DNA of 64,000 nucleotides from Variovorax sp. EL159 (GTDB lineage: Bacteria; Pseudomonadota; Gammaproteobacteria; Burkholderiales; Burkholderiaceae_C): assembly GCF_900100965.1 (NCBI RefSeq), contig NZ_FMUJ01000002.1, forward strand, positions 617,869-681,868, given 5' to 3'. This document shows, one piece after another, positions 1 through 64,000 of the stretch. Position numbers and translations under genes: made by a program. Within the stretch, counting starts at the first letter, position 1, and each line of letters opens with the position of its first letter. The notes below the pieces were generated by a model. That model made no database searches and was not told where the DNA came from. It saw only the letters and a list, made by a program, of their open reading frames with translations.

Positions 1-13
1 GGGTTCGGGATCA

Positions 14-130
14 TTCAGGGCGACGCACACGCCGACGGGGTACCTTGCTCCGCGAATGTCCCCCGGCCTTTCGGGCTACCGCACCTCCTCCTTTGTTTCG
101 CTGCGCAAGGCACCCCGCCAGCGTGAGCGC
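14..130. repeat. Long palindromic repeat, copy A
   Basis: This is a divergent copy of the repeat also seen at 3333-3423, 12549-12640 and 12688-12798. The inner core is conserved: TCCGCGAATGTCCCCC near 50-65, and CTCCTCCTTTGTTTCGCTGC near 85-104. The arms beside the core are complementary (ACCTTGC and GCAAGG) but differ in sequence from the arms of the other copies. The outer flanks (TTCAGGGCG and CCGCCAGCGTGAGCG) match the 12688-12798 copy read in reverse. Function is unknown. From 131 to 484 no gene was recognised. Confidence 0.75.
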
Positions 131-484
131 TCAGTGCCGCTGCGGACTGGCTCGGCACGGGGCCTGCGAGGTTCGCGCGCAGCGCATTGCGGAAGCTGCA
201 TTTGTTGGCGCTCGTCGAGACTTCCTGCCGCACGAAATCGCCACCGCGCCGCGCTCTTCTCTAAAGTGATTGCCCCTGTCACTCAAAGCCCCAACAAGGG
301 GACACGGAAGGCGCTACACACGCAAAGCCATTGAATGTTTGAAGGCTGCTTGCCTCGCGGCAGGTTGTCGGTGCGAAAGCAGCGATGCAAAAGCGAGGTA
401 TCAAAAGGCGACGGCCAGGGTGGTATCAACACCCCGGCCGTCTAACCAAGTTCGTGCACACACCTTGGAAGGAAACGCACAAAA

Positions 485-754
485 ATGGCTACCAAGACTA
501 TAGCCCGGCCCCGCACGCCGGCAGCTTCCGAAGAAAATGCCCAAGACCCGGCGGATCTTCTCGAAAACACCCTCGCTCAACTCGAAGCCCTGCTGTGGGT
601 CTGCCACGGGGAAGACATCGACTGGTGCAGCGGTGAAGGGCCTCGTCAACTGGACAACCTGCTCTGGCTTGCGGCTGAACTGGCGCGCAAGGCCAGGGAG
701 TTGTTTCAGGTGAGCGAGAAGGCGCGATGCGGAGCGCTTGAGACCGGCGGTTAG
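485..754 (+). CDS. Small conserved-looking protein of unknown function (89 aa)
   Basis: I do not recognise the family. The product is a short, acidic, soluble protein with no signal peptide or membrane segment. It starts with a disordered Thr/Ala/Pro-rich stretch of about 20 residues. Residues 25-70 look helical, with heptad-like leucines, ending in repeated Leu/Ala/Lys positions, so a helical hairpin or small regulatory protein is plausible. The ATG is preceded by an AAGGAAA sequence about ten bases upstream. It stands alone: the flanking stretches 131-484 and 755-1135 contain no convincing gene. Base composition is closer to the host average than that of the island that follows. A function cannot be assigned from sequence alone. 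Confidence 0.55.
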   Translation: MATKTIARPRTPAASEENAQDPADLLENTLAQLEALLWVCHGEDIDWCSGEGPRQLDNLLWLAAELARKARELFQVSEKARCGALETGG

Positions 755-1135
755 TGGCTGGTCTGCGGGTCGCGTGCTTCGCGGCCCGCTCTGACGAACA
801 GGTCCTTTGAGGTACGGCGGCTGAAGCCTTTGTGATGGAGGGAATCCGGTTCGGTTGAGGTTGCCTGTGGGGTAGGCCTCAGTGGCAGCCATGCGCTCCG
901 TGCCGATCGTCTACAGACAATGTGAGCATCCGCTTTGCAGCGGTTACTCCCCTTCGCCGGAGGCATGCCAAGGCACGGTATTGAGCGGACTTCTGTCGTC
1001 CGCCAAGAAGAGGGGCCCACTGGGACCGCATCAGCCAAAGCGGTGAGGGGCGGCGGAGCGATTGGTAGACTAGAAGATCCATCGAGGGGCGTGCGACAGC
1101 TCGCTTCGCCAATAGGCTAGCGCAGCAAAAATCTC
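755..1135. other. Intergenic stretch with no recognised gene
   Basis: This 381-base stretch lies between the 89-residue ORF and the AT-rich island. Open frames across it are short, overlap on both strands and lack ribosome binding sites. No repeat, tRNA or obvious terminator was seen. It marks the left boundary of a composition change, from GC-rich DNA to clearly AT-richer DNA from about 1136 onward. Confidence 0.4.
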
Positions 1136-1549
1136 ATGAACAAGACGACGAGTCTGTACAGAGGCTCAATGAAACACAAGAGCCGGCCTTCAGAGGGCGC
1201 AAAAGGGACGTTGTGCCCTGAATGGACACATTTAGCCTTGGGAGCGAGGCTGGAAAGCGACCCCTTTAAGCACGACTGGTTAAAGACAGAGGCGCACCAG
1301 CTTTTCAGTATCGCGGTGCCGCACCCTGGCGGCGAGGAGCGACGATACGCGACAAAAAACGGAATAGCGTTTGAGGCGAAACCAACAAACGATGGTACGT
1401 GGCATGGCTATCCGATTCCGTGGAAGAGCGTACCTATTGAAATTATGAATGTCTGGCTTGATCGGGAAATTGTGACAAATAAGCAGGTCAAGCTGCACAA
1501 GGACTACCCTAAGAAAGATATCCATTGGGCCTTGGATTCTGATTCGTGA
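1136..1549 (+). CDS. Uncharacterised protein, first gene of an AT-rich two-gene island
   Basis: This 137-residue soluble protein has no signal peptide, no membrane helix and no domain I can name. It is rich in Trp, His, Lys and Pro; the C-terminal half contains several Trp and a basic Lys-rich stretch before an acidic tail. The ATG at 1136 has no good ribosome binding site. An in-frame ATG at 1169, preceded by CAGAGG, may be the real start and would give 126 residues. The TGA stop overlaps the GTG of the next gene, so the two are translationally coupled and probably work together. Composition is noticeably lower in GC than the flanking DNA, which suggests horizontal transfer. Whether it is an inhibitor, substrate or partner of the adjacent peptidase is unknown. 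Confidence 0.6.
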   Translation: MNKTTSLYRGSMKHKSRPSEGAKGTLCPEWTHLALGARLESDPFKHDWLKTEAHQLFSIAVPHPGGEERRYATKNGIAFEAKPTNDGTWHGYPIPWKSVPIEIMNVWLDREIVTNKQVKLHKDYPKKDIHWALDSDS

Positions 1550-3042
1550 TAACCAACATGATGAAATTTGGAAATCCTGAACGGTTTGAAATCTCTGCGC
1601 AGTGGCTAAGGGATGCTGAGCCACGTGAGTTGCTTCCCAAGGATTTTGGATGGTCGATGGGTGAACTCAAAATTGTCGTTGGTGGTGTTTCACTGACGGA
1701 TCATCAAATTCATGGGGAACAGAAAGATGCCATCAGATGGTATTTGGGCCCTGTGATTGCTTGGCTTATCCGCGAGTGGAAATGGTTGATGCACGAAGAG
1801 GCCTACGCTTGGCCAACGCGCCCTGCCGATTCATCTGCGATCACGGTTTCCGCCGACCTGCAAAGATTTATTGCTTCTGAATATAGGCCTGACCGAGAAA
1901 TTTATAAAACAATTCGTGAGTGGTGGGCGCGTCATGCATTGCATTCCGCCGATCCAAGCGCCCTATATCCCGATGTTTTTATTCGACGGGTGGAGGATAA
2001 TGTTGAAATCTCATGGCTGGACCAGCAGCCCGATTTCCCCCCCGATGGTTTTGAATTGAAGCTCAAGCCAGGCACGGCGCTTCTACCAGTGGAAGACGTC
2101 GCTGAGCCCCTGTGGAATTTTCTAAAATGGGCCGTCAAAACTGCTCCCGCATTGGAAAAGGAAGACAAGCATCAGGTAGCTATCTTGAAGTCGAAGTTGA
2201 CTGATGTGAAGGGGCTAGCCGCCGCCGAGTTAGAGGCAGCGCATTTTGCAAATGAAGCCATTCGCTCTGTCATTGAGAATGCACGCAAAGCATCGCACTG
2301 GGTTCCGAATCGAAGGGTTCTACCAGACGCGCCAGTAATTGCTGAATTCGACACGCCAGCGCTTATGTTTGGCGGGCTAAATGTGAACTTTGGGGAGCAG
2401 GACATTCTTCGGTTGTTTGACTTATTAGTTCAGCACAGAGTCGGCGGTGAAAGTGATGGGCTGAAGTCACTCGTTTCGTCTCCGTCTATTTATGAATTCA
2501 TTCAGCCATACGCGCACGGCTACGAACTCGCCTACGCAGTCCGCGAATCCCTTGGCATTGATCATCAAACGGCATTCGTAGATATCCATCAAATTGTCTA
2601 CGATCTCGGCATTAAAATTCACAGTGAGGCGCTAGATACGGCGAGTGTCCGCGGCGTTGCTATTGCGGGCGCTGGGCTCTCGCCTGCGATCTTGATCAAT
2701 GAAAAAAATAAATTTAATGCCAGCAAGGGAGGCAGGCGTTTCACGCTGGCTCACGAGCTTTGTCATATTCTCTTTGATCGGTCTAGTGCAAAGCGTCTCT
2801 CTCACGTTAGTGGTCCATGGGCGTCAATACGTGTTGAGAAGCGAGCAAATGCGTTTGCTGCGATGTTTCTCGCTACGCCTCATGCCTTGAGTAAGGCGCT
2901 GACAGGTGCCGAGCTCAGCGGGCAGATGAAGAACCTCTCCGAACGATTTGGGATCGGGATAATCGCGTTGCGCGAGCATATGCACAACCTGGATTTGATT
3001 TCTGACGAAGAGTTTCAGCAAGGCGGAGGTTGGCGTCACTAG
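1546..3042 (+). CDS. ImmA/IrrE-family (M78) metallo-endopeptidase with a long unknown N-terminal domain
   Basis: The C-terminal third carries a zinc-peptidase signature: HELCH at residues 403-407 inside a typical 'FTLAHELCHILFD' context. The family's second motif, a Glu followed by 'ANAFAAMFLATP', comes shortly after. These fit the M78/ImmA-IrrE group, whose members cleave repressors or antitoxins in phage, integrative-element and stress systems. The first roughly 320 residues match nothing I recognise and contain no obvious helix-turn-helix. GTG 1546 overlaps the previous stop; ATG 1558 or 1561 are alternative starts that would remove only a few residues. The pair sits in an AT-rich island with no integrase or repressor next to it. 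Role as a defence or toxin-antitoxin module is inference; the peptidase call is firm. Confidence 0.8.
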   Translation: MITNMMKFGNPERFEISAQWLRDAEPRELLPKDFGWSMGELKIVVGGVSLTDHQIHGEQKDAIRWYLGPVIAWLIREWKWLMHEEAYAWPTRPADSSAITVSADLQRFIASEYRPDREIYKTIREWWARHALHSADPSALYPDVFIRRVEDNVEISWLDQQPDFPPDGFELKLKPGTALLPVEDVAEPLWNFLKWAVKTAPALEKEDKHQVAILKSKLTDVKGLAAAELEAAHFANEAIRSVIENARKASHWVPNRRVLPDAPVIAEFDTPALMFGGLNVNFGEQDILRLFDLLVQHRVGGESDGLKSLVSSPSIYEFIQPYAHGYELAYAVRESLGIDHQTAFVDIHQIVYDLGIKIHSEALDTASVRGVAIAGAGLSPAILINEKNKFNASKGGRRFTLAHELCHILFDRSSAKRLSHVSGPWASIRVEKRANAFAAMFLATPHALSKALTGAELSGQMKNLSERFGIGIIALREHMHNLDLISDEEFQQGGGWRH

Positions 3043-3332
3043 GCCGCTTTGGCATGCCGCCTCTCAAAGAATCGGAAGCAGTGATCCGGCGGCTATGGCT
3101 GCTGCTGACCGAAGCGGCTGTCTCGCCGTCAAAATCGATCGGTTGCTGACAGCCTGAAGCGAGCATCGAACGCAGTCATGCCAATCTCGACTGTGGCCGA
3201 ATCCCGCCTTTCGGAGTTCTGCTTATCCAGTGCCCGTTTCTAGCGAAAGCTCAGTGGTGCGCCGGCGCATGTCCATCTGCAATCCGCAGCAGCGCACGAA
3301 CCGCGAACTGCCAAGCCACAGCCGCGCTCATC
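3043..3332. other. Intergenic stretch with no recognised gene
   Basis: This is about 290 bases between the peptidase stop and repeat copy B. Only short overlapping frames are present and none has a convincing start. The composition returns to GC-rich here. No terminator with a clear T-run was found for the peptidase gene. Confidence 0.4.
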
Positions 3333-3423
3333 GTGCGAATGACGCCGGGTGCTCCCCGCAGCGAAATAAAGGAGGAGCGAAGCGGGGGACATTCGCGGAG
3401 GGGAGCACCCGGTGTCATTCGCA
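3333..3423. repeat. Long palindromic repeat, copy B
   Basis: The arms GTGCGAATGACGCCGGGTGC (3333 on) and the matching reverse complement ending at 3423 form a stem of over 20 bp with few mismatches. Between them lies the conserved core in reverse orientation relative to copy A: GCAGCGAAATAAAGGAGGAG, a short variable linker, then GGGGGACATTCGCGGAG. The copy ends about 60 bases downstream of the minus-strand operon that terminates at 3485. It could act as a transcription barrier, but it lacks a T-run. Confidence 0.85.
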
Positions 3424-3430
3424 TGCACCC

Positions 3431-3464
3431 CGAATGAACCTGCCCCCCGAATGAACCTGCCCCC
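3431..3464. repeat. Two tandem copies of a 17-bp unit
   Basis: The unit CGAATGAACCTGCCCCC is repeated exactly twice, at 3431-3447 and 3448-3464, directly beside palindromic repeat B. The related string GGTTCATTCGGGG sits beside repeat copy C1 near 12533-12545, so this unit seems to be part of the extended flank of the repeat family. Confidence 0.8.
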
Positions 3465-3484
3465 CGAAAAAACTCGAAGCGTAC

Positions 3485-4378
3485 TTAGCGCAGCGCTTCG
3501 ACCAGATCGAGAACCATCCGGTCGCCACCGAACTTCTCGACCCCATGCGTCAACAGCGCATCGACGGCCTGCGCAATGCCATGACTGGAAGAAGACTGCT
3601 CCGCCATGTCGTTGTAGTACCCCAGGTCCTTCTTCGCATTCGCCATCGAGAACTTCAGCGAATCGGTGCTGCCCGTCAGCAGCTTGGGCTTGACGCGTTC
3701 CAGCGCGACGCCATTGCCGCCGCCCTTGGCGAGCACATCGACGAACACATCGGGCTTCACGCCGGCGCGCTCTGCGCAGGCCGCAGCCTCGCACAGCAAC
3801 GCGACAGTGCCCAGCGACACGAAGTTGTGCAGCAGCTTCATCGCATGGCCCGCACCAATGCCGCCCACGTGCGTGATGTTCTCGGCAAAGCAGCGCAGCA
3901 GCGGCAGGCACGAGGCCAGCACTTCGGCATCGCCACCCACGAGCAGGTTCAACCGGCCTTCGGCGGCTTCCTTCGCGGTGCGCGTCATCGGCGCATCGAG
4001 AAACTTGCCGCCCTTTGCGCTCACAGCCTCGGCCACCTTGGCGGTCGATGCCGGCACGGCCGTCGAGCAGTCGATCACCACCGTGCCGGGGCGCAGGGTG
4101 CTCAGCGCGCCCTTGTCGCCCAGCATCACGGCTTCGACCTGCGGCGTGCCGGTGACGCAAAGGATCAGCACGTCAACCTGCGCGGCCAGCGTGGCGACAT
4201 CGGCCACCGACGTGGCGCCCGCCTTCAGCAGCGCGTCGAGCGGCTGGTTGCCGGCGTGTTCCAGCACGGTTAGTTGGTGGCCGTGCTTGACGATGTTGCT
4301 GGCGATGCCGTGGCCCATGAGGCCGACGCCGACGAGGCCGACTTTGCGCGGCGCTTGCTGCTGTTCAGTGGTTGTCAT
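3485..4378 (-). CDS. NAD(P)-dependent beta-hydroxyacid dehydrogenase (3-hydroxyisobutyrate dehydrogenase family)
   Basis: This 297-residue protein begins with a Rossmann dinucleotide fold: GLVGVGLMGHGIASN at about residues 14-28 gives GxGxxG. The family's substrate motif (DAPMTR, near residue 128) and the catalytic-lysine segment (GAGHAMKLLHN, near residue 175) are both present. Length is normal for the family, which oxidises 3-hydroxyisobutyrate, tartronate semialdehyde, 6-phosphogluconate-like and related beta-hydroxyacids. The specific substrate cannot be read from sequence. It is the last gene of the minus-strand operon, 12 bases after the aldehyde dehydrogenase. Pairing with an amidase and an aldehyde dehydrogenase suggests it handles a hydroxyacid or semialdehyde released from the imported compound. 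Confidence 0.85.
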   Translation of the reverse strand: MTTTEQQQAPRKVGLVGVGLMGHGIASNIVKHGHQLTVLEHAGNQPLDALLKAGATSVADVATLAAQVDVLILCVTGTPQVEAVMLGDKGALSTLRPGTVVIDCSTAVPASTAKVAEAVSAKGGKFLDAPMTRTAKEAAEGRLNLLVGGDAEVLASCLPLLRCFAENITHVGGIGAGHAMKLLHNFVSLGTVALLCEAAACAERAGVKPDVFVDVLAKGGGNGVALERVKPKLLTGSTDSLKFSMANAKKDLGYYNDMAEQSSSSHGIAQAVDALLTHGVEKFGGDRMVLDLVEALR

Positions 4379-4390
4379 GTGTTGTCTTCT

Positions 4391-5851
4391 TCATCCGTGC
4401 TTGATTGCGATGGTCTTGAGGGTCGTGAATCCGAGCAGGGCCTCGAAGCCCTTCTCGCGGCCGAAGCCGCTGGATTTCACGCCGCCGAAGGGCAGTTCTA
4501 CACCACCCGCTGCACCGTAATTGTTGATGAAGACCTGCCCGCAGTGCAGCTTGTGGGCCATTCGCAGTTGCCGGCCGCCGTCGCGGGTCCACACGCCGGC
4601 CACCAGGCCGAAGTCGGTGCCATTGGCCAGGCGCACCGCCTCGGCCTCGTCGGCGAAAGGCATCACCGCCAGCACGGGGCCGAAGACCTCGCGCTGTGCG
4701 AGGTCGCTGTCGTGCGGTACGTCGCGGAACAGCACGGCCTCTTGATAAAAACCGGTGGCCGATGCGTTGGGCGACACCGTGCCGCGCGCCGCCACCTTCA
4801 TGCCGCTCGCCTCGGAGGTCGCGACCATGTCGCGCACCTGGCGGAACTGCTTTTCGTTGATGAGCGGGCCCATGTCCAGGTCTTCCGCCGGCGTGCCCGC
4901 GCGCACTGCAGTGAAGCGTTTGGCGAGGCGCTGCACGACCTCTTCATAGATCGATTGCTCCACCAGCACGCGGCTGCCGGCCGAGCAGGTCTGGCCGGCG
5001 TTCTGGATGATGGCGTTCACCAGCACCGGCTCGGCCGCGTCCAGGTCGGCATCGGCAAAAACGATCTGCGGCGACTTGCCGCCCAGCTCCAGCGTCACCG
5101 GGCAGTGGCGCTCGGCCGCGGCCAGGCCGACGCTGCGGCCGGTCATGGTCGAGCCGGTGAACGAGATGTGGTCGATGCCCTTGTGCGCGCACAGCGCGGC
5201 GCCGGCTTCCTTGCCGTAGCCCGTCACCACGTTGAGCGCGCCAGCCGGAAAGCCCACCTCGGTCGCGATCTCTGCCAGCCGCAGCAGCGACAGGCTCGCG
5301 TCTTCCGCCGGCTTGACCACGCAGGCGTTGCCCGCCGCGAGCGATGCGCCCACGCTGCGGCCCGCGATCTGCATCGGGTAGTTCCAGGGAATGATGTGGC
5401 CCGTCACGCCGTGCGGAATGCGCACGGTGAGCACGGTGTAGCCGCGCTCGTAGGGCAGGGTGTCGCCGTGCAGCTTGTCGCAGGCGCCGGCGTAGTACTC
5501 CATGTAGCGCGCTAGCGCGGTCGCGTCGTTGCGCGCCACGCGCAGCGCCTTGCCGGTGTCGCGGGCTTCGAGCTGCGCGAGTTCTTCGTGGTGCTGCATG
5601 ACGGCGGCACCGAGCTTGGCGAGCAGGCGTCCGCGCTCCAGTGCGGTCGTCGCGCCCCAGGGGCCGTCGAAGTTCTCGCCCATGGCTTTGCGCGCGGCGC
5701 GCACGGCCGTGTCGACGTCGCCAGCGGTGCCGCGCGCGATCTCACCGAATTTCTGGCCGTCGCTCGGGTCGATCACGTCGATGGTGGCGTTGCCTTCGGA
5801 CGCCACGCGGCGGCCGTCGATGTAGTGGGTTGCTGCGTCGTTGTTGCTCAT
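4391..5851 (-). CDS. NAD(P)-dependent aldehyde dehydrogenase
   Basis: This 486-residue member of the aldehyde dehydrogenase superfamily has all the main signatures: the IPWNYPMQ segment near residue 148, the catalytic glutamate in LELGGKSP, the catalytic cysteine in GQTCSAGSR, and the C-terminal PFGGVKSSGFGRE. The open frame extends upstream, but the ATG at 5851 is chosen because AAGGAGAC lies just before it and the protein then has normal length. It resembles betaine-aldehyde or gamma-aminobutyraldehyde type enzymes, so an omega-amino or amide-derived aldehyde is a reasonable substrate guess. It lies 53 bases after the amidase and 12 before the hydroxyacid dehydrogenase, within one operon. 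Confidence 0.88.
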   Translation of the reverse strand: MSNNDAATHYIDGRRVASEGNATIDVIDPSDGQKFGEIARGTAGDVDTAVRAARKAMGENFDGPWGATTALERGRLLAKLGAAVMQHHEELAQLEARDTGKALRVARNDATALARYMEYYAGACDKLHGDTLPYERGYTVLTVRIPHGVTGHIIPWNYPMQIAGRSVGASLAAGNACVVKPAEDASLSLLRLAEIATEVGFPAGALNVVTGYGKEAGAALCAHKGIDHISFTGSTMTGRSVGLAAAERHCPVTLELGGKSPQIVFADADLDAAEPVLVNAIIQNAGQTCSAGSRVLVEQSIYEEVVQRLAKRFTAVRAGTPAEDLDMGPLINEKQFRQVRDMVATSEASGMKVAARGTVSPNASATGFYQEAVLFRDVPHDSDLAQREVFGPVLAVMPFADEAEAVRLANGTDFGLVAGVWTRDGGRQLRMAHKLHCGQVFINNYGAAGGVELPFGGVKSSGFGREKGFEALLGFTTLKTIAIKHG

Positions 5852-5904
5852 TGAATCTGTCTCCTTGCGCGCGGCGCCGTGTGGATGCGCCGCGATGTCA
5901 TTCG

Positions 5905-7308
5905 TCATTGGGGTTCGGGCCAGGCGCGCTGTGCTTCGCGGATCTGCTCGAAGGCGCGGCTGAACTGCAGCACGCCCAGGTCGTCGAAGCGGCGGCCCGC
6001 GATCTGCAGGCCGATGGGCAGGCCCTCGGCCGAGTAGCCGCAGTTGATCGACGCGGCCGGCTGTTCCGACATGTTGTAGGGCACGGTAAAGCCGATGTGT
6101 TCCAGCGGCAGCATCGGGTCGTTGGTGGGCGAGGCATGGTCCGCGGGCGCGGGCATGTTCGGCGACACCGGCGAAATCACGAAGTCGTAGGCCTTGGTGG
6201 CGGCGACCGTGGCCGCGCGCGTCGCGATGAACTGGCTGTAGGCGTCGAAGATGTGCGCGCCCGAAAAGCCGGCCGCACTCTCGGCCCACTCGCGGATGTA
6301 CGGCAGGATCTTCGCGCGCTTCTCGGCCGGCATGGCCTGGATGTCGATGCACGAGCGCATGCGCCAGAAGTGGTCCATACCCTGCAGCATCTTCGGCGTC
6401 ATGAAGGCCGCGATTTCTTCGATGTGCGCGCCGGCGGCCTCGATGCGCCTGGCGGCGCGGCGGATGGCTTCGGCAATCTGCGGATCGAGCGGCAGGCCGC
6501 AGCCTGCATCCATGTGCAGCGCCACGCGCTTGCCCTTGAGGAACGACGGATCGACCTCGAAGGCGCTCCAGTCGATGGTGGGCGCGGGCAGCTCCGAATA
6601 GTCGCGGTCGTCGGGCTGCGCGACCGACGCCATCATCAGCGCCGAGTCGGCCACGGTGCGCGTCATCGGGCCGGCGCAGCGGCCCATGTAGGGCGTGCTC
6701 AGCGGAATGCGGCCGAAGCTGGGCTTGAGCGTGTAGATGCCGCACCAGCTGGCCGGCAGGCGCAGCGAGCCGCCGATGTCGGTGCCCACGTGCAGCGGGC
6801 CGTAGCCTGCGGCAGCCGCCGCACCGGCACCCGCGCTGGAGCCGCCGGGCGTGCGCGACAGGTCCCACGGATTGCGCGAGAGTTCATGAAAACTCGACAG
6901 GCCCGACGACAGCATGCCCAGGTCGGGCATCGTGGTCTTGGCCACCAGCACCGTGCCGTCTTCCTTCAGGCGCGCGGCGGGTGGCGAGTCTTGCGCCATC
7001 GGCACGAGGTCGTAGGCGGCGGTGCCCAGCGGCATCGGGTCGCCTTCGGTCGCGAGGTTGTCCTTGATGGTCACGGGCACGCCGTCGAGCGTGCCGCGAG
7101 GCGTGCCGGCCAGCCAGCGCGCCTCGGAGGCGCGGGCCTGTTCGAGCGCGAGTTCGGGGCGGAACAGCCACGTCGCATGCAACGCGGGCTCGTACGCCGC
7201 GATGCGCTCGTTGACCGAGCGCGCCACTTCGACCGGCGAGAGTTCTTTGCTGCGGTAGGCCGCGTGCAGCTCCTGCACGCTCAGCGAGTAAAGGGGCTTC
7301 ATCGTCAT
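5905..7308 (-). CDS. Amidase-signature family hydrolase
   Basis: This cytoplasmic amidase of 467 residues has the full Ser-Ser-Lys catalytic set of the family: the Lys in VTIKDNLA near residue 82, the Gly/Ser-rich GGSSAGAGAA near 157, and the nucleophile serine in GTDIGGSLRLPA near 180. No signal peptide is present, so the substrate must be imported, fitting the ABC importer encoded immediately upstream (the binding-protein gene ends four bases away). The family covers fatty amides, aryl amides, carbamates, ureides and Glu-tRNA amidation; the absence of a gatB-like partner argues against the last. It is probably the first enzyme acting on the transported compound. The exact substrate is unknown. 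Confidence 0.87.
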   Translation of the reverse strand: MTMKPLYSLSVQELHAAYRSKELSPVEVARSVNERIAAYEPALHATWLFRPELALEQARASEARWLAGTPRGTLDGVPVTIKDNLATEGDPMPLGTAAYDLVPMAQDSPPAARLKEDGTVLVAKTTMPDLGMLSSGLSSFHELSRNPWDLSRTPGGSSAGAGAAAAAGYGPLHVGTDIGGSLRLPASWCGIYTLKPSFGRIPLSTPYMGRCAGPMTRTVADSALMMASVAQPDDRDYSELPAPTIDWSAFEVDPSFLKGKRVALHMDAGCGLPLDPQIAEAIRRAARRIEAAGAHIEEIAAFMTPKMLQGMDHFWRMRSCIDIQAMPAEKRAKILPYIREWAESAAGFSGAHIFDAYSQFIATRAATVAATKAYDFVISPVSPNMPAPADHASPTNDPMLPLEHIGFTVPYNMSEQPAASINCGYSAEGLPIGLQIAGRRFDDLGVLQFSRAFEQIREAQRAWPEPQ

Positions 7309-7312
7309 CGCA

Positions 7313-8806
7313 TCAACCCCACGAGATCGCGGCCAGATCGTTCACCACGATCGGCATGCTCGGCCATAGGCCCTTCACTTCCTTGCGCGCGATGGTCGGG
7401 AACACCGCCTGGTACAGGAAGCCGTTGACCGCATCGGTGGCCAGTTGGCGCTGGGCTTCGGCCAGCAGGTCGGCGCGGCGCTTCTTGTTCTCTTCGTTCT
7501 GGATGGTGACGAACAGGTCGCGGAACTTCTTCGAGTCGTAGCCCCAGTAGTAGTCGGGCTCGGTGTACTTCACCAGGTCGAAGGGCTCCACGTGCGCCAC
7601 CATCGTCAGGTCGAAGTCGTGCGCGCCGCCGAAGGTGCTGATCAGCCACTGGGCCCACTCGACGTTCTGGATCTTCACGTGAATGCCGATCTGCGCCAGT
7701 TGCGCCGCGATCATCTCGCCGCCCTGGCGTGCATACGAAGGCGGGGGCAGTTGCAGACGCAATTCGAGCGGCGTCTTCACGCCGGCTTCGGCCAGCAGCT
7801 TCTTCGCTTTCTCGACGTCGAAGGGGTTCATTGCCGTGGTGTCGACGAAGCCCGGCGCGCCCATCGCGTAGTGGCTGCCGATGGGCTTTCCGAAACCATC
7901 CGCCGCACCCTGGATGATCGCGTTGCGGTCGATGGCCGCCAGGATCGCGCGGCGCACGCGCACGTCGTCCAGCGGCTTCTTGCGGTTGTTGATGGTCAGG
8001 ATCACCTTGCCGCGCGTGCCCACCTCGATCACCTGGAAGCGCGGGTTGCCCTTGAACTGCGCCACCGAGCGCGTGCCGGCGCGCGGGAAGATGTCGATGT
8101 CGCCCGCCATCAGCGCAGCGGTCTGCGCGGCGGTGTCCGACATGAAGCGGAAGACGAAGCGCTCGGTCTTCGCGAAGTTCGGGTCGCGGTACGTCGGCGA
8201 CTTCACCAGCGTGCACGAGGCGCCGCGCTGCCATGCGCCCAGCTTGTAGGGGCCGGTGCCCACGGGCGTGGTGACGTTGGTCTCGGCGCTCTTGGGCTCG
8301 ACGATGCAGGCGGTCGACTGGCCGAGCATGAACGGCAGGTCGGGGTTGGGCAGCGTGCTGTTGACGCCCACCGTGTACTCGTCGAGCACCACGGTGCCGA
8401 TCTCGCTGAAGAAGCGCTTGTCCTTGTTGGTGCTCTTGGCGCCGCCCGCGCGGTCGAACGAGAACTTCACGACGGCGGCGTTGAAGGGCTGCCCGTTCTC
8501 GAAGCGCACGCCACGGCGCAGCTTGAAGACGAAGGTCTTCATGTCGGGCGACGACGACCAGCTCTCGGCCAGCATCGGCGTGACCGAGCCGTCGGCGTTG
8601 ACCTTGGTGAGCGTCTCGAAGATGTTGTATTGCGTGATCTCGGCAATGGCCGACGCGGCGCCCGTGGTCGGGTCCATGCCCGGCGGTTCGAGCGGCATGC
8701 CGATCGTCAGCGTGTTCTTGCCGGCCTGTGCGCGGGCCTGCGGCAGGAAGACACCCGGGATGGCCGCGGCCATGGCGGAGGTCATGACGGTGCGTCGCTT
8801 CAACAT
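7313..8806 (-). CDS. ABC transporter substrate-binding protein, oligopeptide/dipeptide type (SBP family 5)
   Basis: This 497-residue periplasmic binding protein starts with a twin-arginine-like signal (KRRTVMTSAMAAAIPG, ending near an AQA cleavage site at about residue 27). The mature part has typical family 5 features: an early phrase on 'LxxSW' with the conserved 'KFVFKLRRGVRFENG' type segment near residue 95, and 'DVRVRRAILAAIDR' near 280. These proteins bind peptides, opines, nickel, glutathione or plant amides. Position inside the permease-ATPase-amidase operon suggests the ligand is the amidase substrate or a precursor. A Tat signal would be compatible with folding before export, but the Phe/Lys positions of the full Tat consensus are not all present. 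Confidence 0.88.
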   Translation of the reverse strand: MLKRRTVMTSAMAAAIPGVFLPQARAQAGKNTLTIGMPLEPPGMDPTTGAASAIAEITQYNIFETLTKVNADGSVTPMLAESWSSSPDMKTFVFKLRRGVRFENGQPFNAAVVKFSFDRAGGAKSTNKDKRFFSEIGTVVLDEYTVGVNSTLPNPDLPFMLGQSTACIVEPKSAETNVTTPVGTGPYKLGAWQRGASCTLVKSPTYRDPNFAKTERFVFRFMSDTAAQTAALMAGDIDIFPRAGTRSVAQFKGNPRFQVIEVGTRGKVILTINNRKKPLDDVRVRRAILAAIDRNAIIQGAADGFGKPIGSHYAMGAPGFVDTTAMNPFDVEKAKKLLAEAGVKTPLELRLQLPPPSYARQGGEMIAAQLAQIGIHVKIQNVEWAQWLISTFGGAHDFDLTMVAHVEPFDLVKYTEPDYYWGYDSKKFRDLFVTIQNEENKKRRADLLAEAQRQLATDAVNGFLYQAVFPTIARKEVKGLWPSMPIVVNDLAAISWG

Positions 8807-8845
8807 TCGATAGCTCCTGGAAGTGAGAGGGAAAGACCGCCGCGC

Positions 8846-9666
8846 CTAGCGCGACGGCGTGTGCAGCACGGCCGACAGCAGGGTGCGCGTGTAGGGGTGC
8901 TGGGCATGTGCGAACAGGTCGGCGGGCTTGCCGCGCTCCACGATGCGGCCCTTGAAGACCACGCAGACTTCGTCGCACAGGTGGTTGACCACCGCGAGGT
9001 CGTGGCTGATGAGCAGGTAGCTGATGCCGAACTGCTGTTGCAGGTCCTGCATGAGGTTGAGCACCTGGGCCTGCACGGAGACGTCGAGCGCGCTCACGGG
9101 CTCGTCGGCCACGATCAGTTTGGGCCGCGTGATGAGCGCGCGCGCAATCGCGATGCGCTGTCGTTGACCGCCCGAGAACTCGTGCGGGTACTTGTCCATG
9201 TCGGTGGTGCGCAAGCCCACGGCGGCGAGTGCTTCGGATGCGCGTTCGCGTTGTACGGCGCGGCTGGTTTCGGCCAGTGCTTCGAGCGGCTCGGCGACGA
9301 TGCGTGCCACGGTCTGGCGTGGGTCGAGCGAACCGTACGGGTCTTGGAACACCATCTGGAAGTCGCGCCGCGCGGTGCGCAGCTCGGCCTTCGACAGCGC
9401 ATGCAGGTTGCGGCCTTCGAGCGAGACGGTGCCCGAGGTCGGCGTGTCGAGCGCCATCACGAGGCGCGCGATGGTCGACTTGCCGGAGCCCGATTCGCCG
9501 ACGATGCCGACGCTCTTGCCGGCCTGCACATCGAAGCTCACGCCGTTGAGCGCCTTCACGGTCGGTGGTGGGCCGAAGAGCTTTTCGCGCGGCAGCGCGT
9601 AGTGGCGGTAGAGGTTGTTGACCGACAGCAGCGGCTGGCTGGCGGATGCGCGTGCGGGCTGGCTGC

Positions 9667-9670
<4 letters not shown>
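8846..9670 (-). CDS. Oligopeptide-type ABC transporter ATP-binding protein (DppF/OppF-like)
   Basis: This 274-residue ATPase has Walker A GESGSGKS, the signature FSGGQRQRI, Walker B LIVADEP and the switch histidine in LLISHDLA. ATG 9670 is chosen because it overlaps the stop of the preceding ATPase gene in an ATGA arrangement; the upstream extension of the frame is the shadow of that gene. In the family, DppF-type ATPases pair with a DppD-type ATPase to power a two-permease importer, exactly the set found here. Unusually, the binding-protein gene comes after the ATPases rather than first. A C-terminal peptide-transport zinc/iron-sulfur-like extension is shorter here than in the sister ATPase. 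Confidence 0.9.
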
Positions 9671-10662
<992 letters not shown>

Positions 10663-10667
10663 AGGGC

Positions 10668-11543
10668 TTAGCGGGCGCGGGCGAGGCGGGGGTCGAGCAA
10701 ATCGCGCAAGCCATCGCCCAGCAGGTTCAGGCCCAGCACCGCCAACGCGATGGCCATGCCGGGGAAGACCGCCAGCAGCGGTTGCTGGAACATGAGGGTC
10801 TGTGCTTCGCTCAGCATGCGGCCCCATGAAGGCTGTGGAGGCTGCGTGCCCAGGCCCAGATAGGAGAGGGCGGCCTCGGCGAGGATCGCAATGGCGAAGC
10901 GGATCGTGATCTGCACGATCAGCACGGCCGAGATGTTCGGCAGCACGTGCTGCATCGTGATGGCGAACGGTCCCTTGCCGCAGGCGCGCGAGGCGGCCAC
11001 GTACTCGCGCGACCAGATGGCATTGGCCGATGCGCGCGTGATGCGCGCAAAGGTCGGGATGTTGTAGATGCCGATGGCGACGATGGCATTCACGATGCCG
11101 GCACCGAACACCGCCGTCATCATGATGGCCGACAGGATCGCGGGAAAGGCGAGCGTGAAGTCCGAAAGCCGCATGACCGCTTCTTCGACCCAGCCGCGCT
11201 TCGCGGCCGCCAGCAGGCCCAATGCGGTGCCGACGACAAGGCCGATGCCCACGGCGATCACGCCCACGAGGATGGAGGCGCGTGCGCCGACCAGCAGCAG
11301 AGAAGCCACGTCGCGGCCGAATGCATCGGTGCCGAGCCAGTGCGAGGCCGAAGGCGCCTGCATCTTGTTCGCCATGTCCATCGCATAGGGCGACCACGGC
11401 GTCCAGACGAAAGACACAAGGGCTGCGACGACCAGCAGCAATGCGAGCACGCCACCGATGACGAAGCTGCGGTGCTGCAGCGCACGGCGCCAGAATCCGT
11501 GGGGCTTATGCGCGGCAGCGCTCGGGGCTGTGATGGCGCTCAT
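10668..11543 (-). CDS. Oligopeptide-type ABC transporter permease (DppC-like)
   Basis: This 291-residue inner-membrane permease has an N-terminal cytoplasmic segment, a first membrane helix at about 27-48, the periplasmic 'HWLGTDAFGRDVAS' loop typical of DppC/OppC, and five further helices. The coupling motif that contacts the ATPase appears as 'EYVAASRACGKG' near residue 185. ATG 11543 overlaps the stop of the DppB-like gene by four bases, showing tight coupling. It should form a heterodimer with that permease. Confidence 0.9.
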   Translation of the reverse strand: MSAITAPSAAAHKPHGFWRRALQHRSFVIGGVLALLLVVAALVSFVWTPWSPYAMDMANKMQAPSASHWLGTDAFGRDVASLLLVGARASILVGVIAVGIGLVVGTALGLLAAAKRGWVEEAVMRLSDFTLAFPAILSAIMMTAVFGAGIVNAIVAIGIYNIPTFARITRASANAIWSREYVAASRACGKGPFAITMQHVLPNISAVLIVQITIRFAIAILAEAALSYLGLGTQPPQPSWGRMLSEAQTLMFQQPLLAVFPGMAIALAVLGLNLLGDGLRDLLDPRLARAR

Positions 11544-12490
11544 ATGTCGCTGGCCTTGATGCGCGGATCGATCACGGCATACAGCACGTCGACCACGAAG
11601 TTCACGATGACCACCAGCGCCGCGAGCAGCATCACGCAGTTGCGCACCACGATCAGGTCGCGGTTGCTGATGGCCTGGAAGATCAGCCGGCCCAGGCCCG
11701 GCAGGTAGAACACGTTCTCCACCACGATGGTGCCGGCCAGCAGCTCGGAGAACTGCATGCCCATCACCGTGATGACCGGGATCATCGCGTTGCGCAGCAC
11801 GTGCGTCCACAGCACGGCACGCTGCGACACGCCCTTGGCGCGGGCAGTGCGAACGAAGTCTTCGCGCATCACTTCGAGCACCGCCGAACGCGTGATGCGC
11901 GCAAGAATCGCCGCCTGCACCACGGCCAGCGACAGGGCCGGCAGCAGCAGCGACTTGATGCCCGCGAAGAAGCCTTCGCCCCAGCCCTCGAAGCCGCCGG
12001 CGGAGAACCACTGCAGCTGCACCGAGAACACGAGGATCAGAAGAATCGCGAACCAGAAATTCGGAATGGCAACCCCGACCTGCGCCAGCCCCATCAGGCC
12101 GACGTCGCCGAGCTTGTTATGGCGGGCAGCAGCGGTCACACCTACGAGCAGGGCGATCACGATGGTGAGCGTCATAGCCAGCAGCGCGAGCGGCACGGTC
12201 AGTGCCAGGCGTTCGAGGATCAGGTCGAGCACGGGCGAGCTGTAGGCATAGCTGTCGCCCAGGTTGCCGGTGAGCAGGCCGCCGATCCAGTGCCAGTAGC
12301 GGGTCCACGCGGGCAGGTCGAGACCGAGCTTCGTTGCCAACGCGGCCACGGCTTCAGGCGACGCATCTGGACCCATGAGCATCTGCGCCGCATTGCCCGG
12401 GAGAATTTCCAGCACCAGGAACACGATGATCGACGCACCGATCAATGTGCCGATGAGTGTCAATGTGCGCTTGAGCAGGAACAGGCCCAT
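11540..12490 (-). CDS. Oligopeptide-type ABC transporter permease (DppB-like), first gene of the operon
   Basis: This 316-residue permease starts with the canonical 'LLKRTLTLIGTLIGASIIVF' type first helix, followed by a long periplasmic loop and five more helices. The ATPase-contact motif 'DFVRTARAKGVSQRAVL' is clear near residue 205. It is the promoter-proximal gene of an eight-gene minus-strand operon running to 3485, with spacings from four-base overlaps to about 50 bases. Upstream lie repeat copies C1 and C2 rather than an adjacent regulator gene, so control is not evident from context. The imported compound is unknown; the downstream amidase points to an amide-bearing ligand. Confidence 0.9.
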   Translation of the reverse strand: MGLFLLKRTLTLIGTLIGASIIVFLVLEILPGNAAQMLMGPDASPEAVAALATKLGLDLPAWTRYWHWIGGLLTGNLGDSYAYSSPVLDLILERLALTVPLALLAMTLTIVIALLVGVTAAARHNKLGDVGLMGLAQVGVAIPNFWFAILLILVFSVQLQWFSAGGFEGWGEGFFAGIKSLLLPALSLAVVQAAILARITRSAVLEVMREDFVRTARAKGVSQRAVLWTHVLRNAMIPVITVMGMQFSELLAGTIVVENVFYLPGLGRLIFQAISNRDLIVVRNCVMLLAALVVIVNFVVDVLYAVIDPRIKASDI

Positions 12491-12548
12491 GTCAGTGGCT
12501 CCGCCTCTTGTGTTTCGGGGTGCTGGGACGCGGGTTCATTCGGGGCGC

Positions 12549-12640
12549 GTGCGAATGACACCGGGTGCTCCCCTCCGCGAATGTCCCCCGCTTCGCTCCT
12601 CCTTTATTTCGCTGCGGGGAGCACCCGGTGCCATTCGCAC
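12549..12640. repeat. Long palindromic repeat, copy C1
   Basis: This is the clearest copy. The arms GTGCGAATGACACCGGGTGC (12549 on) and the complementary sequence ending at 12640 form a stem of about 24 bp with few mismatches. It encloses TCCGCGAATGTCCCCC, then CTTCG, then CTCCTCCTTTATTTCGCTGC. The stem sequence matches copy B, defining one subfamily. It lies about 60 bases upstream of the first gene of the ABC/amidase operon. Confidence 0.88.
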
Positions 12641-12687
12641 CTGGGCACGCCGCTGGCGATCCTGCGATCAACGACCGCTCCGCATAA

Positions 12688-12798
12688 CGCTCACGCTGGC
12701 GGTGTGCTCTGCGCAGCGAAATAAAGGAGGAGGGGCGCGCAGCGCCCCGGGGGACATTCGCGGAGCAGAGCACGCCGTCGGCGTGAGCGCGCCCTGAA
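12688..12798. repeat. Long palindromic repeat, copy C2
   Basis: The core is in reverse orientation relative to C1: GCAGCGAAATAAAGGAGGAG, a GC-rich linker containing its own small palindrome (GGGGCGC/GCGCCCC), then GGGGGACATTCGCGGAG. The inner arms are GTGCTCTGC and GCAGAGCAC, complementary to each other but different from those in B and C1. The outer arms CTCACGC and GCGTGAG extend the stem. The flanks match copy A. It is about 50 bases from C1 and about 50 bases beyond the end of the next minus-strand gene. Confidence 0.85.
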
Positions 12799-12850
12799 CG
12801 ACGAACTTCACGCCCCAACGGCACAAGGCGAAGAACAGAAAAGCAAGGCG

Positions 12851-13933
12851 TCATGCAGAGATGCATTCAGCAATGGCACGCCCCACGTCCACGGTAGAAG
12901 CAGTACCGCCCATGTCGCGCGTGCGCGGACCTTCGCTGAGCACCGTCTCGATCGCCGAGATCACCGCAGCCGAGGCTTGCGCATACACAGGGTCGTTGTT
13001 GCCCAGATGGTCCAGCATCAAAGCGGCCGACCAGATCTGGCCGATGGGGTTCGCGATGCCCTTGCCCGCGATGTCGGGCGCCGAGCCGTGCACCGGCTCG
13101 AACAGCGACGGGAACTTGCGCTCCGGGTTCAGGTTGGCCGACGGCGCGATGCCGATGGTGCCTGTGCAGGCCGGGCCCAGGTCGGACAGGATGTCGCCGA
13201 ACAGGTTGGAGGCCACGACCACGTCGAACCAGTCAGGGTGCTGCACGAAGTGCGCGCACAGGATGTCGATGTGGTACTTGCTCGTCGCCACGTCGGGGTA
13301 GCGCGTGGCGATCTCGGCCAGGCGCTCGTCCCAGTAGGGCATGGTGATCGAGATACCGTTCGACTTGGTGGCGGCCACCAGGTTCTTGCGCTTGCGGCGG
13401 CTGGCAAGCTGGAACGCGTAGTCGATGATGCGGTCCACGCCGGTGCGGGTGAACACGGCTTCCTGGATCGCCATTTCGCGCGGCGTGCCTTCGAACAGGC
13501 GCCCGCCCACCGAGGTGTATTCGCCTTCGGTGTTCTCGCGCACCACCAGGAAGTCGATGTCGCCGGGCTTGCGGTGCGCCAGCGGGCCGGGCACGCCGGG
13601 CATCAGGCGCACGGGGCGCAGGTTGACGTACTGGTCGAAGTCGCGGCGGATCTTGATGAGCAGGCCCCACACGGCGATGTGGTCGGGCACCTTGTCGGGC
13701 GCACCCACCGCACCGAAGTAGATGGCGTCGTGGCCCTGGATCTTGTCGGCCCAGTCGGCCGGCATCATCAGGCCGGTGCGCACATAGTGGTCGGAGCCCC
13801 AGTCGAAGTGGTCGTACGAAAAGTCGATGCCGAAGCGGCGACCGACCGCGTCGAGCACGCGAAGCCCTTCGGGCATGACCTCGACGCCGATGCCGTCTCC
13901 GGGAATGACGGCAATCCTGTGCTTTTTCTGCAT
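12851..13933 (-). CDS. Tartrate/D-malate dehydrogenase-type enzyme (isopropylmalate dehydrogenase family)
   Basis: This 360-residue enzyme of the isocitrate/isopropylmalate dehydrogenase family has 'AVIPGDGIGVEVMPEG' at the start and 'VVRENTEGEY' near residue 140. The metal-site aspartates sit in 'NLFGDILSDLGP' near 245, and the family signature 'EPVHGSAPDIAGKGIANP' near 280. The overall pattern fits the tartrate dehydrogenase/D-malate decarboxylating group better than LeuB, but this is judged by eye. ATG 13933 is preferred over an upstream in-frame start at 13993, because the fold begins right there and AGGTTGAG lies upstream. The gene is transcribed alone, away from the histidine kinase. 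Product would be oxaloglycolate, pyruvate or a related 2-oxoacid depending on substrate. Confidence 0.85.
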   Translation of the reverse strand: MQKKHRIAVIPGDGIGVEVMPEGLRVLDAVGRRFGIDFSYDHFDWGSDHYVRTGLMMPADWADKIQGHDAIYFGAVGAPDKVPDHIAVWGLLIKIRRDFDQYVNLRPVRLMPGVPGPLAHRKPGDIDFLVVRENTEGEYTSVGGRLFEGTPREMAIQEAVFTRTGVDRIIDYAFQLASRRKRKNLVAATKSNGISITMPYWDERLAEIATRYPDVATSKYHIDILCAHFVQHPDWFDVVVASNLFGDILSDLGPACTGTIGIAPSANLNPERKFPSLFEPVHGSAPDIAGKGIANPIGQIWSAALMLDHLGNNDPVYAQASAAVISAIETVLSEGPRTRDMGGTASTVDVGRAIAECISA

Positions 13934-14353
13934 TGACTCAACCTGTTCCAAGTTCGTTTTGATGGGGTGCCGGCGCTCGTGACGCAGGACCATCGAAAAA
14001 TTCTAGGAGCACGCGCCGTGCCAGAGGGGCGGGGTTGGCACCCACCCAGTGTTGACAAAATCAGAAGACAAGAAGGGGTCGTTTCCCAGGGGGCTACGGA
14101 ATTTCCCTGTCATAAAACTGCCTTCGACTTCTGAAAATGAGAAGGCTGTTGCCTTCCTTCGCTTGCCGGCGGATGCCCACCATCTGGGCCGTTCATGAAG
14201 GTTTTCTGAATTCTTCAGGGAGGGGCTGCCAGATACTGGCGCGCTCGCGACACCCCGCGCCCGGGGCCGCTCGCCAGGAGACCCACCCATGTTTTGCTTG
14301 TCGAGAACGGTGCCGCGTTGCGGCCGCGACGCACGCGCGAAGAGCGGCGCGCG
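13934..14353. other. Divergent intergenic region
   Basis: About 400 bases separate the dehydrogenase from the kinase start and carry promoters for both directions. A TTGACA hexamer occurs near 14052. No response-regulator gene or other convincing ORF is present, which matters because the kinase next to it has no visible partner. The last 60 bases could be an N-terminal extension of the kinase if TTG 14294 is its start. Confidence 0.4.
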
Positions 14354-15757
14354 GTGACGCAGGCGCTCGTCCGGCGATGGAAACGATGGGTACAGCCGTC
14401 GCTGGTGCGGCGGCTGCTGCTGGCGCAGATCTGCGTGGTCGCGCTGCTGTGGGGGCTGACCGTTGCGCTCTTCTTGTACGACTCCAATTCGGTGCCGGAG
14501 CTGGTGCGCTACGGCAAGGTCTACGACCTCATCCTCTCGACAGCCCAGAACCTCGCGGATGCGCCCGACCGTCAGCAGGAGACCTTGCGGACCTTGGACC
14601 TGACATTGCTGGAGACCTCGGGCGACTTCGGCTCCACCTCGGACAAGGCGCCGATCATGCAGGTGTGGCAGGAGGGCGTGCTCATCTACAACTCCAACGC
14701 CGGCATGCCGGTGATGCTGAATTCGGCGCCGGGGCAGGTCGAGACGATCCGGGTGGGCGACCGCGAGTGGCGCGCGCGCACCATGACTTCGCCGCTGCTG
14801 GACACCCGAGTGATGCTGGCCGAGCCGAAGATATGGCGCTTCAACTTCACCATCGAGAACCGCAGCTACTACCTGCTGCCGCTGGTCATCAGCTTGCCGT
14901 TTCTGGTCTTTCCGGCGTGGCTGTCGGTGCTGCTGGCGCTGCGACCCTGGCGGCAGGTGACGCAGGAAACCGCCGCGCGCGGGCCGGCGGACCTGACGCC
15001 GCTGTCGTTCGAGCCCAAGCACAAGGAGCTGCGGCCACTGGTGCGCAGCATCAACGACCTGCTGCGCAGCGTGCGTGACCGTGCCGCGCGCGAGCGCGGG
15101 CTGATCGCCGATGCCGCCAACGAACTGCGCACGCCGCTCGATGCAATGCGCGTGAACGTGGAAGCACTGAAAGAGCAGACCGACGACGCGGGCCAGCGCG
15201 AGCTGATGGCCAACCTGCTGCGAAGCAACGACCGCGCCTCGCGGCTCGTGGGCCAGCTGCAGCAATTGATGCGCAGCGACGAGATTCCGCAAGACGCCTT
15301 GCCCACCGTGCTTGCCCTCGACGCGCTGGTGCAGGACAGGATCTCGCTGGTCGAGGGGCTGGCCGGTGCGCGCGGCGTGGTGCTGGACTTCGCATCCGAA
15401 GGGGCGACGCCCGTCTTCGGCGAGCGCGAGAGCCTGATCTCGATGATCAGCAATCTCGTGGAGAACGCCATCAAGTACAGCCCCGACGGTGGCACCGTGA
15501 CGGTACGCATCGCCCGCGAAGGGCGCTGCGCGGTACTGCGCGTGACGGACCAGGGCCCCGGCATTCCGCCCGCCTTGCGCGAGCGCGTGTTCGACCGCTT
15601 CTTCCGCAACCCGGACCAGACCCAGTCGGGCAGCGGGCTGGGCCTGGCGATCGTCAAGTCGGTGCTGGAACAGCACAAGGGCCGCATCGAACTCGACGTC
15701 AATCCGAAGGGGAACGGCCTGCAAGTGACCGTCTGGCTGCCGCTGTCGACGGCCTGA
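14354..15757 (+). CDS. Orphan sensor histidine kinase-like protein lacking the phospho-acceptor histidine
   Basis: The protein has a first membrane helix at about 20-42, a periplasmic sensor part of about 110 residues, a second helix around 180-202, then a dimerisation and ATPase domain. The H-box reads ADAANELRTPLDAM, where functional kinases read AD(A/S)(A/S)HELRTPL. The codon at 15119-15121 is AAC (Asn) instead of CAC (His). The ATP-binding lid boxes look intact: N-box 'NLVENAIKYSPDGG', G1 'VTDQGPGIP', F-box 'FDRFFRNP', G2 'SGSGLGLAIV'. GTG 14354 is a plausible start; TTG 14294 would add 20 arginine-rich residues. No response regulator is adjacent. It may be a phosphatase-only, pseudokinase or sequestering protein, or a recently inactivated kinase. 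Confidence 0.85.
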   Translation: MTQALVRRWKRWVQPSLVRRLLLAQICVVALLWGLTVALFLYDSNSVPELVRYGKVYDLILSTAQNLADAPDRQQETLRTLDLTLLETSGDFGSTSDKAPIMQVWQEGVLIYNSNAGMPVMLNSAPGQVETIRVGDREWRARTMTSPLLDTRVMLAEPKIWRFNFTIENRSYYLLPLVISLPFLVFPAWLSVLLALRPWRQVTQETAARGPADLTPLSFEPKHKELRPLVRSINDLLRSVRDRAARERGLIADAANELRTPLDAMRVNVEALKEQTDDAGQRELMANLLRSNDRASRLVGQLQQLMRSDEIPQDALPTVLALDALVQDRISLVEGLAGARGVVLDFASEGATPVFGERESLISMISNLVENAIKYSPDGGTVTVRIAREGRCAVLRVTDQGPGIPPALRERVFDRFFRNPDQTQSGSGLGLAIVKSVLEQHKGRIELDVNPKGNGLQVTVWLPLSTA

Positions 15758-15789
15758 CAGCGGCTTCGCCCCCTCGTACCATCGGGGCC

Positions 15790-16647
15790 ATGCGAACACT
15801 TCCACTCCCCACCGGCGGCGGGATGCCGGTTCTTGGCCTGGGCACCTGGCGCATGGGCGAAGACGCTGCCCGTCGCGCGGCCGAGGTGGCCGCCGTGCGC
15901 GAGGCCATCGTGCTGGGCTACCGGCTCATCGACACGGCCGAGATGTACGGTGAAGGCGGCGCCGAGACCGTGGTCGGACAGGCCATCGCCGAGGCGCTGC
16001 GCACGGGCGACGTGCGGCGCGAAGACCTCTTCGTCGTCAGCAAGGTCTATCCGCACAACGCGAGCCGTCGCGGTACGCGCGAGGCCTGCGAGCGCAGCCT
16101 GCAGCGGTTGGGGCTCGACGCCATCGACCTCTACCTGCTGCACTGGCGTGGCAACCATCCGCTGGCCGGCACGGTCGAGGCGATGCAGGCGCTGGTGGCC
16201 GATGGGCACATCGGCCACTGGGGCGTGAGCAACTTCGACACCGACGACATGGAAGAGCTGGTGCAGACCATCGGCGATGGCCCCGGCTGCGCGGCCAACC
16301 AGGTGTACCTGTCGCTGGGCGAGCGTGGCCCCGAGTTCAGCCTGCTGCCGTGGCAGCGCGAGCGCGGCATGCCGCTGATGGCCTACAGCCCCATCGACCA
16401 GGGCGCGCTGGCCGAAGACGATGCGCTGGGCGAACTGGCACAGCGGCTCGGCGTGACGGCGGCGCAACTCGCGCTGGCCGCGGTGCTCGCGCGGCCCGGT
16501 GTCGTCGCGATTCCGAAGGCGGTGCGCAGCGCGCACCTGAAAGAAAACCTGGCCGCCGCCGACCTGAAGCTCGATGCGGCCACGCTCGCCGAACTGGACC
16601 GCCTGCATCCGCCGCCGCGCCGCAAGGCCCCGCTGGCGATGATCTGA
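15790..16647 (+). CDS. Aldo/keto reductase
   Basis: This 285-residue TIM-barrel oxidoreductase of the aldo/keto reductase superfamily carries all four catalytic residues in family context: Asp and Tyr in DTAEMYGEGG (near residue 50), Lys in VVSKVYP (near 82) and His in LLHWRG (near 117). The C-terminal part carries the NADPH-binding 'IPKAVRSAHLKENLAA' segment near 240. The enzymes reduce aldehydes and ketones with NADPH, and bacterial members of this branch often act on methylglyoxal or 2,5-diketogluconate-like compounds. The gene follows the kinase gene by about 30 bases on the same strand and is followed by a small AraC gene, but no pathway link is evident. Confidence 0.88.
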   Translation: MRTLPLPTGGGMPVLGLGTWRMGEDAARRAAEVAAVREAIVLGYRLIDTAEMYGEGGAETVVGQAIAEALRTGDVRREDLFVVSKVYPHNASRRGTREACERSLQRLGLDAIDLYLLHWRGNHPLAGTVEAMQALVADGHIGHWGVSNFDTDDMEELVQTIGDGPGCAANQVYLSLGERGPEFSLLPWQRERGMPLMAYSPIDQGALAEDDALGELAQRLGVTAAQLALAAVLARPGVVAIPKAVRSAHLKENLAAADLKLDAATLAELDRLHPPPRRKAPLAMI

Positions 16648-16689
16648 CGCGGGCCTTCGATTGCCGCGCGGCAGCCTGCCCGACAAGAC

Positions 16690-17181
16690 ATGAACGACGA
16701 CCTCCCGAGCCAGGACCCGGCCTTGTTGCGGCGCCTGCTGCGCGCCAAGGACCGGATGGATGCCGCGTCGAGCGAAGACTGGCCCGTGCAGCGGCTGGCG
16801 GATGTGAGCGGCGTTTCCGAAGCCCACTTCGCGCGGTCGTTCAAGGACGCCTTCGGCATCCCGCCGCACCGCTACCTGCTGACGCGGCGCATCGAGCGGG
16901 CGACGGCATTGCTGCGCGATACCGACCTGCCCATCACCGAGATCGCATTCCAGACGGGATGGGAAAGCCTGGGCACCTTCGGACGCACCTTCCGCGACAT
17001 CACCGGCGAGAGCCCGAGCGCGGTGCGTGCGCGCGCCAGGGCCGAGGCGCAGGAGCCCGGCCGCGTGCCGGTCTGCATCCTTGGCGCGGCGCAGCGGCCC
17101 GATCTGACGACAGCAGTTTCGGAGAAGCGGCGCCGCGAAGCCGTCGCTATAAACGGGCCATCCAACAAGGAGATTCCATGA
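16690..17181 (+). CDS. Short AraC-family transcriptional regulator
   Basis: This 163-residue protein is almost entirely the AraC DNA-binding region. The first helix-turn-helix is around 'VQRLADVSGVSEAHFARSF' (residues 36-54). The second is around 'ITEIAFQTGWESLGTFGRTF' (78-98), followed by the 'GESPSAVR' end motif. It lacks the usual N-terminal effector domain, so any signal would have to come from the 50-residue C-terminal tail or a partner. Its TGA overlaps the ATG of the VOC gene in an ATGA arrangement, so the two are co-expressed; AraC-VOC pairs of this type are common in proteobacteria. It probably regulates its own operon or a local detoxification function. Confidence 0.87.
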   Translation: MNDDLPSQDPALLRRLLRAKDRMDAASSEDWPVQRLADVSGVSEAHFARSFKDAFGIPPHRYLLTRRIERATALLRDTDLPITEIAFQTGWESLGTFGRTFRDITGESPSAVRARARAEAQEPGRVPVCILGAAQRPDLTTAVSEKRRREAVAINGPSNKEIP

Positions 17182-17585
17182 GTCAAGGTGTTCAAGTGGT
17201 GAGCCTGTACGTTCGCGATCAGGACGAAGCGCTCGCGTTCTATGTCGACAAGCTCGGGTTTCGCGTCCACACGGACGTGCGCAACGGCAGCTACCGCTGG
17301 CTCACGGTGCAGCACCCGGAGCAGCCGTCATTCCAGCTGGGGCTGTTCGTGCCCGGCCCACCGGTCCACGATGCAGCGACGGCGCAGACGCTGAACGCCA
17401 TCGTGGCCAAGGGTGCGATGCCGCCGCTCGTGCTGAGCGTGAGCGACTGCCGCGCCGCCCACGAGGCAATGAGTGCCCGTGGCGTGGAGTTCACGCAGGA
17501 GCCGGTCGCGCGTTTCGGCACGGTCGACGCGGGCTTTCGCGACCCGTCGGGCAACGGCTGGAAGATGATCGAGGCGCGGGGCTGA
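17178..17585 (+). CDS. VOC-family (glyoxalase/bleomycin-resistance fold) protein
   Basis: This 135-residue single-domain VOC protein has a paired beta-alpha-beta-beta-beta pattern. The first half contains 'VVSLYVRDQDEALAFYVDKLGF' and the second ends 'FRDPSGNGWKMIE', the usual C-terminal metal-ligand segment. Members include dioxygenases, glyoxalase-like enzymes and antibiotic-sequestering proteins. The position of the first metal ligand seems to be taken by a valine/serine stretch, so the metal site may be incomplete. It is translationally coupled to the AraC regulator, with the next gene 10 bases later. Substrate unknown. Confidence 0.82.
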   Translation: MSQGVQVVSLYVRDQDEALAFYVDKLGFRVHTDVRNGSYRWLTVQHPEQPSFQLGLFVPGPPVHDAATAQTLNAIVAKGAMPPLVLSVSDCRAAHEAMSARGVEFTQEPVARFGTVDAGFRDPSGNGWKMIEARG

Positions 17586-17595
17586 GGTGGGCGGC

Positions 17596-18015
17596 ATGGA
17601 CGACAAGAGCCGCACACAAGGCGCCGCGTCTGCCTCGGACCTGATCGATGCGCGCATCGCGGAACTGGGCGACTGGCGGGGCGAGATGCTCGCGCGGCTG
17701 CGCGCGTTGATCAGGCAGGCTGACCCGGACGTGATCGAGGAATGGAAGTGGCGAGGCACGCCGGTGTGGTCGCACGACGGGATCGTCTGCACGGGCGAGA
17801 CCTACAAGAGCGCCGTGAAGATGACCTTTGCCAAGGGCGCGGCGCTGGACGGCGTGACGAGCCTCTTCAATTCCAGCCTCGACGGGAATGTCCGGCGCGC
17901 CATCGATTTTCATGAGGGTGACAAGCTGGACGAGAAGGGGATCAAGGCGCTGATTCGGGCGGCTGTGGCCTTGAACACTTCTTCGGCCAGCAGCCGGACT
18001 CGCCGCAAGCAGTGA
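17596..18015 (+). CDS. DUF1801 domain protein
   Basis: This protein of about 139 residues matches the DUF1801 (YdhG-like) fold: 'IEEWKWRGTPVWSHDGIVC' near residue 45, and a later 'VKMTFAKGAALDG' with 'IDFHEGDKLDEKGIKALI' near 105. The family is widespread and uncharacterised, with a structure resembling small iron- or ligand-binding proteins. It has no membrane segment or signal. GTG 17587 is possible, but ATG 17596 leaves the same domain. It is the last gene of the AKR-AraC-VOC run and is followed by a strong hairpin. Confidence 0.75.
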   Translation: MDDKSRTQGAASASDLIDARIAELGDWRGEMLARLRALIRQADPDVIEEWKWRGTPVWSHDGIVCTGETYKSAVKMTFAKGAALDGVTSLFNSSLDGNVRRAIDFHEGDKLDEKGIKALIRAAVALNTSSASSRTRRKQ

Positions 18016-18023
18016 GCCGGCGT

Positions 18024-18045
18024 GGCGCTCTGGGACCAGAGCGCC
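18024..18045. terminator. Bidirectional hairpin terminator
   Basis: GGCGCTCTGG and CCAGAGCGCC form a perfect 10-bp stem with a two-base loop, followed on the plus strand by TGCTTGTT. It lies between converging genes (DUF1801 ending 18015 and the NCS2 permease ending 18053), so it probably stops transcription from both sides. Confidence 0.75.
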
Positions 18046-18052
18046 TGCTTGT

Positions 18053-19543
18053 TCAGTGCGCCTCGGCTTGCTTGGCCGCAGCAATCACCGCTTGCTCGTC
18101 GTGCTTCGCGCCATTGAGGAACAGGTTCAGCAGCACCGCAGCAATCGACGCCAGCAGAATGCCCGACTCGATCAGCGAGTGAATGGCATGCGGCATCCAC
18201 TGCTTGAAGTTGGGTGCGATCAGCGGAATCATGCCGATGCCGATGGACACGGCGACGATCATCGCGTTGTGGCGGTTGGTCTTGAAGTCCACACCCGAGA
18301 GGATGCGGATGCCGGTGGCGGCCACCATGCCGAACATCACGAGGCCCGCGCCGCCGAGCACCACGGTGGGCAGCGACTCGACCAGCGCGGCCATCTTCGG
18401 CAGCAGGCCCAGCACCATCAGGATCACGCCGCCGGCCACGCACACATAGCGGCTCTTGATGCCGGTGACGGCCACCAGGCCCACGTTCTGCGAGAAGCTG
18501 GTGTACGGGAAGGTGTTGAAGATGCCGCCGATCAGCGTGCCCAGGCCGTCGGTGCGCAGGCCGCGGGCCAGGTCTTTCTGGTCGATCTTGCGGCCCGTCA
18601 TTTCGCCGAGGGCGAGGAACATGCCGGTGGATTCGATCATCACCACGATCATGATGAGCGTCATCGTCAAGATCAGGATCGGGTCGAACTGCGGCATGCC
18701 GAAGTGGAAGGGCAGCACGATGTCGACCCAGGCCGCCTTGCCGACCTTCTCGTAGGTCATGAGCCCGGTGAGCGAGGCCACCACCGCGCCGATCACGATG
18801 CCCAGCAGCACCGAGATGTTGGCGATGAAGCCCTTGGCGTACTTCACGATGAGCAGGATCGACACCAGCACCAGCGCGGCCACGCCGAAGCCCGAGAGGT
18901 CGGCGTACTTGGGGTTGGGCACCGTGGGCATGATCGCGAAGCCCTTGGGCACCGCGGGAATCGAGCTGCCCGGCGAGGTGACCTCGGCCAGCCACTTCGC
19001 ATAGACCGGGTCGACCAGCGCGGGCGCCGTCGGGCCCACGGGGTTGCCGAAGATCCAGTTGATGCCCACGCGCATCAGGCTGATGCCGATGACCGCGATG
19101 ATGGTGCCGGTGACCACCGGCGGAAAGAAGCGCAGCATGCGGCTCACGAGCGGCGCGATCATGATCGACACGACGCCCGCGCCGATGATGGAGCCGAACA
19201 GCAGTTGCGCGCCGTTCTGTCCGGGGTTGGCGTTGGCCATGGCCACCATGGGCGCGACCGATGCGAAGGTCACGCCCATCATCACCGGCAGCTTGATGCC
19301 GAACCACTGCGTGGCGCCCAGTGCCTGGATCAGCGTGGCGATGCCGCAGCAGAACAGGTCGGCCGAGATCAGCAGCGCGACTTCGTCGGGCGAGAGCTTG
19401 AGCGCGCGGCCGACGATGAGCGGCACCGCGACGGCGCCCGCGTACATCACCAGCACGTGCTGCAGGCCGAGGGCCGCGAGCTTGCCCGAAGGCAGGCGCT
19501 CGTCCACGGGGTGAACTGCTGAGGAAAGGGTATCGCCCGTCAT
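18053..19543 (-). CDS. NCS2-family purine permease (xanthine/urate:cation symporter)
   Basis: This 496-residue membrane protein has about 14 hydrophobic segments. It has the NCS2 signatures 'GLQHVLVMYAGAVAVP' at the N-terminus and 'FTSFSQNVGLVAVTG'-type sequence (here FPYTSFSQNVGLVAVTG) near residue 330, where the asparagine-valine-glycine element is the nucleobase-binding loop. The transporters bring xanthine, urate or uracil in with protons or sodium; purine genes nearby favour xanthine or urate. ATG 19543 has AGGAGAC just upstream. A TGTATACA site lies 81 bases upstream of the start, matching sites at three other purine units, which suggests GntR control. Confidence 0.9.
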   Translation of the reverse strand: MTGDTLSSAVHPVDERLPSGKLAALGLQHVLVMYAGAVAVPLIVGRALKLSPDEVALLISADLFCCGIATLIQALGATQWFGIKLPVMMGVTFASVAPMVAMANANPGQNGAQLLFGSIIGAGVVSIMIAPLVSRMLRFFPPVVTGTIIAVIGISLMRVGINWIFGNPVGPTAPALVDPVYAKWLAEVTSPGSSIPAVPKGFAIMPTVPNPKYADLSGFGVAALVLVSILLIVKYAKGFIANISVLLGIVIGAVVASLTGLMTYEKVGKAAWVDIVLPFHFGMPQFDPILILTMTLIMIVVMIESTGMFLALGEMTGRKIDQKDLARGLRTDGLGTLIGGIFNTFPYTSFSQNVGLVAVTGIKSRYVCVAGGVILMVLGLLPKMAALVESLPTVVLGGAGLVMFGMVAATGIRILSGVDFKTNRHNAMIVAVSIGIGMIPLIAPNFKQWMPHAIHSLIESGILLASIAAVLLNLFLNGAKHDEQAVIAAAKQAEAH

Positions 19544-19623
19544 CGTTGTCTCCTGCTGCTGCGAGGGGAGAGGCTGCGCGGCACGGCATTGCCATGGCGC
19601 ACACCTCATTGTGTACGCCAAAC

Positions 19624-19631
19624 TGTATACA
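19624..19631. promoter_or_regulatory. TGTATACA operator, site 1
   Basis: An exact palindromic octamer sits in the context AAACTGTATACAACTT, 81 bases upstream of the NCS2 permease ATG. The same octamer occurs at 24755, 34484 and 36327, each before a purine or ureide unit. FadR-type GntR regulators often bind such TGTA/TACA palindromes. Confidence 0.7.
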
Positions 19632-19680
19632 ACTTATGCAACAATCTGGACTCGGAAAAACCCGAATCCGGCCGGGTGCT

Positions 19681-21465
19681 TTACGTGCGCGGCGGTGTGT
19701 GCGGCCGGGGCTCGCGCACCGTGAGGCCCGACGCGGTGTGCTTGGCCTCGTGCTTGGCGATGGCGGCCTCGCTGGCCACATCTTCGGCGTGCCTGAACAT
19801 GTCCGGCGGAATGCGCACCGCGCCGATGGAAAGCGTGGCGCAGGGCGTGAAGCGCATCGCGCCCTGCCGGTCTTCCCCTTCGACGCCGCCCGCCAGCCTG
19901 TCGGCCTCGTCGTAGAGGCCGGGTGCCTGCCGGTTGAAGTCCTCGATCAACCGCGTGCAGCGCTGCTGCCAGTCGGGGCTTTGGTACAGCACCAGGAAGT
20001 CGTCGCCGCCGATGTGGCCAACGAAATCGCGGTGCGGGTTGGCGTGCTGCGTCGCCAGGCGCGCGAGCAGCAAAATCATCTCGTCGCCGCGCCAGTAGCC
20101 GTAGTGATCGTTGAACACCTTGAAGTTGTTGAGGTCCGCATAGCAGGCGACAAAGTCGGCGCGGCCCTCGAGCAGGCGCGCAATATGGATGTTGATGGGG
20201 ATGTTGCCCGGCAGAAAGGTCAGCGGGTTGGCGTGCCGGGCGGCCTCGATGCGCGCCTCGGTCACGGCGCGCACCAGCTGGTCGCCAGTGCCCAGGCCCG
20301 CGTAGCGCTTCTTCTCCGTGACGATGAAACCTTCGCTCAGGTAGCGCTGGTCTTCCGACATCAGGATGCCGAGCAGGCTCTCGACGTTCTCCTCGCGCTC
20401 CACGATGCGCGGCGAGAGGCTGCCGTACAAGAGGCAGGGGCGGCGCCCGTGCACCTCGCGAAAGTACATCCTCGCGTAGTCGTTCATGAACGACTGCCGG
20501 TTGATCAGCGCCACCGGACGCCCCTGCTCGACCACCGCCAGCGCATGCAGGTCGGGGTGCTTCTGGAAGATGGCCGAGACCTCGTCGATCGGCGTCTGCG
20601 GGCTCAGCGCCGGCGCCTGGATGACCGACAGGCCCCGCAGCACGTTGGGCTGCGACGGCTGCGAGGCATGCGGCATCACCGCGATGCGGGCGTCGTGGAT
20701 GGCGGCCGTCACGGGTTCGGGCAGCGAGGGCTGCAGCGCGGGCGCCGGCCGGCCGAACAGGTAGCCCTGGCCATGGGCGATGCCGAGGTCGCGCAGCACG
20801 CGCAGGTCCTTGGCGTCTTCCACGCCCTCGGCCACCAGCTCGGTGCCCAGTGCATTGCCCAGGCCGACGATGGCGCGCACCAGCGCCACGCTTTGCGGGC
20901 TGCTCGCGATGCCTTGGGTCAGCAGCTTGTCGATCTTCACGAAATCGGGTTGCAGGTCTTTCCAGCGCCGCAGGTTCGAGTGGCCTTCGCCGAAATCGTC
21001 GAGCGCGACGAGTGCGCCCAGCGCGTGCAGCGACTTGACGGCCTGTCGCAGTGCCTCGGGGTTGACGGCCGCGCGTTGCTCGGTGAGTTCCACCGTCACG
21101 TCGCGGGCCGAGATGTCGCAGCGCGCGAGCATGCGTTCGAGCCAGCAGGCCGCGCCCACGCCGCCCATGGCCGCGACCAGCGCATCGGCGCTCATGTTCA
21201 CGAAGAGCCGCCCCGGCTTGGGCAACTGGCCCCAGTGCGTGAAGATGACTTCCACGCAATGCAGCTCGAACTCGGTCAGCCGCGATTCGCCGGCAGCCTG
21301 CGCGAGGAGTGCCTGGGGACAATGGAGCGGGGTGCCGGCGGGGCCGCGAATCAGGGCTTCATGGCCGAAGATCGTTCCCTGGCGCAGGTCCACGATGGGC
21401 TGGAAAACAGGGTGGACCGCGGGATGAGAGGCAGGGGTGTCGCTGGGCCGAATGTGCCGGGGCAT
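19681..21465 (-). CDS. EAL-CBS-GGDEF cyclic-di-GMP signalling protein
   Basis: This 594-residue soluble protein has its domains in the order EAL, CBS pair, GGDEF. The EAL domain (about 15-250) keeps the catalytic set: EALIRG at 36-41, NMS near 90, VELTE, ALDDFGEG, VKID, AEGVED and HGQGYLFGRP. It should therefore be an active c-di-GMP phosphodiesterase. A CBS-type segment follows (about 275-400). The last domain carries GGDDF instead of GGDEF and has no RxxD inhibitory site just before it, so cyclase activity is doubtful and a GTP-sensing role is possible. ATG 21465 begins a normal N-terminus. It has no membrane segments and no obvious operon partner. Confidence 0.85.
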   Translation of the reverse strand: MPRHIRPSDTPASHPAVHPVFQPIVDLRQGTIFGHEALIRGPAGTPLHCPQALLAQAAGESRLTEFELHCVEVIFTHWGQLPKPGRLFVNMSADALVAAMGGVGAACWLERMLARCDISARDVTVELTEQRAAVNPEALRQAVKSLHALGALVALDDFGEGHSNLRRWKDLQPDFVKIDKLLTQGIASSPQSVALVRAIVGLGNALGTELVAEGVEDAKDLRVLRDLGIAHGQGYLFGRPAPALQPSLPEPVTAAIHDARIAVMPHASQPSQPNVLRGLSVIQAPALSPQTPIDEVSAIFQKHPDLHALAVVEQGRPVALINRQSFMNDYARMYFREVHGRRPCLLYGSLSPRIVEREENVESLLGILMSEDQRYLSEGFIVTEKKRYAGLGTGDQLVRAVTEARIEAARHANPLTFLPGNIPINIHIARLLEGRADFVACYADLNNFKVFNDHYGYWRGDEMILLLARLATQHANPHRDFVGHIGGDDFLVLYQSPDWQQRCTRLIEDFNRQAPGLYDEADRLAGGVEGEDRQGAMRFTPCATLSIGAVRIPPDMFRHAEDVASEAAIAKHEAKHTASGLTVREPRPHTPPRT

Positions 21466-21594
21466 GCTGTTGGGATGTTCGTCGGTGGCGCATCCGCAAG
21501 AAGAAAGAACGCGGAGCCTGTCCGGGCAGCAGCATGACGTGGTTCTGTGACAGTCGCACCGGCCCGGCGGCCGTGGCGTCGTGAAGGCGTGGCG

Positions 21595-22362
21595 TCAGGC
21601 CAGCAGTGCCTTGACCAGGTCGAGCTGCCGGTCGGGCTTGTCGGTGCCCAGCTCGAGGCTGGCCTCGATGCGTTCGAGGTGATCGATCATGCTGGTCACC
21701 GCGCCTTCGACGTCGCCCTTGCGGCAGATGCGCAGGAACTCGGCGTGCTCGTCGGACGAGCAGTGCGGATCGTTCGACGAGTGGTAGAGCATCGCGATCA
21801 GCGAGCTGCGCGCCACCAGCTCGCGCACCAGTTCGGCCAGCGTCTTGTTGCCCGTTGCCTCGGCCAGCGCCACGTGGAAGTCGCCCAGCAGCTTTTCGCG
21901 CACAGTGCCTGTGGTGGTGGTCTGGCGCAGCGCGGTGCGCTCGAACTTGATGTGCTGCTCGAGCACCTGGTAGTCGCGCGGCCGTGCATTGGCGATGAAC
22001 AGGCGCACCACTTCGCTTTCGAGGATGCGGCGCACCGTGAACACTTCGCGCGCCTCCTCCACCGAGGGCTGGCAGACGAAAGCACCCTTGTCGGGAATCA
22101 TCTCGATGAGCTTGTCTTTCGACAGCATCAGCAGGGCCGCGCGCACCTTGGTGCGGCTCACCGAGTAGACGCGGCCCAGTGCCTCTTCACGCAGCCAGGT
22201 GCCGGGTGGCAAGCGTTTCTCGACGATCGCGGTGGCGATGTCGTTCGCGATGCTCTCGATGGAGCTGTTCTTGTCGGCCGCAGCCGAAGCGGCTGTCGCG
22301 CCGTTCTCTGCCGGAACGGCGGTTGGAGGGGCGGCGGAAGGTTTGGAGCTGGCGCGGGGCAT
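21595..22362 (-). CDS. GntR-family regulator, FadR/FCD subfamily (paralogue 1)
   Basis: This 255-residue regulator has a low-complexity Ala/Pro-rich N-terminus of about 35 residues, then the winged helix-turn-helix ('WLREEALGRVYSVSRTKVRAALLML', about 55-80). The all-helical FCD effector domain carries the metal-ligand pattern with Asp and His in LLGDFHVALAEATGN and a late 'DEHAEFL'. It is clearly related to the GntR protein at 33788-34462. It ends the minus-strand unit NCS1 permease, racemase, gntR, with 48 bases between racemase and this gene. Repression of purine or ureide uptake genes through the TGTATACA sites is a reasonable inference, with a pathway intermediate as inducer. Confidence 0.88.
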   Translation of the reverse strand: MPRASSKPSAAPPTAVPAENGATAASAAADKNSSIESIANDIATAIVEKRLPPGTWLREEALGRVYSVSRTKVRAALLMLSKDKLIEMIPDKGAFVCQPSVEEAREVFTVRRILESEVVRLFIANARPRDYQVLEQHIKFERTALRQTTTTGTVREKLLGDFHVALAEATGNKTLAELVRELVARSSLIAMLYHSSNDPHCSSDEHAEFLRICRKGDVEGAVTSMIDHLERIEASLELGTDKPDRQLDLVKALLA

Positions 22363-22410
22363 GCGCAGATTGTGGCCCAGCGAGCGGTTGTGGCTGTGGC
22401 GCCGCCCGTA

Positions 22411-23148
22411 TCACCCGGCGAGGGTGAAGCCTTCGAGCGCGCCCTTCATCGTCTTGGGCAGCGGCCGCGCGAGTTCGCCGCGCTTGCTGGTCTGCAGCTT
22501 CAGCGCAACCAGCGATTCGATGAGCTTGGTGCCCGCGGCCACGCCGTCGATCACCGGCACGCCGAGCAGTTCGCTGATGTGCTCGCACAGGTCGGTCATG
22601 CCGGCGCAGCCGAGCACGATGCAGTCGGAGCCGTCTTCGTCGAGTGCGCGCCGGCATTCTTCGACGATGCGTTCGCGTGCGCGCGAGCCCGGCTCTTCGA
22701 GTTCGAGCACGGGCAGTTCGCAGGCTCGCACGTTGGCACAGAAGCGTTCCATGCCGTAGATCTCGGCCAGGTGCCAGGCCTGGCCGATGGTGCGGCCCAG
22801 CGTGGTCACCACGCTGAAGCGGCTGCCGATCATGCTGGCCAGGTGCATCGCGGCCTCGGCGATGCCCACCACCGGGCCGCGCGCGAGTTCGCGGGCGGCC
22901 TTCAGGCCCGGATCGCCGAAGCAGGCGATCACGTAGCCGTCGACGCCGTCGTGCTCGCCCGCCGCGATCTCCTGCAGCAACCCCGGCACGGCCAGTGCCT
23001 CGTCGTAATGGCTCTCGATGGAGACCGGCCCCATGGCCGGGCTCACGGCAATGATCTCGGTGCCGGCGTGCGCCACCGCGCGGGCGCAGGCACCGATCTT
23101 CTCGGTCATGCTCCAGGTGGTGTTGGGGTTGATGATCTTGATGCGCAC
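22411..23148 (-). CDS. Hydantoin/allantoin racemase (Asp/Glu racemase superfamily)
   Basis: This 245-residue enzyme belongs to the hydantoin-racemase branch. The N-terminus 'IKIINPNTTWSMTEKI' is the family hallmark. The two catalytic cysteines lie in 'VIACFGDPG' (near residue 76) and 'IVLGCAGM' (near 183). Such enzymes interconvert 5-substituted hydantoins; in purine gene clusters they racemise allantoin so that a stereospecific allantoinase can use both isomers. The cluster here has an allantoinase and an allantoin-type permease, supporting that role. It is co-transcribed with the NCS1 permease (31 bases) and gntR (48 bases). Confidence 0.87.
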   Translation of the reverse strand: MRIKIINPNTTWSMTEKIGACARAVAHAGTEIIAVSPAMGPVSIESHYDEALAVPGLLQEIAAGEHDGVDGYVIACFGDPGLKAARELARGPVVGIAEAAMHLASMIGSRFSVVTTLGRTIGQAWHLAEIYGMERFCANVRACELPVLELEEPGSRARERIVEECRRALDEDGSDCIVLGCAGMTDLCEHISELLGVPVIDGVAAGTKLIESLVALKLQTSKRGELARPLPKTMKGALEGFTLAG

Positions 23149-23179
23149 GGCGCGGTCCCTTTCTTTCTCTATCAGTGTT

Positions 23180-24673
23180 TCAGGTCTTGTTGTTTCGGTT
23201 CAGCAGCACGTACAGGACAAGGCCCAGGCCCATGCCGATGAACCACGCGTAGTTGGCGGCACCGCGCAGCGTCGGCACCATCACGCACAGGATCGGCACC
23301 ACGGCCGACGGCACCAGTGCCTGGATCGCCTTCGGGTTGTAGCCGCCGCTGTACCAGTACTCGCCCTTGGGGCTCATGGTGTAGAGCGCGTCCACGTCGA
23401 TGCGCTGCTTGCGCACGAAGTAGTAGTCGGCAATCAGGATGCCGAACAGCGGGCCGATGAACGAACCCAGCACGTCGAGCGTGTAGTGGATGACTTCGGG
23501 GCTGTTGTAAAGGTTCCAGGGCGTGAGAAACACCGAGCCCACGGCGGCGATCATGCCGCCCGTGCGCCAGCTGATGTGCTGCGGCGCCACGTTCGAGAAG
23601 TCGAAGGCCGGCGACACGAAGTTGGCCACGATGTTGATGCCGATGGTGGCGATCATGAAGGTCAGTGCGCCCAGCACCACGGCGGTGGTGCTGTCGATCT
23701 TGCCCACGGTATGCACCGGGTCGGTGATGAGCTCGCCGAACACCGGCAGCGTGGCAGCCGTGGTGATGACGGTCAGCAGCGAGAAGAAGACGAAGTTGAC
23801 CGGCAGGCCCCAGAAGTTGCCCTTCTTCACCGCGTCGAAGCTCTTGCCGTAGCGCGAGAAGTCGCCGAAGTTGAGCATCGGGCCGCTGAAGTAGCTCACC
23901 ACCAGCGCGATGGCCGAGAGCATCACGGGCAGCGCGTCCCAGCCCTGGAACTTGATGCCGCCCAGGTTCAGGTCGATCTTGCTCCAGCCGGCCTTCCACA
24001 CCAGCCAGCCGCACAGCACGGCCATCACCACGTACACGGCCGGGCCGGCCCAGTCGATGAACTTGCGGATGGCTTCCATGCCGTGCCAGAACACGAAGGC
24101 CTGCAGCACCCACATGACCATGAACGCCACCCAGCCGAGTGTCGACAGGCCCACGAAGCCGTGTTGCGACACCTCGGCGTATGGCGCGAGGTTGGGGAAC
24201 ATGTGCAGCGCCAGCACCATGAAGGCCGCCGACGCAAGGTAGGTCTGCACGCCGTACCAGGCCACCGCGATCAGCCCGCGGATGATGGCCGGGATGTTGG
24301 CGCCCAGCACGCCGAAGGGCGCGCGGCACACCACGGGGTAGGGCACGCCCGTCACCTGGCTGGGCTTGGCCACGAGGTTGCAGAAGAACTGCACGATGAC
24401 GATGCCCACCAGCAGCGACACCAGCACCTGCCAGCTCGACAGGCCCAGTGCGAACAGGCTGCCGGCCGTGATGTAGCCGCCCACGCTGTGCACGTCGGAC
24501 ATCCAGAACGCAAAGATGTTGTATTGGCCCCAGGTCTGCTTCTTGAGCGGGGCGAGGTCTTCGTTGGTTAGGCGCGGGTCGTAGCCGGGCTTGATGAGGG
24601 CGTTCGATTCGGCGTGCGGCGCAATGCCGGCTTCGCTTGCCCCCGTGGGGGCCTGGCTGACGACTGTGCTCAT
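23180..24673 (-). CDS. NCS1-family permease (allantoin/hydantoin/nucleobase symporter)
   Basis: This 497-residue permease of the NCS1 family has about 12 membrane segments and a typical N-terminal cytoplasmic stretch ending 'WGQYNIFAFWMSDVHSVGGY' before helix 1. Further markers are 'PYPVVCRAPFGVLGANIPA' in the helix 2-3 region and 'SYFSGPMLNFGDFSRY' near residue 253. Family substrates are allantoin, hydantoins, cytosine, uracil and thiamine. Linkage to a hydantoin/allantoin racemase makes allantoin the best guess. It is the first gene of its operon. The operator-like TGTATACA lies 82 bases upstream of the ATG, almost the same distance as for the NCS2 permease. Confidence 0.9.
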   Translation of the reverse strand: MSTVVSQAPTGASEAGIAPHAESNALIKPGYDPRLTNEDLAPLKKQTWGQYNIFAFWMSDVHSVGGYITAGSLFALGLSSWQVLVSLLVGIVIVQFFCNLVAKPSQVTGVPYPVVCRAPFGVLGANIPAIIRGLIAVAWYGVQTYLASAAFMVLALHMFPNLAPYAEVSQHGFVGLSTLGWVAFMVMWVLQAFVFWHGMEAIRKFIDWAGPAVYVVMAVLCGWLVWKAGWSKIDLNLGGIKFQGWDALPVMLSAIALVVSYFSGPMLNFGDFSRYGKSFDAVKKGNFWGLPVNFVFFSLLTVITTAATLPVFGELITDPVHTVGKIDSTTAVVLGALTFMIATIGINIVANFVSPAFDFSNVAPQHISWRTGGMIAAVGSVFLTPWNLYNSPEVIHYTLDVLGSFIGPLFGILIADYYFVRKQRIDVDALYTMSPKGEYWYSGGYNPKAIQALVPSAVVPILCVMVPTLRGAANYAWFIGMGLGLVLYVLLNRNNKT

Positions 24674-24754
24674 GGTCTTTCCTCGTGCGAGTTAAGTTGG
24701 GTTTGGGGACCCGTTTTGACGCAAATTTCGCGCCGGCTTTTCGAGTGCGTTATT

Positions 24755-24762
24755 TGTATACA
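24755..24762. promoter_or_regulatory. TGTATACA operator, site 2
   Basis: An exact octamer inside the longer palindrome TTTGTATACAAA (24753-24764), 82 bases upstream of the NCS1 permease start. The position relative to the ATG nearly equals that of site 1. The rest of the region up to 25114 has no recognisable gene. Confidence 0.7.
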
Positions 24763-24764
24763 AA

Positions 24765-25114
24765 AACTGCACGCAATCAAGACCATCCGGGGAATCATAT
24801 ATCCGTAGATTCCCTGATGCACGGCTGATGCCCAATGAAGTGCGCCGCCGTGCCGGCGCCACTGCAGGGGACGCGGGCGAGCGCGCTGAAACACAACTGC
24901 GGGATGGCAATCTGCACAGATGCACCGCAACTGTGCGCGACCGTTGCTTCGTGCGGGAGCCGCATCAGCTGTCGACTTCACTGTTCGGACGACGATCACC
25001 GGCGTGGCCGCATGCCGTCCTGTGGTCCGCGCTGGGCGGTTCAATTTCTATGGGGTGAAGTACTCACGGCGCGCGCTGATTTCATCAAGCACGGGCGCTT
25101 TGACGCGGCCGTCT
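24765..25114. other. Intergenic stretch with no recognised gene
   Basis: About 350 bases between the NCS1 promoter region and the LysR terminator. Short frames on both strands are arginine- and alanine-rich and have no ribosome binding sites; none resembles a known protein. It may be remnant DNA from a deleted gene, but I could not identify one. Confidence 0.35.
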
Positions 25115-25135
25115 GGACCGCCCTTTGTGCGGTCC
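25115..25135. terminator. Hairpin just after the LysR gene
   Basis: GGACCGC and GCGGTCC form a 7-bp stem with a seven-base loop, starting two bases beyond the stop of the minus-strand LysR gene. There is no T-run, so it may be a weak or Rho-assisted terminator or an mRNA-end stabiliser. Confidence 0.5.
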
Positions 25136-25136
25136 T

Positions 25137-26024
25137 TCAGCGGGTGCTTCGGGTGAGCCAGCCCCCCGCAGCTTCCGTGAGCAGGGAATGGCAAGTGCGC
25201 AAGCGCGCATTTTCGCGGGCCGCCTTGCTGTACGCCGTATAGAGCGGTACCGGGATCCTTGCCCGTGTGGGCTGGCTGATCACGCGGCCGGTCTGCAGGT
25301 GATCGAAACACAGGCACTCGGGAATGACGGAAATACCGACGCCCTCCACAGTGGCATCGAGCGCCGCCTGGTAGTCGGGAACGATCGCCGAAGGTGCGGC
25401 CGGGGCTTCGCCGAACGCCGCGCGCCAGTAGCCCGCCAGCGCCGGCGCAGGGCCTTGCAAATCGATCAACGGTATGCCGCGAGGCGCTGCGGTCCTGGTG
25501 AGCCGATCGCGCCAGCGCGGTGCACAGACAAGCAACAACGGACTCTCGTGGAGCTGGTCGTATTCGATCGCCCGGTGTGGAATTCGCGCGAGGGTCACTG
25601 CGAGATCGATGTCGTTGTCCACCAGCGCGGCGAGGAGCGCTGGAGGTGGCGCAGTGCGCAGATCGAGCCGGACGCCGTAGTTCGGCAACGACGAAAGCGC
25701 CGAGAGCACGAGCCGGGAAAAACCGCTGCTTGTACCGGCGCGCACCACCCCTGCCAGCGCTTCGCCTTTGCCGTCAGACAAGCCGACGATCTGCTCGAGC
25801 GCATCCAGGTGAGAGGCAATCCTTCGCTCCAGTTCATTGCCGGCCGGCGTAGACAAGAGACCGCGCGGCAAACGCTCGAACAGGCGATAACCGAGACGAC
25901 CTTCGAGAACCTTGATGTGCCGGGACACCGCAGGTTGCGTCAGGTGAAGTTTTTCAGCGGCGCGCGAGATCGAGCTGTGCCGGTAGACGCTCAGGAAGGT
26001 CCGAAGGTAGAGCAGGTGAGACAT
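25137..26024 (-). CDS. LysR-family transcriptional regulator, divergent from an SDR gene
   Basis: This 295-residue LysR protein has the N-terminal winged helix ('SSISRAAEKLHLTQPAVSRHIKVLE', about 17-42) and a standard effector-binding domain. The binding domain contains 'VRAGTSSGFSRL' and late 'ATVEGVGISVIPECL', as in regulators of the CynR/CbL-like group. It is divergently transcribed from the short-chain dehydrogenase at 26117, across 92 bases that contain two GAATATT elements, so it most likely controls that gene and itself. The effector is unknown. Confidence 0.9.
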   Translation of the reverse strand: MSHLLYLRTFLSVYRHSSISRAAEKLHLTQPAVSRHIKVLEGRLGYRLFERLPRGLLSTPAGNELERRIASHLDALEQIVGLSDGKGEALAGVVRAGTSSGFSRLVLSALSSLPNYGVRLDLRTAPPPALLAALVDNDIDLAVTLARIPHRAIEYDQLHESPLLLVCAPRWRDRLTRTAAPRGIPLIDLQGPAPALAGYWRAAFGEAPAAPSAIVPDYQAALDATVEGVGISVIPECLCFDHLQTGRVISQPTRARIPVPLYTAYSKAARENARLRTCHSLLTEAAGGWLTRSTR

Positions 26025-26026
26025 AA

Positions 26027-26053
26027 GAATATTGATACCCGTGCCGAATATTC
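26027..26053. promoter_or_regulatory. Probable LysR operator in the divergent promoter
   Basis: Two GAATATT elements lie at 26027-26033 and 26046-26053 (the second a full GAATATTC palindrome), one just beyond the LysR start and facing the SDR gene. AT-rich paired elements of this spacing are usual for LysR-type regulators. Confidence 0.45.
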
Positions 26054-26116
26054 ATGATTTGTCTTTAGTCTAGGTCGGACGCAAAGTGGCGGCAACGCAG
26101 CTTAAGAAAGCCCACC

Positions 26117-26902
26117 ATGCCTACGCAATCGTCCAGCCTTCCCATCTATCCAGACCTGGAGGGGAAGATCGCGCTCGTGACGGGTGGCTCTCGTGGAATC
26201 GGGGCCGCAACCTGCCTGGCGCTTGCAAGGAACGGCGTGAAGGTGGCCGTCAATGGCCGTGACGAAGCGGCGATGGATACCACCGTTGCAGCGGTGCACG
26301 CCATGGGAGGCGACGCGATGGCTGCCCCCGCCGATTGCGCGCAAGCTTCAGCGGTCGAAGCCATGCGCGATCATGTCCTTGCACGACTGGGTGTTCCGGA
26401 CTTCGTCGTGTCCTTCGCCGGAGGTGGAACGGGAAGACCGGTCCCCTTTGTTCAGATCAGCGAGTCCGATTGGCGATCAAGCATCGACAACAACCTGACG
26501 TCGACCTTCCTGACCCTCAAGGCATTCCTTCCGGCAATGCTCGATCGTGGAGCGGGAAGCATCGTCACGATGGCTTCCGCCGGCGGACGAATCGCCTCTG
26601 GTGCGCCCGCAGCCTATGGCGCCGCCAAGGCGGGCGTGATCATGCTGACTCGCCATCTGGCGCAGGAATTGGGACCGAGCGGCATCCGCGTCAATTGCGT
26701 TTCGCCCTCCGCCGTGTTGACCGAGCGCACCCGCACATCGATGCCCGAGGAGCAGCAGCAGCGGATGCGCGCCGCCTTTCCGCTGGGCCGCCTCGGGCAT
26801 CCCGATGACGTGGCCGCCGCCACGCTGTTCCTGCTGTCGTCTGCCTCGGCGTGGATCACTGGCGTGACGCTCGATGTCGCCGGCGGGCGCGTCATGTCGT
26901 GA
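26117..26902 (+). CDS. Short-chain dehydrogenase/reductase (SDR)
   Basis: This 261-residue classical SDR has the cofactor motif TGGSRGIG (residues 22-29), catalytic serine in TMASAGG, YxxxK in AAYGAAKAG, and the C-terminal 'WITGVTLDVAGG' ending. It resembles 3-oxoacyl-ACP reductase-like enzymes that act on many alcohols and ketones; the Arg in TGGSR and the Asn-Gly-Arg after strand 2 suggest NADPH preference. It is controlled in all likelihood by the divergent LysR regulator. No substrate is indicated by neighbours. Confidence 0.9.
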   Translation: MPTQSSSLPIYPDLEGKIALVTGGSRGIGAATCLALARNGVKVAVNGRDEAAMDTTVAAVHAMGGDAMAAPADCAQASAVEAMRDHVLARLGVPDFVVSFAGGGTGRPVPFVQISESDWRSSIDNNLTSTFLTLKAFLPAMLDRGAGSIVTMASAGGRIASGAPAAYGAAKAGVIMLTRHLAQELGPSGIRVNCVSPSAVLTERTRTSMPEEQQQRMRAAFPLGRLGHPDDVAAATLFLLSSASAWITGVTLDVAGGRVMS

Positions 26903-26945
26903 GGTGCGGCGCAAGGGGAGAGGGAATCCCCGACGGATCGACAAG

Positions 26946-28715
26946 CTACAGCGCGGCGACCTTCACGAAAACCGGGTTCGAGTAGAACCACAGGTCGGCG
27001 TAGTTGCGGGCATTGATGGCGTTGAAACCCTTGACCGGTTCGGCACCCACCGTCAGCTCGGTATCGGGCAGCGGCTCGCCGTTCGATGTCTCGTTCGGCA
27101 CGTCCGTCCCCAGGTTGGTGCCTCGCAGGCGGAAGTACTGGTTGCGGCCGGCCTTCACGGTGTAGCTGACCGCGAAGTAGCCGTCGGCGTCGAGCTTCCA
27201 GTCGGCGCGCGTGAAGCGCTTGAGCACGCGGGTCGACGGGTTGGTGGCGCGCGAGTAGCCCGGTGTGCCCGGGGTTTCGGGGCCGGTCACGTCACCGGCG
27301 ATCAGGTCGACGTGGTCGACCGCCGGCTTCACGTTGGCATAGATGCCGCTACCGAGCTGGTACTCGAAGTTGTTGCGCTCGGGGCTCTTGAAGCGAATGG
27401 TGATCTTCAGGTCGTCGCCCGCGTTGGCTGCCACTTCCGAGCCCATCTCGCCGGTGGCTTTCGCGCTCTGCACCTTGAAGTCGAGCGCGTCGATCAGGTC
27501 GCCGTTGACCGCGAAGAGCTTGCCCGCGCGGAAGGCCGCGAGCAGCGACTTCGGGTCCTTGATGTCGCCCCACAGGTGGTTCTTGGCGTACTCGCCGGGC
27601 GCATAGCCGCTGGCGAAGAGGCCCTTGGCGGTCGTGAAGTGGTAGTCCGAATCCGCCACGTTCCAGATGCGCCGGCCTTCGGACAGCAGCGCGTCCCAGG
27701 TGCCGCCGAGCTTGGCGACGAGGTAGTCGACGCCGCCATAGGTGCGCGAGGGCAGGTTGGCCGGAATGTAGTCGCTGACGTAGCCGCCCCGGTTGCCTTC
27801 CATCTGGTTGCCGACCATGCCTTCGAGCGAGAAGACGATGTTGGGTGCGGCGTCGTTCATCTCGCGCAACTGGGCGACCGTGTACTTGCCCGGATTGCGT
27901 GACGGATGGTTGATCTGCAGGTAGCTCGTGTCGGGATAGTTCTTCTTGAGCCAGGCGATGGCCTTGAGCACGTCTTCATGGGTGGCGTTGGCTCGCGCAT
28001 CTTTCGCGTTCCACGCCGCCACGTCGCCGGCCGGGAACATCGCCGGGTCGCGGTTGGTGAAGAGGTACTCGAACTGGCTCACGGCCTTGAGCGCGGCGTC
28101 GGACATCGGGTTGTCGGTCAGGATGCCGACGTTGCCGTGGTCGTGCGTGGGCATGTCCCACTCGAAGGACGAGAAGATCGTCTTGTCCGCGTACTTGCCG
28201 CTGGCCTGCAGTGCCTTGATGCGCGGCACTTCGTACAGCGCCATGCCGGTTGAAAACGGGATCACCGGCAAAACCGGATTGCCATTGCGGTCGAACCGCG
28301 GGAACGAGATCGCGGGAGGGAGCGCGTTGCCGTCGTTGTCGTAGGAGGACTCGCGCAGATGGTTCGAGAGGGTTGCCCAGTCGAGCCCGAAGCGATCGAA
28401 GGCCAGCGCCAGCACCTGGTCCAGCGTCGAGACCTGCTGCGTGTCGTCCGACTGGATCGTGTGGATGTGCAGATCGCCGACGGTCCAGCGGCCGGGCTTC
28501 GCTGCTGGTTCTGGGGCCGCGGGTTCAGGTGCAGGCTCGGCAGGCGGCACGGAGGCCACAGGCGTTGCAGGGGCTGTAGGAAAACCGATGAACGACACGC
28601 CGCTGCCAGAGCCACCGCCGCAACTGGCGAGCAGGGCCGTTGCGAGCGCGAGGGAAGACACGAGGGGCGTGAAAAGAGAAGAAGGCAGGGAAGCGGATTT
28701 CATGAGAGCAGACAC
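26946..28715 (-). CDS. PHP-domain metallohydrolase-like lipoprotein (CehA/McbA-like)
   Basis: This protein of about 589 residues starts with a lipoprotein signal: a hydrophobic stretch ending LLASC, where the Cys near residue 32 would be lipidated. A Pro/Ala/Glu-rich linker (about 45-75) follows. The main domain opens with GDLHIHTIQSDD near residue 80, the first metal motif of PHP phosphoesterases, and later contains 'DYHF' and several His/Asp pairs such as 'MPTHDHGNVG'. This matches the CehA/McbA-family metallohydrolases, some of which hydrolyse carbaryl-like carbamates or phosphate esters. The C-terminal 150 residues look beta-rich. Start is either 28715 or the ATG four codons later (28703). 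It is exported, anchored in a membrane, and its substrate is unknown. Confidence 0.75.
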   Translation of the reverse strand: MSALMKSASLPSSLFTPLVSSLALATALLASCGGGSGSGVSFIGFPTAPATPVASVPPAEPAPEPAAPEPAAKPGRWTVGDLHIHTIQSDDTQQVSTLDQVLALAFDRFGLDWATLSNHLRESSYDNDGNALPPAISFPRFDRNGNPVLPVIPFSTGMALYEVPRIKALQASGKYADKTIFSSFEWDMPTHDHGNVGILTDNPMSDAALKAVSQFEYLFTNRDPAMFPAGDVAAWNAKDARANATHEDVLKAIAWLKKNYPDTSYLQINHPSRNPGKYTVAQLREMNDAAPNIVFSLEGMVGNQMEGNRGGYVSDYIPANLPSRTYGGVDYLVAKLGGTWDALLSEGRRIWNVADSDYHFTTAKGLFASGYAPGEYAKNHLWGDIKDPKSLLAAFRAGKLFAVNGDLIDALDFKVQSAKATGEMGSEVAANAGDDLKITIRFKSPERNNFEYQLGSGIYANVKPAVDHVDLIAGDVTGPETPGTPGYSRATNPSTRVLKRFTRADWKLDADGYFAVSYTVKAGRNQYFRLRGTNLGTDVPNETSNGEPLPDTELTVGAEPVKGFNAINARNYADLWFYSNPVFVKVAAL

Positions 28716-28916
28716 GACAACGGCCAGCAGATGGCTGGCCGCCGTGTTCGGGTTTTCGAGGCAGGAGGAGCCGCCGAGTCTGAATTCAGGCTGTGACGCG
28801 GCGATGAAACCGCAGGTAAGAGACCGCGTGGTTCCCCGGCATCTGAAGGCTTTATGAACCCACGCGCGCGTCGCTGGCGCTACCCTGTGCGCATGTTGAA
28901 CCGGCCGGAATTTCCC

Positions 28917-29171
28917 ATGACATCTCGCACGCCGAAAGATTATTGGTTTCCCGCCAAGCGCTATGGCTGGGGTTGGGGCGTACCGACGCGTTGGGAGGGT
29001 TGGGCCGTGATGCTCGGCTACTTCGCGTTGCTGGGCGTGGCGGTGTGGCGCATTCGGCCCGACCGCGCGCCCTTCACCTTCTTTCTGGCCGTCGTGGGCC
29101 TGAGCGCGCTTCTCGTGGCCATCTGCTGGCTCAAGGGCGAACCGCCGAAGTGGCGGTGGGGCAAGGAGTGA
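28917..29171 (+). CDS. Small inner-membrane protein of unknown function
   Basis: This protein of 84 residues (from ATG 28917; ATG 28893 and a further in-frame start at 28854 are alternatives) has two predicted membrane helices, at about 28-46 and 52-68. Aromatic Trp/Tyr-rich segments flank both ends (KDYWFPAKRYGWGWG, and PPKWRWGKE). Several small membrane proteins of this look are found in Comamonadaceae, but I cannot name a family or function. It sits alone between the PHP lipoprotein and a small exported protein. Confidence 0.5.
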   Translation: MTSRTPKDYWFPAKRYGWGWGVPTRWEGWAVMLGYFALLGVAVWRIRPDRAPFTFFLAVVGLSALLVAICWLKGEPPKWRWGKE

Positions 29172-29306
29172 ATCCCGCGCCTGAAATCATCCGGGCAGCG
29201 GTGCGATGAATCCATGTGCCTGCTCACGAATTCACAAGGGCAAAATACAGGCATCGCAGCGGCCTCGGCCTGGCTGCCCTTCATCAACGAACCTGTGGTC
29301 CGATCT

Positions 29307-29726
29307 ATGAAAAAACTGGTTCTCCTGGCCTTCCTGGGTCTGAACGCCATCAGCGCTTTCGCCCAGCGCGACATCGACGTGTACGAAAGCGACCGCAGGT
29401 ATTGCGCGAGCGGCCGTTCGGGCGTCGACTTCAACAGCTGCATGTGGCAGCTGCAGAACAATCGCAGCGGCCGCTACGAGCGGCGCGAGTACGACCGCCG
29501 CTATGGCTGGGGCGAGGCACCGGAGCGCTATGTGCCCGTGCCGGTCCCGGTGCCGGCACCCCAATGGCAGCCCGATCCTTACGGGCCACGCTGGGAAGCG
29601 CCGCCGCAGCGCAATGCGCCACGGCTGAGCGACATGCAAAGGCTCGCGCTGCAGAACTGCAATGTGCTGCATCCGCGCGACCAGCCCGGTTGCCGGGCCG
29701 CGGTCTGGTCGACCGTGGGCCGCTGA
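29307..29726 (+). CDS. Small exported protein with a Val-Pro repeat
   Basis: The product has 139 residues. A clear signal peptide begins MKKLVLLAFLGLNAISAFA with likely cleavage after AFA near residue 19, which fixes the start at 29307 rather than the upstream in-frame ATGs. The mature protein has three cysteines (YCASG, SCMWQ, NCN, and later GC), a basic Arg/Tyr-rich stretch, and a Val-Pro repeat around residue 82 followed by a Pro/Trp/Gln-rich region. It ends in a helical segment around 'MQRLALQNC'. It resembles uncharacterised periplasmic proteins; no domain is recognised. Confidence 0.6.
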   Translation: MKKLVLLAFLGLNAISAFAQRDIDVYESDRRYCASGRSGVDFNSCMWQLQNNRSGRYERREYDRRYGWGEAPERYVPVPVPVPAPQWQPDPYGPRWEAPPQRNAPRLSDMQRLALQNCNVLHPRDQPGCRAAVWSTVGR

Positions 29727-29747
29727 AGCTCCGCAGCAACGTGTGAA

Positions 29748-29775
29748 GTGACCCGGCCGCAGTGGCCGGGGTCAC
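29748..29775. terminator. Bidirectional hairpin between convergent genes
   Basis: GTGACCCGGCC and GGCCGGGGTCAC form a stem of about 11 bp with a single bulge and a five-base loop, between genes ending at 29726 and 29782. No long T-run is present on either side. Confidence 0.6.
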
Positions 29776-29781
29776 CGCCGA

Positions 29782-31017
29782 TCAGGCCAGCAGATCGCTC
29801 AGCGTGCGCGCAATGACCTTCGTTGCGCGGCGCAGGTCTTCCAGCACCACGCGCTCGTCGCTGCGCTTGGCGTGCGACTCGAGCACGGTGCGCGGGCCGG
29901 CACCGTAGATCACGCCCGGAATGCCGGCTTCGCCATACAGGCGAACGTCGGTGTACAGCGGCGTGCCCATGGCCTTGATCGGCTCGCCGAACAGTTCGCC
30001 GCCGTGCTTCTGGATCGCGTCGACCAGCGGCTTGTTGCCCGCCAGCGGCTTCATCGAATTGGCCAGCAGCAGGCGCTTGATGTCCACCGTGATGCCGGCG
30101 CTTTCAGCGGCGGCATCGGCGATCACCTTGCGGATCGTCGCTTCGACCTCGACCGGGTTCTCTTCGGGGATCATGCGGCGGTCGAGCTTGAACACCACCT
30201 TGCCGGGCACCACGTTCGTGTTGGTGCCGCCTTCGATGCGGCCGACGTTGAGGTACGGGTGCGTGATGCCCTCGACCTTCGACGTGACCTGCTGGTAAAG
30301 CGTGTTCTGCGCGTACAGCGCGTTCAGGATCTTCACCGCGCCTTGCAGCGCATCGATGCCGGTGGTCGGGATGGCCGCGTGCGCCATCTTGCCGTGCACC
30401 GTCACTTCCATCTGCAGGCAGCCGTTGTGCGCGGTGACCACTTCGTAGCTGAAGCCGGCCGCGATCATCAGGTCGGGCTTGGTCAGGCCGTTCTTGAGCA
30501 GCCAGCCCGGGCCGAGGATGCCGCCGAATTCTTCGTCGTAGGTGAAGTGCAGCTCGACGCTGCCCTTGGTTGGCTTGGCCACCGCTTCGAGCGCGCGCAA
30601 CGCGAAGGTGAAGCTGGCGAAGTCGCTCTTGCTGACGGCTGCGGCGCGGCCGTAGAGGCTGCCGTCGGCGATCTCGCCGCCGTACGGGTCGTGCGTCCAG
30701 CCTTCGCCCGGAGGCACCACGTCGCCGTGGGCATTGAGCGCGACGGTGCGGCCGCCGTCGCCTTCTTTGCCGTACTTGCGGCGCACGATCAGGTTGGTGA
30801 TCGATTCGAGGCCGTAGTCCTTCACGTCCTGCGCGGGCACGGCGTGCTTCTCGGCGTCGAGGCCGAAGTCTTTCAGCAGCTCGGCGGTGCGCTCGGCGTG
30901 CGGCGCGTTGTTGCCGGGCGGCGTGTCGGTGGGCACCTGCACCAGTTGCTGCAGGAATTGCACTTCCTCGTCGAAGTGGGCGTCGATCCAGGCGTCGAGC
31001 TTCGTGTAGTCGGTCAT
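29782..31017 (-). CDS. M20-family metallopeptidase/deacylase with an altered metal motif
   Basis: This 411-residue member of the M20 (ArgE/DapE) family has the first metal histidine in LNAHGDVVPPG near residue 95 and the general-base glutamates in TYDEEFGG near 159. The usual metal-bridging motif GxxDMKG is replaced by YGRAAAVSKSDF: the Asp position is Val128, with an Asp four residues later (Asp132) that could substitute. The C-terminal dimerisation and metal domain is present. The gene ends the unit gntR, allantoinase, fused decarboxylase/amidohydrolase, M20, with 17 bases between it and the fusion gene. A ureidoglycine, ureidoglycolate or N-carbamoyl amino acid substrate is likely from context. 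ATG 31017 fits a normal N-terminus. Confidence 0.78.
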   Translation of the reverse strand: MTDYTKLDAWIDAHFDEEVQFLQQLVQVPTDTPPGNNAPHAERTAELLKDFGLDAEKHAVPAQDVKDYGLESITNLIVRRKYGKEGDGGRTVALNAHGDVVPPGEGWTHDPYGGEIADGSLYGRAAAVSKSDFASFTFALRALEAVAKPTKGSVELHFTYDEEFGGILGPGWLLKNGLTKPDLMIAAGFSYEVVTAHNGCLQMEVTVHGKMAHAAIPTTGIDALQGAVKILNALYAQNTLYQQVTSKVEGITHPYLNVGRIEGGTNTNVVPGKVVFKLDRRMIPEENPVEVEATIRKVIADAAAESAGITVDIKRLLLANSMKPLAGNKPLVDAIQKHGGELFGEPIKAMGTPLYTDVRLYGEAGIPGVIYGAGPRTVLESHAKRSDERVVLEDLRRATKVIARTLSDLLA

Positions 31018-31034
31018 GGTTGTTCTTCTGTGAA

Positions 31035-32813
31035 TCAGTGGGCTTGTTCGGTGGCGAGGTTGTCCAGCAGGAGCTGGAAAGCCTGCACGGCGAGCTGGAT
31101 GTCGTCGTTGGTGCTCGATTCGAGCGGGTTGTGGCTGATGCCCGAATTGATGCCGCGCACGAAGAGCATGGCCTGCGGCATCACCTCGTGCAGCTTCATC
31201 GCATCGTGGCCGGCGCCGCTGGGCATGCGGAACAGCGGAATGCCCAGCGCATCGACGGCCTGTTCCCAGCGTTGCTGCCATGCGGGCGCGCTGGGCGCGG
31301 CGGCGGCGCGCATCGTTTCTTCGAGCTCGTAGCGCACGCCACGGCGCTCGCAGATGTCCTTCAGTGCGTTGACCACGTCGGTCGCGAGCGCGTCGCGCTG
31401 CGCGTTGTTCGGCGCCCGCAGGTCGAGGCTGAACTTGCAGCGCCCCGGCACCACGTTGATCGAGCCGCTGGGCACTTCGAGCATGCCGACGGTGCCGACC
31501 GAATCGCCGTCTTTTGCGGCGCGCTGCTCGGTGTAGAGGATCAACTCGGCCACGGCGGCGGCCGCATCGCGCCGGCGGTCCATCGGCGTGGTGCCGGCGT
31601 GGCTGGCCATGCCGATCACTTCGCCCACGTAGCGCACGCTGCCGTTGATGGAGGTGACGATGCCCAGCGGCAGGTCGAGTTCGGTGAGCACCGGGCCCTG
31701 CTCGATGTGCACTTCGACAAAGCCGAGGTAGCGGGCCGGGTCGCGCTGGATCTTCGGAATGTCTTCCTGCTTCAGGCCTGCGTGCTGCATGGCCTCGCGC
31801 ATGGTGATGCCGTCGGCGTCCTTCTGGTCGAGCCAGCGCTGGTCGAAGTGGCCGATGAGCGCGCCCGAGCCCAGGAAGGTGGCCTTGTAGCGCTGGCCTT
31901 CTTCTTCCGCGAAGCCGACCACCTCGAAGGCGAAGGGCAGGCGCTTGCCTTGCCGCTTGAGTTCGCGCACGCAGGCGATCGGCACGAAGATGCCCAGGCG
32001 CCCGTCGTACTTGCCGCCGTTGCGCACGGTGTCGTAGTGCGAGCCGGTGAGCAGGGTCTTCGCGTCGGGCTTGGCGCCTTCGTAGCGGCCAACCACGTTG
32101 CCGACCGCGTCGATGTGCACCGAGTCGAAACCCACGTCGCGCATCAGCGCGCTGATCTGTGCGGCGCAGGCACGGTGCGCGTCGGTGAGATAGGTGACGG
32201 TGAGCTGGCCCTTCTCGGCATAGCCGGGGTCGGTGTGCACCGAGAGCTGTTCCTGCCAGTCCCACACGTCGTTGCCGAGCGTGACGTCGGCCGCGAACTT
32301 GTCGTCGAGGCGGATCTCGGCGATGCGATGAATGTTGCGCAGCGCCTCGCCGAGTTCGAAGTCCGGATGATTGAAGAGCCGGCGCTCGAAGGTGTCGATG
32401 ATCTCGCGCTTGGCCAGGCCCGTGCCGCGCGGCCCGCGCACCGCGAGGATGAACGGAAAGCCGAACTTGGCGTTGTAGTCGGCGTTGAGCTTCTGGATCT
32501 TCGCGAACTCTTCGGGCGTGCAGTCGGTCAGGCCGGCCTTGCTTTGCTCGTGGGTCGATTCGGCCGTGAGCGTCTTGCTGACCATGGCCTTGCCCGCCAA
32601 CTCGGGGTGGGCGCGGATCAGGCCGATCTGCTCGTCGGCGGTCGATGCGGCCAGCGCCTGCACCAGCGCGTGCTTGAGGTGCGCGAGCGAGCGGAAGGGG
32701 CGCTGCACCAGCGCACGCTGCGCGATCCAGGGCGAATGTTCGTAGATGCCGTCGAGCAGGGCGACGGCCGCGGCCGGCGCGGCGGCGTTGAGTTGGGCGA
32801 GGGTGAGGCTCAT
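31035..32813 (-). CDS. Fused OHCU decarboxylase and allantoate amidohydrolase
   Basis: This is a 592-residue two-domain protein. Residues 1 to about 170 match 2-oxo-4-hydroxy-4-carboxy-5-ureidoimidazoline decarboxylase (UraD): catalytic His in IRAHPELAG near 69, 'STHEQSKAGL' and 'FGFPFILAVRG'. Residues about 180-592 match allantoate amidohydrolase (AllC, M20 family), with metal motifs GSHYDTVRNGGKYDG, AEEEGQRY, EVHIEQGPVL and the final 'MPSGAGHDAM'. The two steps are not consecutive in the pathway, since allantoinase acts between them; that enzyme is encoded just upstream with a two-base gap. The fusion would channel urate-derived ureide toward ureidoglycine with ammonia release. No frameshift or linker break is seen. 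Confidence 0.9.
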   Translation of the reverse strand: MSLTLAQLNAAAPAAAVALLDGIYEHSPWIAQRALVQRPFRSLAHLKHALVQALAASTADEQIGLIRAHPELAGKAMVSKTLTAESTHEQSKAGLTDCTPEEFAKIQKLNADYNAKFGFPFILAVRGPRGTGLAKREIIDTFERRLFNHPDFELGEALRNIHRIAEIRLDDKFAADVTLGNDVWDWQEQLSVHTDPGYAEKGQLTVTYLTDAHRACAAQISALMRDVGFDSVHIDAVGNVVGRYEGAKPDAKTLLTGSHYDTVRNGGKYDGRLGIFVPIACVRELKRQGKRLPFAFEVVGFAEEEGQRYKATFLGSGALIGHFDQRWLDQKDADGITMREAMQHAGLKQEDIPKIQRDPARYLGFVEVHIEQGPVLTELDLPLGIVTSINGSVRYVGEVIGMASHAGTTPMDRRRDAAAAVAELILYTEQRAAKDGDSVGTVGMLEVPSGSINVVPGRCKFSLDLRAPNNAQRDALATDVVNALKDICERRGVRYELEETMRAAAAPSAPAWQQRWEQAVDALGIPLFRMPSGAGHDAMKLHEVMPQAMLFVRGINSGISHNPLESSTNDDIQLAVQAFQLLLDNLATEQAH

Positions 32814-32815
32814 GG

Positions 32816-33781
32816 TCAGTTTCCGGTGACGGCCGATTCAAAGGGATGCGCCTGCTTCCAGTGCCGCGCGATATCGACGCGCCGGCAGACCCACACGCGG
32901 TCGTGCTGCGCGATGTGGTCCAGGAAGCGCTGCAGCGCCGTGATGCGGCCGGGTCGCCCGAGCAGCCGGCAGTGCATGCCGATGCTCATCATCTTGGGGC
33001 TGTTGTCGCCGTCGGCATCGCCTTCGGCATAAAGCGCATCGAAGGTGTCCTTCATGTACTGGAAGAACGGATCGGCGTGCGAATAGCCTTGCGGCAGCGC
33101 GAAGCGCATGTCGTTGCAGTCGAGCGTATAGGGCACGATGAGCTGCGGCACCACGCTGCCGTCGGTCTTTTGCACCTTCATCCAGAAGGGCAGGTCGTCG
33201 CCGTAGTAGTCGCTGTCGTATTCGAAGCCGCCGTAGTCGGCCACGAGGCGGCGCGTGCGCGGGCTGTCGCGGCCGGTGTACCAGCCCAGGGCGCGTTCGC
33301 CGGTGAGCTTCTCGATGGCTTCCATGCCCAGGCGCATGTGCTCGCGCTCGGTGGCTTCATCGAGGTTCTGGTAGTGGATCCAGCGCCAGCCGTGGCAGGC
33401 GATCTCGTGGCCCAGTTCCTTGAAGGCGGCGGTCAGCTCGGGGTAGCGCTGCAGCGCCATGCCCACGCCGAACACGGTGAGCGGCAGGCCGCGCTTTTCG
33501 AACTCGCGCAGGATGCGCCATACGCCGGCACGCGAGCCGTACTCGTAGATGCCTTCCATGCTGATGTGCCGGTCGGGGTAGCTCGCCGGGTTGAACATCT
33601 CGGACAGGAACTGCTCGGAACCCGCGTCGCCATGCAGCGTGGCGTTTTCGCCGCCTTCTTCATAGTTCAGGACGAACTGCACGGCGATGCGTGCGCCGCC
33701 GGGCCATTGGGCGTGCGGTGGGTTGCGGCCGTAGCCGACGAGGTCGCGCGGGTAGGGCAGGGTGGTGTCGTAGACGGTCAT
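32816..33781 (-). CDS. puuE: Allantoinase PuuE (polysaccharide-deacetylase fold)
   Basis: This protein of 321 residues has the length and sequence pattern of PuuE allantoinases, which belong to the polysaccharide-deacetylase superfamily rather than the amidohydrolase superfamily. Characteristic segments are 'RDLVGYGRNPPHAQWPGGARIAVQFVLNYEEGGE' at the start (cited only in part here), 'GHEIACHGWRWIHY' with the metal histidine near residue 130, and 'GWYTGRDSPRTR'. The enzyme opens the allantoin ring to allantoate. It is co-transcribed with the gntR gene (six bases upstream) and the fused decarboxylase/amidohydrolase (two bases downstream). Confidence 0.92.
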   Translation of the reverse strand: MTVYDTTLPYPRDLVGYGRNPPHAQWPGGARIAVQFVLNYEEGGENATLHGDAGSEQFLSEMFNPASYPDRHISMEGIYEYGSRAGVWRILREFEKRGLPLTVFGVGMALQRYPELTAAFKELGHEIACHGWRWIHYQNLDEATEREHMRLGMEAIEKLTGERALGWYTGRDSPRTRRLVADYGGFEYDSDYYGDDLPFWMKVQKTDGSVVPQLIVPYTLDCNDMRFALPQGYSHADPFFQYMKDTFDALYAEGDADGDNSPKMMSIGMHCRLLGRPGRITALQRFLDHIAQHDRVWVCRRVDIARHWKQAHPFESAVTGN

Positions 33782-33787
33782 GGGTGT

Positions 33788-34462
33788 TCAGGCCAGGGCG
33801 AGCGAGATGTCGTTGGTGGGTACCTTGCGGTCGAAGGTGAGGTTGGCTTCGACGTGCTCCAGGTGTTCGGTCATGAGGCGCACGGCGCGCTCTTCGTCGC
33901 GGGCGGCCAGCGCCTTCACGATGTCGGCGTGCTCGTCGTTGGAGTGCTCGGCCGCGCTGGTGCTCTGGTACATGAGCGTGATGAGGGCGCAGCGCGAGAT
34001 CAGCTCGCCAAGAATCTGCGCCAGCACCTGGTTGCCCATGAGCTCGGCCATGCGCACATGAAAGTCGCCGAGCAGCTCGGTGCGGCCCGAGATGTCTTCG
34101 CCCGACACCGCCGACTTTTCAAGCGCGACGTGTTCCTTCAGCGCCTTGATCTTGGCCGGCGTGACGGTGCGCACGAACTCGCGCGTCATCTCGGCTTCGA
34201 GCATGCGGCGCACCGCGAAAACCTGCTTGGCCTCGTCGACGGCCGGTGCGGCCACGAAGGCGCCGCGCGCGGGTTCGAGCCGGATCAGCTTGTTCTGCGA
34301 GAGCTGGAACAGCGCCTGCCGCACGAGGGTGCGCGACACGCCGAAGTGGTCGGCCAGCTTCTGCTCGGCGAGTTTGGTGCCGGGTTGAAGCCGGTGCTCG
34401 ACGATCGCTTTGGTGAGCGCGTCGACGATCGAACGGGTGGTGGAGGACTCCATGTTTTTCAT
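33788..34462 (-). CDS. GntR-family regulator, FadR/FCD subfamily (paralogue 2)
   Basis: This regulator of 224 residues has a winged helix ('KLAEQKLADHFGVSRTLVRQALFQL', about 30-55) and an FCD effector domain with LLGDFHVRMAEL and 'NDEHADIV', resembling the protein at 21595-22362. It is the first gene of the allantoinase operon. Start 34462 (MKNMESS) is chosen over the upstream frame start at 34492, because that start would overlap the TGTATACA site; ATG 34453 is also possible. The operator 22 bases upstream points to autoregulation and control of divergent uraH. Purine- or ureide-responsive repression is inferred. Confidence 0.88.
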   Translation of the reverse strand: MKNMESSTTRSIVDALTKAIVEHRLQPGTKLAEQKLADHFGVSRTLVRQALFQLSQNKLIRLEPARGAFVAAPAVDEAKQVFAVRRMLEAEMTREFVRTVTPAKIKALKEHVALEKSAVSGEDISGRTELLGDFHVRMAELMGNQVLAQILGELISRCALITLMYQSTSAAEHSNDEHADIVKALAARDEERAVRLMTEHLEHVEANLTFDRKVPTNDISLALA

Positions 34463-34483
34463 GATAGACCCAAAGCCGTGAAC

Positions 34484-34491
34484 TGTATACA
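34484..34491. promoter_or_regulatory. TGTATACA operator, site 3
   Basis: The exact octamer lies in the 92-base divergent region between gntR (start 34462) and uraH (start 34555), in the context GAACTGTATACACTTTTG. One site could control both directions. Confidence 0.72.
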
Positions 34492-34554
34492 CTTTTGTCC
34501 ACCGGAATATCCCGCACCCGTCGATCCGACTTTCGAACTTTCAAGGAGCGCCCC

Positions 34555-34905
34555 ATGGGCCTGAGCACTCACGTACTGGACACGATGCATGGCGGCCCCG
34601 CCGCCGGCATGGAGGTGGCGCTGTTCACCACCGACGGCGACGCCGCAACGCTGGTCAAGCGCTTCACGCTGAATTCGGACGGCCGCAGCGACGGGCCGCT
34701 CTACGACAACAACTCGCTGAAGGTCGGCACCTACCGCCTCGTGTTCGACGTGGCGGGCTACTTCAAGGCGCGCGGCGTGAAGCTGCCCGAGCCGAATTTC
34801 CTGAACAAGGTCTCGCTGGATTTCGGCGTGGCGCACACCGACCAGCACTACCACGTGCCCCTGCTCGTGAGCCCGTGGAGCTACTCCACCTACCGCGGGT
34901 CTTGA
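34555..34905 (+). CDS. uraH: 5-hydroxyisourate hydrolase (UraH)
   Basis: This 116-residue transthyretin-like enzyme hydrolyses 5-hydroxyisourate to OHCU, the step after urate hydroxylase and before the fused decarboxylase. Diagnostic motifs are the N-terminal 'STHVLDTMHGGPAAGM' with the first catalytic histidine, the HYHVPLLVSPWSYSTYRGS ending with its second histidine and the invariant C-terminal Tyr-Arg-Gly-Ser, and normal family length. AAGGAG precedes the ATG by seven bases. It is divergent from the gntR-puuE operon and shares its TGTATACA site. Confidence 0.95.
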   Translation: MGLSTHVLDTMHGGPAAGMEVALFTTDGDAATLVKRFTLNSDGRSDGPLYDNNSLKVGTYRLVFDVAGYFKARGVKLPEPNFLNKVSLDFGVAHTDQHYHVPLLVSPWSYSTYRGS

Positions 34906-34910
34906 TGTCG

Positions 34911-35408
34911 TCAGTCCCCTTGCTGCTGGCCTTCGGTCAGGGTGTCGAGCTGGAAGCGCCCGCTTTCGTCCCACAGCCAGGTGTCCGTCCAGGTGACGGT
35001 GCCCAGGCGGGTGGCCGGCGGGAAGGGCGAGGCCTTCAGCACGGTGCGCTCGATCTCGGCGATCACCTCGGGCGCGTGCTTGGGCGCGCGCAGCCAGCGC
35101 ATCGAGCGCACCTTGCCGCCCGTGTCGAGGTTCACTTCCAGCGTGCCGACCGCATAGAGCACCGGCGGCAGCTGGCCCTTGTAGATGCGCGAGCGGTTGG
35201 TGTCGTAGATGTGGCGCGCCGCGTCGCGGCGGTAGTCGCGCGCGGTGGCCGCATTCGATGCGCGCGGCGCGGGGCCTGCGCCCACATCGCCGCTGGCACC
35301 GCTCAACTGGCCGGGCACGGACCCGGTGGAGCCGCAGCCGGCGAGCCACAAGGCGGAAAGAACAGAGGCTGCAAGGGCAAGGCGGCGGGGCGTAAGCTGG
35401 CGATTCAT
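34911..35408 (-). CDS. Putative lipoprotein with TonB-like C-terminal region
   Basis: This protein of 165 residues has a lipoprotein signal ending LWLAGC (Cys near residue 25), followed by a Gly/Ser-rich linker. The rest contains 'YIDTNRSRIYKGQLPPVL' -like sequence (here IYDTNRSRIYKGQLPPV), 'GTLEVNLDTGGKVRSMRWLR' and 'IERTVLKASPFPP'. The pattern of a periplasmic beta-alpha-beta unit with a final 'ASPFPP' is that of energy-transducer TonB C-terminal domains. Without a transmembrane anchor it cannot be a standard TonB. It converges on uraH with only five bases between the stops. Function unknown. Confidence 0.65.
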   Translation of the reverse strand: MNRQLTPRRLALAASVLSALWLAGCGSTGSVPGQLSGASGDVGAGPAPRASNAATARDYRRDAARHIYDTNRSRIYKGQLPPVLYAVGTLEVNLDTGGKVRSMRWLRAPKHAPEVIAEIERTVLKASPFPPATRLGTVTWTDTWLWDESGRFQLDTLTEGQQQGD

Positions 35409-35461
35409 CGCCGGGTTTATACCGTGAGTCGTCGCGGGCCGGGCAACCGAAGGTATCGGCA

Positions 35462-36271
35462 ATGAGCGGTGCGGTCGATCAACTGCTGGCGCGTCTTCGC
35501 CACGAAGACGGGGTGCTGGTGCGCGTCGAATCCACGCAGGGCTCGGCGCCGCGCGAGGCCGGCACCTGGATGGCGGTGTGGGCCGACGCGCTGACCGCCA
35601 CCATCGGCGGCGGCCAGCTCGAATTCCAGGCCACGAAGGAAGCGCGCGAACTGCTGGCCGGCACACGCGCGCCTTTCGACGGCATCCAGCGCTATCCGCT
35701 CGGCCCCAGCCTGGGGCAATGCTGCGGCGGCGTGATGTTCCTGTCGTACCAGCGCATCACGGCGGCCGATGCACCGGCGTTGCAGCGCGAACTGGTGGCG
35801 CAGCTCAAGCCGGTGGCGCTGTTCGGCGGCGGCCACGTGGGTGCCGCGCTCGCGCGCCTGCTGGCGGCGCTGCCTTTCGCCGTGCGCTGGATCGACAGCC
35901 GCGACGGCGTCTTTCCCGACGAGCTGCCCGCGCAGATCGACACCGAACATTCCGAGCCCGTGCAAGACGCCGTGGCCGCCCTCGCGCCGGGCAGTCGCGT
36001 GCTCATCATGAGCTTCAGCCATGCCGAAGACCTCGACATCGTCATCGCCTGCCTCAAGCGCCTGCGCGAGCGCGATGACCTGCCCTACATCGGCCTGATC
36101 GGCAGCAAGACCAAGTGGGCCACCTTCAGCCACCGGCTCGAAGCGCGTGGCTTCACGGCCGACGAACTGGCCCGCATCACCTGCCCGATCGGCGTGCCCG
36201 GCATCACCGGCAAGGAGCCCGAGGTGATCGCTGTCGCGGTGGCGGCACAGTTGTTGCAATCGCTGGGCTGA
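35462..36271 (+). CDS. xdhC: XdhC, molybdenum cofactor maturation factor for xanthine dehydrogenase
   Basis: This 269-residue XdhC/CoxI-family protein has the N-terminal 'VLVRVESTQGSAPREAGTWM' and the characteristic GPSLGQCCGG motif near residue 82 (two adjacent cysteines). A Rossmann GGGHVGAALAR follows near 120, with 'LIGSKTKWATF' and 'CPIGVPGITGKEPEVIAVAVAAQLL' near the end. The family binds molybdopterin cofactor, promotes its sulfuration and inserts it into XdhB. Unusually, the xdhAB genes it serves lie some 22 kb away at 58726-62822. The next gene, puuD, is 215 bases downstream with its own operator. Confidence 0.92.
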   Translation: MSGAVDQLLARLRHEDGVLVRVESTQGSAPREAGTWMAVWADALTATIGGGQLEFQATKEARELLAGTRAPFDGIQRYPLGPSLGQCCGGVMFLSYQRITAADAPALQRELVAQLKPVALFGGGHVGAALARLLAALPFAVRWIDSRDGVFPDELPAQIDTEHSEPVQDAVAALAPGSRVLIMSFSHAEDLDIVIACLKRLRERDDLPYIGLIGSKTKWATFSHRLEARGFTADELARITCPIGVPGITGKEPEVIAVAVAAQLLQSLG

Positions 36272-36326
36272 ACAGGGTTTTCCCGGCGACGACGCCCTAA
36301 AAAAGCATCCCGCCCCTTGCCAAAAC

Positions 36327-36334
36327 TGTATACA
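36327..36334. promoter_or_regulatory. TGTATACA operator, site 4
   Basis: The exact octamer in the context AAAACTGTATACACTTTCGG, 153 bases upstream of puuD and just after xdhC. The flanking bases are nearly identical to site 3 (AACTGTATACACTTT in both), which supports a shared regulator. Confidence 0.72.
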
Positions 36335-36486
36335 CTTTCGGTCGACAACAAGCCGCAGCGGAGCGAGGCCCATTCCATGGAGCCTGCGTTCGCGGCACTT
36401 TCTCTGCTTACAGCGCCCGCGGTGGTGAGCAGGCTGAAACCCCTTTGCCACGCCCCCACGCGTGCACAGGGCTGAGAGAGAAGCAC

Positions 36487-37692
36487 ATGGAAAGCTACTA
36501 CCTCGACTGGGCCAACCTGCTGCTGCGCTGGGTCCACGTCATCACCGCCATCGCATGGATCGGCGCCTCCTTCTACTTCGTGATGCTGGACAACAGCCTC
36601 GAGAAGCCGCAAGACCCCGAGTCGCTCGACAAGGGCGTGGGCGGCGAGCAGTGGGCCGTGCACGGCGGCGGCTTCTACAACATGCAGAAGTACGCGCTGG
36701 CGCCCAAGAAGCTGCCCGACCACCTGCACTGGTCGTACTGGGAGAGCTACTCGACCTGGATCACGGGCTTCTCGCTCTTCACCATGTCGTACCTATGGAA
36801 CGCGAGCACGTACCTCATCGACAAGTCGAAGATGGACTGGCAGCCCGGTGCCGCCATTGCCGTGGCGCTGGCTTTCTTCGTGGTGTTCTGGATGGTCTAC
36901 GACGGCATCTGCCAGATCTTCGGGCGCCGCAAGAACGGCGACACCATCGTCGGCGTGCTGATCGCGATCTTCATCGCCTTCGCGACGTGGCTGGCCTGCC
37001 AGTGGTTCGCGGGTCGCGCGGCCTTCCTGCTGGTGGGCGCCATGATGGCCACCACCATGAGCGGCAACGTGTTCTTCTGGATCATTCCCGGCCAGCGCAA
37101 GAACGTGGCGGCACTGCGCGAAGGCAAGCCGGTCGACCCGGTGCACGGCCAGCGCGGCAAGCAGCGCAGCGTGCACAACACCTACTTCACGCTGCCCGTG
37201 CTGTTCGCGATGCTGAGCAACCACTACAGCTTCACCTACACGCACCAGTACAACTGGATCGTGCTGCTGCTCATCATGCTCGGCGGCGCGGCCATCCGGC
37301 AGTTCTTCGTGGTGCGCCATCGCTTCAAGCTCGGCAATGCGGGCAACCCGCTGCCCTATGCGCTGGTCGGCATCGTGGTGCTGGGCCTGACCATCGTCTG
37401 GATGAAGCCCGCGCCCGTGGCGGCACCGGTCGTTTCCGCGGCCGCACCCGCGGTGCCCTTCGCCGACGTGCAGAAAGTGCTCGCGCAGCGCTGCTTCATG
37501 TGCCACGGCGCGTCCGTGCAGATGAAGAACGTGCGGGTCGATTCGCCCGAGCAGGTGGCCGCGCATGCACAGGCGATCTACCAGCAGGTCGTGGTCACCA
37601 AGATCATGCCGATGAACAACGCGACCGGCATCACCGACGAAGAGCGCGCCCTGATCGGCCGCTGGTTCCAGGCCGGCGCAAAGACGAACTAG
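36487..37692 (+). CDS. puuD: Membrane-bound urate hydroxylase PuuD with fused cytochrome c domain
   Basis: This 401-residue protein has several membrane helices in its first 300 residues with the signature 'DWANLLLRWVHVITAIAWIGASFYFV', conserved histidines, and 'GGGFYNMQKY'. It ends in a c-type cytochrome domain: heme-binding CFMCH at residues 336-340 and a later Met in 'KIMPMNN' as likely axial ligand. This is the aerobic urate oxidase used by bacteria lacking uricase; it passes electrons to the respiratory chain instead of making peroxide. ATG 36487 is chosen over the in-frame upstream start at 36445, because the hydrophobic N-terminus begins here. It supplies 5-hydroxyisourate to UraH. Confidence 0.93.
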   Translation: MESYYLDWANLLLRWVHVITAIAWIGASFYFVMLDNSLEKPQDPESLDKGVGGEQWAVHGGGFYNMQKYALAPKKLPDHLHWSYWESYSTWITGFSLFTMSYLWNASTYLIDKSKMDWQPGAAIAVALAFFVVFWMVYDGICQIFGRRKNGDTIVGVLIAIFIAFATWLACQWFAGRAAFLLVGAMMATTMSGNVFFWIIPGQRKNVAALREGKPVDPVHGQRGKQRSVHNTYFTLPVLFAMLSNHYSFTYTHQYNWIVLLLIMLGGAAIRQFFVVRHRFKLGNAGNPLPYALVGIVVLGLTIVWMKPAPVAAPVVSAAAPAVPFADVQKVLAQRCFMCHGASVQMKNVRVDSPEQVAAHAQAIYQQVVVTKIMPMNNATGITDEERALIGRWFQAGAKTN

Positions 37693-37768
37693 GCATCCCG
37701 AAAAAGTTGACCGGCGAAGGGGCGGGGCCTGGTCCGCAGCACAATTGCCGGACTGGAGACATACAGCA

Positions 37769-39109
37769 ATGACCGCATCGAATCCGTCCCTGGCCGCTGC
37801 CCCCGATCCACGCGAAGATCCGCGCGCCTTTCTCGAACATCTCTACCGCGTGGCGGTGGACCGCGCGCTGCCGCTGTCCACGCTCGGCCCCCATCTTCCG
37901 CCGCCGCCCAAGGGCCGCACCCTGGTGCTGGGCTGCGGCAAGGCGGGCGGCTCGATGGTGCAGGCGCTCGAAGCCCTGTGGCCGGCCGACGCGCCGCTGT
38001 CGGGTCTGGTCGTCACGCGCTACGACCACATTCCACCGCGGCCCGAAGGCCTGCCGCGACGCATCGAGCTGGTCGAGGCGGCGCACCCGGTGCCCGACGA
38101 AGCCGGCCTGCGCGCCGCCGAGCGCATCCTTGCGCTGACGAAGGGCCTCACGGCCGACGACCTGGTGCTGTGCCTGATTTCGGGCGGCGGCTCGTCGCTG
38201 CTGGTGCTGCCAGCCGAAGGCCTCACGCTGGCCGACAAGCAGCGCATCAACACGCAGCTGCTCGAGAGCGGCGCGAGCATCGGCGAGATGAATTGCGTGC
38301 GCAAGCACCTGTCGCGCATCAAGGGCGGCCGGCTGGCCGCGGCCTGCGCGCCGGCGCGCGTCGTGACCCTCACGATCAGCGACGTGCCCGGCGACGATCC
38401 GGCGGTCATCGCCAGCGGCCCGACGGTGCCCGACGCCACCACCTGCGCCGATGCGCTCGCCATCCTCGAGCGCTATGCCATCGACGTGCCCGCACCGGTG
38501 CGCGCGCAGCTTGAAAGCGGGGCGCTCGAAACGCCCAAACCGAATGACCCGGTGTTCGCGGGCCACCAGACGCACGTGATCGCCACGCCCCAGCAGTCGC
38601 TGGAGGCGGCAGCCCAGGTGGTGCGCGCGGCCGGCCTCGATGCGCACATCCTCAGCGACGAGATGGAAGGCGAATCGCGCGAGGTCGGCAAGGTGCATGC
38701 CGCGCTTGCGCGCGCGGTGGCGCTCCACGGCCAACCTTTCGCCAGGCCCTGCGTCATCCTGTCGGGCGGCGAGACCACGGTGACGATCCGGCCCCGCAAG
38801 CCCGGCCAGCCCAAGGGCCGTGGCGGCCGCGGCGGCGAGTTCTGCATGGGCCTGGCCGGCGCGCTCATGGGGCAGCCGGGCGTCTGGGCGCTGGCGGGCG
38901 ACACCGACGGCATCGATGGCATGGAAGACAACGCCGGAACCTTCGTCACGCCCGACTCGCTGGCGCGCGCAACGGCCAAGGGCATGAAGCTGTCGGACTA
39001 CATGGACCGCAACGACGCCTACACCTACTTCGGTGCCATCGGCGACCTGCTGATCACCGGGCCTTCCCACACCAACGTCAACGACTTCCGGGCGCTGCTG
39101 GTGCTGTGA
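37769..39109 (+). CDS. ttuD: Glycerate 2-kinase (MOFRL/GckA-TtuD family)
   Basis: This 446-residue glycerate kinase of the GckA/TtuD (MOFRL) type has '[18 protein letters not shown]', glycine-rich '[16 protein letters not shown]', '[16 protein letters not shown]' and 'SGGETTVT'. The conserved 'AGDTDGIDG' lies near residue 375. It phosphorylates D-glycerate to 2-phosphoglycerate, the exit of the glyoxylate, tartronate semialdehyde, glycerate route that consumes ureide-derived glyoxylate. Glyoxylate carboligase and tartronate semialdehyde reductase are not in this window, unless the hydroxyacid dehydrogenase at 3485 plays the latter part. ATG 37769 starts the normal N-terminus; an in-frame codon at 37745 is also possible. 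The next gene, an aldehyde dehydrogenase, follows 172 bases later. Confidence 0.9.
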
Positions 39110-39281
39110 AAGACGCGCGGGGGGCGGGTTTCCCAGCTTCGGCGCGGATTGTGAACTCGGGTTAATCTACGCGTCCGGCAGCCTGCTGCCGCCGTTGTTG
39201 CAAGCGCACTACCCCGTGGTGCCGCGTCGCGCATCCAGATTTCCCCCTTTTCATCATCCAGTCCCGAAGGAAAAGTTCGCC

Positions 39282-40724
39282 ATGACCGCCACCTACACCG
39301 ACACACGCCTGCTGATCGACAACGAATGGGTCGACGCCACCGGCGGCAAGACGCTGGACGTCGTGAACCCCGCCACCGGCAAGGCCATCGGCAAGGTGGC
39401 GCATGCCAGCATCGCCGACCTCGACCGTGCCCTGGCCGCTGCCCAGCGCGGCTTTGAAAAGTGGCGCAACACCCCCGCCAACGAGCGCGCCGCCGTCATG
39501 CGCCGCGCCGCCGGCCTGATCCGCGAACGCGCCCCTGAAATCGCCAAGCTGCTGACGCAAGAGCAGGGCAAGCCGCTCGCCGAAGCCCGGGTCGAGACCC
39601 TGGCCGCCGCCGACATCATCGAATGGTTCGCCGACGAAGGCCGCCGCGTGTATGGCCGTATCGTGCCCTCGCGCAACCTGGCCGCGCAGCAGCTCGTGCT
39701 GAAGGAGCCGCTGGGCCCCGTCGCCGCGTTCACGCCGTGGAACTTCCCCATCAACCAGATCGTGCGCAAGCTCGGTGCCGCACTGGCCACCGGTTGCTCG
39801 TTCCTGGTGAAGGCGCCCGAAGAAACCCCGGCATCGCCCGCTGCGCTGCTGCAGGCTTTTGTCGACGCCGGCATTCCGCCCGGCACCGTGGGCCTCGTGT
39901 TCGGCAACCCCGCTGAAATCTCGAACTACCTGATCGCCCACCCGATCATCCGCAAGGTCACCTTCACCGGCTCGACCCCTGTCGGCAAGCAGCTGGCCGC
40001 GCTGGCCGGCTCGCACATGAAGCGCGTCACGATGGAACTGGGCGGCCACGCACCGGTGATCGTGGCCGAAGACGCCGACGTGGCGCTGGCCGTCAAGGCC
40101 GCCGGTGCCGCCAAGTTCCGCAACGCCGGCCAGGTCTGCATCTCGCCGACCCGCTTCCTGGTGCACAACAGCCTGCGCGAAGAATTCGCCCGCACGCTGG
40201 TTAAGTACACCGAAGGCCTGAAGCTCGGTGACGGCCTCGCCGAAGGCACGACCATCGGCCCGCTGGCCAATGCCCGCCGCCTCACGGCCATGGCCCATGT
40301 GCTGGAAGATGCCCGCAAGAAGGGCGCCACCGTGGCCGCTGGCGGCGAGCGCGTCGGCGACACCGGCAACTTCTTCGCGCCCACCGTGCTGACCGACGTG
40401 CCGCTGGACGCCGACGTGTTCAACAACGAACCCTTCGGCCCTATTGCCGCCATCCGCGGTTTCGACACGCTCGAAGAAGCCATCGCCGAAGCCAACCGCC
40501 TGCCGTTCGGCCTGGCCGGCTACGCCTTCACCAAGTCGATCAAGAGCGCGCACCTGCTGAGCCAGAAGCTCGAGCTCGGCATGCTCTGGATCAACCAGCC
40601 CGCCACGCCGTCGCCCGAAATGCCGTTCGGTGGCGTGAAGGATTCGGGCTACGGCTCGGAAGGCGGCCCCGAGGCGCTCGAGGCTTACCTGAACACCAAG
40701 GCGGTGTCGATCCTGGGCGTGTAA
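39282..40724 (+). CDS. NAD(P)-dependent aldehyde dehydrogenase (succinate-semialdehyde dehydrogenase type)
   Basis: This 480-residue enzyme has the catalytic Glu in LELGGHAP, catalytic Cys in GQVCISPTR and the '[19 protein letters not shown]' ending typical of the succinate-semialdehyde and alpha-ketoglutarate-semialdehyde dehydrogenase branch. '[12 protein letters not shown]' near residue 90 is also typical. ATG 39282 is preceded by GAAGGAAAAG. The upstream 172 bases hold a small GGCAG/CTGCC hairpin. It differs from the operon aldehyde dehydrogenase at 4391 and is unlikely to be its functional duplicate. Substrate remains to be assigned; location behind glycerate kinase may be coincidental. 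Confidence 0.85.
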
Positions 40725-40736
40725 GTCGGCCTCGGA

Positions 40737-41453
40737 TCACTCCTCGGCGGTGGCATTCCAGAAGGCTTGCTGCACACCGTCGAGGGCTTCCAGGTCTTCG
40801 ATGACACGGTCGAGCTCCGAAGGCTCGACCGCTGTCGCATAGAGCGTTGCACCGATCTCGGTGTCGGCCGGGCCGAACGGGTGCTGGTCGACGTCGCGCA
40901 CCGGATAGTTCGCGGCCTCGAGCAACAGCAGCAGCTGGTCCATCACTTCGGGCCGCGCCGCGCGCGAGCAGATCACGCGCACCACGTACGTCGCTTCGCT
41001 CGCGCCCTCGCTGATCGGCTGGCGGTTGATGCGGTTCACCACCGGCCGCAGCAGCGTGTTGCTGGCCAGCACGAACAGCGCCGCGATCAGCGCTTCGCCG
41101 AGCAGGTCCGCGCCCGCGCAGGCACCCACCGCCGCCGACCCCCACAGCGTCGCCGCCGTGTTCAGGCCCGTGACGTTGGCGCCTTCCTTCATGATCGCGC
41201 CCGCGCCCAGGAAGCCGATGCCCGACACCACGTAGGCCACCACGCGCACCGCACCGCCGCTGCCGTCCAGCCGCTGGGCCAGGTCGACGAACACCGCGGC
41301 ACCCACGGCCACCAGCGTGTTGGTGCGCAAGCCCGCCGTGCGCTGCCGGACCTGCCGTTCCAGCCCGATCAGCGAGCCGAGGATGAAGGCTGCCGTCACG
41401 CTGACGAAGGTGTCGAGGAGCGAGAGCAGGTTGATGTTATGGATGGCTTGCAT
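40737..41453 (-). CDS. mgtC: MgtC-family protein
   Basis: This 238-residue protein has four to five membrane helices with MgtC/SapB signatures: 'ILGSLIGLERQVRQRTAGLRTNTLVAVGAAVFV', and 'GIGFLGAGAIMKEG' followed by 'GLNTAATLWGSAAVGA' (quoted in pieces). A soluble ACT-like C-terminal domain of about 80 residues follows. In Salmonella MgtC limits ATP synthase and aids growth in low magnesium and in macrophages. Here it is downstream of mgtA by 87 bases on the same strand, so the two appear to be one operon under the same leader. ATG 41453 is chosen over the upstream in-frame start, since the hydrophobic segment begins near it. Confidence 0.9.
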   Translation of the reverse strand: MQAIHNINLLSLLDTFVSVTAAFILGSLIGLERQVRQRTAGLRTNTLVAVGAAVFVDLAQRLDGSGGAVRVVAYVVSGIGFLGAGAIMKEGANVTGLNTAATLWGSAAVGACAGADLLGEALIAALFVLASNTLLRPVVNRINRQPISEGASEATYVVRVICSRAARPEVMDQLLLLLEAANYPVRDVDQHPFGPADTEIGATLYATAVEPSELDRVIEDLEALDGVQQAFWNATAEE

Positions 41454-41540
41454 CGATGGGTTCCCTCTTCTTGTTGATGCCGCAGTTTGCAACCGCCGAA
41501 TGTCATATGCGTGTCATGAAGCCCGCAAGGCTGCAGGCGC

Positions 41541-44306
41541 TCACTGCCACCCATACCGCCGCGCATACCAGCCCTTGACCGTCTGCGTCAGCACCGCATA
41601 GCCCACCAGCATCGCCACCAGCCACGGGAAGTACGCCAGCGGCAGCGCCTGCAGCTTGAAATAGTGTGCCAGCGGTCCCATCGGCAGCCAGATGCCCACT
41701 GCCGCAATGGCGGCGCCCATGGCCAGCAACGGCCACGAGGCGCGGCTTTGCAGGAAGGGAATCCTGCGCGTGCGGATCAGGTGCACGATCAGCGTCTGCG
41801 ACAGCAGGCCTTCGATGAACCAGCCCGACTGGAACAGCGTCTGATGGTCCACCGAATTCGCGGCGAACACGAACCACAGTACCGTGAAGGTCAGGATGTC
41901 GAACACCGAGCTCAGCGGCCCGAAGAACACCATGAAGCGGCCCAGGTCCGCCGGGTTCCAGCGCTGCGGGGTCTTCAAAAATTCCTCGTCCACGTTGTCG
42001 AACGGAATCGCGATCTGCGACACGTCGTACAGCAGGTTCTGCACCAGCAGATGCAGCGGCAGCATCGGCAGGAAGGGCAGGAAGGCGCTCGCCACCAGCA
42101 CCGAGAACACGTTGCCGAAGTTCGAGCTGGCGGTGATCTTGATGTACTTGAGCATGTTGGCGAAGGTGCGGCGGCCCTCGATCACGCCTTGCTCCAGCAC
42201 CATCAGGCTCTTTTCGAGCAGGATGATGTCGGCCGATTCCTTGGCCACGTCCACCGCGCTGTCCACCGAGATGCCGATGTCGGCCGCGCGCAGCGCCGGC
42301 GCGTCGTTGATGCCGTCGCCCATGAAGCCGACCACGTGGCCGTTGGCATGCAGCGCATGCACGATGCGCTCCTTGTGCGCGGGCGTGAGCTTGGCGAACA
42401 CCTGGTGCTGTTCGACCCGCACCCGCAGCTCGGCGTCACTCATCTCCTCGATCTCGTGGCCGAGCACCATGCGGCCGGCCTCCAGGCCCACATCGGCGCA
42501 GACCTTGCGCGTGACCAGTTCGTTGTCGCCGGTCAGCACCTTCACGGCCACGCCATGTTCGGCCAGGGCGCGCAGCGCGGGCGCGGTCGATTCCTTCGGC
42601 GGATCGAGAAAAGCCACGTAGCCCAGCAGCGTGAGCCCCGATTCATCGGCCACGCCATAGGCCGGCTTCTGTGCGTTGAGCGCCAGTGCGCGGCTGGCCA
42701 CGGCCACCACGCGAAGGCCCTGGGCATTGAGCTCCGACGCCACGCGATGGATGCGCGCGAGCACATCGGCATCGAGCGCCAGCACCTCGGCGCCACGCTC
42801 GACCGAGGTGCACACCGACAGGATCTCTTCCAGCGCACCCTTGCAGATCAGCAGGTGCTGGCTGCCGCCGTTGGCCACCACCACCGACATGCGGCGGCGT
42901 GAGAAGTCGAAGGGCACTTCGTCGATCTTGCGGTAGGCGGTCTGCAGCCGCGTCTCGAGCTGCATCTCGGCATGGCTCAGCACCGCCTTGTCGAGCAGGT
43001 TCTTCAGGCCCGTCTGGTGAAAGCTGTTGAGGTAGGCCAGCTGCAGCACGTGGTCCGAGGCCTCGCCCCAGGCGTTGGTGTGGCGTTCGAGCACGATGCG
43101 GTCCTGCGTGAGCGTGCCGGTCTTGTCGGTGCACAGCACGTCCATGGCGCCGAAGTTGTGGATGGCTTCGAGCCGCTTCACGATCACCTTCTGGCGCGAC
43201 ATCACGACCGCGCCCTTGGCCAGCGTGGCGGTCACGATCATCGGTAGCATCTCGGGCGTGAGGCCGACCGCGATCGACAGCGCGAACAGCGCGGCCTCCC
43301 ACCAGTCGCCCTTGGCCACGCCGTTGATCACCAGCACCAGTGGCGCCATCACCAGCATGAAGCGGATCAGCACCCAGCTCACGCGGTTGATGCCCGCCTG
43401 GAACGCGCTGGTGCCACGGTCGGTGGCCGTCACGCGCTGCGCCAGCGCGCCGAAGAAGGTGCGGTCGCCCGTGTGCACGATGAGCGCGGTGGCCGTGCCG
43501 CTGATCACGTTGGTGCCCATGAAGAGCAGGTTCTCGCGTTCGAGCACACCGGCCGCGTGCCCATTGCGGTCGACGACGAACTTCTCGACCGGCATGGCTT
43601 CGCCCGTCAGCGCGGATTGGCTGATGAACAAGTCCTTGGCGGTGATCAGGCGGCAGTCGGCGGGGATCATGTCGCCGGCCGACAGTGCGATCACTTCGCC
43701 CGGCACCAGGTCGCGCATCGGCACCTCGACCCGCACCGTGCCGGCGTGCGTGGTGTCGAAGCCTTCGTCGCCGGCCGGGCCAGCCTTGAATCCCGGCGCG
43801 GGCCGCAGCACCGTGGCGGTGTTGCTCACCATCGCCTTGAGCCGGTCGGCCGCCTTGTTGGAGCGCGATTCCTGCAGAAAGCGCAGCACCGTCGACAGCA
43901 CCACCATGCTGCCGATCACCAGCGTGGCTTTCATGTCCTCGGTGGCGTACGAGATCAGCGCCAGCACCGTCAACAGCAGGTTGAACGGATTGCGGTAGCA
44001 CTGCCACAGGTGCCGCCACCATGGCAGTGGCTGCTCGTGTCGAACCTCGTTGCTGCCCAGGCGCTTGCGCAGCACCTGGGCGTGGCCTTCGCTCAGGCCG
44101 CGCGGCGAGCTGGAGAGCTTGATAAGCATCTCGCCGGCATCGGTGCGCGAGGCCGTGGCCAGGGCCTTCGCGATGTCGGGCGGCATGCTGATGGAGCCGG
44201 TGCCGGCGGGCTTCGGGCCCAGCAGCGTCTGCCAGCGCTCGAAGTGATGCAGCATGTGGCGGCTGCGCAGGAAGCTCTCGAAAAAGGACTTCAGGACGTT
44301 TTTCAT
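41541..44306 (-). CDS. mgtA: Magnesium-translocating P-type ATPase (MgtA)
   Basis: This 921-residue P3B-type ATPase has the phosphorylation motif DKTGT at Asp394, the TGE actuator motif in SALTGEAMP, the P-domain hinge 'GDGINDAPAL', and about ten membrane segments ending with a long C-terminal membrane half. The N-terminal extension begins with a basic helix. These enzymes import magnesium under limiting supply. ATG 44306 follows GAAGGAGAG at a typical distance. The ribosome binding site falls inside a predicted hairpin, and a leader ORF ends 55 bases upstream (see those entries). mgtC follows. Regulation by magnesium is expected. Confidence 0.93.
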   Translation of the reverse strand: MKNVLKSFFESFLRSRHMLHHFERWQTLLGPKPAGTGSISMPPDIAKALATASRTDAGEMLIKLSSSPRGLSEGHAQVLRKRLGSNEVRHEQPLPWWRHLWQCYRNPFNLLLTVLALISYATEDMKATLVIGSMVVLSTVLRFLQESRSNKAADRLKAMVSNTATVLRPAPGFKAGPAGDEGFDTTHAGTVRVEVPMRDLVPGEVIALSAGDMIPADCRLITAKDLFISQSALTGEAMPVEKFVVDRNGHAAGVLERENLLFMGTNVISGTATALIVHTGDRTFFGALAQRVTATDRGTSAFQAGINRVSWVLIRFMLVMAPLVLVINGVAKGDWWEAALFALSIAVGLTPEMLPMIVTATLAKGAVVMSRQKVIVKRLEAIHNFGAMDVLCTDKTGTLTQDRIVLERHTNAWGEASDHVLQLAYLNSFHQTGLKNLLDKAVLSHAEMQLETRLQTAYRKIDEVPFDFSRRRMSVVVANGGSQHLLICKGALEEILSVCTSVERGAEVLALDADVLARIHRVASELNAQGLRVVAVASRALALNAQKPAYGVADESGLTLLGYVAFLDPPKESTAPALRALAEHGVAVKVLTGDNELVTRKVCADVGLEAGRMVLGHEIEEMSDAELRVRVEQHQVFAKLTPAHKERIVHALHANGHVVGFMGDGINDAPALRAADIGISVDSAVDVAKESADIILLEKSLMVLEQGVIEGRRTFANMLKYIKITASSNFGNVFSVLVASAFLPFLPMLPLHLLVQNLLYDVSQIAIPFDNVDEEFLKTPQRWNPADLGRFMVFFGPLSSVFDILTFTVLWFVFAANSVDHQTLFQSGWFIEGLLSQTLIVHLIRTRRIPFLQSRASWPLLAMGAAIAAVGIWLPMGPLAHYFKLQALPLAYFPWLVAMLVGYAVLTQTVKGWYARRYGWQ

Positions 44307-44315
44307 TTTTCTCTC

Positions 44316-44340
44316 CTTCACGGCGGCGCAGGCCGCGAAG
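44316..44340 (-). promoter_or_regulatory. Hairpin overlapping the mgtA ribosome binding site
   Basis: Read on the minus strand, CTTC plus GCGGC pairs with GCCGC and GAAG across a CTGC loop, with a three-base bulge on the 3' side. The 3' arm (GAAG) is the first part of the GAAGGAGAG ribosome binding site of mgtA, so folding could hide it. This is by-eye folding only. Confidence 0.5.
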
Positions 44341-44350
44341 GAAAGAAAGC

Positions 44351-44371
44351 CCACGCGTCAGTCAGGCGTGG
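44351..44371 (-). terminator. Attenuator-like hairpin after the mgtA leader ORF
   Basis: CCACGC and GCGTGG form a 6-bp stem with a nine-base loop; on the minus strand the sequence GCTTTCTTTCC follows. The hairpin covers the stop codon of the 32-codon leader, so ribosomes finishing or stalling on the leader would change its folding. It resembles an intrinsic terminator or attenuator, though the T-run is interrupted. Confidence 0.5.
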
Positions 44372-44460
44372 AAGTCTCTCCGCAGCACGGCGCGCTGCAC
44401 TCTTGCAATCGATCGGAACGGCTGGGGCGCGCAAGGGCGCCAATGAGGAGCGGGGTCCAT
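44362..44460 (-). CDS. MgtL-like leader peptide upstream of mgtA (32 aa)
   Basis: This is a short ORF with a perfect AAGGAGG ribosome binding site five bases before its ATG (44460). It begins Met-Asp-Pro-Ala-Pro and has further prolines at positions 9, 12 and 14, then a basic C-terminal half. In Salmonella and E. coli, mgtA is preceded by the MgtL leader, which begins Met-Glu-Pro-Asp-Pro. There the acidic-proline run destabilises ribosomes in low magnesium and so turns on transcription into mgtA. The position (stop 55 bases before mgtA), the early acidic-proline run and the flanking hairpins fit that scheme. Homology is not claimed: the similarity could be convergent. It is too short for ordinary gene finding. 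Confidence 0.65.
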   Translation of the reverse strand: MDPAPHWRPCAPQPFRSIARVQRAVLRRDFHA

Positions 44461-44513
44461 GGGTGCCTCCTTGTCTTCTCGCGTGGTGATGGGGGGTGTC
44501 CGTGCGCCGCGCT

Positions 44514-44708
44514 TCAGCGCTGGGCGGTGCGCGCGGGCTGTTCGAGCAGCATCAGAAAGCTGCGGATGCGGCGCGTGGTCCAGAGCGCGGCGGCCTTGTC
44601 CAGCGCGCCGTCGATTTCGGGCGCGGCCGCGCGTGCCGGTGCAGGTGCCGACGGGCGAGCGACCGGCTGCTGTAACGGCTGCGGCTGACGAAGTTGAAAT
44701 TGACGCAT
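44514..44708 (-). CDS. Small proline-rich protein upstream of the mgtA leader
   Basis: This 64-residue ORF begins MRQFQLRQPQPLQQPVARP and stays Pro/Ala/Gln-rich for about 30 residues, then forms a likely amphipathic helix ('ALDKAAALWTTRRIRSFLMLLEQ'). GAAGGAG lies seven bases before the ATG at 44708. It is followed on the same strand by the 32-codon leader and mgtA. Proline-rich leader ORFs sense proline tRNA charging in front of mgtC and mtgA-type genes in Salmonella, so a second leader or a small regulator of MgtA are both possible. No homologue is recognised. Confidence 0.5.
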   Translation of the reverse strand: MRQFQLRQPQPLQQPVARPSAPAPARAAAPEIDGALDKAAALWTTRRIRSFLMLLEQPARTAQR

Positions 44709-45072
44709 GGCAAGGCTCCTTCGCAATGAAGGGCCTCGTGCATGGGCGCACGCAAGCTGACTGAAAAAGTCAGTGACGAGAACGACGGGAATCGGGAGGG
44801 GAGAACCGCTTGCCGGAATGCAAGGGGGTCACGCTGCGTGCACGGCGGCCACAGCGCGGGGAGCCTGCGCTAAAGGGCCTGGAGTGTCACGCCTGCCGAG
44901 GCACGCGTCTTGTCACTGATCCAACTGGCACTGTCCACGCACGGGGCTCCGAAATAAAGATTCCGAATTGTTGCACCGCGGCATGCGAGGCGTCAACCCT
45001 TGGGATGAAGTTCTGCGATGCAAAAAAGGTCTTGTCGCCTCTGTGTTGCGATTCGATGGTGGCCGTGGCGCA
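44709..45072. other. Probable promoter region of the magnesium operon
   Basis: About 360 bases without a recognised gene. An inverted repeat ACTGA-(5)-TCAGT lies at 44760-44774 and could be an operator or early transcript hairpin for the mgtA unit. The remainder up to the next minus-strand gene (stop at 45073) shows no convincing ORF. Confidence 0.4.
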
Positions 45073-45636
45073 TCAGGGCGATTGAGGCTTGCGCAAGCGC
45101 TGGACTGCTTCTGCTTCCTTGGCTGCTTCCTGGCGCCTGAACTCCGCGCCCGAAAGAAACTCGAGCCCGCAAACCGCCACTTTCGTTGAGCAGATCAATT
45201 TGATGTCTGCCTCTGCTTTTGCCCACCGGGCGTAGCTGCCGAACGGGTAGCGGCCCGAATCGCTCGGTCCGCCGAATCGACGTTCGACTGATGACCTGAC
45301 CACCGACTCGTCGCCGATCGGCATCCCGCGGACCTTCACGTTCTCCAGGATCCCTGCCGAGGTGATCGTGAGCTTGGCTTCGCCGCGCCCGACCCAGTCG
45401 GGCGACTTGTCCTCCGGCAGCAAGGCACGTCCGGTTTGTTTCTTGTCCTTGCCGATAGAGGGACGATCGAGCCAGCACACCGTGTTGGACGCCTTGAGGT
45501 TCGGTGCACATGCCTTGACTGCATATGGCATCTTTGCCCCAAGCGGAAGGCCGAAGATCTGGAACTGCTCCTGTGCCGTCGCCGTATTGGCGAGGCTTGT
45601 GAGCGCCAGAAGCGCGATGTGTCCTGCTACCTTCAT
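45073..45636 (-). CDS. Exported protein of unknown function
   Basis: This protein of 187 residues starts with a signal peptide 'MKVAGHIALLALTSLANTATA' (cleavage likely after ATA near residue 22), which supports ATG 45636 over the GTG four codons upstream. The mature part has 'FQIFGLPLGAKMPYAVKACA', a GRGEAKLTITSAGILENVKVRG region resembling small periplasmic domains, four cysteines, and a charged C-terminus rich in Ala, Glu and Gln. I do not recognise the family. It is divergent from the phosphatase gene at 45708 with about 70 bases between. Confidence 0.65.
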   Translation of the reverse strand: MKVAGHIALLALTSLANTATAQEQFQIFGLPLGAKMPYAVKACAPNLKASNTVCWLDRPSIGKDKKQTGRALLPEDKSPDWVGRGEAKLTITSAGILENVKVRGMPIGDESVVRSSVERRFGGPSDSGRYPFGSYARWAKAEADIKLICSTKVAVCGLEFLSGAEFRRQEAAKEAEAVQRLRKPQSP

Positions 45637-45707
45637 CGTTGAAATCACTCTTTGCTTGCTGTGAATACGCGGGCGATTATGTGGTCCGGTGGGCAGCTGG
45701 CGTGAGA

Positions 45708-46187
45708 ATGCCGGCCATGAAGAAACATGCGGTCTTGTTCATTTGCACCGGCAACATTTGCCGGTCCCCCACGGCCCATACGCTGCTCATGCACAAGGCC
45801 CGGGCGGCGGGTTTCGAGGTCGAAGTCGACAGCGCCGCCATCTCCGACGAGGAGCGCGGCAACCCGCCCGACCCGCGTTCGGTGGCCGAGGCGCGGCGGC
45901 GCGGCATCGAGATGCACGCGCACCGTGCGCGGCAGGTTCGCACCGACGACTTCGCGCGCTTCGACCTCATCGTCGGCATGACGACGCACCACTGCGCCGC
46001 GCTGCGCAGGCTCGCTCCCACGGGAACGGCTGGCAAGGTGCACATGTTCACGGAATTCGCCGATGGCATCGAGGGCGATGTGCCCGACCCCTGGTACGGC
46101 GGCCAGAAGGACTTCATCGAAGTCTTCGACCTGATCGACCGCGGCGTCGATGGCCTGCTTGCGAAGCTGCAGGCCGACGCACACTGA
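45708..46187 (+). CDS. Low-molecular-weight protein tyrosine phosphatase
   Basis: This 159-residue enzyme has the LMW-PTP active-site loop CTGNICRS (Cys near residue 13, Arg near 19) and the catalytic Asp in DPWYGG near 127. The family dephosphorylates protein tyrosines, in bacteria often those of capsule-export kinases, or acts on small phosphoesters and arsenate. No polysaccharide or kinase genes are next to it. ATG 45708 is used; the downstream ATG 45717 would lose three residues. It converges on a thioesterase gene with nine bases between the stops. Confidence 0.92.
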   Translation: MPAMKKHAVLFICTGNICRSPTAHTLLMHKARAAGFEVEVDSAAISDEERGNPPDPRSVAEARRRGIEMHAHRARQVRTDDFARFDLIVGMTTHHCAALRRLAPTGTAGKVHMFTEFADGIEGDVPDPWYGGQKDFIEVFDLIDRGVDGLLAKLQADAH

Positions 46188-46196
46188 CGGCCGGGC

Positions 46197-46631
46197 CTAC
46201 TCGCAAAGCGCCCGGATCGACGCCGGAATCGCCACCGCCCGAATCCCCCCACCTTCGCGCTTCGCACCAAAGATCCGCACCTCTTCGCATTCAAGGATCA
46301 GGTCTTCACCGCGCGTCACGCGGTAGGTCTGCACGAAGCTCTTCTCGCGCCATTCGGTGATGCGCACTGCAATCTGCAGTGTGTCGCCGTAGCTTGCGGC
46401 CTTCACGAAGCGTGTGTGCGTGTCGACCAGTGGCGTGCCGATCACGCCGAGCGTCTCGGTCGTTTCTTCCCAGCGCGGCACGCCGCACTCGGCAAAGAAG
46501 TGCCGCGAGGCCGCATCGATCCAGCGGAAGAAATTGGGAAACCAGACGATGCCGGCGGGGTCGCAATCGCCGAACTCGACGCGCGCGGTGTAGACGACTT
46601 CCTTGCCGTTGCTATTGCTGTTGTTGCTCAT
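46197..46631 (-). CDS. Acyl-CoA thioesterase, 4-hydroxybenzoyl-CoA type
   Basis: This 144-residue hot-dog-fold thioesterase has the motif EFGDCDPAGIVWFPNFFRW (about residue 19-37), whose second Asp is the catalytic residue in 4-hydroxybenzoyl-CoA thioesterases. It ends an operon with a TRAP transporter, an FMN hydroxyacid dehydrogenase and indolepyruvate oxidoreductase. Those would produce an aryl-acetyl-CoA, which this enzyme could hydrolyse to free aryl-acetate and CoA. Its start overlaps the stop of the TRAP permease by one base. Confidence 0.87.
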   Translation of the reverse strand: MSNNSNSNGKEVVYTARVEFGDCDPAGIVWFPNFFRWIDAASRHFFAECGVPRWEETTETLGVIGTPLVDTHTRFVKAASYGDTLQIAVRITEWREKSFVQTYRVTRGEDLILECEEVRIFGAKREGGGIRAVAIPASIRALCE

Positions 46632-47932
46632 CAGCCCATTCTCGTTGGCAGCCACAAGGCAATGATCGGGAAGGCGATCAGGATGACCAGGCGCACGATG
46701 TCCGTCACGATGAACGGCAACACGCCCTTGAAGATGGTGGTGAAGCTCACGTCCTTCACCACGCTCTTGATGACGAAGACGTTCATGCCCACCGGTGGAT
46801 GAATCAGCCCCAGCTCGACCGTCATCACGATGATCACGCCGAACCAGATGGGATCGAAGCCCAGGTGCACGATCACCGGATAGATGATGGGCACGGTCAG
46901 GATGATCATGGCCATCGCGTCCATCAGGCAGCCGAGCACCAAGTACATCAGCATGATGAGCGCGAGAACGCCGTAGCGGCCGATGCCCAGGCTGGTGAGG
47001 AACTCGGTCAGTTTCTGCGGGCTTTGCGTGATGGTGAGGAAGTAGCCGAAGAGCAGTGCGCCGATCAGCACGGTGAACACCGCCGCTGCGGTGCGCGTGG
47101 CCGACAGCAGGGCCTCGCGGATCTTCGGGCCGTCGAGCTTGCGCCGCACCAGTCCGAGGATGAAGGCGCCGCTCGCGCCCACGCCGCCCGCCTCGGTCGG
47201 CGTGAAGAAGCCGCCGTAGAGGCCGCCGATCACGAAGATGAAAAGCACCAGCGGCGCCCACACGTTCTTCAGGTCCTTGATGCGCTCGGACCATGGCTTG
47301 ACCTCGCCGCCGGGCAGCCAGTCGGGCCGCAGCTTGACGATGATCGCGATGGTCATCACGTACATCGCCATCGCGAGGATGCCGGGGACGATGCCCGCCA
47401 TGAAGAGCTTGCCGATGTCCTGCTGCGTGAGGATGGCGTAGACCGCGAGCACGGTTGATGGCGGCAGGATCGCGCCCAGCGTGCCGCCGGCGGCGATCAC
47501 GCCGGTCGAAAACGACTGCGGGTAATTGAAGCGCCGCATCTCCGGGTATGCCACCGCCGAGAAGGTGGCGGCCGTGGCCACCGACGAGCCGCAGATCGCC
47601 GCGAAGCCGCCGCACGCCACCACGGTGGCCACGCCGAGGCCGCCGCGCAGGTGGCCGATCATCGAGTTGGCCGCCTTGAAAAGCTCGCGGCTCACGCCCG
47701 ACACCGACACCAGCGCGCCCATCAGCATGAACATCGGGATCACGCCGAAGGTGTAGTCGGTCACGGTGCGCATCGACGTCTGGCCCACCAGCTTCAGCGC
47801 GGGCCCGGGGCCCACGAGGTAGCTGTAGCCGGTCACGCCCACGAGGCCCATCGCCATGCCGACCGGCACGCGCAAGAGCATCAATACGAACAGGGCGACA
47901 AAGCCCAGGATGGCAACTGCATCGGGGCTCAT
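46631..47932 (-). CDS. dctM: TRAP transporter large permease (DctM-like)
   Basis: This 433-residue DctM/large-subunit permease has about 12-13 membrane helices. The segments 'RVPVGMAMGLVGVTGYSYL', 'GGTLGAILPPSTVLAVYA' and 'GALLFGYFLTITQSP' are typical. It works with DctQ and a DctP binding protein to import a carboxylate, here perhaps an aromatic hydroxyacid, driven by an ion gradient. It overlaps dctQ by four bases (ATGA). The next gene is the thioesterase. Confidence 0.92.
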   Translation of the reverse strand: MSPDAVAILGFVALFVLMLLRVPVGMAMGLVGVTGYSYLVGPGPALKLVGQTSMRTVTDYTFGVIPMFMLMGALVSVSGVSRELFKAANSMIGHLRGGLGVATVVACGGFAAICGSSVATAATFSAVAYPEMRRFNYPQSFSTGVIAAGGTLGAILPPSTVLAVYAILTQQDIGKLFMAGIVPGILAMAMYVMTIAIIVKLRPDWLPGGEVKPWSERIKDLKNVWAPLVLFIFVIGGLYGGFFTPTEAGGVGASGAFILGLVRRKLDGPKIREALLSATRTAAAVFTVLIGALLFGYFLTITQSPQKLTEFLTSLGIGRYGVLALIMLMYLVLGCLMDAMAMIILTVPIIYPVIVHLGFDPIWFGVIIVMTVELGLIHPPVGMNVFVIKSVVKDVSFTTIFKGVLPFIVTDIVRLVILIAFPIIALWLPTRMG

Positions 47933-48453
47933 TCGTCCGCCTTCTGTTCAGGGTGGGTTTCTTCGAGCTGCTCGGGATGAAAGATCAGCCTGTAGGTGCG
48001 AATGGCGATCAGCAGCACCGCGCACACGTCGCCGGTCCAGGCCACCGCGTAGAACGGCCAGGTCGGAATGTTCAGGTCGTAGGTCTGCACGTTGTCGACG
48101 TAGGTGCCGCGCACCTTGTCGAACAGCATCGCGGTCTGCACCGCCACCACGAACAGCAGCACCAGCGTGGCGAACACGTCGATGACGCGCTTCATGCGCG
48201 GGCTCGCGGCCGTCCACACCAGGTCGACCGTGATGTGGCCGCCCCGGTAGCTGGTGGCCGCGATGCCCCAGAAGATCAGGATGCCCAGCAACATGCGACC
48301 GAAGTCGTAGGCGTCGGGTATCGAGGTGTCGAAGAACTTGCGCAGCACCACGGCCACGAAGATGTTGAGCGCGACGATGCCCACGAAGATGGCGGCAAGC
48401 CATTCGATCGTGTTGATCGCGCGGTCCATGTAGCTGGCGGACCGTGTAGCCAT
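47929..48453 (-). CDS. dctQ: TRAP transporter small permease (DctQ-like)
   Basis: This 174-residue small TRAP subunit has four membrane helices and the characteristic 'DAYDFGRMLLGILIFWGIAATSYRGGHITVDLVW' stretch (quoted in pieces), with 'RGGHI' the usual helix 2 mark. It bridges DctM and the binding protein. It is overlapped with dctM by four bases and is 42 bases after dctP. Confidence 0.92.
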   Translation of the reverse strand: MATRSASYMDRAINTIEWLAAIFVGIVALNIFVAVVLRKFFDTSIPDAYDFGRMLLGILIFWGIAATSYRGGHITVDLVWTAASPRMKRVIDVFATLVLLFVVAVQTAMLFDKVRGTYVDNVQTYDLNIPTWPFYAVAWTGDVCAVLLIAIRTYRLIFHPEQLEETHPEQKADE

Positions 48454-48495
48454 GTGTCTCCCTTTTCAGGCCGATGCCCCCGAGGGGGCGATCGA

Positions 48496-49572
48496 TCAAA
48501 GTGCCGACTTGTACTTGGCGAGGCTGCCCTTGAGCGCGTCCATCACGGCCTTCGGGTCTTCGCCGACCTTCTTCACGCTCTCGGCCCATTGCGCCTCGGA
48601 CGGTGCGGCGGCCTTGCGCCATGCGTCGAGCTGCTCCGGCGTGAGCTTGTAGATCTCGTGGCCCGGCAGCGCGGCCATCTTGGCGTGGCCGGCGAATTCG
48701 AAGTCGGCCCATGGCGCGGCCACCTTCTGCGCCCATTCGCTGGTGCAGTGGTCGTCGATCACCTTCTTCTGCGCGGTGGACATCGCGTCGTACTTGCCCT
48801 TGTTCATCACCCAGACGAAGGGCGTGACGTACAGCGGCACGTCCATGTGGTACTTCACCACCTTGTCGATGCCGAAGAGGCCGATCGAACCCCAGGGGAA
48901 GGTGATGGCGTCGGCCACGCCGCGCTCCAGCATGTCGCGCGACTCGGGCGCCGAGGCCTGCACGTTGGTGCCGCCCAGCGAGGTGATGAGCTGGCCCACG
49001 GTGCTGGTCGCCGGCCGCACCTTCAGGCCCTTGACGTCGGTGGGCACCACGATCTTCTTGCGCGAGTGGAAGGTGCCGGGGTCGTGCACGAACGCAAAGC
49101 AGTACTTCACGTCCTTCATTTCCTTGGCCGCGTAGTTGCGGTACCAGGCGTCGATGGCGGCCGAGCCTTCCTTGCCGTTGGCGAACAGGAAGGGCAGCGA
49201 CGCACCGGCCATGACCGGGAAGCGGCCGGGCTGGTAGCCCGGGTTCACGTACGAGAAGTCGGCGATGCCGTCGCGCGCCATGTCGTAGTGGTCGAAGGCC
49301 TTGCCGAGCTGTTCCGACGGAAACAGGATCGCGGTGATGGTGCCGTTCGACGCCTTCTTGATGTCGTCCGCCCAGGCCTGCAGCGCAGGGTTGAGCGGAT
49401 GCTGCGCCGGCACCCAGCTCGACAGCTTGAGCTGCACGGGCTTGTCCTGTGCCTGCACGGCGGGCGTGCCCGCGACGAGCGCGGCGCAGGCCGCGAGCAG
49501 CGCAAGAGGCGAGGCACGCAAGGTGCGTTGCGGTCGTGTGCCCCGGGGCCGGGTTTGGTGGGTGCTTGGCAT
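48496..49572 (-). CDS. dctP: TRAP transporter substrate-binding protein (DctP-like)
   Basis: This 358-residue periplasmic protein has a long cleavable signal (Arg-rich start, hydrophobic core, ending AVQAQ near residue 42). The mature part has 'KLSSWVPAQHPLNPALQAWADD', the family Arg in 'KGLKVRPATS' near residue 180, and 'DAITFPWGSIGLFGIDKV' with its cluster of ligand-pocket aromatics. Such proteins bind organic acids through that Arg. The surrounding FMN dehydrogenase and indolepyruvate oxidoreductase suggest an aromatic 2-hydroxyacid as ligand. ATG 49572 fits the signal-peptide start. Confidence 0.9.
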   Translation of the reverse strand: MPSTHQTRPRGTRPQRTLRASPLALLAACAALVAGTPAVQAQDKPVQLKLSSWVPAQHPLNPALQAWADDIKKASNGTITAILFPSEQLGKAFDHYDMARDGIADFSYVNPGYQPGRFPVMAGASLPFLFANGKEGSAAIDAWYRNYAAKEMKDVKYCFAFVHDPGTFHSRKKIVVPTDVKGLKVRPATSTVGQLITSLGGTNVQASAPESRDMLERGVADAITFPWGSIGLFGIDKVVKYHMDVPLYVTPFVWVMNKGKYDAMSTAQKKVIDDHCTSEWAQKVAAPWADFEFAGHAKMAALPGHEIYKLTPEQLDAWRKAAAPSEAQWAESVKKVGEDPKAVMDALKGSLAKYKSAL

Positions 49573-49618
49573 GTGTCTCCTTCTTTGTGGTGTCTTGAAA
49601 GCGTCGAGGTCGGTCAGC

Positions 49619-50857
49619 CTAGGCAGTCGCGCGCGCCGGGTAAATGGAGGCTTTCCCGTGCGGGGTTTCCTTGATTCGTTGCGCGGCGCCGTCCTGTTCG
49701 GTGAGCGAACGCGGCGCGGGCCGATCGACATGGCGCGGCCCCAGTTCATGCACGCCGGTGGCACCCAGCAGCGTCATCGTTCGCTCGGTTTCCTGCGCCA
49801 GCAGCTGCAGCACCGACAGCGCACCCTGTTCGCCGCCGCAGGCCAGGCCATAGACCGGTGCGCGGCCGACGAGGGCTGCGCGCGCGCCGAGCGCCAGTGC
49901 CTTCACGATGTCGCTGCCGCGCCGGATGCCCCCATCCATGAGGACGGGGATGCGGCCGCCGACCGCATCCAGAATGGCCGGCAGTGCCGCGATGCTGGCC
50001 GGCGCCGCATCGAGCTGGCGTCCGCCGTGGTTCGAGACCACGATGCCGTCGGCACCATGGCGCAGCGCGCGGCGTGCATCTTCGGCCCCCAGCAGACCCT
50101 TGATGAGCAATGGTCCATCCCAGAGCTTGCGCAGCCAGGCCAGGCTGTCCCAGGTGAGCGTGCGGTCCATCGCGCGCGAGAGCAACGCGGCCTGGGTCTG
50201 CGCCGACACCGGTGCGCCGTCGTCGTCGGGCAGCAGGTTCGCAAACTGTGGCGCGCCACTGCGTGCCAGCCGCAGCAGCCATGCGGGATGCCGCGCCATG
50301 TCGAACAGCGTGCCGGGCGTGAGCTGCATCGGCACGCGAAAGCCGTGGCGCAGGTCGCGCTCGCGCAGCCCGCTGACCGGCACATCGACCGTGAGCACCA
50401 GCGCCTCGAAACCGGCAGTGCGCGCGCGGCGCACGATGCGCTCGGCAATCGCGCGCTCGCCCATCACGTAGAGCTGCATCCACAGCGTGGCATCGGGTGC
50501 GGCGGCGCGCACGTCCTCGATGCGCGTGTTCGATGCGGTCGAGAGAATGAAGGGAACGCGCGCGGCCTGCGCGGCGCCGGCAAGCAACGCATCGGCACCG
50601 GGCCGCACGAGGCCGGCCAGCCCGATGGGCGCGATGGCGAAGGGCGCGCGCCAGCGGCGGCCGAAGAGCTCGATGCCGATGTCCATGGCGCTGGTGTCGC
50701 GCAGGCATTCGGGAATCAGCGGCAGGCTTTCCAGTGCATCGCGGTTGCGCTGCAGGCAGCGTTCGTCTTCCGCGCCGCCATCGACATAGTCGAACACGAG
50801 GCGCGGCAGCACCCGGCGCGCGCGGCGCCGGTAGTCTTCTACGTTCAGAAGGGGCAT
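49619..50857 (-). CDS. FMN-dependent 2-hydroxyacid dehydrogenase
   Basis: This 412-residue protein of the L-lactate/mandelate/glycolate oxidase family has 'LVFDYVDGGAEDE' at the start, 'APIGLAGLVRPGAD', 'LYVMGERAI' and 'ADGIVVSNHGGRQLD' (catalytic His and FMN Arg). 'PVLMDGGIRRGSDIVKALALGA' closes the FMN barrel. A C-terminal tail of about 35 residues is unusual in length. The enzyme turns an L-2-hydroxyacid into a 2-oxoacid, passing electrons to a quinone or cytochrome. Next to indolepyruvate oxidoreductase, an aryl-lactate substrate makes sense. It is 16 bases after iorB and 46 before dctP. Confidence 0.88.
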   Translation of the reverse strand: MPLLNVEDYRRRARRVLPRLVFDYVDGGAEDERCLQRNRDALESLPLIPECLRDTSAMDIGIELFGRRWRAPFAIAPIGLAGLVRPGADALLAGAAQAARVPFILSTASNTRIEDVRAAAPDATLWMQLYVMGERAIAERIVRRARTAGFEALVLTVDVPVSGLRERDLRHGFRVPMQLTPGTLFDMARHPAWLLRLARSGAPQFANLLPDDDGAPVSAQTQAALLSRAMDRTLTWDSLAWLRKLWDGPLLIKGLLGAEDARRALRHGADGIVVSNHGGRQLDAAPASIAALPAILDAVGGRIPVLMDGGIRRGSDIVKALALGARAALVGRAPVYGLACGGEQGALSVLQLLAQETERTMTLLGATGVHELGPRHVDRPAPRSLTEQDGAAQRIKETPHGKASIYPARATA

Positions 50858-50873
50858 CGGCGGGCCTTCCGTC

Positions 50874-52490
50874 TCAGGCGCCGCCGGTGGGCTTGCGCTT
50901 CATCCAGCGGATCGGCTGCGCCTGCACGGGGCGCGGGGCGGCGCCGTGCTGCACCAGCGCAGCGTCGAGCGCCTTGCCGCCTTCGTCGGCCAGTGCCGCT
51001 TCGCGGGCGGCGGCGATGGCCTCGGCCCGCGCCGGCGCGGACAAGGCCGCACGGCCGGCGAGTTCGTCGATCACGTGCAGCAGGTTGTGCTTGCCGCGCT
51101 CGTTGGTGCTGCCATAGCCCTTGATGAGCCGGCCGCACAGCGCCAGCTCGTGGCCCAGTGCCCAGGCTTCGCGCGTGCCGGCTTCCACCGCCGCGAGCCA
51201 GCGTTCGATGAGGGCCTGCTCTTCGGCAAAGCGGCTGCCGCGCTTGCGCAGCCAGCGCAGCGAGGCCAGCAGCCGCAGCGACGCCATGCCGAACACCGAA
51301 TGGCTGCCGACCTTCAGCGGCAGCGCCCAGGGCGCAAGGCCACGCGCCTGCCGGCGGCGGTCCCATGCGGTCACGCGGCGCGACAGGCCGGGCGGCAGCA
51401 GCGCAGCGAACTCGGCCGCGCCGGGCTTGAAGTGGTCGTAGACCTTCACGATGTCTTCGTCGGTGGCGCGCACTTCCTGCCGCACGCGCTGCGCCCGGCT
51501 GGCGCGGCCCTTGAGCGCGGCGACGCGCACGATGTCGTCGAAGGCCATCCACAGCGCGAGCCAGCGCGCGGCTTCGCGCGTGATGGCAAAGCCCTGCGCG
51601 CCGGCCGGATCGGCGCCGCGCTCCGCATCGAGCACGCGGCCCAGGCGTTCGGCATACAGCGCGGCGTAGCCGGCGTCCTGGTAGTCGAGCACGCGCGCAT
51701 GGCCGAGCGTGAGCATGTCGTGCACGGCGGGCGGAAAGCGCCGCGCCAGTTCATCGGGCAGGGCGCGCGGCGGTGGCGGCGCATCGGCGGTGTCGTTCGC
51801 CATCACGCTGTTGACGAAGGCGGCCTGCGCGCGCGGCGCACTTACCGCGTCGAGTGCGGCGGCAAAGCCGCGCAGGCTGGCCGCGGCCATCTTGCCCAGC
51901 TTCTCGGGTGCGCTCGCGTCGCCGCCGCGCACCACGTGTTCGTACGCCTCGCGCTTGAACGGAAAGAGGCCGCTGCCGGCGATGGCGCCGAGCATCACCG
52001 CGCTGACCACCGTGCCGGCGTCGCGCGCGATGGCGTTCATGTCGAACACATGGTGCTCGCGGCTGAAGGCCTTGACCACGTCGAGCAGCCGTTGCGCGTC
52101 GGCGCGGCCATCGCCCGGCTCCATGCGCTCGGCGGTGGTGAAGATGCGCGCCGACGAGCTGATGACCAGCGTGCGCAGCGGCGCGCTCATGCCGTTGCCG
52201 ATCTGGCGCGCGGTTTCGAGCAGCTCCGACGACACGATGGCGTCGAGCGCGCCCGGCACCGGGCTCAGGCTGAACACCGGGCGGCGGCCGCCGAGCTGCG
52301 CGAGCGGCACCGGGAACACCTCGATGTAGTAAGTGGTGGCGCCGGTGCGCTGCGCCACGCCGGGGATCGACGTGCTCTGCGCGGCGTAGCCGGCATGGCG
52401 GGCGATGTCCACCAGCCATTCGGTGAGCACGCCGCCGCCTTCACCGCCGAGGGCGCAGACGAGCAGGGTGATGGGGCGGTTGTTTTCCAT
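50874..52490 (-). CDS. iorB: Indolepyruvate oxidoreductase beta-type subunit with a long C-terminal extension
   Basis: This 538-residue protein begins with a gamma/beta-type 2-oxoacid oxidoreductase domain: 'LVCALGGEGGGVLTEWLVDIA' near residue 10 and 'STSIPGVAQRTGATTYYIE' near 39. This fits IorB, which carries the thiamin-independent half of the enzyme. Beyond about 200 residues it continues with a long helical region rich in Arg, Ala and Leu, seen in aerobic proteobacterial versions (DUF6537-type). The archaeal subunit is much shorter. It is 12 bases after iorA. The enzyme converts aryl-pyruvates to aryl-acetyl-CoA, reducing ferredoxin or another carrier. Confidence 0.85.
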   Translation of the reverse strand: MENNRPITLLVCALGGEGGGVLTEWLVDIARHAGYAAQSTSIPGVAQRTGATTYYIEVFPVPLAQLGGRRPVFSLSPVPGALDAIVSSELLETARQIGNGMSAPLRTLVISSSARIFTTAERMEPGDGRADAQRLLDVVKAFSREHHVFDMNAIARDAGTVVSAVMLGAIAGSGLFPFKREAYEHVVRGGDASAPEKLGKMAAASLRGFAAALDAVSAPRAQAAFVNSVMANDTADAPPPPRALPDELARRFPPAVHDMLTLGHARVLDYQDAGYAALYAERLGRVLDAERGADPAGAQGFAITREAARWLALWMAFDDIVRVAALKGRASRAQRVRQEVRATDEDIVKVYDHFKPGAAEFAALLPPGLSRRVTAWDRRRQARGLAPWALPLKVGSHSVFGMASLRLLASLRWLRKRGSRFAEEQALIERWLAAVEAGTREAWALGHELALCGRLIKGYGSTNERGKHNLLHVIDELAGRAALSAPARAEAIAAAREAALADEGGKALDAALVQHGAAPRPVQAQPIRWMKRKPTGGA

Positions 52491-52502
52491 GTCCTTGCCC
52501 CT

Positions 52503-54662
52503 TTACGCGGGTTGCAGTGCGCGCACGACCGCACCGCGCAGGCCATGCAGCAGCCGTTCATGCCACTTGGGGTTCTGCACCACCTCGGCCCGGTAGAAGC
52601 TCGGGCACAGCGTGGCCGCATGGGCGTTGGCGCCGCACAGGCCGCAGCCCACGCAGCCGTCGATCACGGTGGCCACCGGGTCGACCTTCAGCGGATCGGG
52701 GTTGTCCTTGAGCGTGAGGGTGGGGCAGCCCGACAAGCGGATGCAGGCGTGATCGCCGTTGCACACGTCTTCATCGACGCCGTACTTCACGCGCACCACG
52801 CGCTCGCCTTTCTTCAGCAGCCCGGCAATCCACGGCTTGATGCGGCGCTGGCGCTCCAGCTGGCATTCGCCCTCGGCGATCACCACCTTCAGGCCGTTGA
52901 AGTCGCTGGTGAGGGCGTCGGTCAGCGTCTTGCGCATGCGCTCCACGTCGTAGGTGGTCACGGTGCGCATCCACTTCACGCCCAGGCCCGTCAGCGTGGC
53001 CTCGATGGTCTGGTTCTTGTCGACCAGGCTTTGCTGCTTGTCTTCCGCGCGCTCCTTGATCTCGTCGTCGGGCGTGGAGATGATGTCCTGCGTGCCGGTG
53101 GCCGAGGTGTAGCCGTTCTTGAAGATCAGCAGCACCGCGTCGTCTTCGTTGAAGAGCGCGCTCTGCACGCCGGTCAGCAGGCCGTTGTGCCAGAAGCCGC
53201 CGTCGCCCATGATCGACAGCGTGCGGCGGTTCATCATCGGCGCCACGCCCGCGCGGCTGGCCAGGCTCATGCCGTAGCCCAGAATCGAATGCCCCATCGA
53301 GAAGGGCTCGAAGGTGCCGAAGGCGTGGCAGCCGATGTCGGCTGCGATATGCACCGGCCCCGTTTCCTGCTGCGCCAGCTTGAGGGCCGAGAACACCGGC
53401 CGCTCGGGGCAGCCGATGCAGAAGCTCGGCGGCCGGTTGGGCAGCGGCGCGCTCAGGCGGCGCGCCACGGCTTCGCGGCGCTCGCGGTTGCCGGCCAGCC
53501 ACGCTTGCGCCGACGACGAGGCCTCGCTGTTCTCGATGTACTTCGCGGCAAAGGCGCCGACGCCGCCCGACAGCACCTCGACGCCGTACTCGCCGGCCGA
53601 GGGCAGCATGTCTTTTCCGTGCAGCGGCGTCTGGATGTCGCGCCGGCGCAGCAGCGTGGCGATGTCCTGCTCGATGTACTCGGGCTGGCCTTCTTCCACC
53701 ACCAGCACCGCGCGCTTGCCCACGCAGAAGTCGGCCACCTGCTCGGGCACCAGCGGGTAGGTGACGTTGAGCACGAGGATCGGGATGTCGGTGTCGCCGA
53801 AGGCATCGGCCAGGCCCTGCTGCTGCAGGCTGCGGATGAGCGCGTTGTACAGGCCGCCCTGCACCACGATGCCGAGGTCCGCATGGCGCCGGCCCGGAAT
53901 CAGCTCGTTGAGCTGATGCTCGACGATGTAGCGCCGCGCCGCCGGAATGCGCGCGTCGCCCTTGAGCTTCTCGTGGCGGAAGGTGACGGGCGGGTGCGCC
54001 AGGCGCATGTAGTCGAAGCCGGCCGGCTCGCTCATCAGCGCGCGGGTCGAGACGGCGGGCGCCACGTTGTCCTTGCACTCGAAACTGCCGCGCACATGGC
54101 AGGTGCGGATGCGCAGCTCCATCAGGCAGGGCATGTTCGAGGTTTCGGAGAGGCGAAAGCCTTCTTCGACCATGCGCACCATCACGCCGAGGTCGGGCCG
54201 CGGATCGAGCAGGCACATGCTCGACTTGAGCGCGTAGGCGTGCGTGCGCTCCTGGATCACGCTGGCGCCTTCGCCGTAGTCTTCGCCCACCACCACCAGC
54301 ACGCCGCCGGTCACGCCGGGCGACGACAGGTTGGACAGCGCATCGGCCGCCACGTTGGTGCCGACGATCGACTTCCAGGTGACCGCGCCGCGCAGCGGGT
54401 AGTGGATGGAGGCGCCGAGCATCGCGGCGGCCGAGGCCTCGTTGGAGCAGGCCTCCACGTGCACGCCCAGCTCGTCCATGTAGGTCTTGCCCTGGACCAT
54501 CACGTCCAGCAGGTGCGACACCGGCGCCCCCTGGTAGCCGCCGACATAGGCCACGCCGGATTGCAGCAGCCCCTTGGTGATCGCGAGGATGCCCTCGCCG
54601 TGAAAAGTGTCGCCTGCGCCGAGACGCAGCATCTCGACTTCCTTGCTGAATGAAACTTCCAT
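52503..54662 (-). CDS. iorA: Indolepyruvate ferredoxin oxidoreductase alpha subunit
   Basis: This 719-residue subunit has an N-terminal pyrimidine-binding region ('GVAYVGGYQGAPVSHLLDVM'), the central thiamin diphosphate binding motif 'GDGGFWHNGLLTGVQSALFNEDD' near residue 480 (quoted in part), and a C-terminal ferredoxin-like region. The latter has CNGDHACIRLSGCP near 645 and CVGCGLCGANAHAATLCP near 685. The cysteine spacing is not the simple CxxCxxCxxxCP pair of archaeal IorA, so one cluster may be modified. It converts indolepyruvate, phenylpyruvate or hydroxyphenylpyruvate to the aryl-acetyl-CoA. It is the first gene of the operon; the LysR regulator is divergent, 77 bases away. Confidence 0.9.
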   Translation of the reverse strand: MEVSFSKEVEMLRLGAGDTFHGEGILAITKGLLQSGVAYVGGYQGAPVSHLLDVMVQGKTYMDELGVHVEACSNEASAAAMLGASIHYPLRGAVTWKSIVGTNVAADALSNLSSPGVTGGVLVVVGEDYGEGASVIQERTHAYALKSSMCLLDPRPDLGVMVRMVEEGFRLSETSNMPCLMELRIRTCHVRGSFECKDNVAPAVSTRALMSEPAGFDYMRLAHPPVTFRHEKLKGDARIPAARRYIVEHQLNELIPGRRHADLGIVVQGGLYNALIRSLQQQGLADAFGDTDIPILVLNVTYPLVPEQVADFCVGKRAVLVVEEGQPEYIEQDIATLLRRRDIQTPLHGKDMLPSAGEYGVEVLSGGVGAFAAKYIENSEASSSAQAWLAGNRERREAVARRLSAPLPNRPPSFCIGCPERPVFSALKLAQQETGPVHIAADIGCHAFGTFEPFSMGHSILGYGMSLASRAGVAPMMNRRTLSIMGDGGFWHNGLLTGVQSALFNEDDAVLLIFKNGYTSATGTQDIISTPDDEIKERAEDKQQSLVDKNQTIEATLTGLGVKWMRTVTTYDVERMRKTLTDALTSDFNGLKVVIAEGECQLERQRRIKPWIAGLLKKGERVVRVKYGVDEDVCNGDHACIRLSGCPTLTLKDNPDPLKVDPVATVIDGCVGCGLCGANAHAATLCPSFYRAEVVQNPKWHERLLHGLRGAVVRALQPA

Positions 54663-54739
54663 CGTGTCTCTTTTTTCTGGGGTGCCGCAGTGTGGTGGGC
54701 GTGCAGCCATACTTCAATAAAATAAGACGGCTATCCAAC

Positions 54740-55654
54740 ATGAATTCAGTGCATATCGACGCGGTGGACCTGAACCTGCTGCGGCTCTTCGATGCGGTCT
54801 ACCGGACCCGCAACGTGAGCCGCGCGGCCGAGGCCCTGGGACTGACGCAGCCGGCGGCCAGCCATGGCCTGACGCGGCTGCGCCTGCTGCTGGGCGATGC
54901 GCTCTTCACGCGCTCGCCTGGCGGCGTGGCGCCCACGCCGCGGGCGGAGCGGCTGGCCGTGTCGGTGCAGTCGGCGCTGACCTTGCTGCAGCAGGCGCTG
55001 GCCGAGCCCGAGCGCTTCGATCCGGCGGCTTCGCGCAAGCTGTTTCGCATCCACATGAGCGACATCGGCGAGGGCCGCTTCCTGCCGGCGCTGATGGCGC
55101 GGCTGCGCGAGCTGTCGCCGGGCGTGCGGGTCGAGACCATGCCGCTGGCCGCCGGCGACATTGCCGATGCGCTCGACAGCGGCCGGGTCGACTTCGCCTT
55201 CGGCTTCCTGCCCAAGGTGAAGGACACCCAGCGCGCCCAGTTGCTGAAAGACCGCTACATCGTGCTGCTGCGCAAGGACCACCCCTTCGTCCGGCGCCGC
55301 CGCAGCGGGCAGGCACTGCTCGAAGCCCTGCAGGAGCTCGACTACGTGGCCGTGCGCACCCATGCCGACACCCTGCGCATCCTTCAGTTGCTCAACCTCG
55401 AAGACCGCCTGCGCCTGACGACCGAGCACTTCATGGTGCTGCCGGCCATCGTGCGCGCCACCGACCTGGCGGTGGTGATGCCGCGCAACATCGCGCGCGG
55501 CTTTGCCGAGGAGGGGCACTACGCCATCGTCGAGCCGCCGTTTCCTCTGCGCGACTTCAGCGTGTCGCTGCACTGGAGCAAGCGCTTCGAGGCCGACCCG
55601 GGCAACCGCTGGCTGCGGCAGGTGATCGTGACGCTGTTCTCCGAAAAGGCCTGA
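54740..55654 (+). CDS. LysR-family regulator divergent from the indolepyruvate operon
   Basis: This 304-residue LysR protein has the N-terminal winged helix ('RNVSRAAEALGLTQPAASHGLTRLR', about 24-48) and an effector-binding domain typical of aromatic-acid regulators (NahR/NodD-like 'FRIHMSDIGEGRFLPALMARL'). Start 54740 is used: the upstream extension of the frame overlaps the divergent promoter. The 77-base interval contains an AT-rich tract (54712-54726) suited to a LysR operator. It most likely activates iorAB-FMN dehydrogenase-TRAP in response to an aromatic acid. Confidence 0.88.
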   Translation: MNSVHIDAVDLNLLRLFDAVYRTRNVSRAAEALGLTQPAASHGLTRLRLLLGDALFTRSPGGVAPTPRAERLAVSVQSALTLLQQALAEPERFDPAASRKLFRIHMSDIGEGRFLPALMARLRELSPGVRVETMPLAAGDIADALDSGRVDFAFGFLPKVKDTQRAQLLKDRYIVLLRKDHPFVRRRRSGQALLEALQELDYVAVRTHADTLRILQLLNLEDRLRLTTEHFMVLPAIVRATDLAVVMPRNIARGFAEEGHYAIVEPPFPLRDFSVSLHWSKRFEADPGNRWLRQVIVTLFSEKA

Positions 55655-55700
55655 TCCGCGTCTTTTGACACGCAGGATTCATGTGGAGGTCAGTCTCGGC

Positions 55701-56972
55701 ATGCCACCATCGGCCGACATGAAGAAACGCATCCCCTCCTTTTTGCGCCACGTCGGGCCCGGCGTGGTGACCGGCGCGGCCGACGACGACCCGTCGGGTA
55801 TTGCCACCTACACCCAGGCCGGCGCCCAGTTCGGCACCGGCCTGCTCTGGACCGTGTTCCTGTCGCTGCCCTTCATGGTGGCGATCCAGCTGGTGTCGGC
55901 GCGCATCGGGCGCGTCACGGGCAAGGGCGTGGCCGCCAACCTGCGCGAGCACATGCCGCGCGGCTTTCTTGTCGCGCTGGTGGCGCTGCTGGTGGTGGCC
56001 AACACCATCAACATCGCGGCCGATATCGCGGCCATGGGTGAGGCGCTGCAGCTCGTGGTGGGCGGCGGGGCGCACTTCCATTCGCTGATCTTCGGGGTGG
56101 TCACCGTGCTGCTGCAGGTGTTCGTGCCGTATCGCAAGCTGGCCCACATCCTCAAGTGGCTCACGCTCACGCTGTTCGCCTACGTGGCGGCGGTGTTCGT
56201 GGTGCAGGTCGAATGGAGCCGGGTGCTGCACGACCTGGTCGTGCCGAAGCTGCAGTGGAGCAGCGACTACTGGATGATGCTGGTGGCGCTGCTGGGCACC
56301 ACCATCTCGCCGTACCTGTTCTTCTGGCAGGCCTCTCAGGAGGTCGAGGAACTGCGGCTCAAGGGCGGCCGGCGCGGCACCGACAAGCAGGTGCGGCACG
56401 ACCTGCGGCGCGTGCGGCTGGACACCTGGGTGGGCATGACCTTCTCGAACCTGATCGCGTTTTTCGTGATGGTGGTGGGGGCGTCGGTGCTGTTCACGGC
56501 GGGCGTGCACGACGTGACCTCGGCGGCGCAGGCGGCCGAAGCCCTGCGTCCGCTGGCGGGCGATTTCGCCTTCTGGCTGTTCGCCGGCGGCATCATTGCC
56601 ACCGGACTGCTGGCCGTGCCCGTGCTGGCGTCTTCTGCGGCCTATGCGGTGGCCGAGGCCTTCGGGTGGGAAGAAGGCCTGGAGCGGCACTGGCGCGAGG
56701 CCAAGGAGTTCTACGGAATCATCGCCGTGGCCACGCTGGTCGGCACCGCGCTCGACTTCACGCCCATCGACCCCATGAAGGCGCTGTACTGGAGCGCCGT
56801 CATCAACGGGGTGGTCGCGGTGCCGATCATGGCGGCGATGATGATCCTGGTCACGCGCGAGAAGGTCATGGGCGTGTTCACCTCGGGCCGGCGCACCCGC
56901 TGGCTCGGCTGGGGCGGCACGGCGCTCATGGGCTTTGCCGCCGTGATGATGGGCTGGGACCTCGTGCGCTGA
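55701..56972 (+). CDS. Nramp-family transporter with atypical metal-site residues
   Basis: This protein of 423 residues has about 11 membrane helices and the Nramp fold pattern. In the metal-binding first helix the canonical Asp-Pro-Gly-Asn is Asp-Pro-Ser-Gly (DDDPSGIATY, Asp30 on). In the sixth helix the canonical Met-Pro-His is Ser-Pro-Tyr (ISPYLFFW, Ser203). Asp is kept, but the Asn and Met that coordinate manganese or iron are absent. Such variants form a separate branch of the family, parts of which have been linked to magnesium or other substrates. A strict Mn/Fe role is therefore unlikely. ATG 55701 follows GGAGG; ATG 55719 is an alternative start. Confidence 0.82.
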   Translation: MPPSADMKKRIPSFLRHVGPGVVTGAADDDPSGIATYTQAGAQFGTGLLWTVFLSLPFMVAIQLVSARIGRVTGKGVAANLREHMPRGFLVALVALLVVANTINIAADIAAMGEALQLVVGGGAHFHSLIFGVVTVLLQVFVPYRKLAHILKWLTLTLFAYVAAVFVVQVEWSRVLHDLVVPKLQWSSDYWMMLVALLGTTISPYLFFWQASQEVEELRLKGGRRGTDKQVRHDLRRVRLDTWVGMTFSNLIAFFVMVVGASVLFTAGVHDVTSAAQAAEALRPLAGDFAFWLFAGGIIATGLLAVPVLASSAAYAVAEAFGWEEGLERHWREAKEFYGIIAVATLVGTALDFTPIDPMKALYWSAVINGVVAVPIMAAMMILVTREKVMGVFTSGRRTRWLGWGGTALMGFAAVMMGWDLVR

Positions 56973-57040
56973 AGGCGCCGGATGGAGGCACGCGCACACC
57001 GTTGCCCGCGCCGCACCGGGCCGTTCATAGAATCGCCCCG

Positions 57041-58549
57041 ATGCCGAACGACACCCTTGCCGCCCCCTTCGACGCGAGCGCCGCCAGCGCCGAGTTGGCG
57101 GTGCTGCGCGAGCGGAACGACATGGCGGCCGCGTGGCGGCTCAGCCGGGCCTGGCACGACGCGCAGCCCTATGACTTCGAGGCCGCCTGGAACGCGCTGC
57201 TCGACAGCACCCACCTGTGCGACTGGACGCGCCACGAGTTCCTGCAGACGGTGGTGGCCGAGAGCCTGGCGCACCAGGCCGACACCCGGCTGGTCGGCGA
57301 ACTGGTCCTGGCCACCCCGCGAATGACCCCGGCCCTGCAGCTCGAAAGCGCGCGGCGCCACGCCCGCTGGCTCATGAGCGCACACCCGGCGGCGGCGCCG
57401 CTGGTGCCGCCGGGGCACCACTACCCGGACCACCGGCGCCTGCGCATCGGGTACATCGGCCGCGATTTCTGCTTCCAGGCCACGAGCTACCTGATGGCAG
57501 GCGTGCTGGAGCAGCATGACCGCGAGCGCTTCGAGCTGGTCTGCTTCGATTTTTCGCCCGACGACACCGACGTACCCGGCATGGCCGAGGACGTCCGCGT
57601 GGAGCGCCGGTCATTCCGTGCGCGGCTGGAGCGCTGCTTCGATCGCATCGTGAGCCTGCACGGGCTGGATGCGGCCGAATCGGCGCGGCGCATCCGCGAG
57701 GCGGAGATCGACATCGCCGCCTACACCAGCCGGCCCGTCGACGACGCCTTCGCCATGTTGGCCCTGCGGCCCGCGCCGGTCCAGGTGGCCTACCTCTACT
57801 ACCCCGCAACCACCGGCGCACCGTTCATCGACTACCTGGTGGCCGACCCCGTGGTCGTTCCGCCCGAGTCGGAGCGCTTCTATAGCGAGCGCATCCTGCG
57901 CATGCCGAACGCCTACCAGCCGCACGACCATCGCCGCGTCGAGCCGTCCGCCCTGACGCGGGCCGATTTCAACGTGCCGGCCGATGCGCTGGTGCTGGCC
58001 AATTTCAACCAGTCCTACAAGATCACGCCCGAGGTCTTTGCGCTGTGGTGCAGCCTGCTGCGCGAGCGCCCCGACGCCGTGCTGTGGCTGCTCGGGGAAT
58101 CGCCCGAGGCGCAGCAAAACCTGCGCGCCCAGGCGGTACTGCAGGGCGTGGCCGCGCATCGCATCGGCTTCGGAAAAAGCATTCCCATGCGTGCCCATCT
58201 CGGGCGCCTGCGCCACTGCGTCGACCTCGTGCTCGACACCTTTCCCTATGGCGGCCACACGCTGACCAGCGATGCGCTCTGGGCCGGCACGCCGGTGCTC
58301 ACGCGCATGGGCGACACCTTCGCCTCGCGCGTGGCGGGCAGCCTGCTGCATGCGGTGGGCCTGCCCGAGCTGGTGACGCACAGCGCCGCCGACTACCTCG
58401 ACCGCGCGCGGGCCCTGTGCGCCGACGCCCCGCGGCGGCAGGCCCTGCGCGAACATCTGGCCAGGGCGCGCGGCGCCAGCCCCCTGTTCGACACGACGCG
58501 CTATGTGCGCGACCTGGAAGCCGCCTACCTTCGCATCGCACCCACCTGA
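57041..58549 (+). CDS. O-GlcNAc transferase-like (SPINDLY/GT41 family) protein
   Basis: This protein of 502 residues matches the C-terminal catalytic region of the OGT/SPINDLY family (GT41). It has 'LRIGYIGRDFCFQATSYLMAG' near residue 132, 'QVAYLYYPATTGAPFIDYLVADP' near 245, 'NFNQSYKITPEVF' with the nucleotide-sugar Lys near 325, and 'HTLTSDALWAGTPVLTRMGDTFASRVAGSLL' near 405 (quoted in part). The TPR array usually found before this domain is missing; only about 120 residues of other sequence precede it. The catalytic-base histidine of DFxNHPxS appears as Gln146 (FQATS). It could be a bacterial protein-glycosyltransferase variant with a partner-supplied TPR, or inactive. Confidence 0.85.
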   Translation: MPNDTLAAPFDASAASAELAVLRERNDMAAAWRLSRAWHDAQPYDFEAAWNALLDSTHLCDWTRHEFLQTVVAESLAHQADTRLVGELVLATPRMTPALQLESARRHARWLMSAHPAAAPLVPPGHHYPDHRRLRIGYIGRDFCFQATSYLMAGVLEQHDRERFELVCFDFSPDDTDVPGMAEDVRVERRSFRARLERCFDRIVSLHGLDAAESARRIREAEIDIAAYTSRPVDDAFAMLALRPAPVQVAYLYYPATTGAPFIDYLVADPVVVPPESERFYSERILRMPNAYQPHDHRRVEPSALTRADFNVPADALVLANFNQSYKITPEVFALWCSLLRERPDAVLWLLGESPEAQQNLRAQAVLQGVAAHRIGFGKSIPMRAHLGRLRHCVDLVLDTFPYGGHTLTSDALWAGTPVLTRMGDTFASRVAGSLLHAVGLPELVTHSAADYLDRARALCADAPRRQALREHLARARGASPLFDTTRYVRDLEAAYLRIAPT

Positions 58550-58607
58550 GCGGGCACCGTCCCGTGCCGTGGCCCGGGAATTGCTCCGACGACGCAAGGG
58601 TTTCCCC

Positions 58608-58620
58608 GTATGTGCCATAC
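58608..58620. promoter_or_regulatory. Inverted repeat upstream of xdhA (site 1)
   Basis: GTATG-TGC-CATAC is a perfect inverted repeat 106 bases before the xdhA ATG. It is related in sequence to the CATA...TATG repeat 10 bases further on. Together with the GTATG near 58652, these suggest a LysR-type or other dimer-binding region; the LysR gene at 62917 is a candidate regulator. Confidence 0.5.
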
Positions 58621-58629
58621 CGGACCCCA

Positions 58630-58642
58630 CATACGCAATATG
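58630..58642. promoter_or_regulatory. Inverted repeat upstream of xdhA (site 2)
   Basis: CATA-CGCAA-TATG, 84 bases before the xdhA ATG. The TGTATACA octamer of the other purine units does not occur here, so xdhAB may be under different control. Confidence 0.45.
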
Positions 58643-58725
58643 GCCCCGCCGGTATGCACGGCCCGCCACAAGCCGCTAACGTCCATGACTGGCCCACAAA
58701 GGGCCACCCCACGAGCCTGAAAAGC

Positions 58726-60351
<1,626 letters not shown>

Positions 60352-60353
60352 CC

Positions 60354-62822
60354 ATGAACAAACCCATCGACGCCCGCCTGCTGCAGCCCGCCGAGGCCTT
60401 TGCCGACTACCTCACCAACGCCAAAGCCCGCATCGACGTGGGCGCCGAAGCACTTGCGCACGAGCGCGGCATGCGCGTCGGCATCAGCCGGCCGCACGAG
60501 TCGGCGCACCTGCACGTGGCCGGCGAGGCCACCTACATCGACGACATTCCCGAGCTCACCGGCACGCTGCACTGCGCGCTGGGGCTGTCGCCGGCCGCCA
60601 ACGGCCGCGTCACGGCGCTGTCGCTCGACGCCATCCGGGCGATGCCCGGCGTGGTCACGGTGCTGACGGCCGACGACATTCCCGGCGTCAATGACTGCGG
60701 CTCGATCATTCACGACGACCCGATCCTGCTGCCCGTGAACGACGGTGGCGAGATCCGTTACCTCGGCCAGCCGGTGTTCGCGGTGATCGCCGAAACGCGC
60801 GAGGCCGCGCGCCGCGCGGCCGCCAAGGCCAAGGACGCCATGACCATCGAGGCACAGCCGCCCGTGCTGACGCCGCAGGCCGCGCACGAACGCGGCCAGT
60901 ACGTGGTGCCGCCGATGCACATCGTGCGCAGCGGCGGCGGTGCCAACGAAGGCGACGAGGCCGCCGTGCGCGCCGCCATCGCCAAGGCACCGCGCCGCCA
61001 CAAGGCCACGCTGGACGTGGGCGGGCAGGAGCAGTTCTACCTCGAAGGCCAGATCAGCTACGCCATTCCCAAGGAAGGCGGCGCGCTGCACATCCATTGC
61101 TCGACGCAACACCCGAGCGAAATGCAGCACCTGGTGGCGCACGCGCTGCACCTGCAGTCGAACGAAGTGCACGTCGAATGCCGGCGCATGGGCGGCGGCT
61201 TCGGCGGCAAGGAATCGCAATCGGCGCTGTTCGCCTGCGTGGCGGCCGTGGCGGCACGCCAGCTGCAGCGCCCGGTGAAGCTGCGGCTGGACCGCGACGA
61301 CGACTTCATGGTCACCGGCCGTCGCCACTGCTTCTGGTACGAATACGACGTCGGCTACGACGACGAAGGCCGCATCCTCGGCGCCGAGATCACCATGGTC
61401 TCGCGCGCCGGCCACTCGGCCGACCTCTCGGGCCCGGTGATGACGCGCGCGCTGTGCCACTTCGACAACGCTTATTGGCTGCCGAACGTGAGCATGCACG
61501 GCTACTCGGGCAAGACCAACACGCAGAGCAACACGGCCTTCCGCGGCTTCGGCGGCCCGCAGGGCGCCATCGCCATCGAGAACATCATGGATTCGGTGGC
61601 GCGCGAGTTGAAGCGCGATCCGCTCGACGTGCGGCGCGTCAACTTCTACGGCAAGGCCGAGAACAACGTCACCCCTTACCGCCAGACCGTGACCGACAAC
61701 ATCGTCCACGAGCTGGTGGCCGAGCTGGAGGCCAGCAGCGACTACCGCGCGCGGCGCGAAGAGGTCGCGGCCTTCAACAAGAAGAGCGTCGTGCTCAAGC
61801 GCGGCCTGGCGCTGGCGCCGCTGAAGTTCGGCATCTCGTTCAACGTGAAGCACTTCAACCAGGCCGGCGCGCTGGTGCATGTGTACACCGACGGCTCGAT
61901 CCTCGTGAACCACGGCGGAACCGAGATGGGTCAGGGCCTGAACACCAAGGTGGCGCAGGTGGTGGCGCATGAACTGGGCGTGAGCTTCGAGCGCGTGCGC
62001 GTGACCGCGACCGACACGACCAAGGTGGCCAACACCTCGGCCACCGCCGCATCGACCGGTGCCGACCTGAACGGCAAGGCCGCGCAGGACGCGGCCCGCC
62101 AGATCCGCGAGCGGCTGGCCGATTGCGCGGCCGAGCGTCACGGCGGCAAGGCCGGCGAGGTGCGCTTTGCGAACGACAAGGTCGAGGTCAACGGCAAGTC
62201 GCTGGCTTTCAGCACCGTGGTGGGCGAGGCCTATCTCGACCGCAAGCAGCTGTGGTCCGACGGCTTCTATGCCACGCCGGGCCTGAGCTGGGACAAGGAC
62301 AAGATGCAGGGCCGCCCGTTCTACTACTTCGCCTACGGCGCGGCAGTGAGCGAGGTGATCGTCGACACGCTCACCGGCGAATGGAAGCTGCTGCGCGCCG
62401 ACATCCTGCACGACGCGGGCAAGTCGCTGAACCCGGCCGTGGACATCGGCCAGGTCGAAGGCGCCTTCATCCAGGGCATGGGCTGGCTCACCACCGAAGA
62501 GCTGGTGTGGCATCCGCAAAGCGGCAAGCTCACCACGCACGCCCCCAGCACCTACAAGATCCCGACCGCCAACGACTGCCCGCCCGTCTTCAACGTGCGC
62601 CTGTTCGAAGGCCAGAACTTCGAGGACTCGATCCACCGCAGCAAGGCGGTGGGCGAGCCGCCGCTCTTGCTGCCGTTCTCGGTGTTCTTCGCGATCCGCG
62701 ATGCGGTGTCGGCGGCCGGCGACCACAGGGTCGATCCGCCGCTGAAAGCGCCGGCCACGAGCGAGTCGATTCTTCGTGCCGTGACCGCTGTCCAGGCAGC
62801 GCCATCCGCATCGGTCGAATGA
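60354..62822 (+). CDS. xdhB: Xanthine dehydrogenase large subunit XdhB (molybdenum)
   Basis: This 822-residue molybdopterin subunit has 'GQEQFYLEGQISYAIP', 'RRMGGGFGGKESQS' near residue 280, 'NTAFRGFGGPQGA' near 400, 'HGGTEMGQGLNTKVAQ' near 520 and the active-site glutamate segment 'KAVGEPPLLLPFSVF' near 765. These define the xanthine dehydrogenase family rather than CO or aldehyde dehydrogenases. It makes urate for PuuD. A hairpin at 62827-62846 follows the stop, separating it from the LysR gene. Confidence 0.95.
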   Translation: MNKPIDARLLQPAEAFADYLTNAKARIDVGAEALAHERGMRVGISRPHESAHLHVAGEATYIDDIPELTGTLHCALGLSPAANGRVTALSLDAIRAMPGVVTVLTADDIPGVNDCGSIIHDDPILLPVNDGGEIRYLGQPVFAVIAETREAARRAAAKAKDAMTIEAQPPVLTPQAAHERGQYVVPPMHIVRSGGGANEGDEAAVRAAIAKAPRRHKATLDVGGQEQFYLEGQISYAIPKEGGALHIHCSTQHPSEMQHLVAHALHLQSNEVHVECRRMGGGFGGKESQSALFACVAAVAARQLQRPVKLRLDRDDDFMVTGRRHCFWYEYDVGYDDEGRILGAEITMVSRAGHSADLSGPVMTRALCHFDNAYWLPNVSMHGYSGKTNTQSNTAFRGFGGPQGAIAIENIMDSVARELKRDPLDVRRVNFYGKAENNVTPYRQTVTDNIVHELVAELEASSDYRARREEVAAFNKKSVVLKRGLALAPLKFGISFNVKHFNQAGALVHVYTDGSILVNHGGTEMGQGLNTKVAQVVAHELGVSFERVRVTATDTTKVANTSATAASTGADLNGKAAQDAARQIRERLADCAAERHGGKAGEVRFANDKVEVNGKSLAFSTVVGEAYLDRKQLWSDGFYATPGLSWDKDKMQGRPFYYFAYGAAVSEVIVDTLTGEWKLLRADILHDAGKSLNPAVDIGQVEGAFIQGMGWLTTEELVWHPQSGKLTTHAPSTYKIPTANDCPPVFNVRLFEGQNFEDSIHRSKAVGEPPLLLPFSVFFAIRDAVSAAGDHRVDPPLKAPATSESILRAVTAVQAAPSASVE

Positions 62823-62826
62823 AAAC

Positions 62827-62846
62827 GGGCCGTGCTCGCACGGTCC
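62827..62846. terminator. Hairpin terminator after xdhB
   Basis: GGGCCGTG and CACGGTCC form an 8-bp stem (one G-T pair) with a four-base CTCG loop, a few bases past the xdhB stop. The following GAGCGTTCTTACTTC is moderately T-rich. Confidence 0.6.
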
Positions 62847-62916
62847 GAGCGTTCTTACTTCATCCAAATGCCGCGCTGTATAACTGTTCGCACAGACAAG
62901 AAAGGTGTGAACAGCC

Positions 62917-63897
62917 ATGAGAGACCAGGCGCTTTTCGACAAGATCGACTTACACCTCATCCGGGTGCTTCACACCGTGCTGACCGACCGCAGCGTCTCG
63001 CGCGCCGCCATTCGCCTGGGCATGTACCAGCCGGCCGTCTCGGCCGCGCTGAAGCGCCTGCGCGAGCTGTCGGGCGATCCGCTGCTGGTGCGCTCGGGCT
63101 CGGGCATGGTGCCGACCGATGCGGGGCTGCGCATGATCGAGCCGGCCGCGAGCATTTTGCGGGCGGCCGAGATGTTGTTCTCGGATGCGCGCGGCTTCGA
63201 GCCGCAGTCGGCCGCCACCACCTTTCGCATTGCGGCCAGCGACTACATGGACCCGCTGTTCCTGCCGATGCTGGTGGCGCAGGTCAAGCGCGAGGCGCCG
63301 CTGTGCCAGATCGAGATCCATGCGCTGTCGCCCGACTCCGACTACCACGGCCATCTGGCGCTGGGGCAGGTCGACCTGGTGATCGGCAACTGGCTCAAGC
63401 CGCCGGAAGACCTGCACATGGCGCGCCTGTTCGGCGACGAGGTGGTGTCGCTGGTCAACCAGGACCATCCGGCGGTGCGCCGCGGCTGGGACCTGGAGAC
63501 CTGGCTCACGGCCGAGCACATCGCACCCACGCCCATGCACCCGGGTGGGCGCGGCATCATCGACCAGATGCTCGACGAGCTGGGGCGGCAGCGCAACATC
63601 ACCGCGCGCTGCGCGCACTTCAGCCTCATTCCCGACATGGTGGCGTCCAGCCTGCTGGTGCTGACCACCGGCCGCCAGTACTGCGAGCGCTTCGCGGCGC
63701 GGCTGCCGGTGAAGATCCTCGATTGCCCGGTGGCGCTGCCGCGCCTCATGTACTACCAGCTCTGGCACGAACGCACCCATTCGTCGAGTTCGGCGCGCTG
63801 GCTGCGCGAATGCATCAAGGACGTGGCGGCGTCGCTGCGGCCACCGCATTCCGCCGTCGCGCGGCCGCCCGCCACCCCTGAGACATCCGATCCCTGA
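62917..63897 (+). CDS. LysR-family regulator downstream of xdhAB
   Basis: This 326-residue LysR protein has a winged helix ('RSVSRAAIRLGMYQPAVSAALKRLR', about 24-48) and an effector domain with 'FRIAASDYMDPLFLPMLVAQV' of the PcaQ/NahR-like group. The C-terminal 30 residues are Pro/Ala/Ser-rich and beyond the usual end. It is oriented as xdhAB and separated from it by a hairpin and about 90 bases; the gene that begins at 63974 follows. It could regulate xdhAB or the genes on its right. Confidence 0.85.
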   Translation: MRDQALFDKIDLHLIRVLHTVLTDRSVSRAAIRLGMYQPAVSAALKRLRELSGDPLLVRSGSGMVPTDAGLRMIEPAASILRAAEMLFSDARGFEPQSAATTFRIAASDYMDPLFLPMLVAQVKREAPLCQIEIHALSPDSDYHGHLALGQVDLVIGNWLKPPEDLHMARLFGDEVVSLVNQDHPAVRRGWDLETWLTAEHIAPTPMHPGGRGIIDQMLDELGRQRNITARCAHFSLIPDMVASSLLVLTTGRQYCERFAARLPVKILDCPVALPRLMYYQLWHERTHSSSSARWLRECIKDVAASLRPPHSAVARPPATPETSDP

Positions 63898-63973
63898 GAG
63901 CTTCCCGTTCGCGCCGGCGTCGTGAGCGGGGCAACGATGAAAACCGCCACAACAACAGCTGGAGACAAGCTAA

Positions 63974-64000
63974 ATGAGTACGTTTGAACAGGCGCCGAAA
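63974..64000 (+). CDS. Start of a gene cut by the window edge
   Basis: Only the first nine codons are visible (MSTFEQAPK). A GGAGA-type ribosome binding site (61-64 bases into the last line, CTGGAGACAAGC) precedes the ATG. The product cannot be identified from this fragment. Confidence 0.4.

Follow-up and report, generated by a model that had tools for sequence, protein, structure and literature searches.

The mgtA-mgtC locus

The 64,000-nucleotide stretch of DNA analysed here (the window) carries on its minus strand mgtA (41541..44306), coding for an Mg2+-translocating P-type ATPase, with mgtC (40737..41453; PF02308 and PF21770) on its 3' side. The MgtA protein scored 1350 bits against TIGR01524 (cut-off 611), and its closest matches among the best 80 loci listed were from Variovorax, with up to 95% identity. 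The window is accordingly assigned to Variovorax, with Burkholderiaceae as its GTDB family. Upstream of mgtA lies a short ORF, uORF2 (44460-44362, minus strand), coding for 32 amino acids (MDPAPHWRPCAPQPFRSIARVQRAVLRRDFHA*) and preceded by the Shine-Dalgarno (SD) sequence AAGGAGG (44466..44472, minus strand, assigned from the sequence). The distance from its stop codon to the mgtA ATG at 44306 is 55 bases. An earlier interpretation made from the letters alone (the sequence-only reading) had proposed this ORF as an MgtL-like leader controlling mgtA and mgtC, and the ORF, its SD and its position were confirmed when the minus strand was re-read.

Two further minus-strand ORFs precede uORF2. uORF0 (44870..44938; 22 aa, MDSASWISDKTRASAGVTLQAL) has a GTG start and the SD CGGAG and was recognised by its conserved start DNA, while uORF1 (44514..44708; 64 aa) has a variable N-terminus rich in Pro, Gln and Ala and the C-terminal motif W-[PST]-T-x-R-[ILV]-R. 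A sigma-70-like promoter, TTGACG-18-AACAAT (44967..44996, minus strand), was identified by its conservation and by a consensus scan that found one promoter where 0.1 were expected.

Folding of the minus-strand RNA predicted a sequestor hairpin with a 17-bp stem over the mgtA SD (44308..44348), with counterparts of different sequence in other lineages. Its minimum free energy was -29.5 kcal/mol (z -4.2 against shuffles), and the mgtA SD was paired with a probability of 1.00, compared with 0.65 in shuffled sequences. The anti-SD arm of this hairpin, TCTTTCCTTCGCGGC (44332..44346, minus strand), was delimited by folding and duplex energies. Of the two hairpins named in the sequence-only reading, that at 44316-44340 is the inner part of this larger stem (44348-44308). 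The other, a 6-bp hairpin across the leader stop codon (44351..44371, minus strand; CCACGC/GCGTGG), belongs to the predicted centroid fold; the T-rich run that follows, however, is the anti-SD arm and does not resemble a terminator. An intrinsic terminator in the leader was rejected for this reason and because a consensus scan of the minus strand from 44300 to 45100 found none. No Rfam model reached its gathering score anywhere in the window, and at E<=5 the region 44300-45060 gave just two unrelated chance matches. An M-box or another Rfam leader was rejected as no covariance model matched. A further hairpin within leader codons 7-12 (GGCGC..GCGCC) was set aside as not significant, its mean z over 24 leaders being -0.71 against shuffles; it is also visible in E. 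coli mgtL.

Conservation of the leader ORF within Variovorax

Relatives of the window mgtA were taken from the best 80 loci listed, 25 of which are titled Variovorax. All 25 Variovorax loci had the leader frame with an M-[DE]-P start and an AAGGAGG SD before it, and in all of them a hairpin covered the SD of the gene behind the leader. The frame and the start codon, on whose conservation in relatives the sequence-only reading had staked its proposal beforehand, were thus both retained. The leader was immediately 5' of mgtA in 18 of these loci. In the other seven (L015, L018, L020, L021, L022, L032 and L061) a gene for an outer-membrane barrel stood between leader and mgtA, and the leader and its hairpin adjoined the barrel gene.

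Pairwise codon differences were counted over the first 12 codons of 22 distinct Variovorax leader sequences. Synonymous and nonsynonymous changes amounted to 151 and 0 at codon 3 (Pro3), 125 and 0 at codon 12 (Pro12), and 80 and 21 at codon 2 (Asp2). Codons 8 (CGC) and 11 (GCG) were invariant, and changes at codons 4-7, 9 and 10 mostly altered the amino acid. The expected synonymous change at acidic-proline codons was therefore borne out at Asp2 and Pro3. Among 26 Variovorax leaders, window included, codon 2 was acidic in all, codon 4 encoded Ala in 19 and Asp in seven, and codon 5 encoded Ser in 14 and Pro in 12. The second acidic residue of the E. coli EPDP motif is therefore often missing, and the window copy, with Ala4, lacks it as well; the claimed likeness to the start of MgtL extends to Asp2-Pro3 but not to this residue. 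The length of the Variovorax leaders ranged from 31 to 38 aa, and their C-terminal sequence varied. With all 25 Variovorax loci, the synonymous codon changes and the family pattern search described below, the ORF is almost certainly a real, conserved leader.

Codon 5 was CCT or TCT in all 26 Variovorax leaders, and CCT in 25 of 37 other leaders. In the mgtA genes of 24 Variovorax loci the same codons were rare, with CCT at 19 of 862 Pro codons and TCT at nine of 1295 Ser codons. Codon 6 was AGT in 13 of the 37 non-Variovorax leaders, and uORF0 likewise keeps AGT codons. A pause at slow codons would fit the rare codons at leader positions 5-6.

The hairpin over the SD of the first gene

Of 66 leaders, those of E. 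coli, L056 and L195 have gaps of more than 100 nt to the first gene and were excluded; the remaining 63 were thinned at 80% identity to 24, with an identity measure lenient to gaps that merged the distinct leaders L055, L178 and L191. The gap between leader stop and first gene was 64 nt or less (24-64 nt) in 61 of the 63 leaders; the first gene of L036 (gap 90) perhaps has a misplaced start. The RNA between stop and start usually forms a hairpin whose 3' arm holds the SD of the first gene. The arm sequences are lineage-specific while the pairing is kept, as in L180 (GGTTTCTC/GAGAAACC), L173 (GGGCTTCTTTC/GAAAGAAGCCC) and L009 (TTCTCCTTCGG/CCGAAGGAGAA).

The fold of this region had z below 0 in 23 of 24 lineages. 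The mean probability that the SD is paired was 0.77, compared with 0.55 for shuffled sequences, and exceeded 0.8 in 14 of the 24 lineages; in six (L047, L177, L186, L187, L188 and L192) it was not above the shuffles. One of the features of an MgtQ-type switch, a hairpin that masks the ribosome-binding site of the gene behind it, is thus present in the window and in most lineages. It was also found in all of seven leaders outside the earlier set. Control of translation by the SD hairpin is likely.

Complementarity between the leader 3' end and the anti-SD arm

The last codons of the window leader contain a segment, CGCCGTGCTGCGGAGAGAC (44374..44392, minus strand), that is complementary to the anti-SD arm and is referred to as the decoy, or antisequestor. 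The duplex of decoy and arm had an energy of -18.1 kcal/mol, compared with -12.1 kcal/mol for shuffles (p 0.022). When 23 lineages were compared with dinucleotide shuffles, p was below 0.05 in ten and above 0.2 in nine, with a combined Fisher p of 1.6e-10; these p values are weakened by the partial relatedness of the lineages, five being Variovorax and three of the Stenotrophomonas/Pseudoxanthomonas group. The leader of L188, before mgtC, had no anti-SD arm at all. In 17 of the 23 lineages the 3' border of the decoy lay 8-16 nt upstream of the last base of the stop codon.

As a generic GGAGG would suit any anti-SD arm, leaders were also combined with the arms of other lineages. On average, the duplex of a leader with its own arm was 3.75 kcal/mol better than that with a swapped one (Wilcoxon p 1.5e-4), although the rank test for single lineages gave p<0.05 in only six of 23. 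When 20-nt windows were scanned from -96 to +8 nt relative to the end of the stop codon, the advantage of own pairs was significant only between -36 and -4 nt and was maximal from -30 to -10, the position expected of a ribosome that completes the leader. For the seven leaders outside the earlier set, the decoy reached p<0.05 in three (Fisher 6e-4; L262 and L269 are related), and the other four had p values of 0.076, 0.142 and, in two cases, above 0.5. L178 and L191, which were tested apart, had no decoy.

Equilibrium folding did not separate two states. The mean probability of SD pairing was 0.75 when the leader was left free and 0.79 when its end was masked as if by a ribosome at the stop, and was 1.00 in both cases for the window. 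In 22 of 23 lineages the decoy duplex was less stable than the SD hairpin. Before the SD is transcribed, the arm was predicted to be paired to the ORF with a mean probability of 0.72 (0.56 in the window). An equilibrium model of the switch was therefore rejected, since the SD stays paired in both states, and the switch would have to act during transcription. The complementarity between leader and anti-SD arm covaries across lineages, while equilibrium folding has no preference for the open state.

Promoter and upstream ORFs

The promoter GTGCAACAAT was kept in 17 Variovorax sequences, with TTGAC in those reaching that far, and similar promoters were seen 5' of uORF0 in other loci. The start DNA of uORF0, GTGGACAGTGCCAGT, was nearly invariant across loci (17 Variovorax sequences aligned and other loci read), and its peptide follows the pattern MDSAS[WCS].. 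with a GTG start. The W, T, R and R of the uORF1 motif were invariant in 15 aligned sequences, which had been picked by that motif, and the length of uORF1 was 56-81 aa in 22 loci with an assigned start. uORF0 had no NCBIfam match, and uORF1 had neither a Pfam nor an NCBIfam match. The SD of uORF1 was more paired than in shuffles (0.81 compared with 0.65, 22 loci).

Among the 25 leader loci of the family pattern search (below), uORF0 was present in 21 and uORF1 in 17, and the three matches rejected there had neither. In a wider, redundant set the uORF1 motif occurred in 59 of 106 loci. It was found in only one of 70 mgtA upstream regions classed as leaderless, and that one (L144) does have a leader by the scan for M[DE]P[DEA][PS] ORFs. 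As judged by regular expressions, uORF1 was absent from the five mgtE and three RND-adaptor loci of the family set and from the Stenotrophomonas/Pseudoxanthomonas loci.

A pattern made from the uORF0-start DNA gave 35 matches in 33 of 299 genomes, and its control gave three. Of 30 such loci that were read, 24 looked like leaders, and L231-L234, L249 and L250 were rejected as not leader-like. The genes behind the uORF0-pattern loci included mgtC (L261, L267, L269 and L274; Pfam), mgtA (L263) and, by eye, mgtE (L255). Three of the five mgtE loci have MDSDS as uORF0, so that the layout M-D-x-[AD]-x is common to uORF0 and uORF2. Judged by these sequence patterns, uORF0 and uORF1 belong to one leader with uORF2 in the family of the window and usually precede it.

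Leaders outside the genus and the genes that follow

Among the best 80 loci, 20 of the Stenotrophomonas/Pseudoxanthomonas group carried leaders of the MDPDP type, whose start lay 449-787 nt upstream of the mgtA match; in one of these that was read (L038), a small ORF (2635-2934) lies between leader and mgtA. The enterobacterial-looking loci L055 and L056 had MEPDP/MDPDP leaders, L062 had an MDPAP start without an SD, and no leader was found at 32 of the 80 loci. The mgtL gene of E. coli MG1655 was located at L089:432-485. L047, one of the 20 but titled Bacillus subtilis, bears an mgtA locus of the Stenotrophomonas type and is probably a mislabelled or contaminated assembly.

TIGR01524 was present in 23 of 369 genomes of the class and in 106 of 399 genomes of the family. 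From these, 80 regions upstream of mgtA, 0.4-2.1 kb each and mostly best-scoring, were sampled (20 class and 60 family places). Short ORFs starting with M[DE]P[DEA][PS] occurred on the mgtA strand in 11 of the 80 regions and on the opposite strand in none. The other 69 were without a leader within about 2 kb, a range that more distant leaders escape. The second mgtA of the window genome (L091; C6:162357) is among these 69 because its leader stands farther upstream. This second leader (MDPDPSWRLRAPAHPSPPSLNPHPALPRRPRLA, GTG start, MDPDP) has its own SD hairpin, and it and a uORF0 lie about 6.6-6.9 kb upstream of the second mgtA, with a CusA/CzcA-family RND permease behind the leader. A search of the window genome with GGAG-N4-10-ATGGANCCNGMN gave three matches, one of them real, and missed the second leader because this starts with GTG. 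L268 has a TTG-start leader, and L262 and L269 have the variant MDPVP.

The family and wider pattern searches required Asp4-Pro5. In the family, GGAG-N4-10-ATGGANCCNGAYCC (M[DE]PDP) gave 28 matches in 26 of 399 genomes, compared with eight for the reversed control. Two long ORFs (L175 and L185) and L171, where no gene could be recognised, were removed, and 25 short leader-like ORFs remained. The gene behind them was mgtA in 11 cases, mgtE in five, Nramp in four, mgtC in one and an HlyD-type RND adaptor in two (Pfam); one of the remaining two leaders was followed by a small MgtE_N/FliG_M-like protein alone and the other by an outer-membrane-barrel gene alone. Thus mgtA, mgtE or mgtC stood behind 17 of the 25. 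For L195, mgtA follows at a distance of about 6.4 kb (G498) with an RND set in between, and this leader was provisionally counted with mgtA as part of a possible single operon. The other ten mgtA cases were present as gene fragments at the edge of the locus, and TIGR01524 was the best model for all ten (E 2.8e-34 or better). The genomes of two leaders with such a fragment (L177 and L181) had no TIGR01524 match at E<=1e-200. The Nramp fragments scored 88 and 85 bits against MntH models, far short of 430, and 48.8 and 53.3 bits against the general Nramp model, which is about at its cut-off (50). The proposal of an MgtL-like leader controlling mgtA and mgtC thus holds in that the leader is conserved before mgtA (and mgtC), but the leader is not specific to mgtA and is the third of three conserved upstream ORFs.

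The class-wide search (369 genomes) yielded eight matches, of which L208 (Stenotrophomonas) looked real and the other seven were read as chance. In the order of G274 (151 genomes) there were 11 matches: seven were of the known Stenotrophomonas/Pseudoxanthomonas kind, L219 and L228 were leader-like, and L220 and L221 were considered chance matches.

Several loci showed further peculiarities. Extended acidic-Pro starts were seen in L191 (MDPDPEPEPEPEPAC, before mgtE) and L174 (MDPDPDPDPDPARR, before an RND adaptor) and are, by their sequence, natural long versions of the destabilising motif. MDPDP leaders stood before HlyD adaptors or CusA/CzcA-type RND pumps in L195/L209, L174/L210, L186/L211 and L259; in G498 (L209) and in the window genome (L259), mgtA lies farther down on the same strand as leader and RND set. 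If the leader does respond to low Mg2+ as presumed, an efflux-type pump would be an odd gene for it to precede. Small proteins of about 100-150 aa were encoded between leader and transporter in L173, L176, L177, L186 and the L038 ORF mentioned above. Those of the first four loci showed similarity to MgtE_N or FliG_M, with scores that did not exceed the Pfam cut-offs, and such proteins are possibly detached Mg2+-sensing domains. In L180, L182, L183, L197 and L170 an extra short ORF (about 25-50 codons by eye) lies between SD hairpin and Nramp or mgtA. The buried SD therefore belongs to that ORF, to which the transporter behind it may be translationally coupled.

A small outer-membrane protein family is the first gene behind the leader in L018 (2208-2969), L015, L021, L032, L172, L181, L184 and L187, comprising several mgtA operons and one mgtE operon. 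The proteins of L172, L184 and L187 had no Pfam match, and that of L018 no NCBIfam match. Structure prediction for the L018 protein gave a 12-stranded barrel with a mean pLDDT of 74.8 (barrel blocks mostly 77-89), and the top PDB matches of the model were OmpG, invasin and FapF, followed by NanC. Barrels of the L018 type may be outer-membrane Mg2+ channels.

Discussion

The reading preferred here, to which a probability of about 0.6 is given, is that uORF2 is a cis-acting leader ORF governing the translation of mgtA-mgtC, and of other transporter operons in relatives, by ribosome drop-off and by capture of the anti-SD arm by the decoy. It starts from three results obtained here: the conserved frame with its Asp2-Pro3, the SD-burying hairpin, and a leader 3' end that is complementary to the anti-SD arm in a lineage-specific manner. 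The leader ORF is presumably translated. At ample Mg2+ its strong SD would load ribosomes that read to the stop and cover the last ten codons; the anti-SD arm, left unengaged, could then bind the mgtA SD, and the operon would be off. At low Mg2+ ribosomes would drop off within the first codons, at Asp-Pro-x-Pro/Ser, and the uncovered 3' end of the leader, with its GGAG-like decoy, would capture the anti-SD arm as it is transcribed and leave the mgtA SD open. Such a switch would be kinetic and co-transcriptional. By analogy with known leaders, the transporter genes are probably switched on as ribosomes fall off in low magnesium; that Mg2+ is the signal is inferred from the genes served and from MgtL and MgtQ.

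The same leader and the same drop-off could also act on transcription, with full translation exposing a Rho loading site, drop-off hiding it and the SD hairpin being secondary. Untranslated mgtA mRNA is exposed to Rho in any case, which counts in favour of this explanation, as does the Rho-dependent termination that the available part of PMC11282234 describes as the output of MgtL. However, the conserved signal is complementarity to an arm of the SD hairpin, the short gaps behind the leader (at most 64 nt in 61 of 63) leave little room for a rut site, and the available part of PMC11552253 reports that no evidence of Rho was seen at E. coli mgtA, so that output through Rho appears unlikely. A positive coupling like that published for MgtQ (PMC8092293, in the part available), in which a ribosome at the leader start would open an early stem holding the decoy and leader translation would activate mgtA, is unlikely: the window decoy does overlap a predicted stem within the ORF (GCAGC/GCTGC), but decoys end so close to the stop codon (8-16 nt before its end in 17 of 23 lineages) that they lie under a ribosome completing the ORF.

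Slow Pro or rare codons near the start might instead report proline supply, EF-P or m1G37 methylation of tRNA-Pro, and not ribosome stability. The codons CCT/TCT at position 5 of all 26 Variovorax leaders, which are rare in Variovorax mgtA, would suit this explanation. According to the parts of the sources available, m1G37 methylation acts at CCC/CCU codons (PMC6335274) and proline limitation triggers the mgtP response of Salmonella (PMC3641672). Yet Ser replaces Pro5 in 14 of the 26 leaders while codon 2 is acidic in all of them, and sensing of proline is considered quite unlikely. It is very improbable that the conserved peptide is a trans-acting small protein, or the ORF a chance frame over conserved RNA. 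R8, A11 and P12 are conserved past the Asp-Pro start in Variovorax, as either would allow, but the length (31-38 aa in Variovorax) and the C-terminal sequence vary, codons 2, 3 and 12 change synonymously behind a strong SD, and leaders elsewhere share mainly the start.

The nearest published systems are E. coli MgtL and Salmonella MgtQ. For MgtL, the available part of PMC11282234 describes ribosome drop-off at EPDP, dependent on Glu2/Asp4, with Rho-dependent output. For MgtQ, that of PMC8092293 describes Asp2/Glu5 and alternative stem-loops that free the mgtB ribosome-binding site, and mentions an mgtQ-like ORF before Brucella mgtB. Like MgtL, the present leader is a short ORF with a strong SD before mgtA, an M-[DE]-P-[DA]-[PS] start and a proposed drop-off at acidic-Pro codons. 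The acidic-Pro-acidic-Pro start of MgtL recurs as MDPDP in relatives and in the second leader of the genome, whereas the window has MDPAP and only seven of 26 Variovorax leaders have Asp4. The enterobacterial MgtL peptide and the present leader are both short and have the start motif alone in common. The present leaders are mostly 28-39 aa long, compared with 17 aa for MgtL, and their gap to the first gene (24-64 nt in 61 of 63) compares with 140 nt in E. coli. They possess an SD-burying hairpin and a complementary segment at the leader 3' end, with translation initiation as the likely output in place of Rho-dependent termination. They also stand before mgtE, Nramp, mgtC and RND genes and, in the family of the window, are usually preceded by two more conserved ORFs.

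With MgtQ the leader shares an acidic codon 2 and, as proposed here, alternative RNA pairings by which the ribosome-binding site of a gene for an Mg2+ transporter would be masked or exposed. MgtQ, however, has 8 aa, is intergenic (mgtC-mgtB) and supplies stem 1 of its switch from the RNA of the ORF itself, whereas the present leader is longer, stands at the 5' end of an operon and has the competing segment at its own 3' end. The M-box (ykoK) is an Mg2+ leader module common to unrelated Mg2+ transporter genes; the present module differs in being built of small ORFs and having no Rfam match. The mode of action would be closest to MgtQ, sequence and position are closest to MgtL, and the sharing by unrelated transporters recalls the M-box. 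Several short ORFs also lead the Mg2+ operon mgtCBR of Salmonella (mgtM/mgtP); there, as far as the available part of PMC3641672 goes, tandem leader ORFs, one rich in proline codons and one responsive to ATP, act on transcription. Searches of the open-licence PMC literature listed no description of the present leader.

It seems rather probable that a portable leader of three ORFs (MDSAS uORF0, WxTxRIR uORF1 and M-D-P-D-P uORF2, the last together with the SD sequestor and the covarying decoy) serves bacteria of the family of the window as a general switch for low Mg2+ and is thus a counterpart of the M-box that works through translation. It would stand before genes of no fewer than four unrelated families (MgtA, MgtE, Nramp and MgtC) as well as those for RND pumps and an outer-membrane barrel, and Stenotrophomonas and Pseudoxanthomonas would have a reduced form with a single ORF. 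If this is true, the leader would be a marker for unrecognised magnesium genes, such as those for the outer-membrane barrel and the Nramp-like and RND proteins. The natural variants MDPDP, MDPAP, MDPAS and MDPVP and the long Asp/Glu-Pro runs provide material for the sequence rules of ribosome drop-off. MgtL itself would then belong to a broad class of sensors of ribosome stability that is common to unrelated magnesium transporters and extends beyond the enterobacteria.
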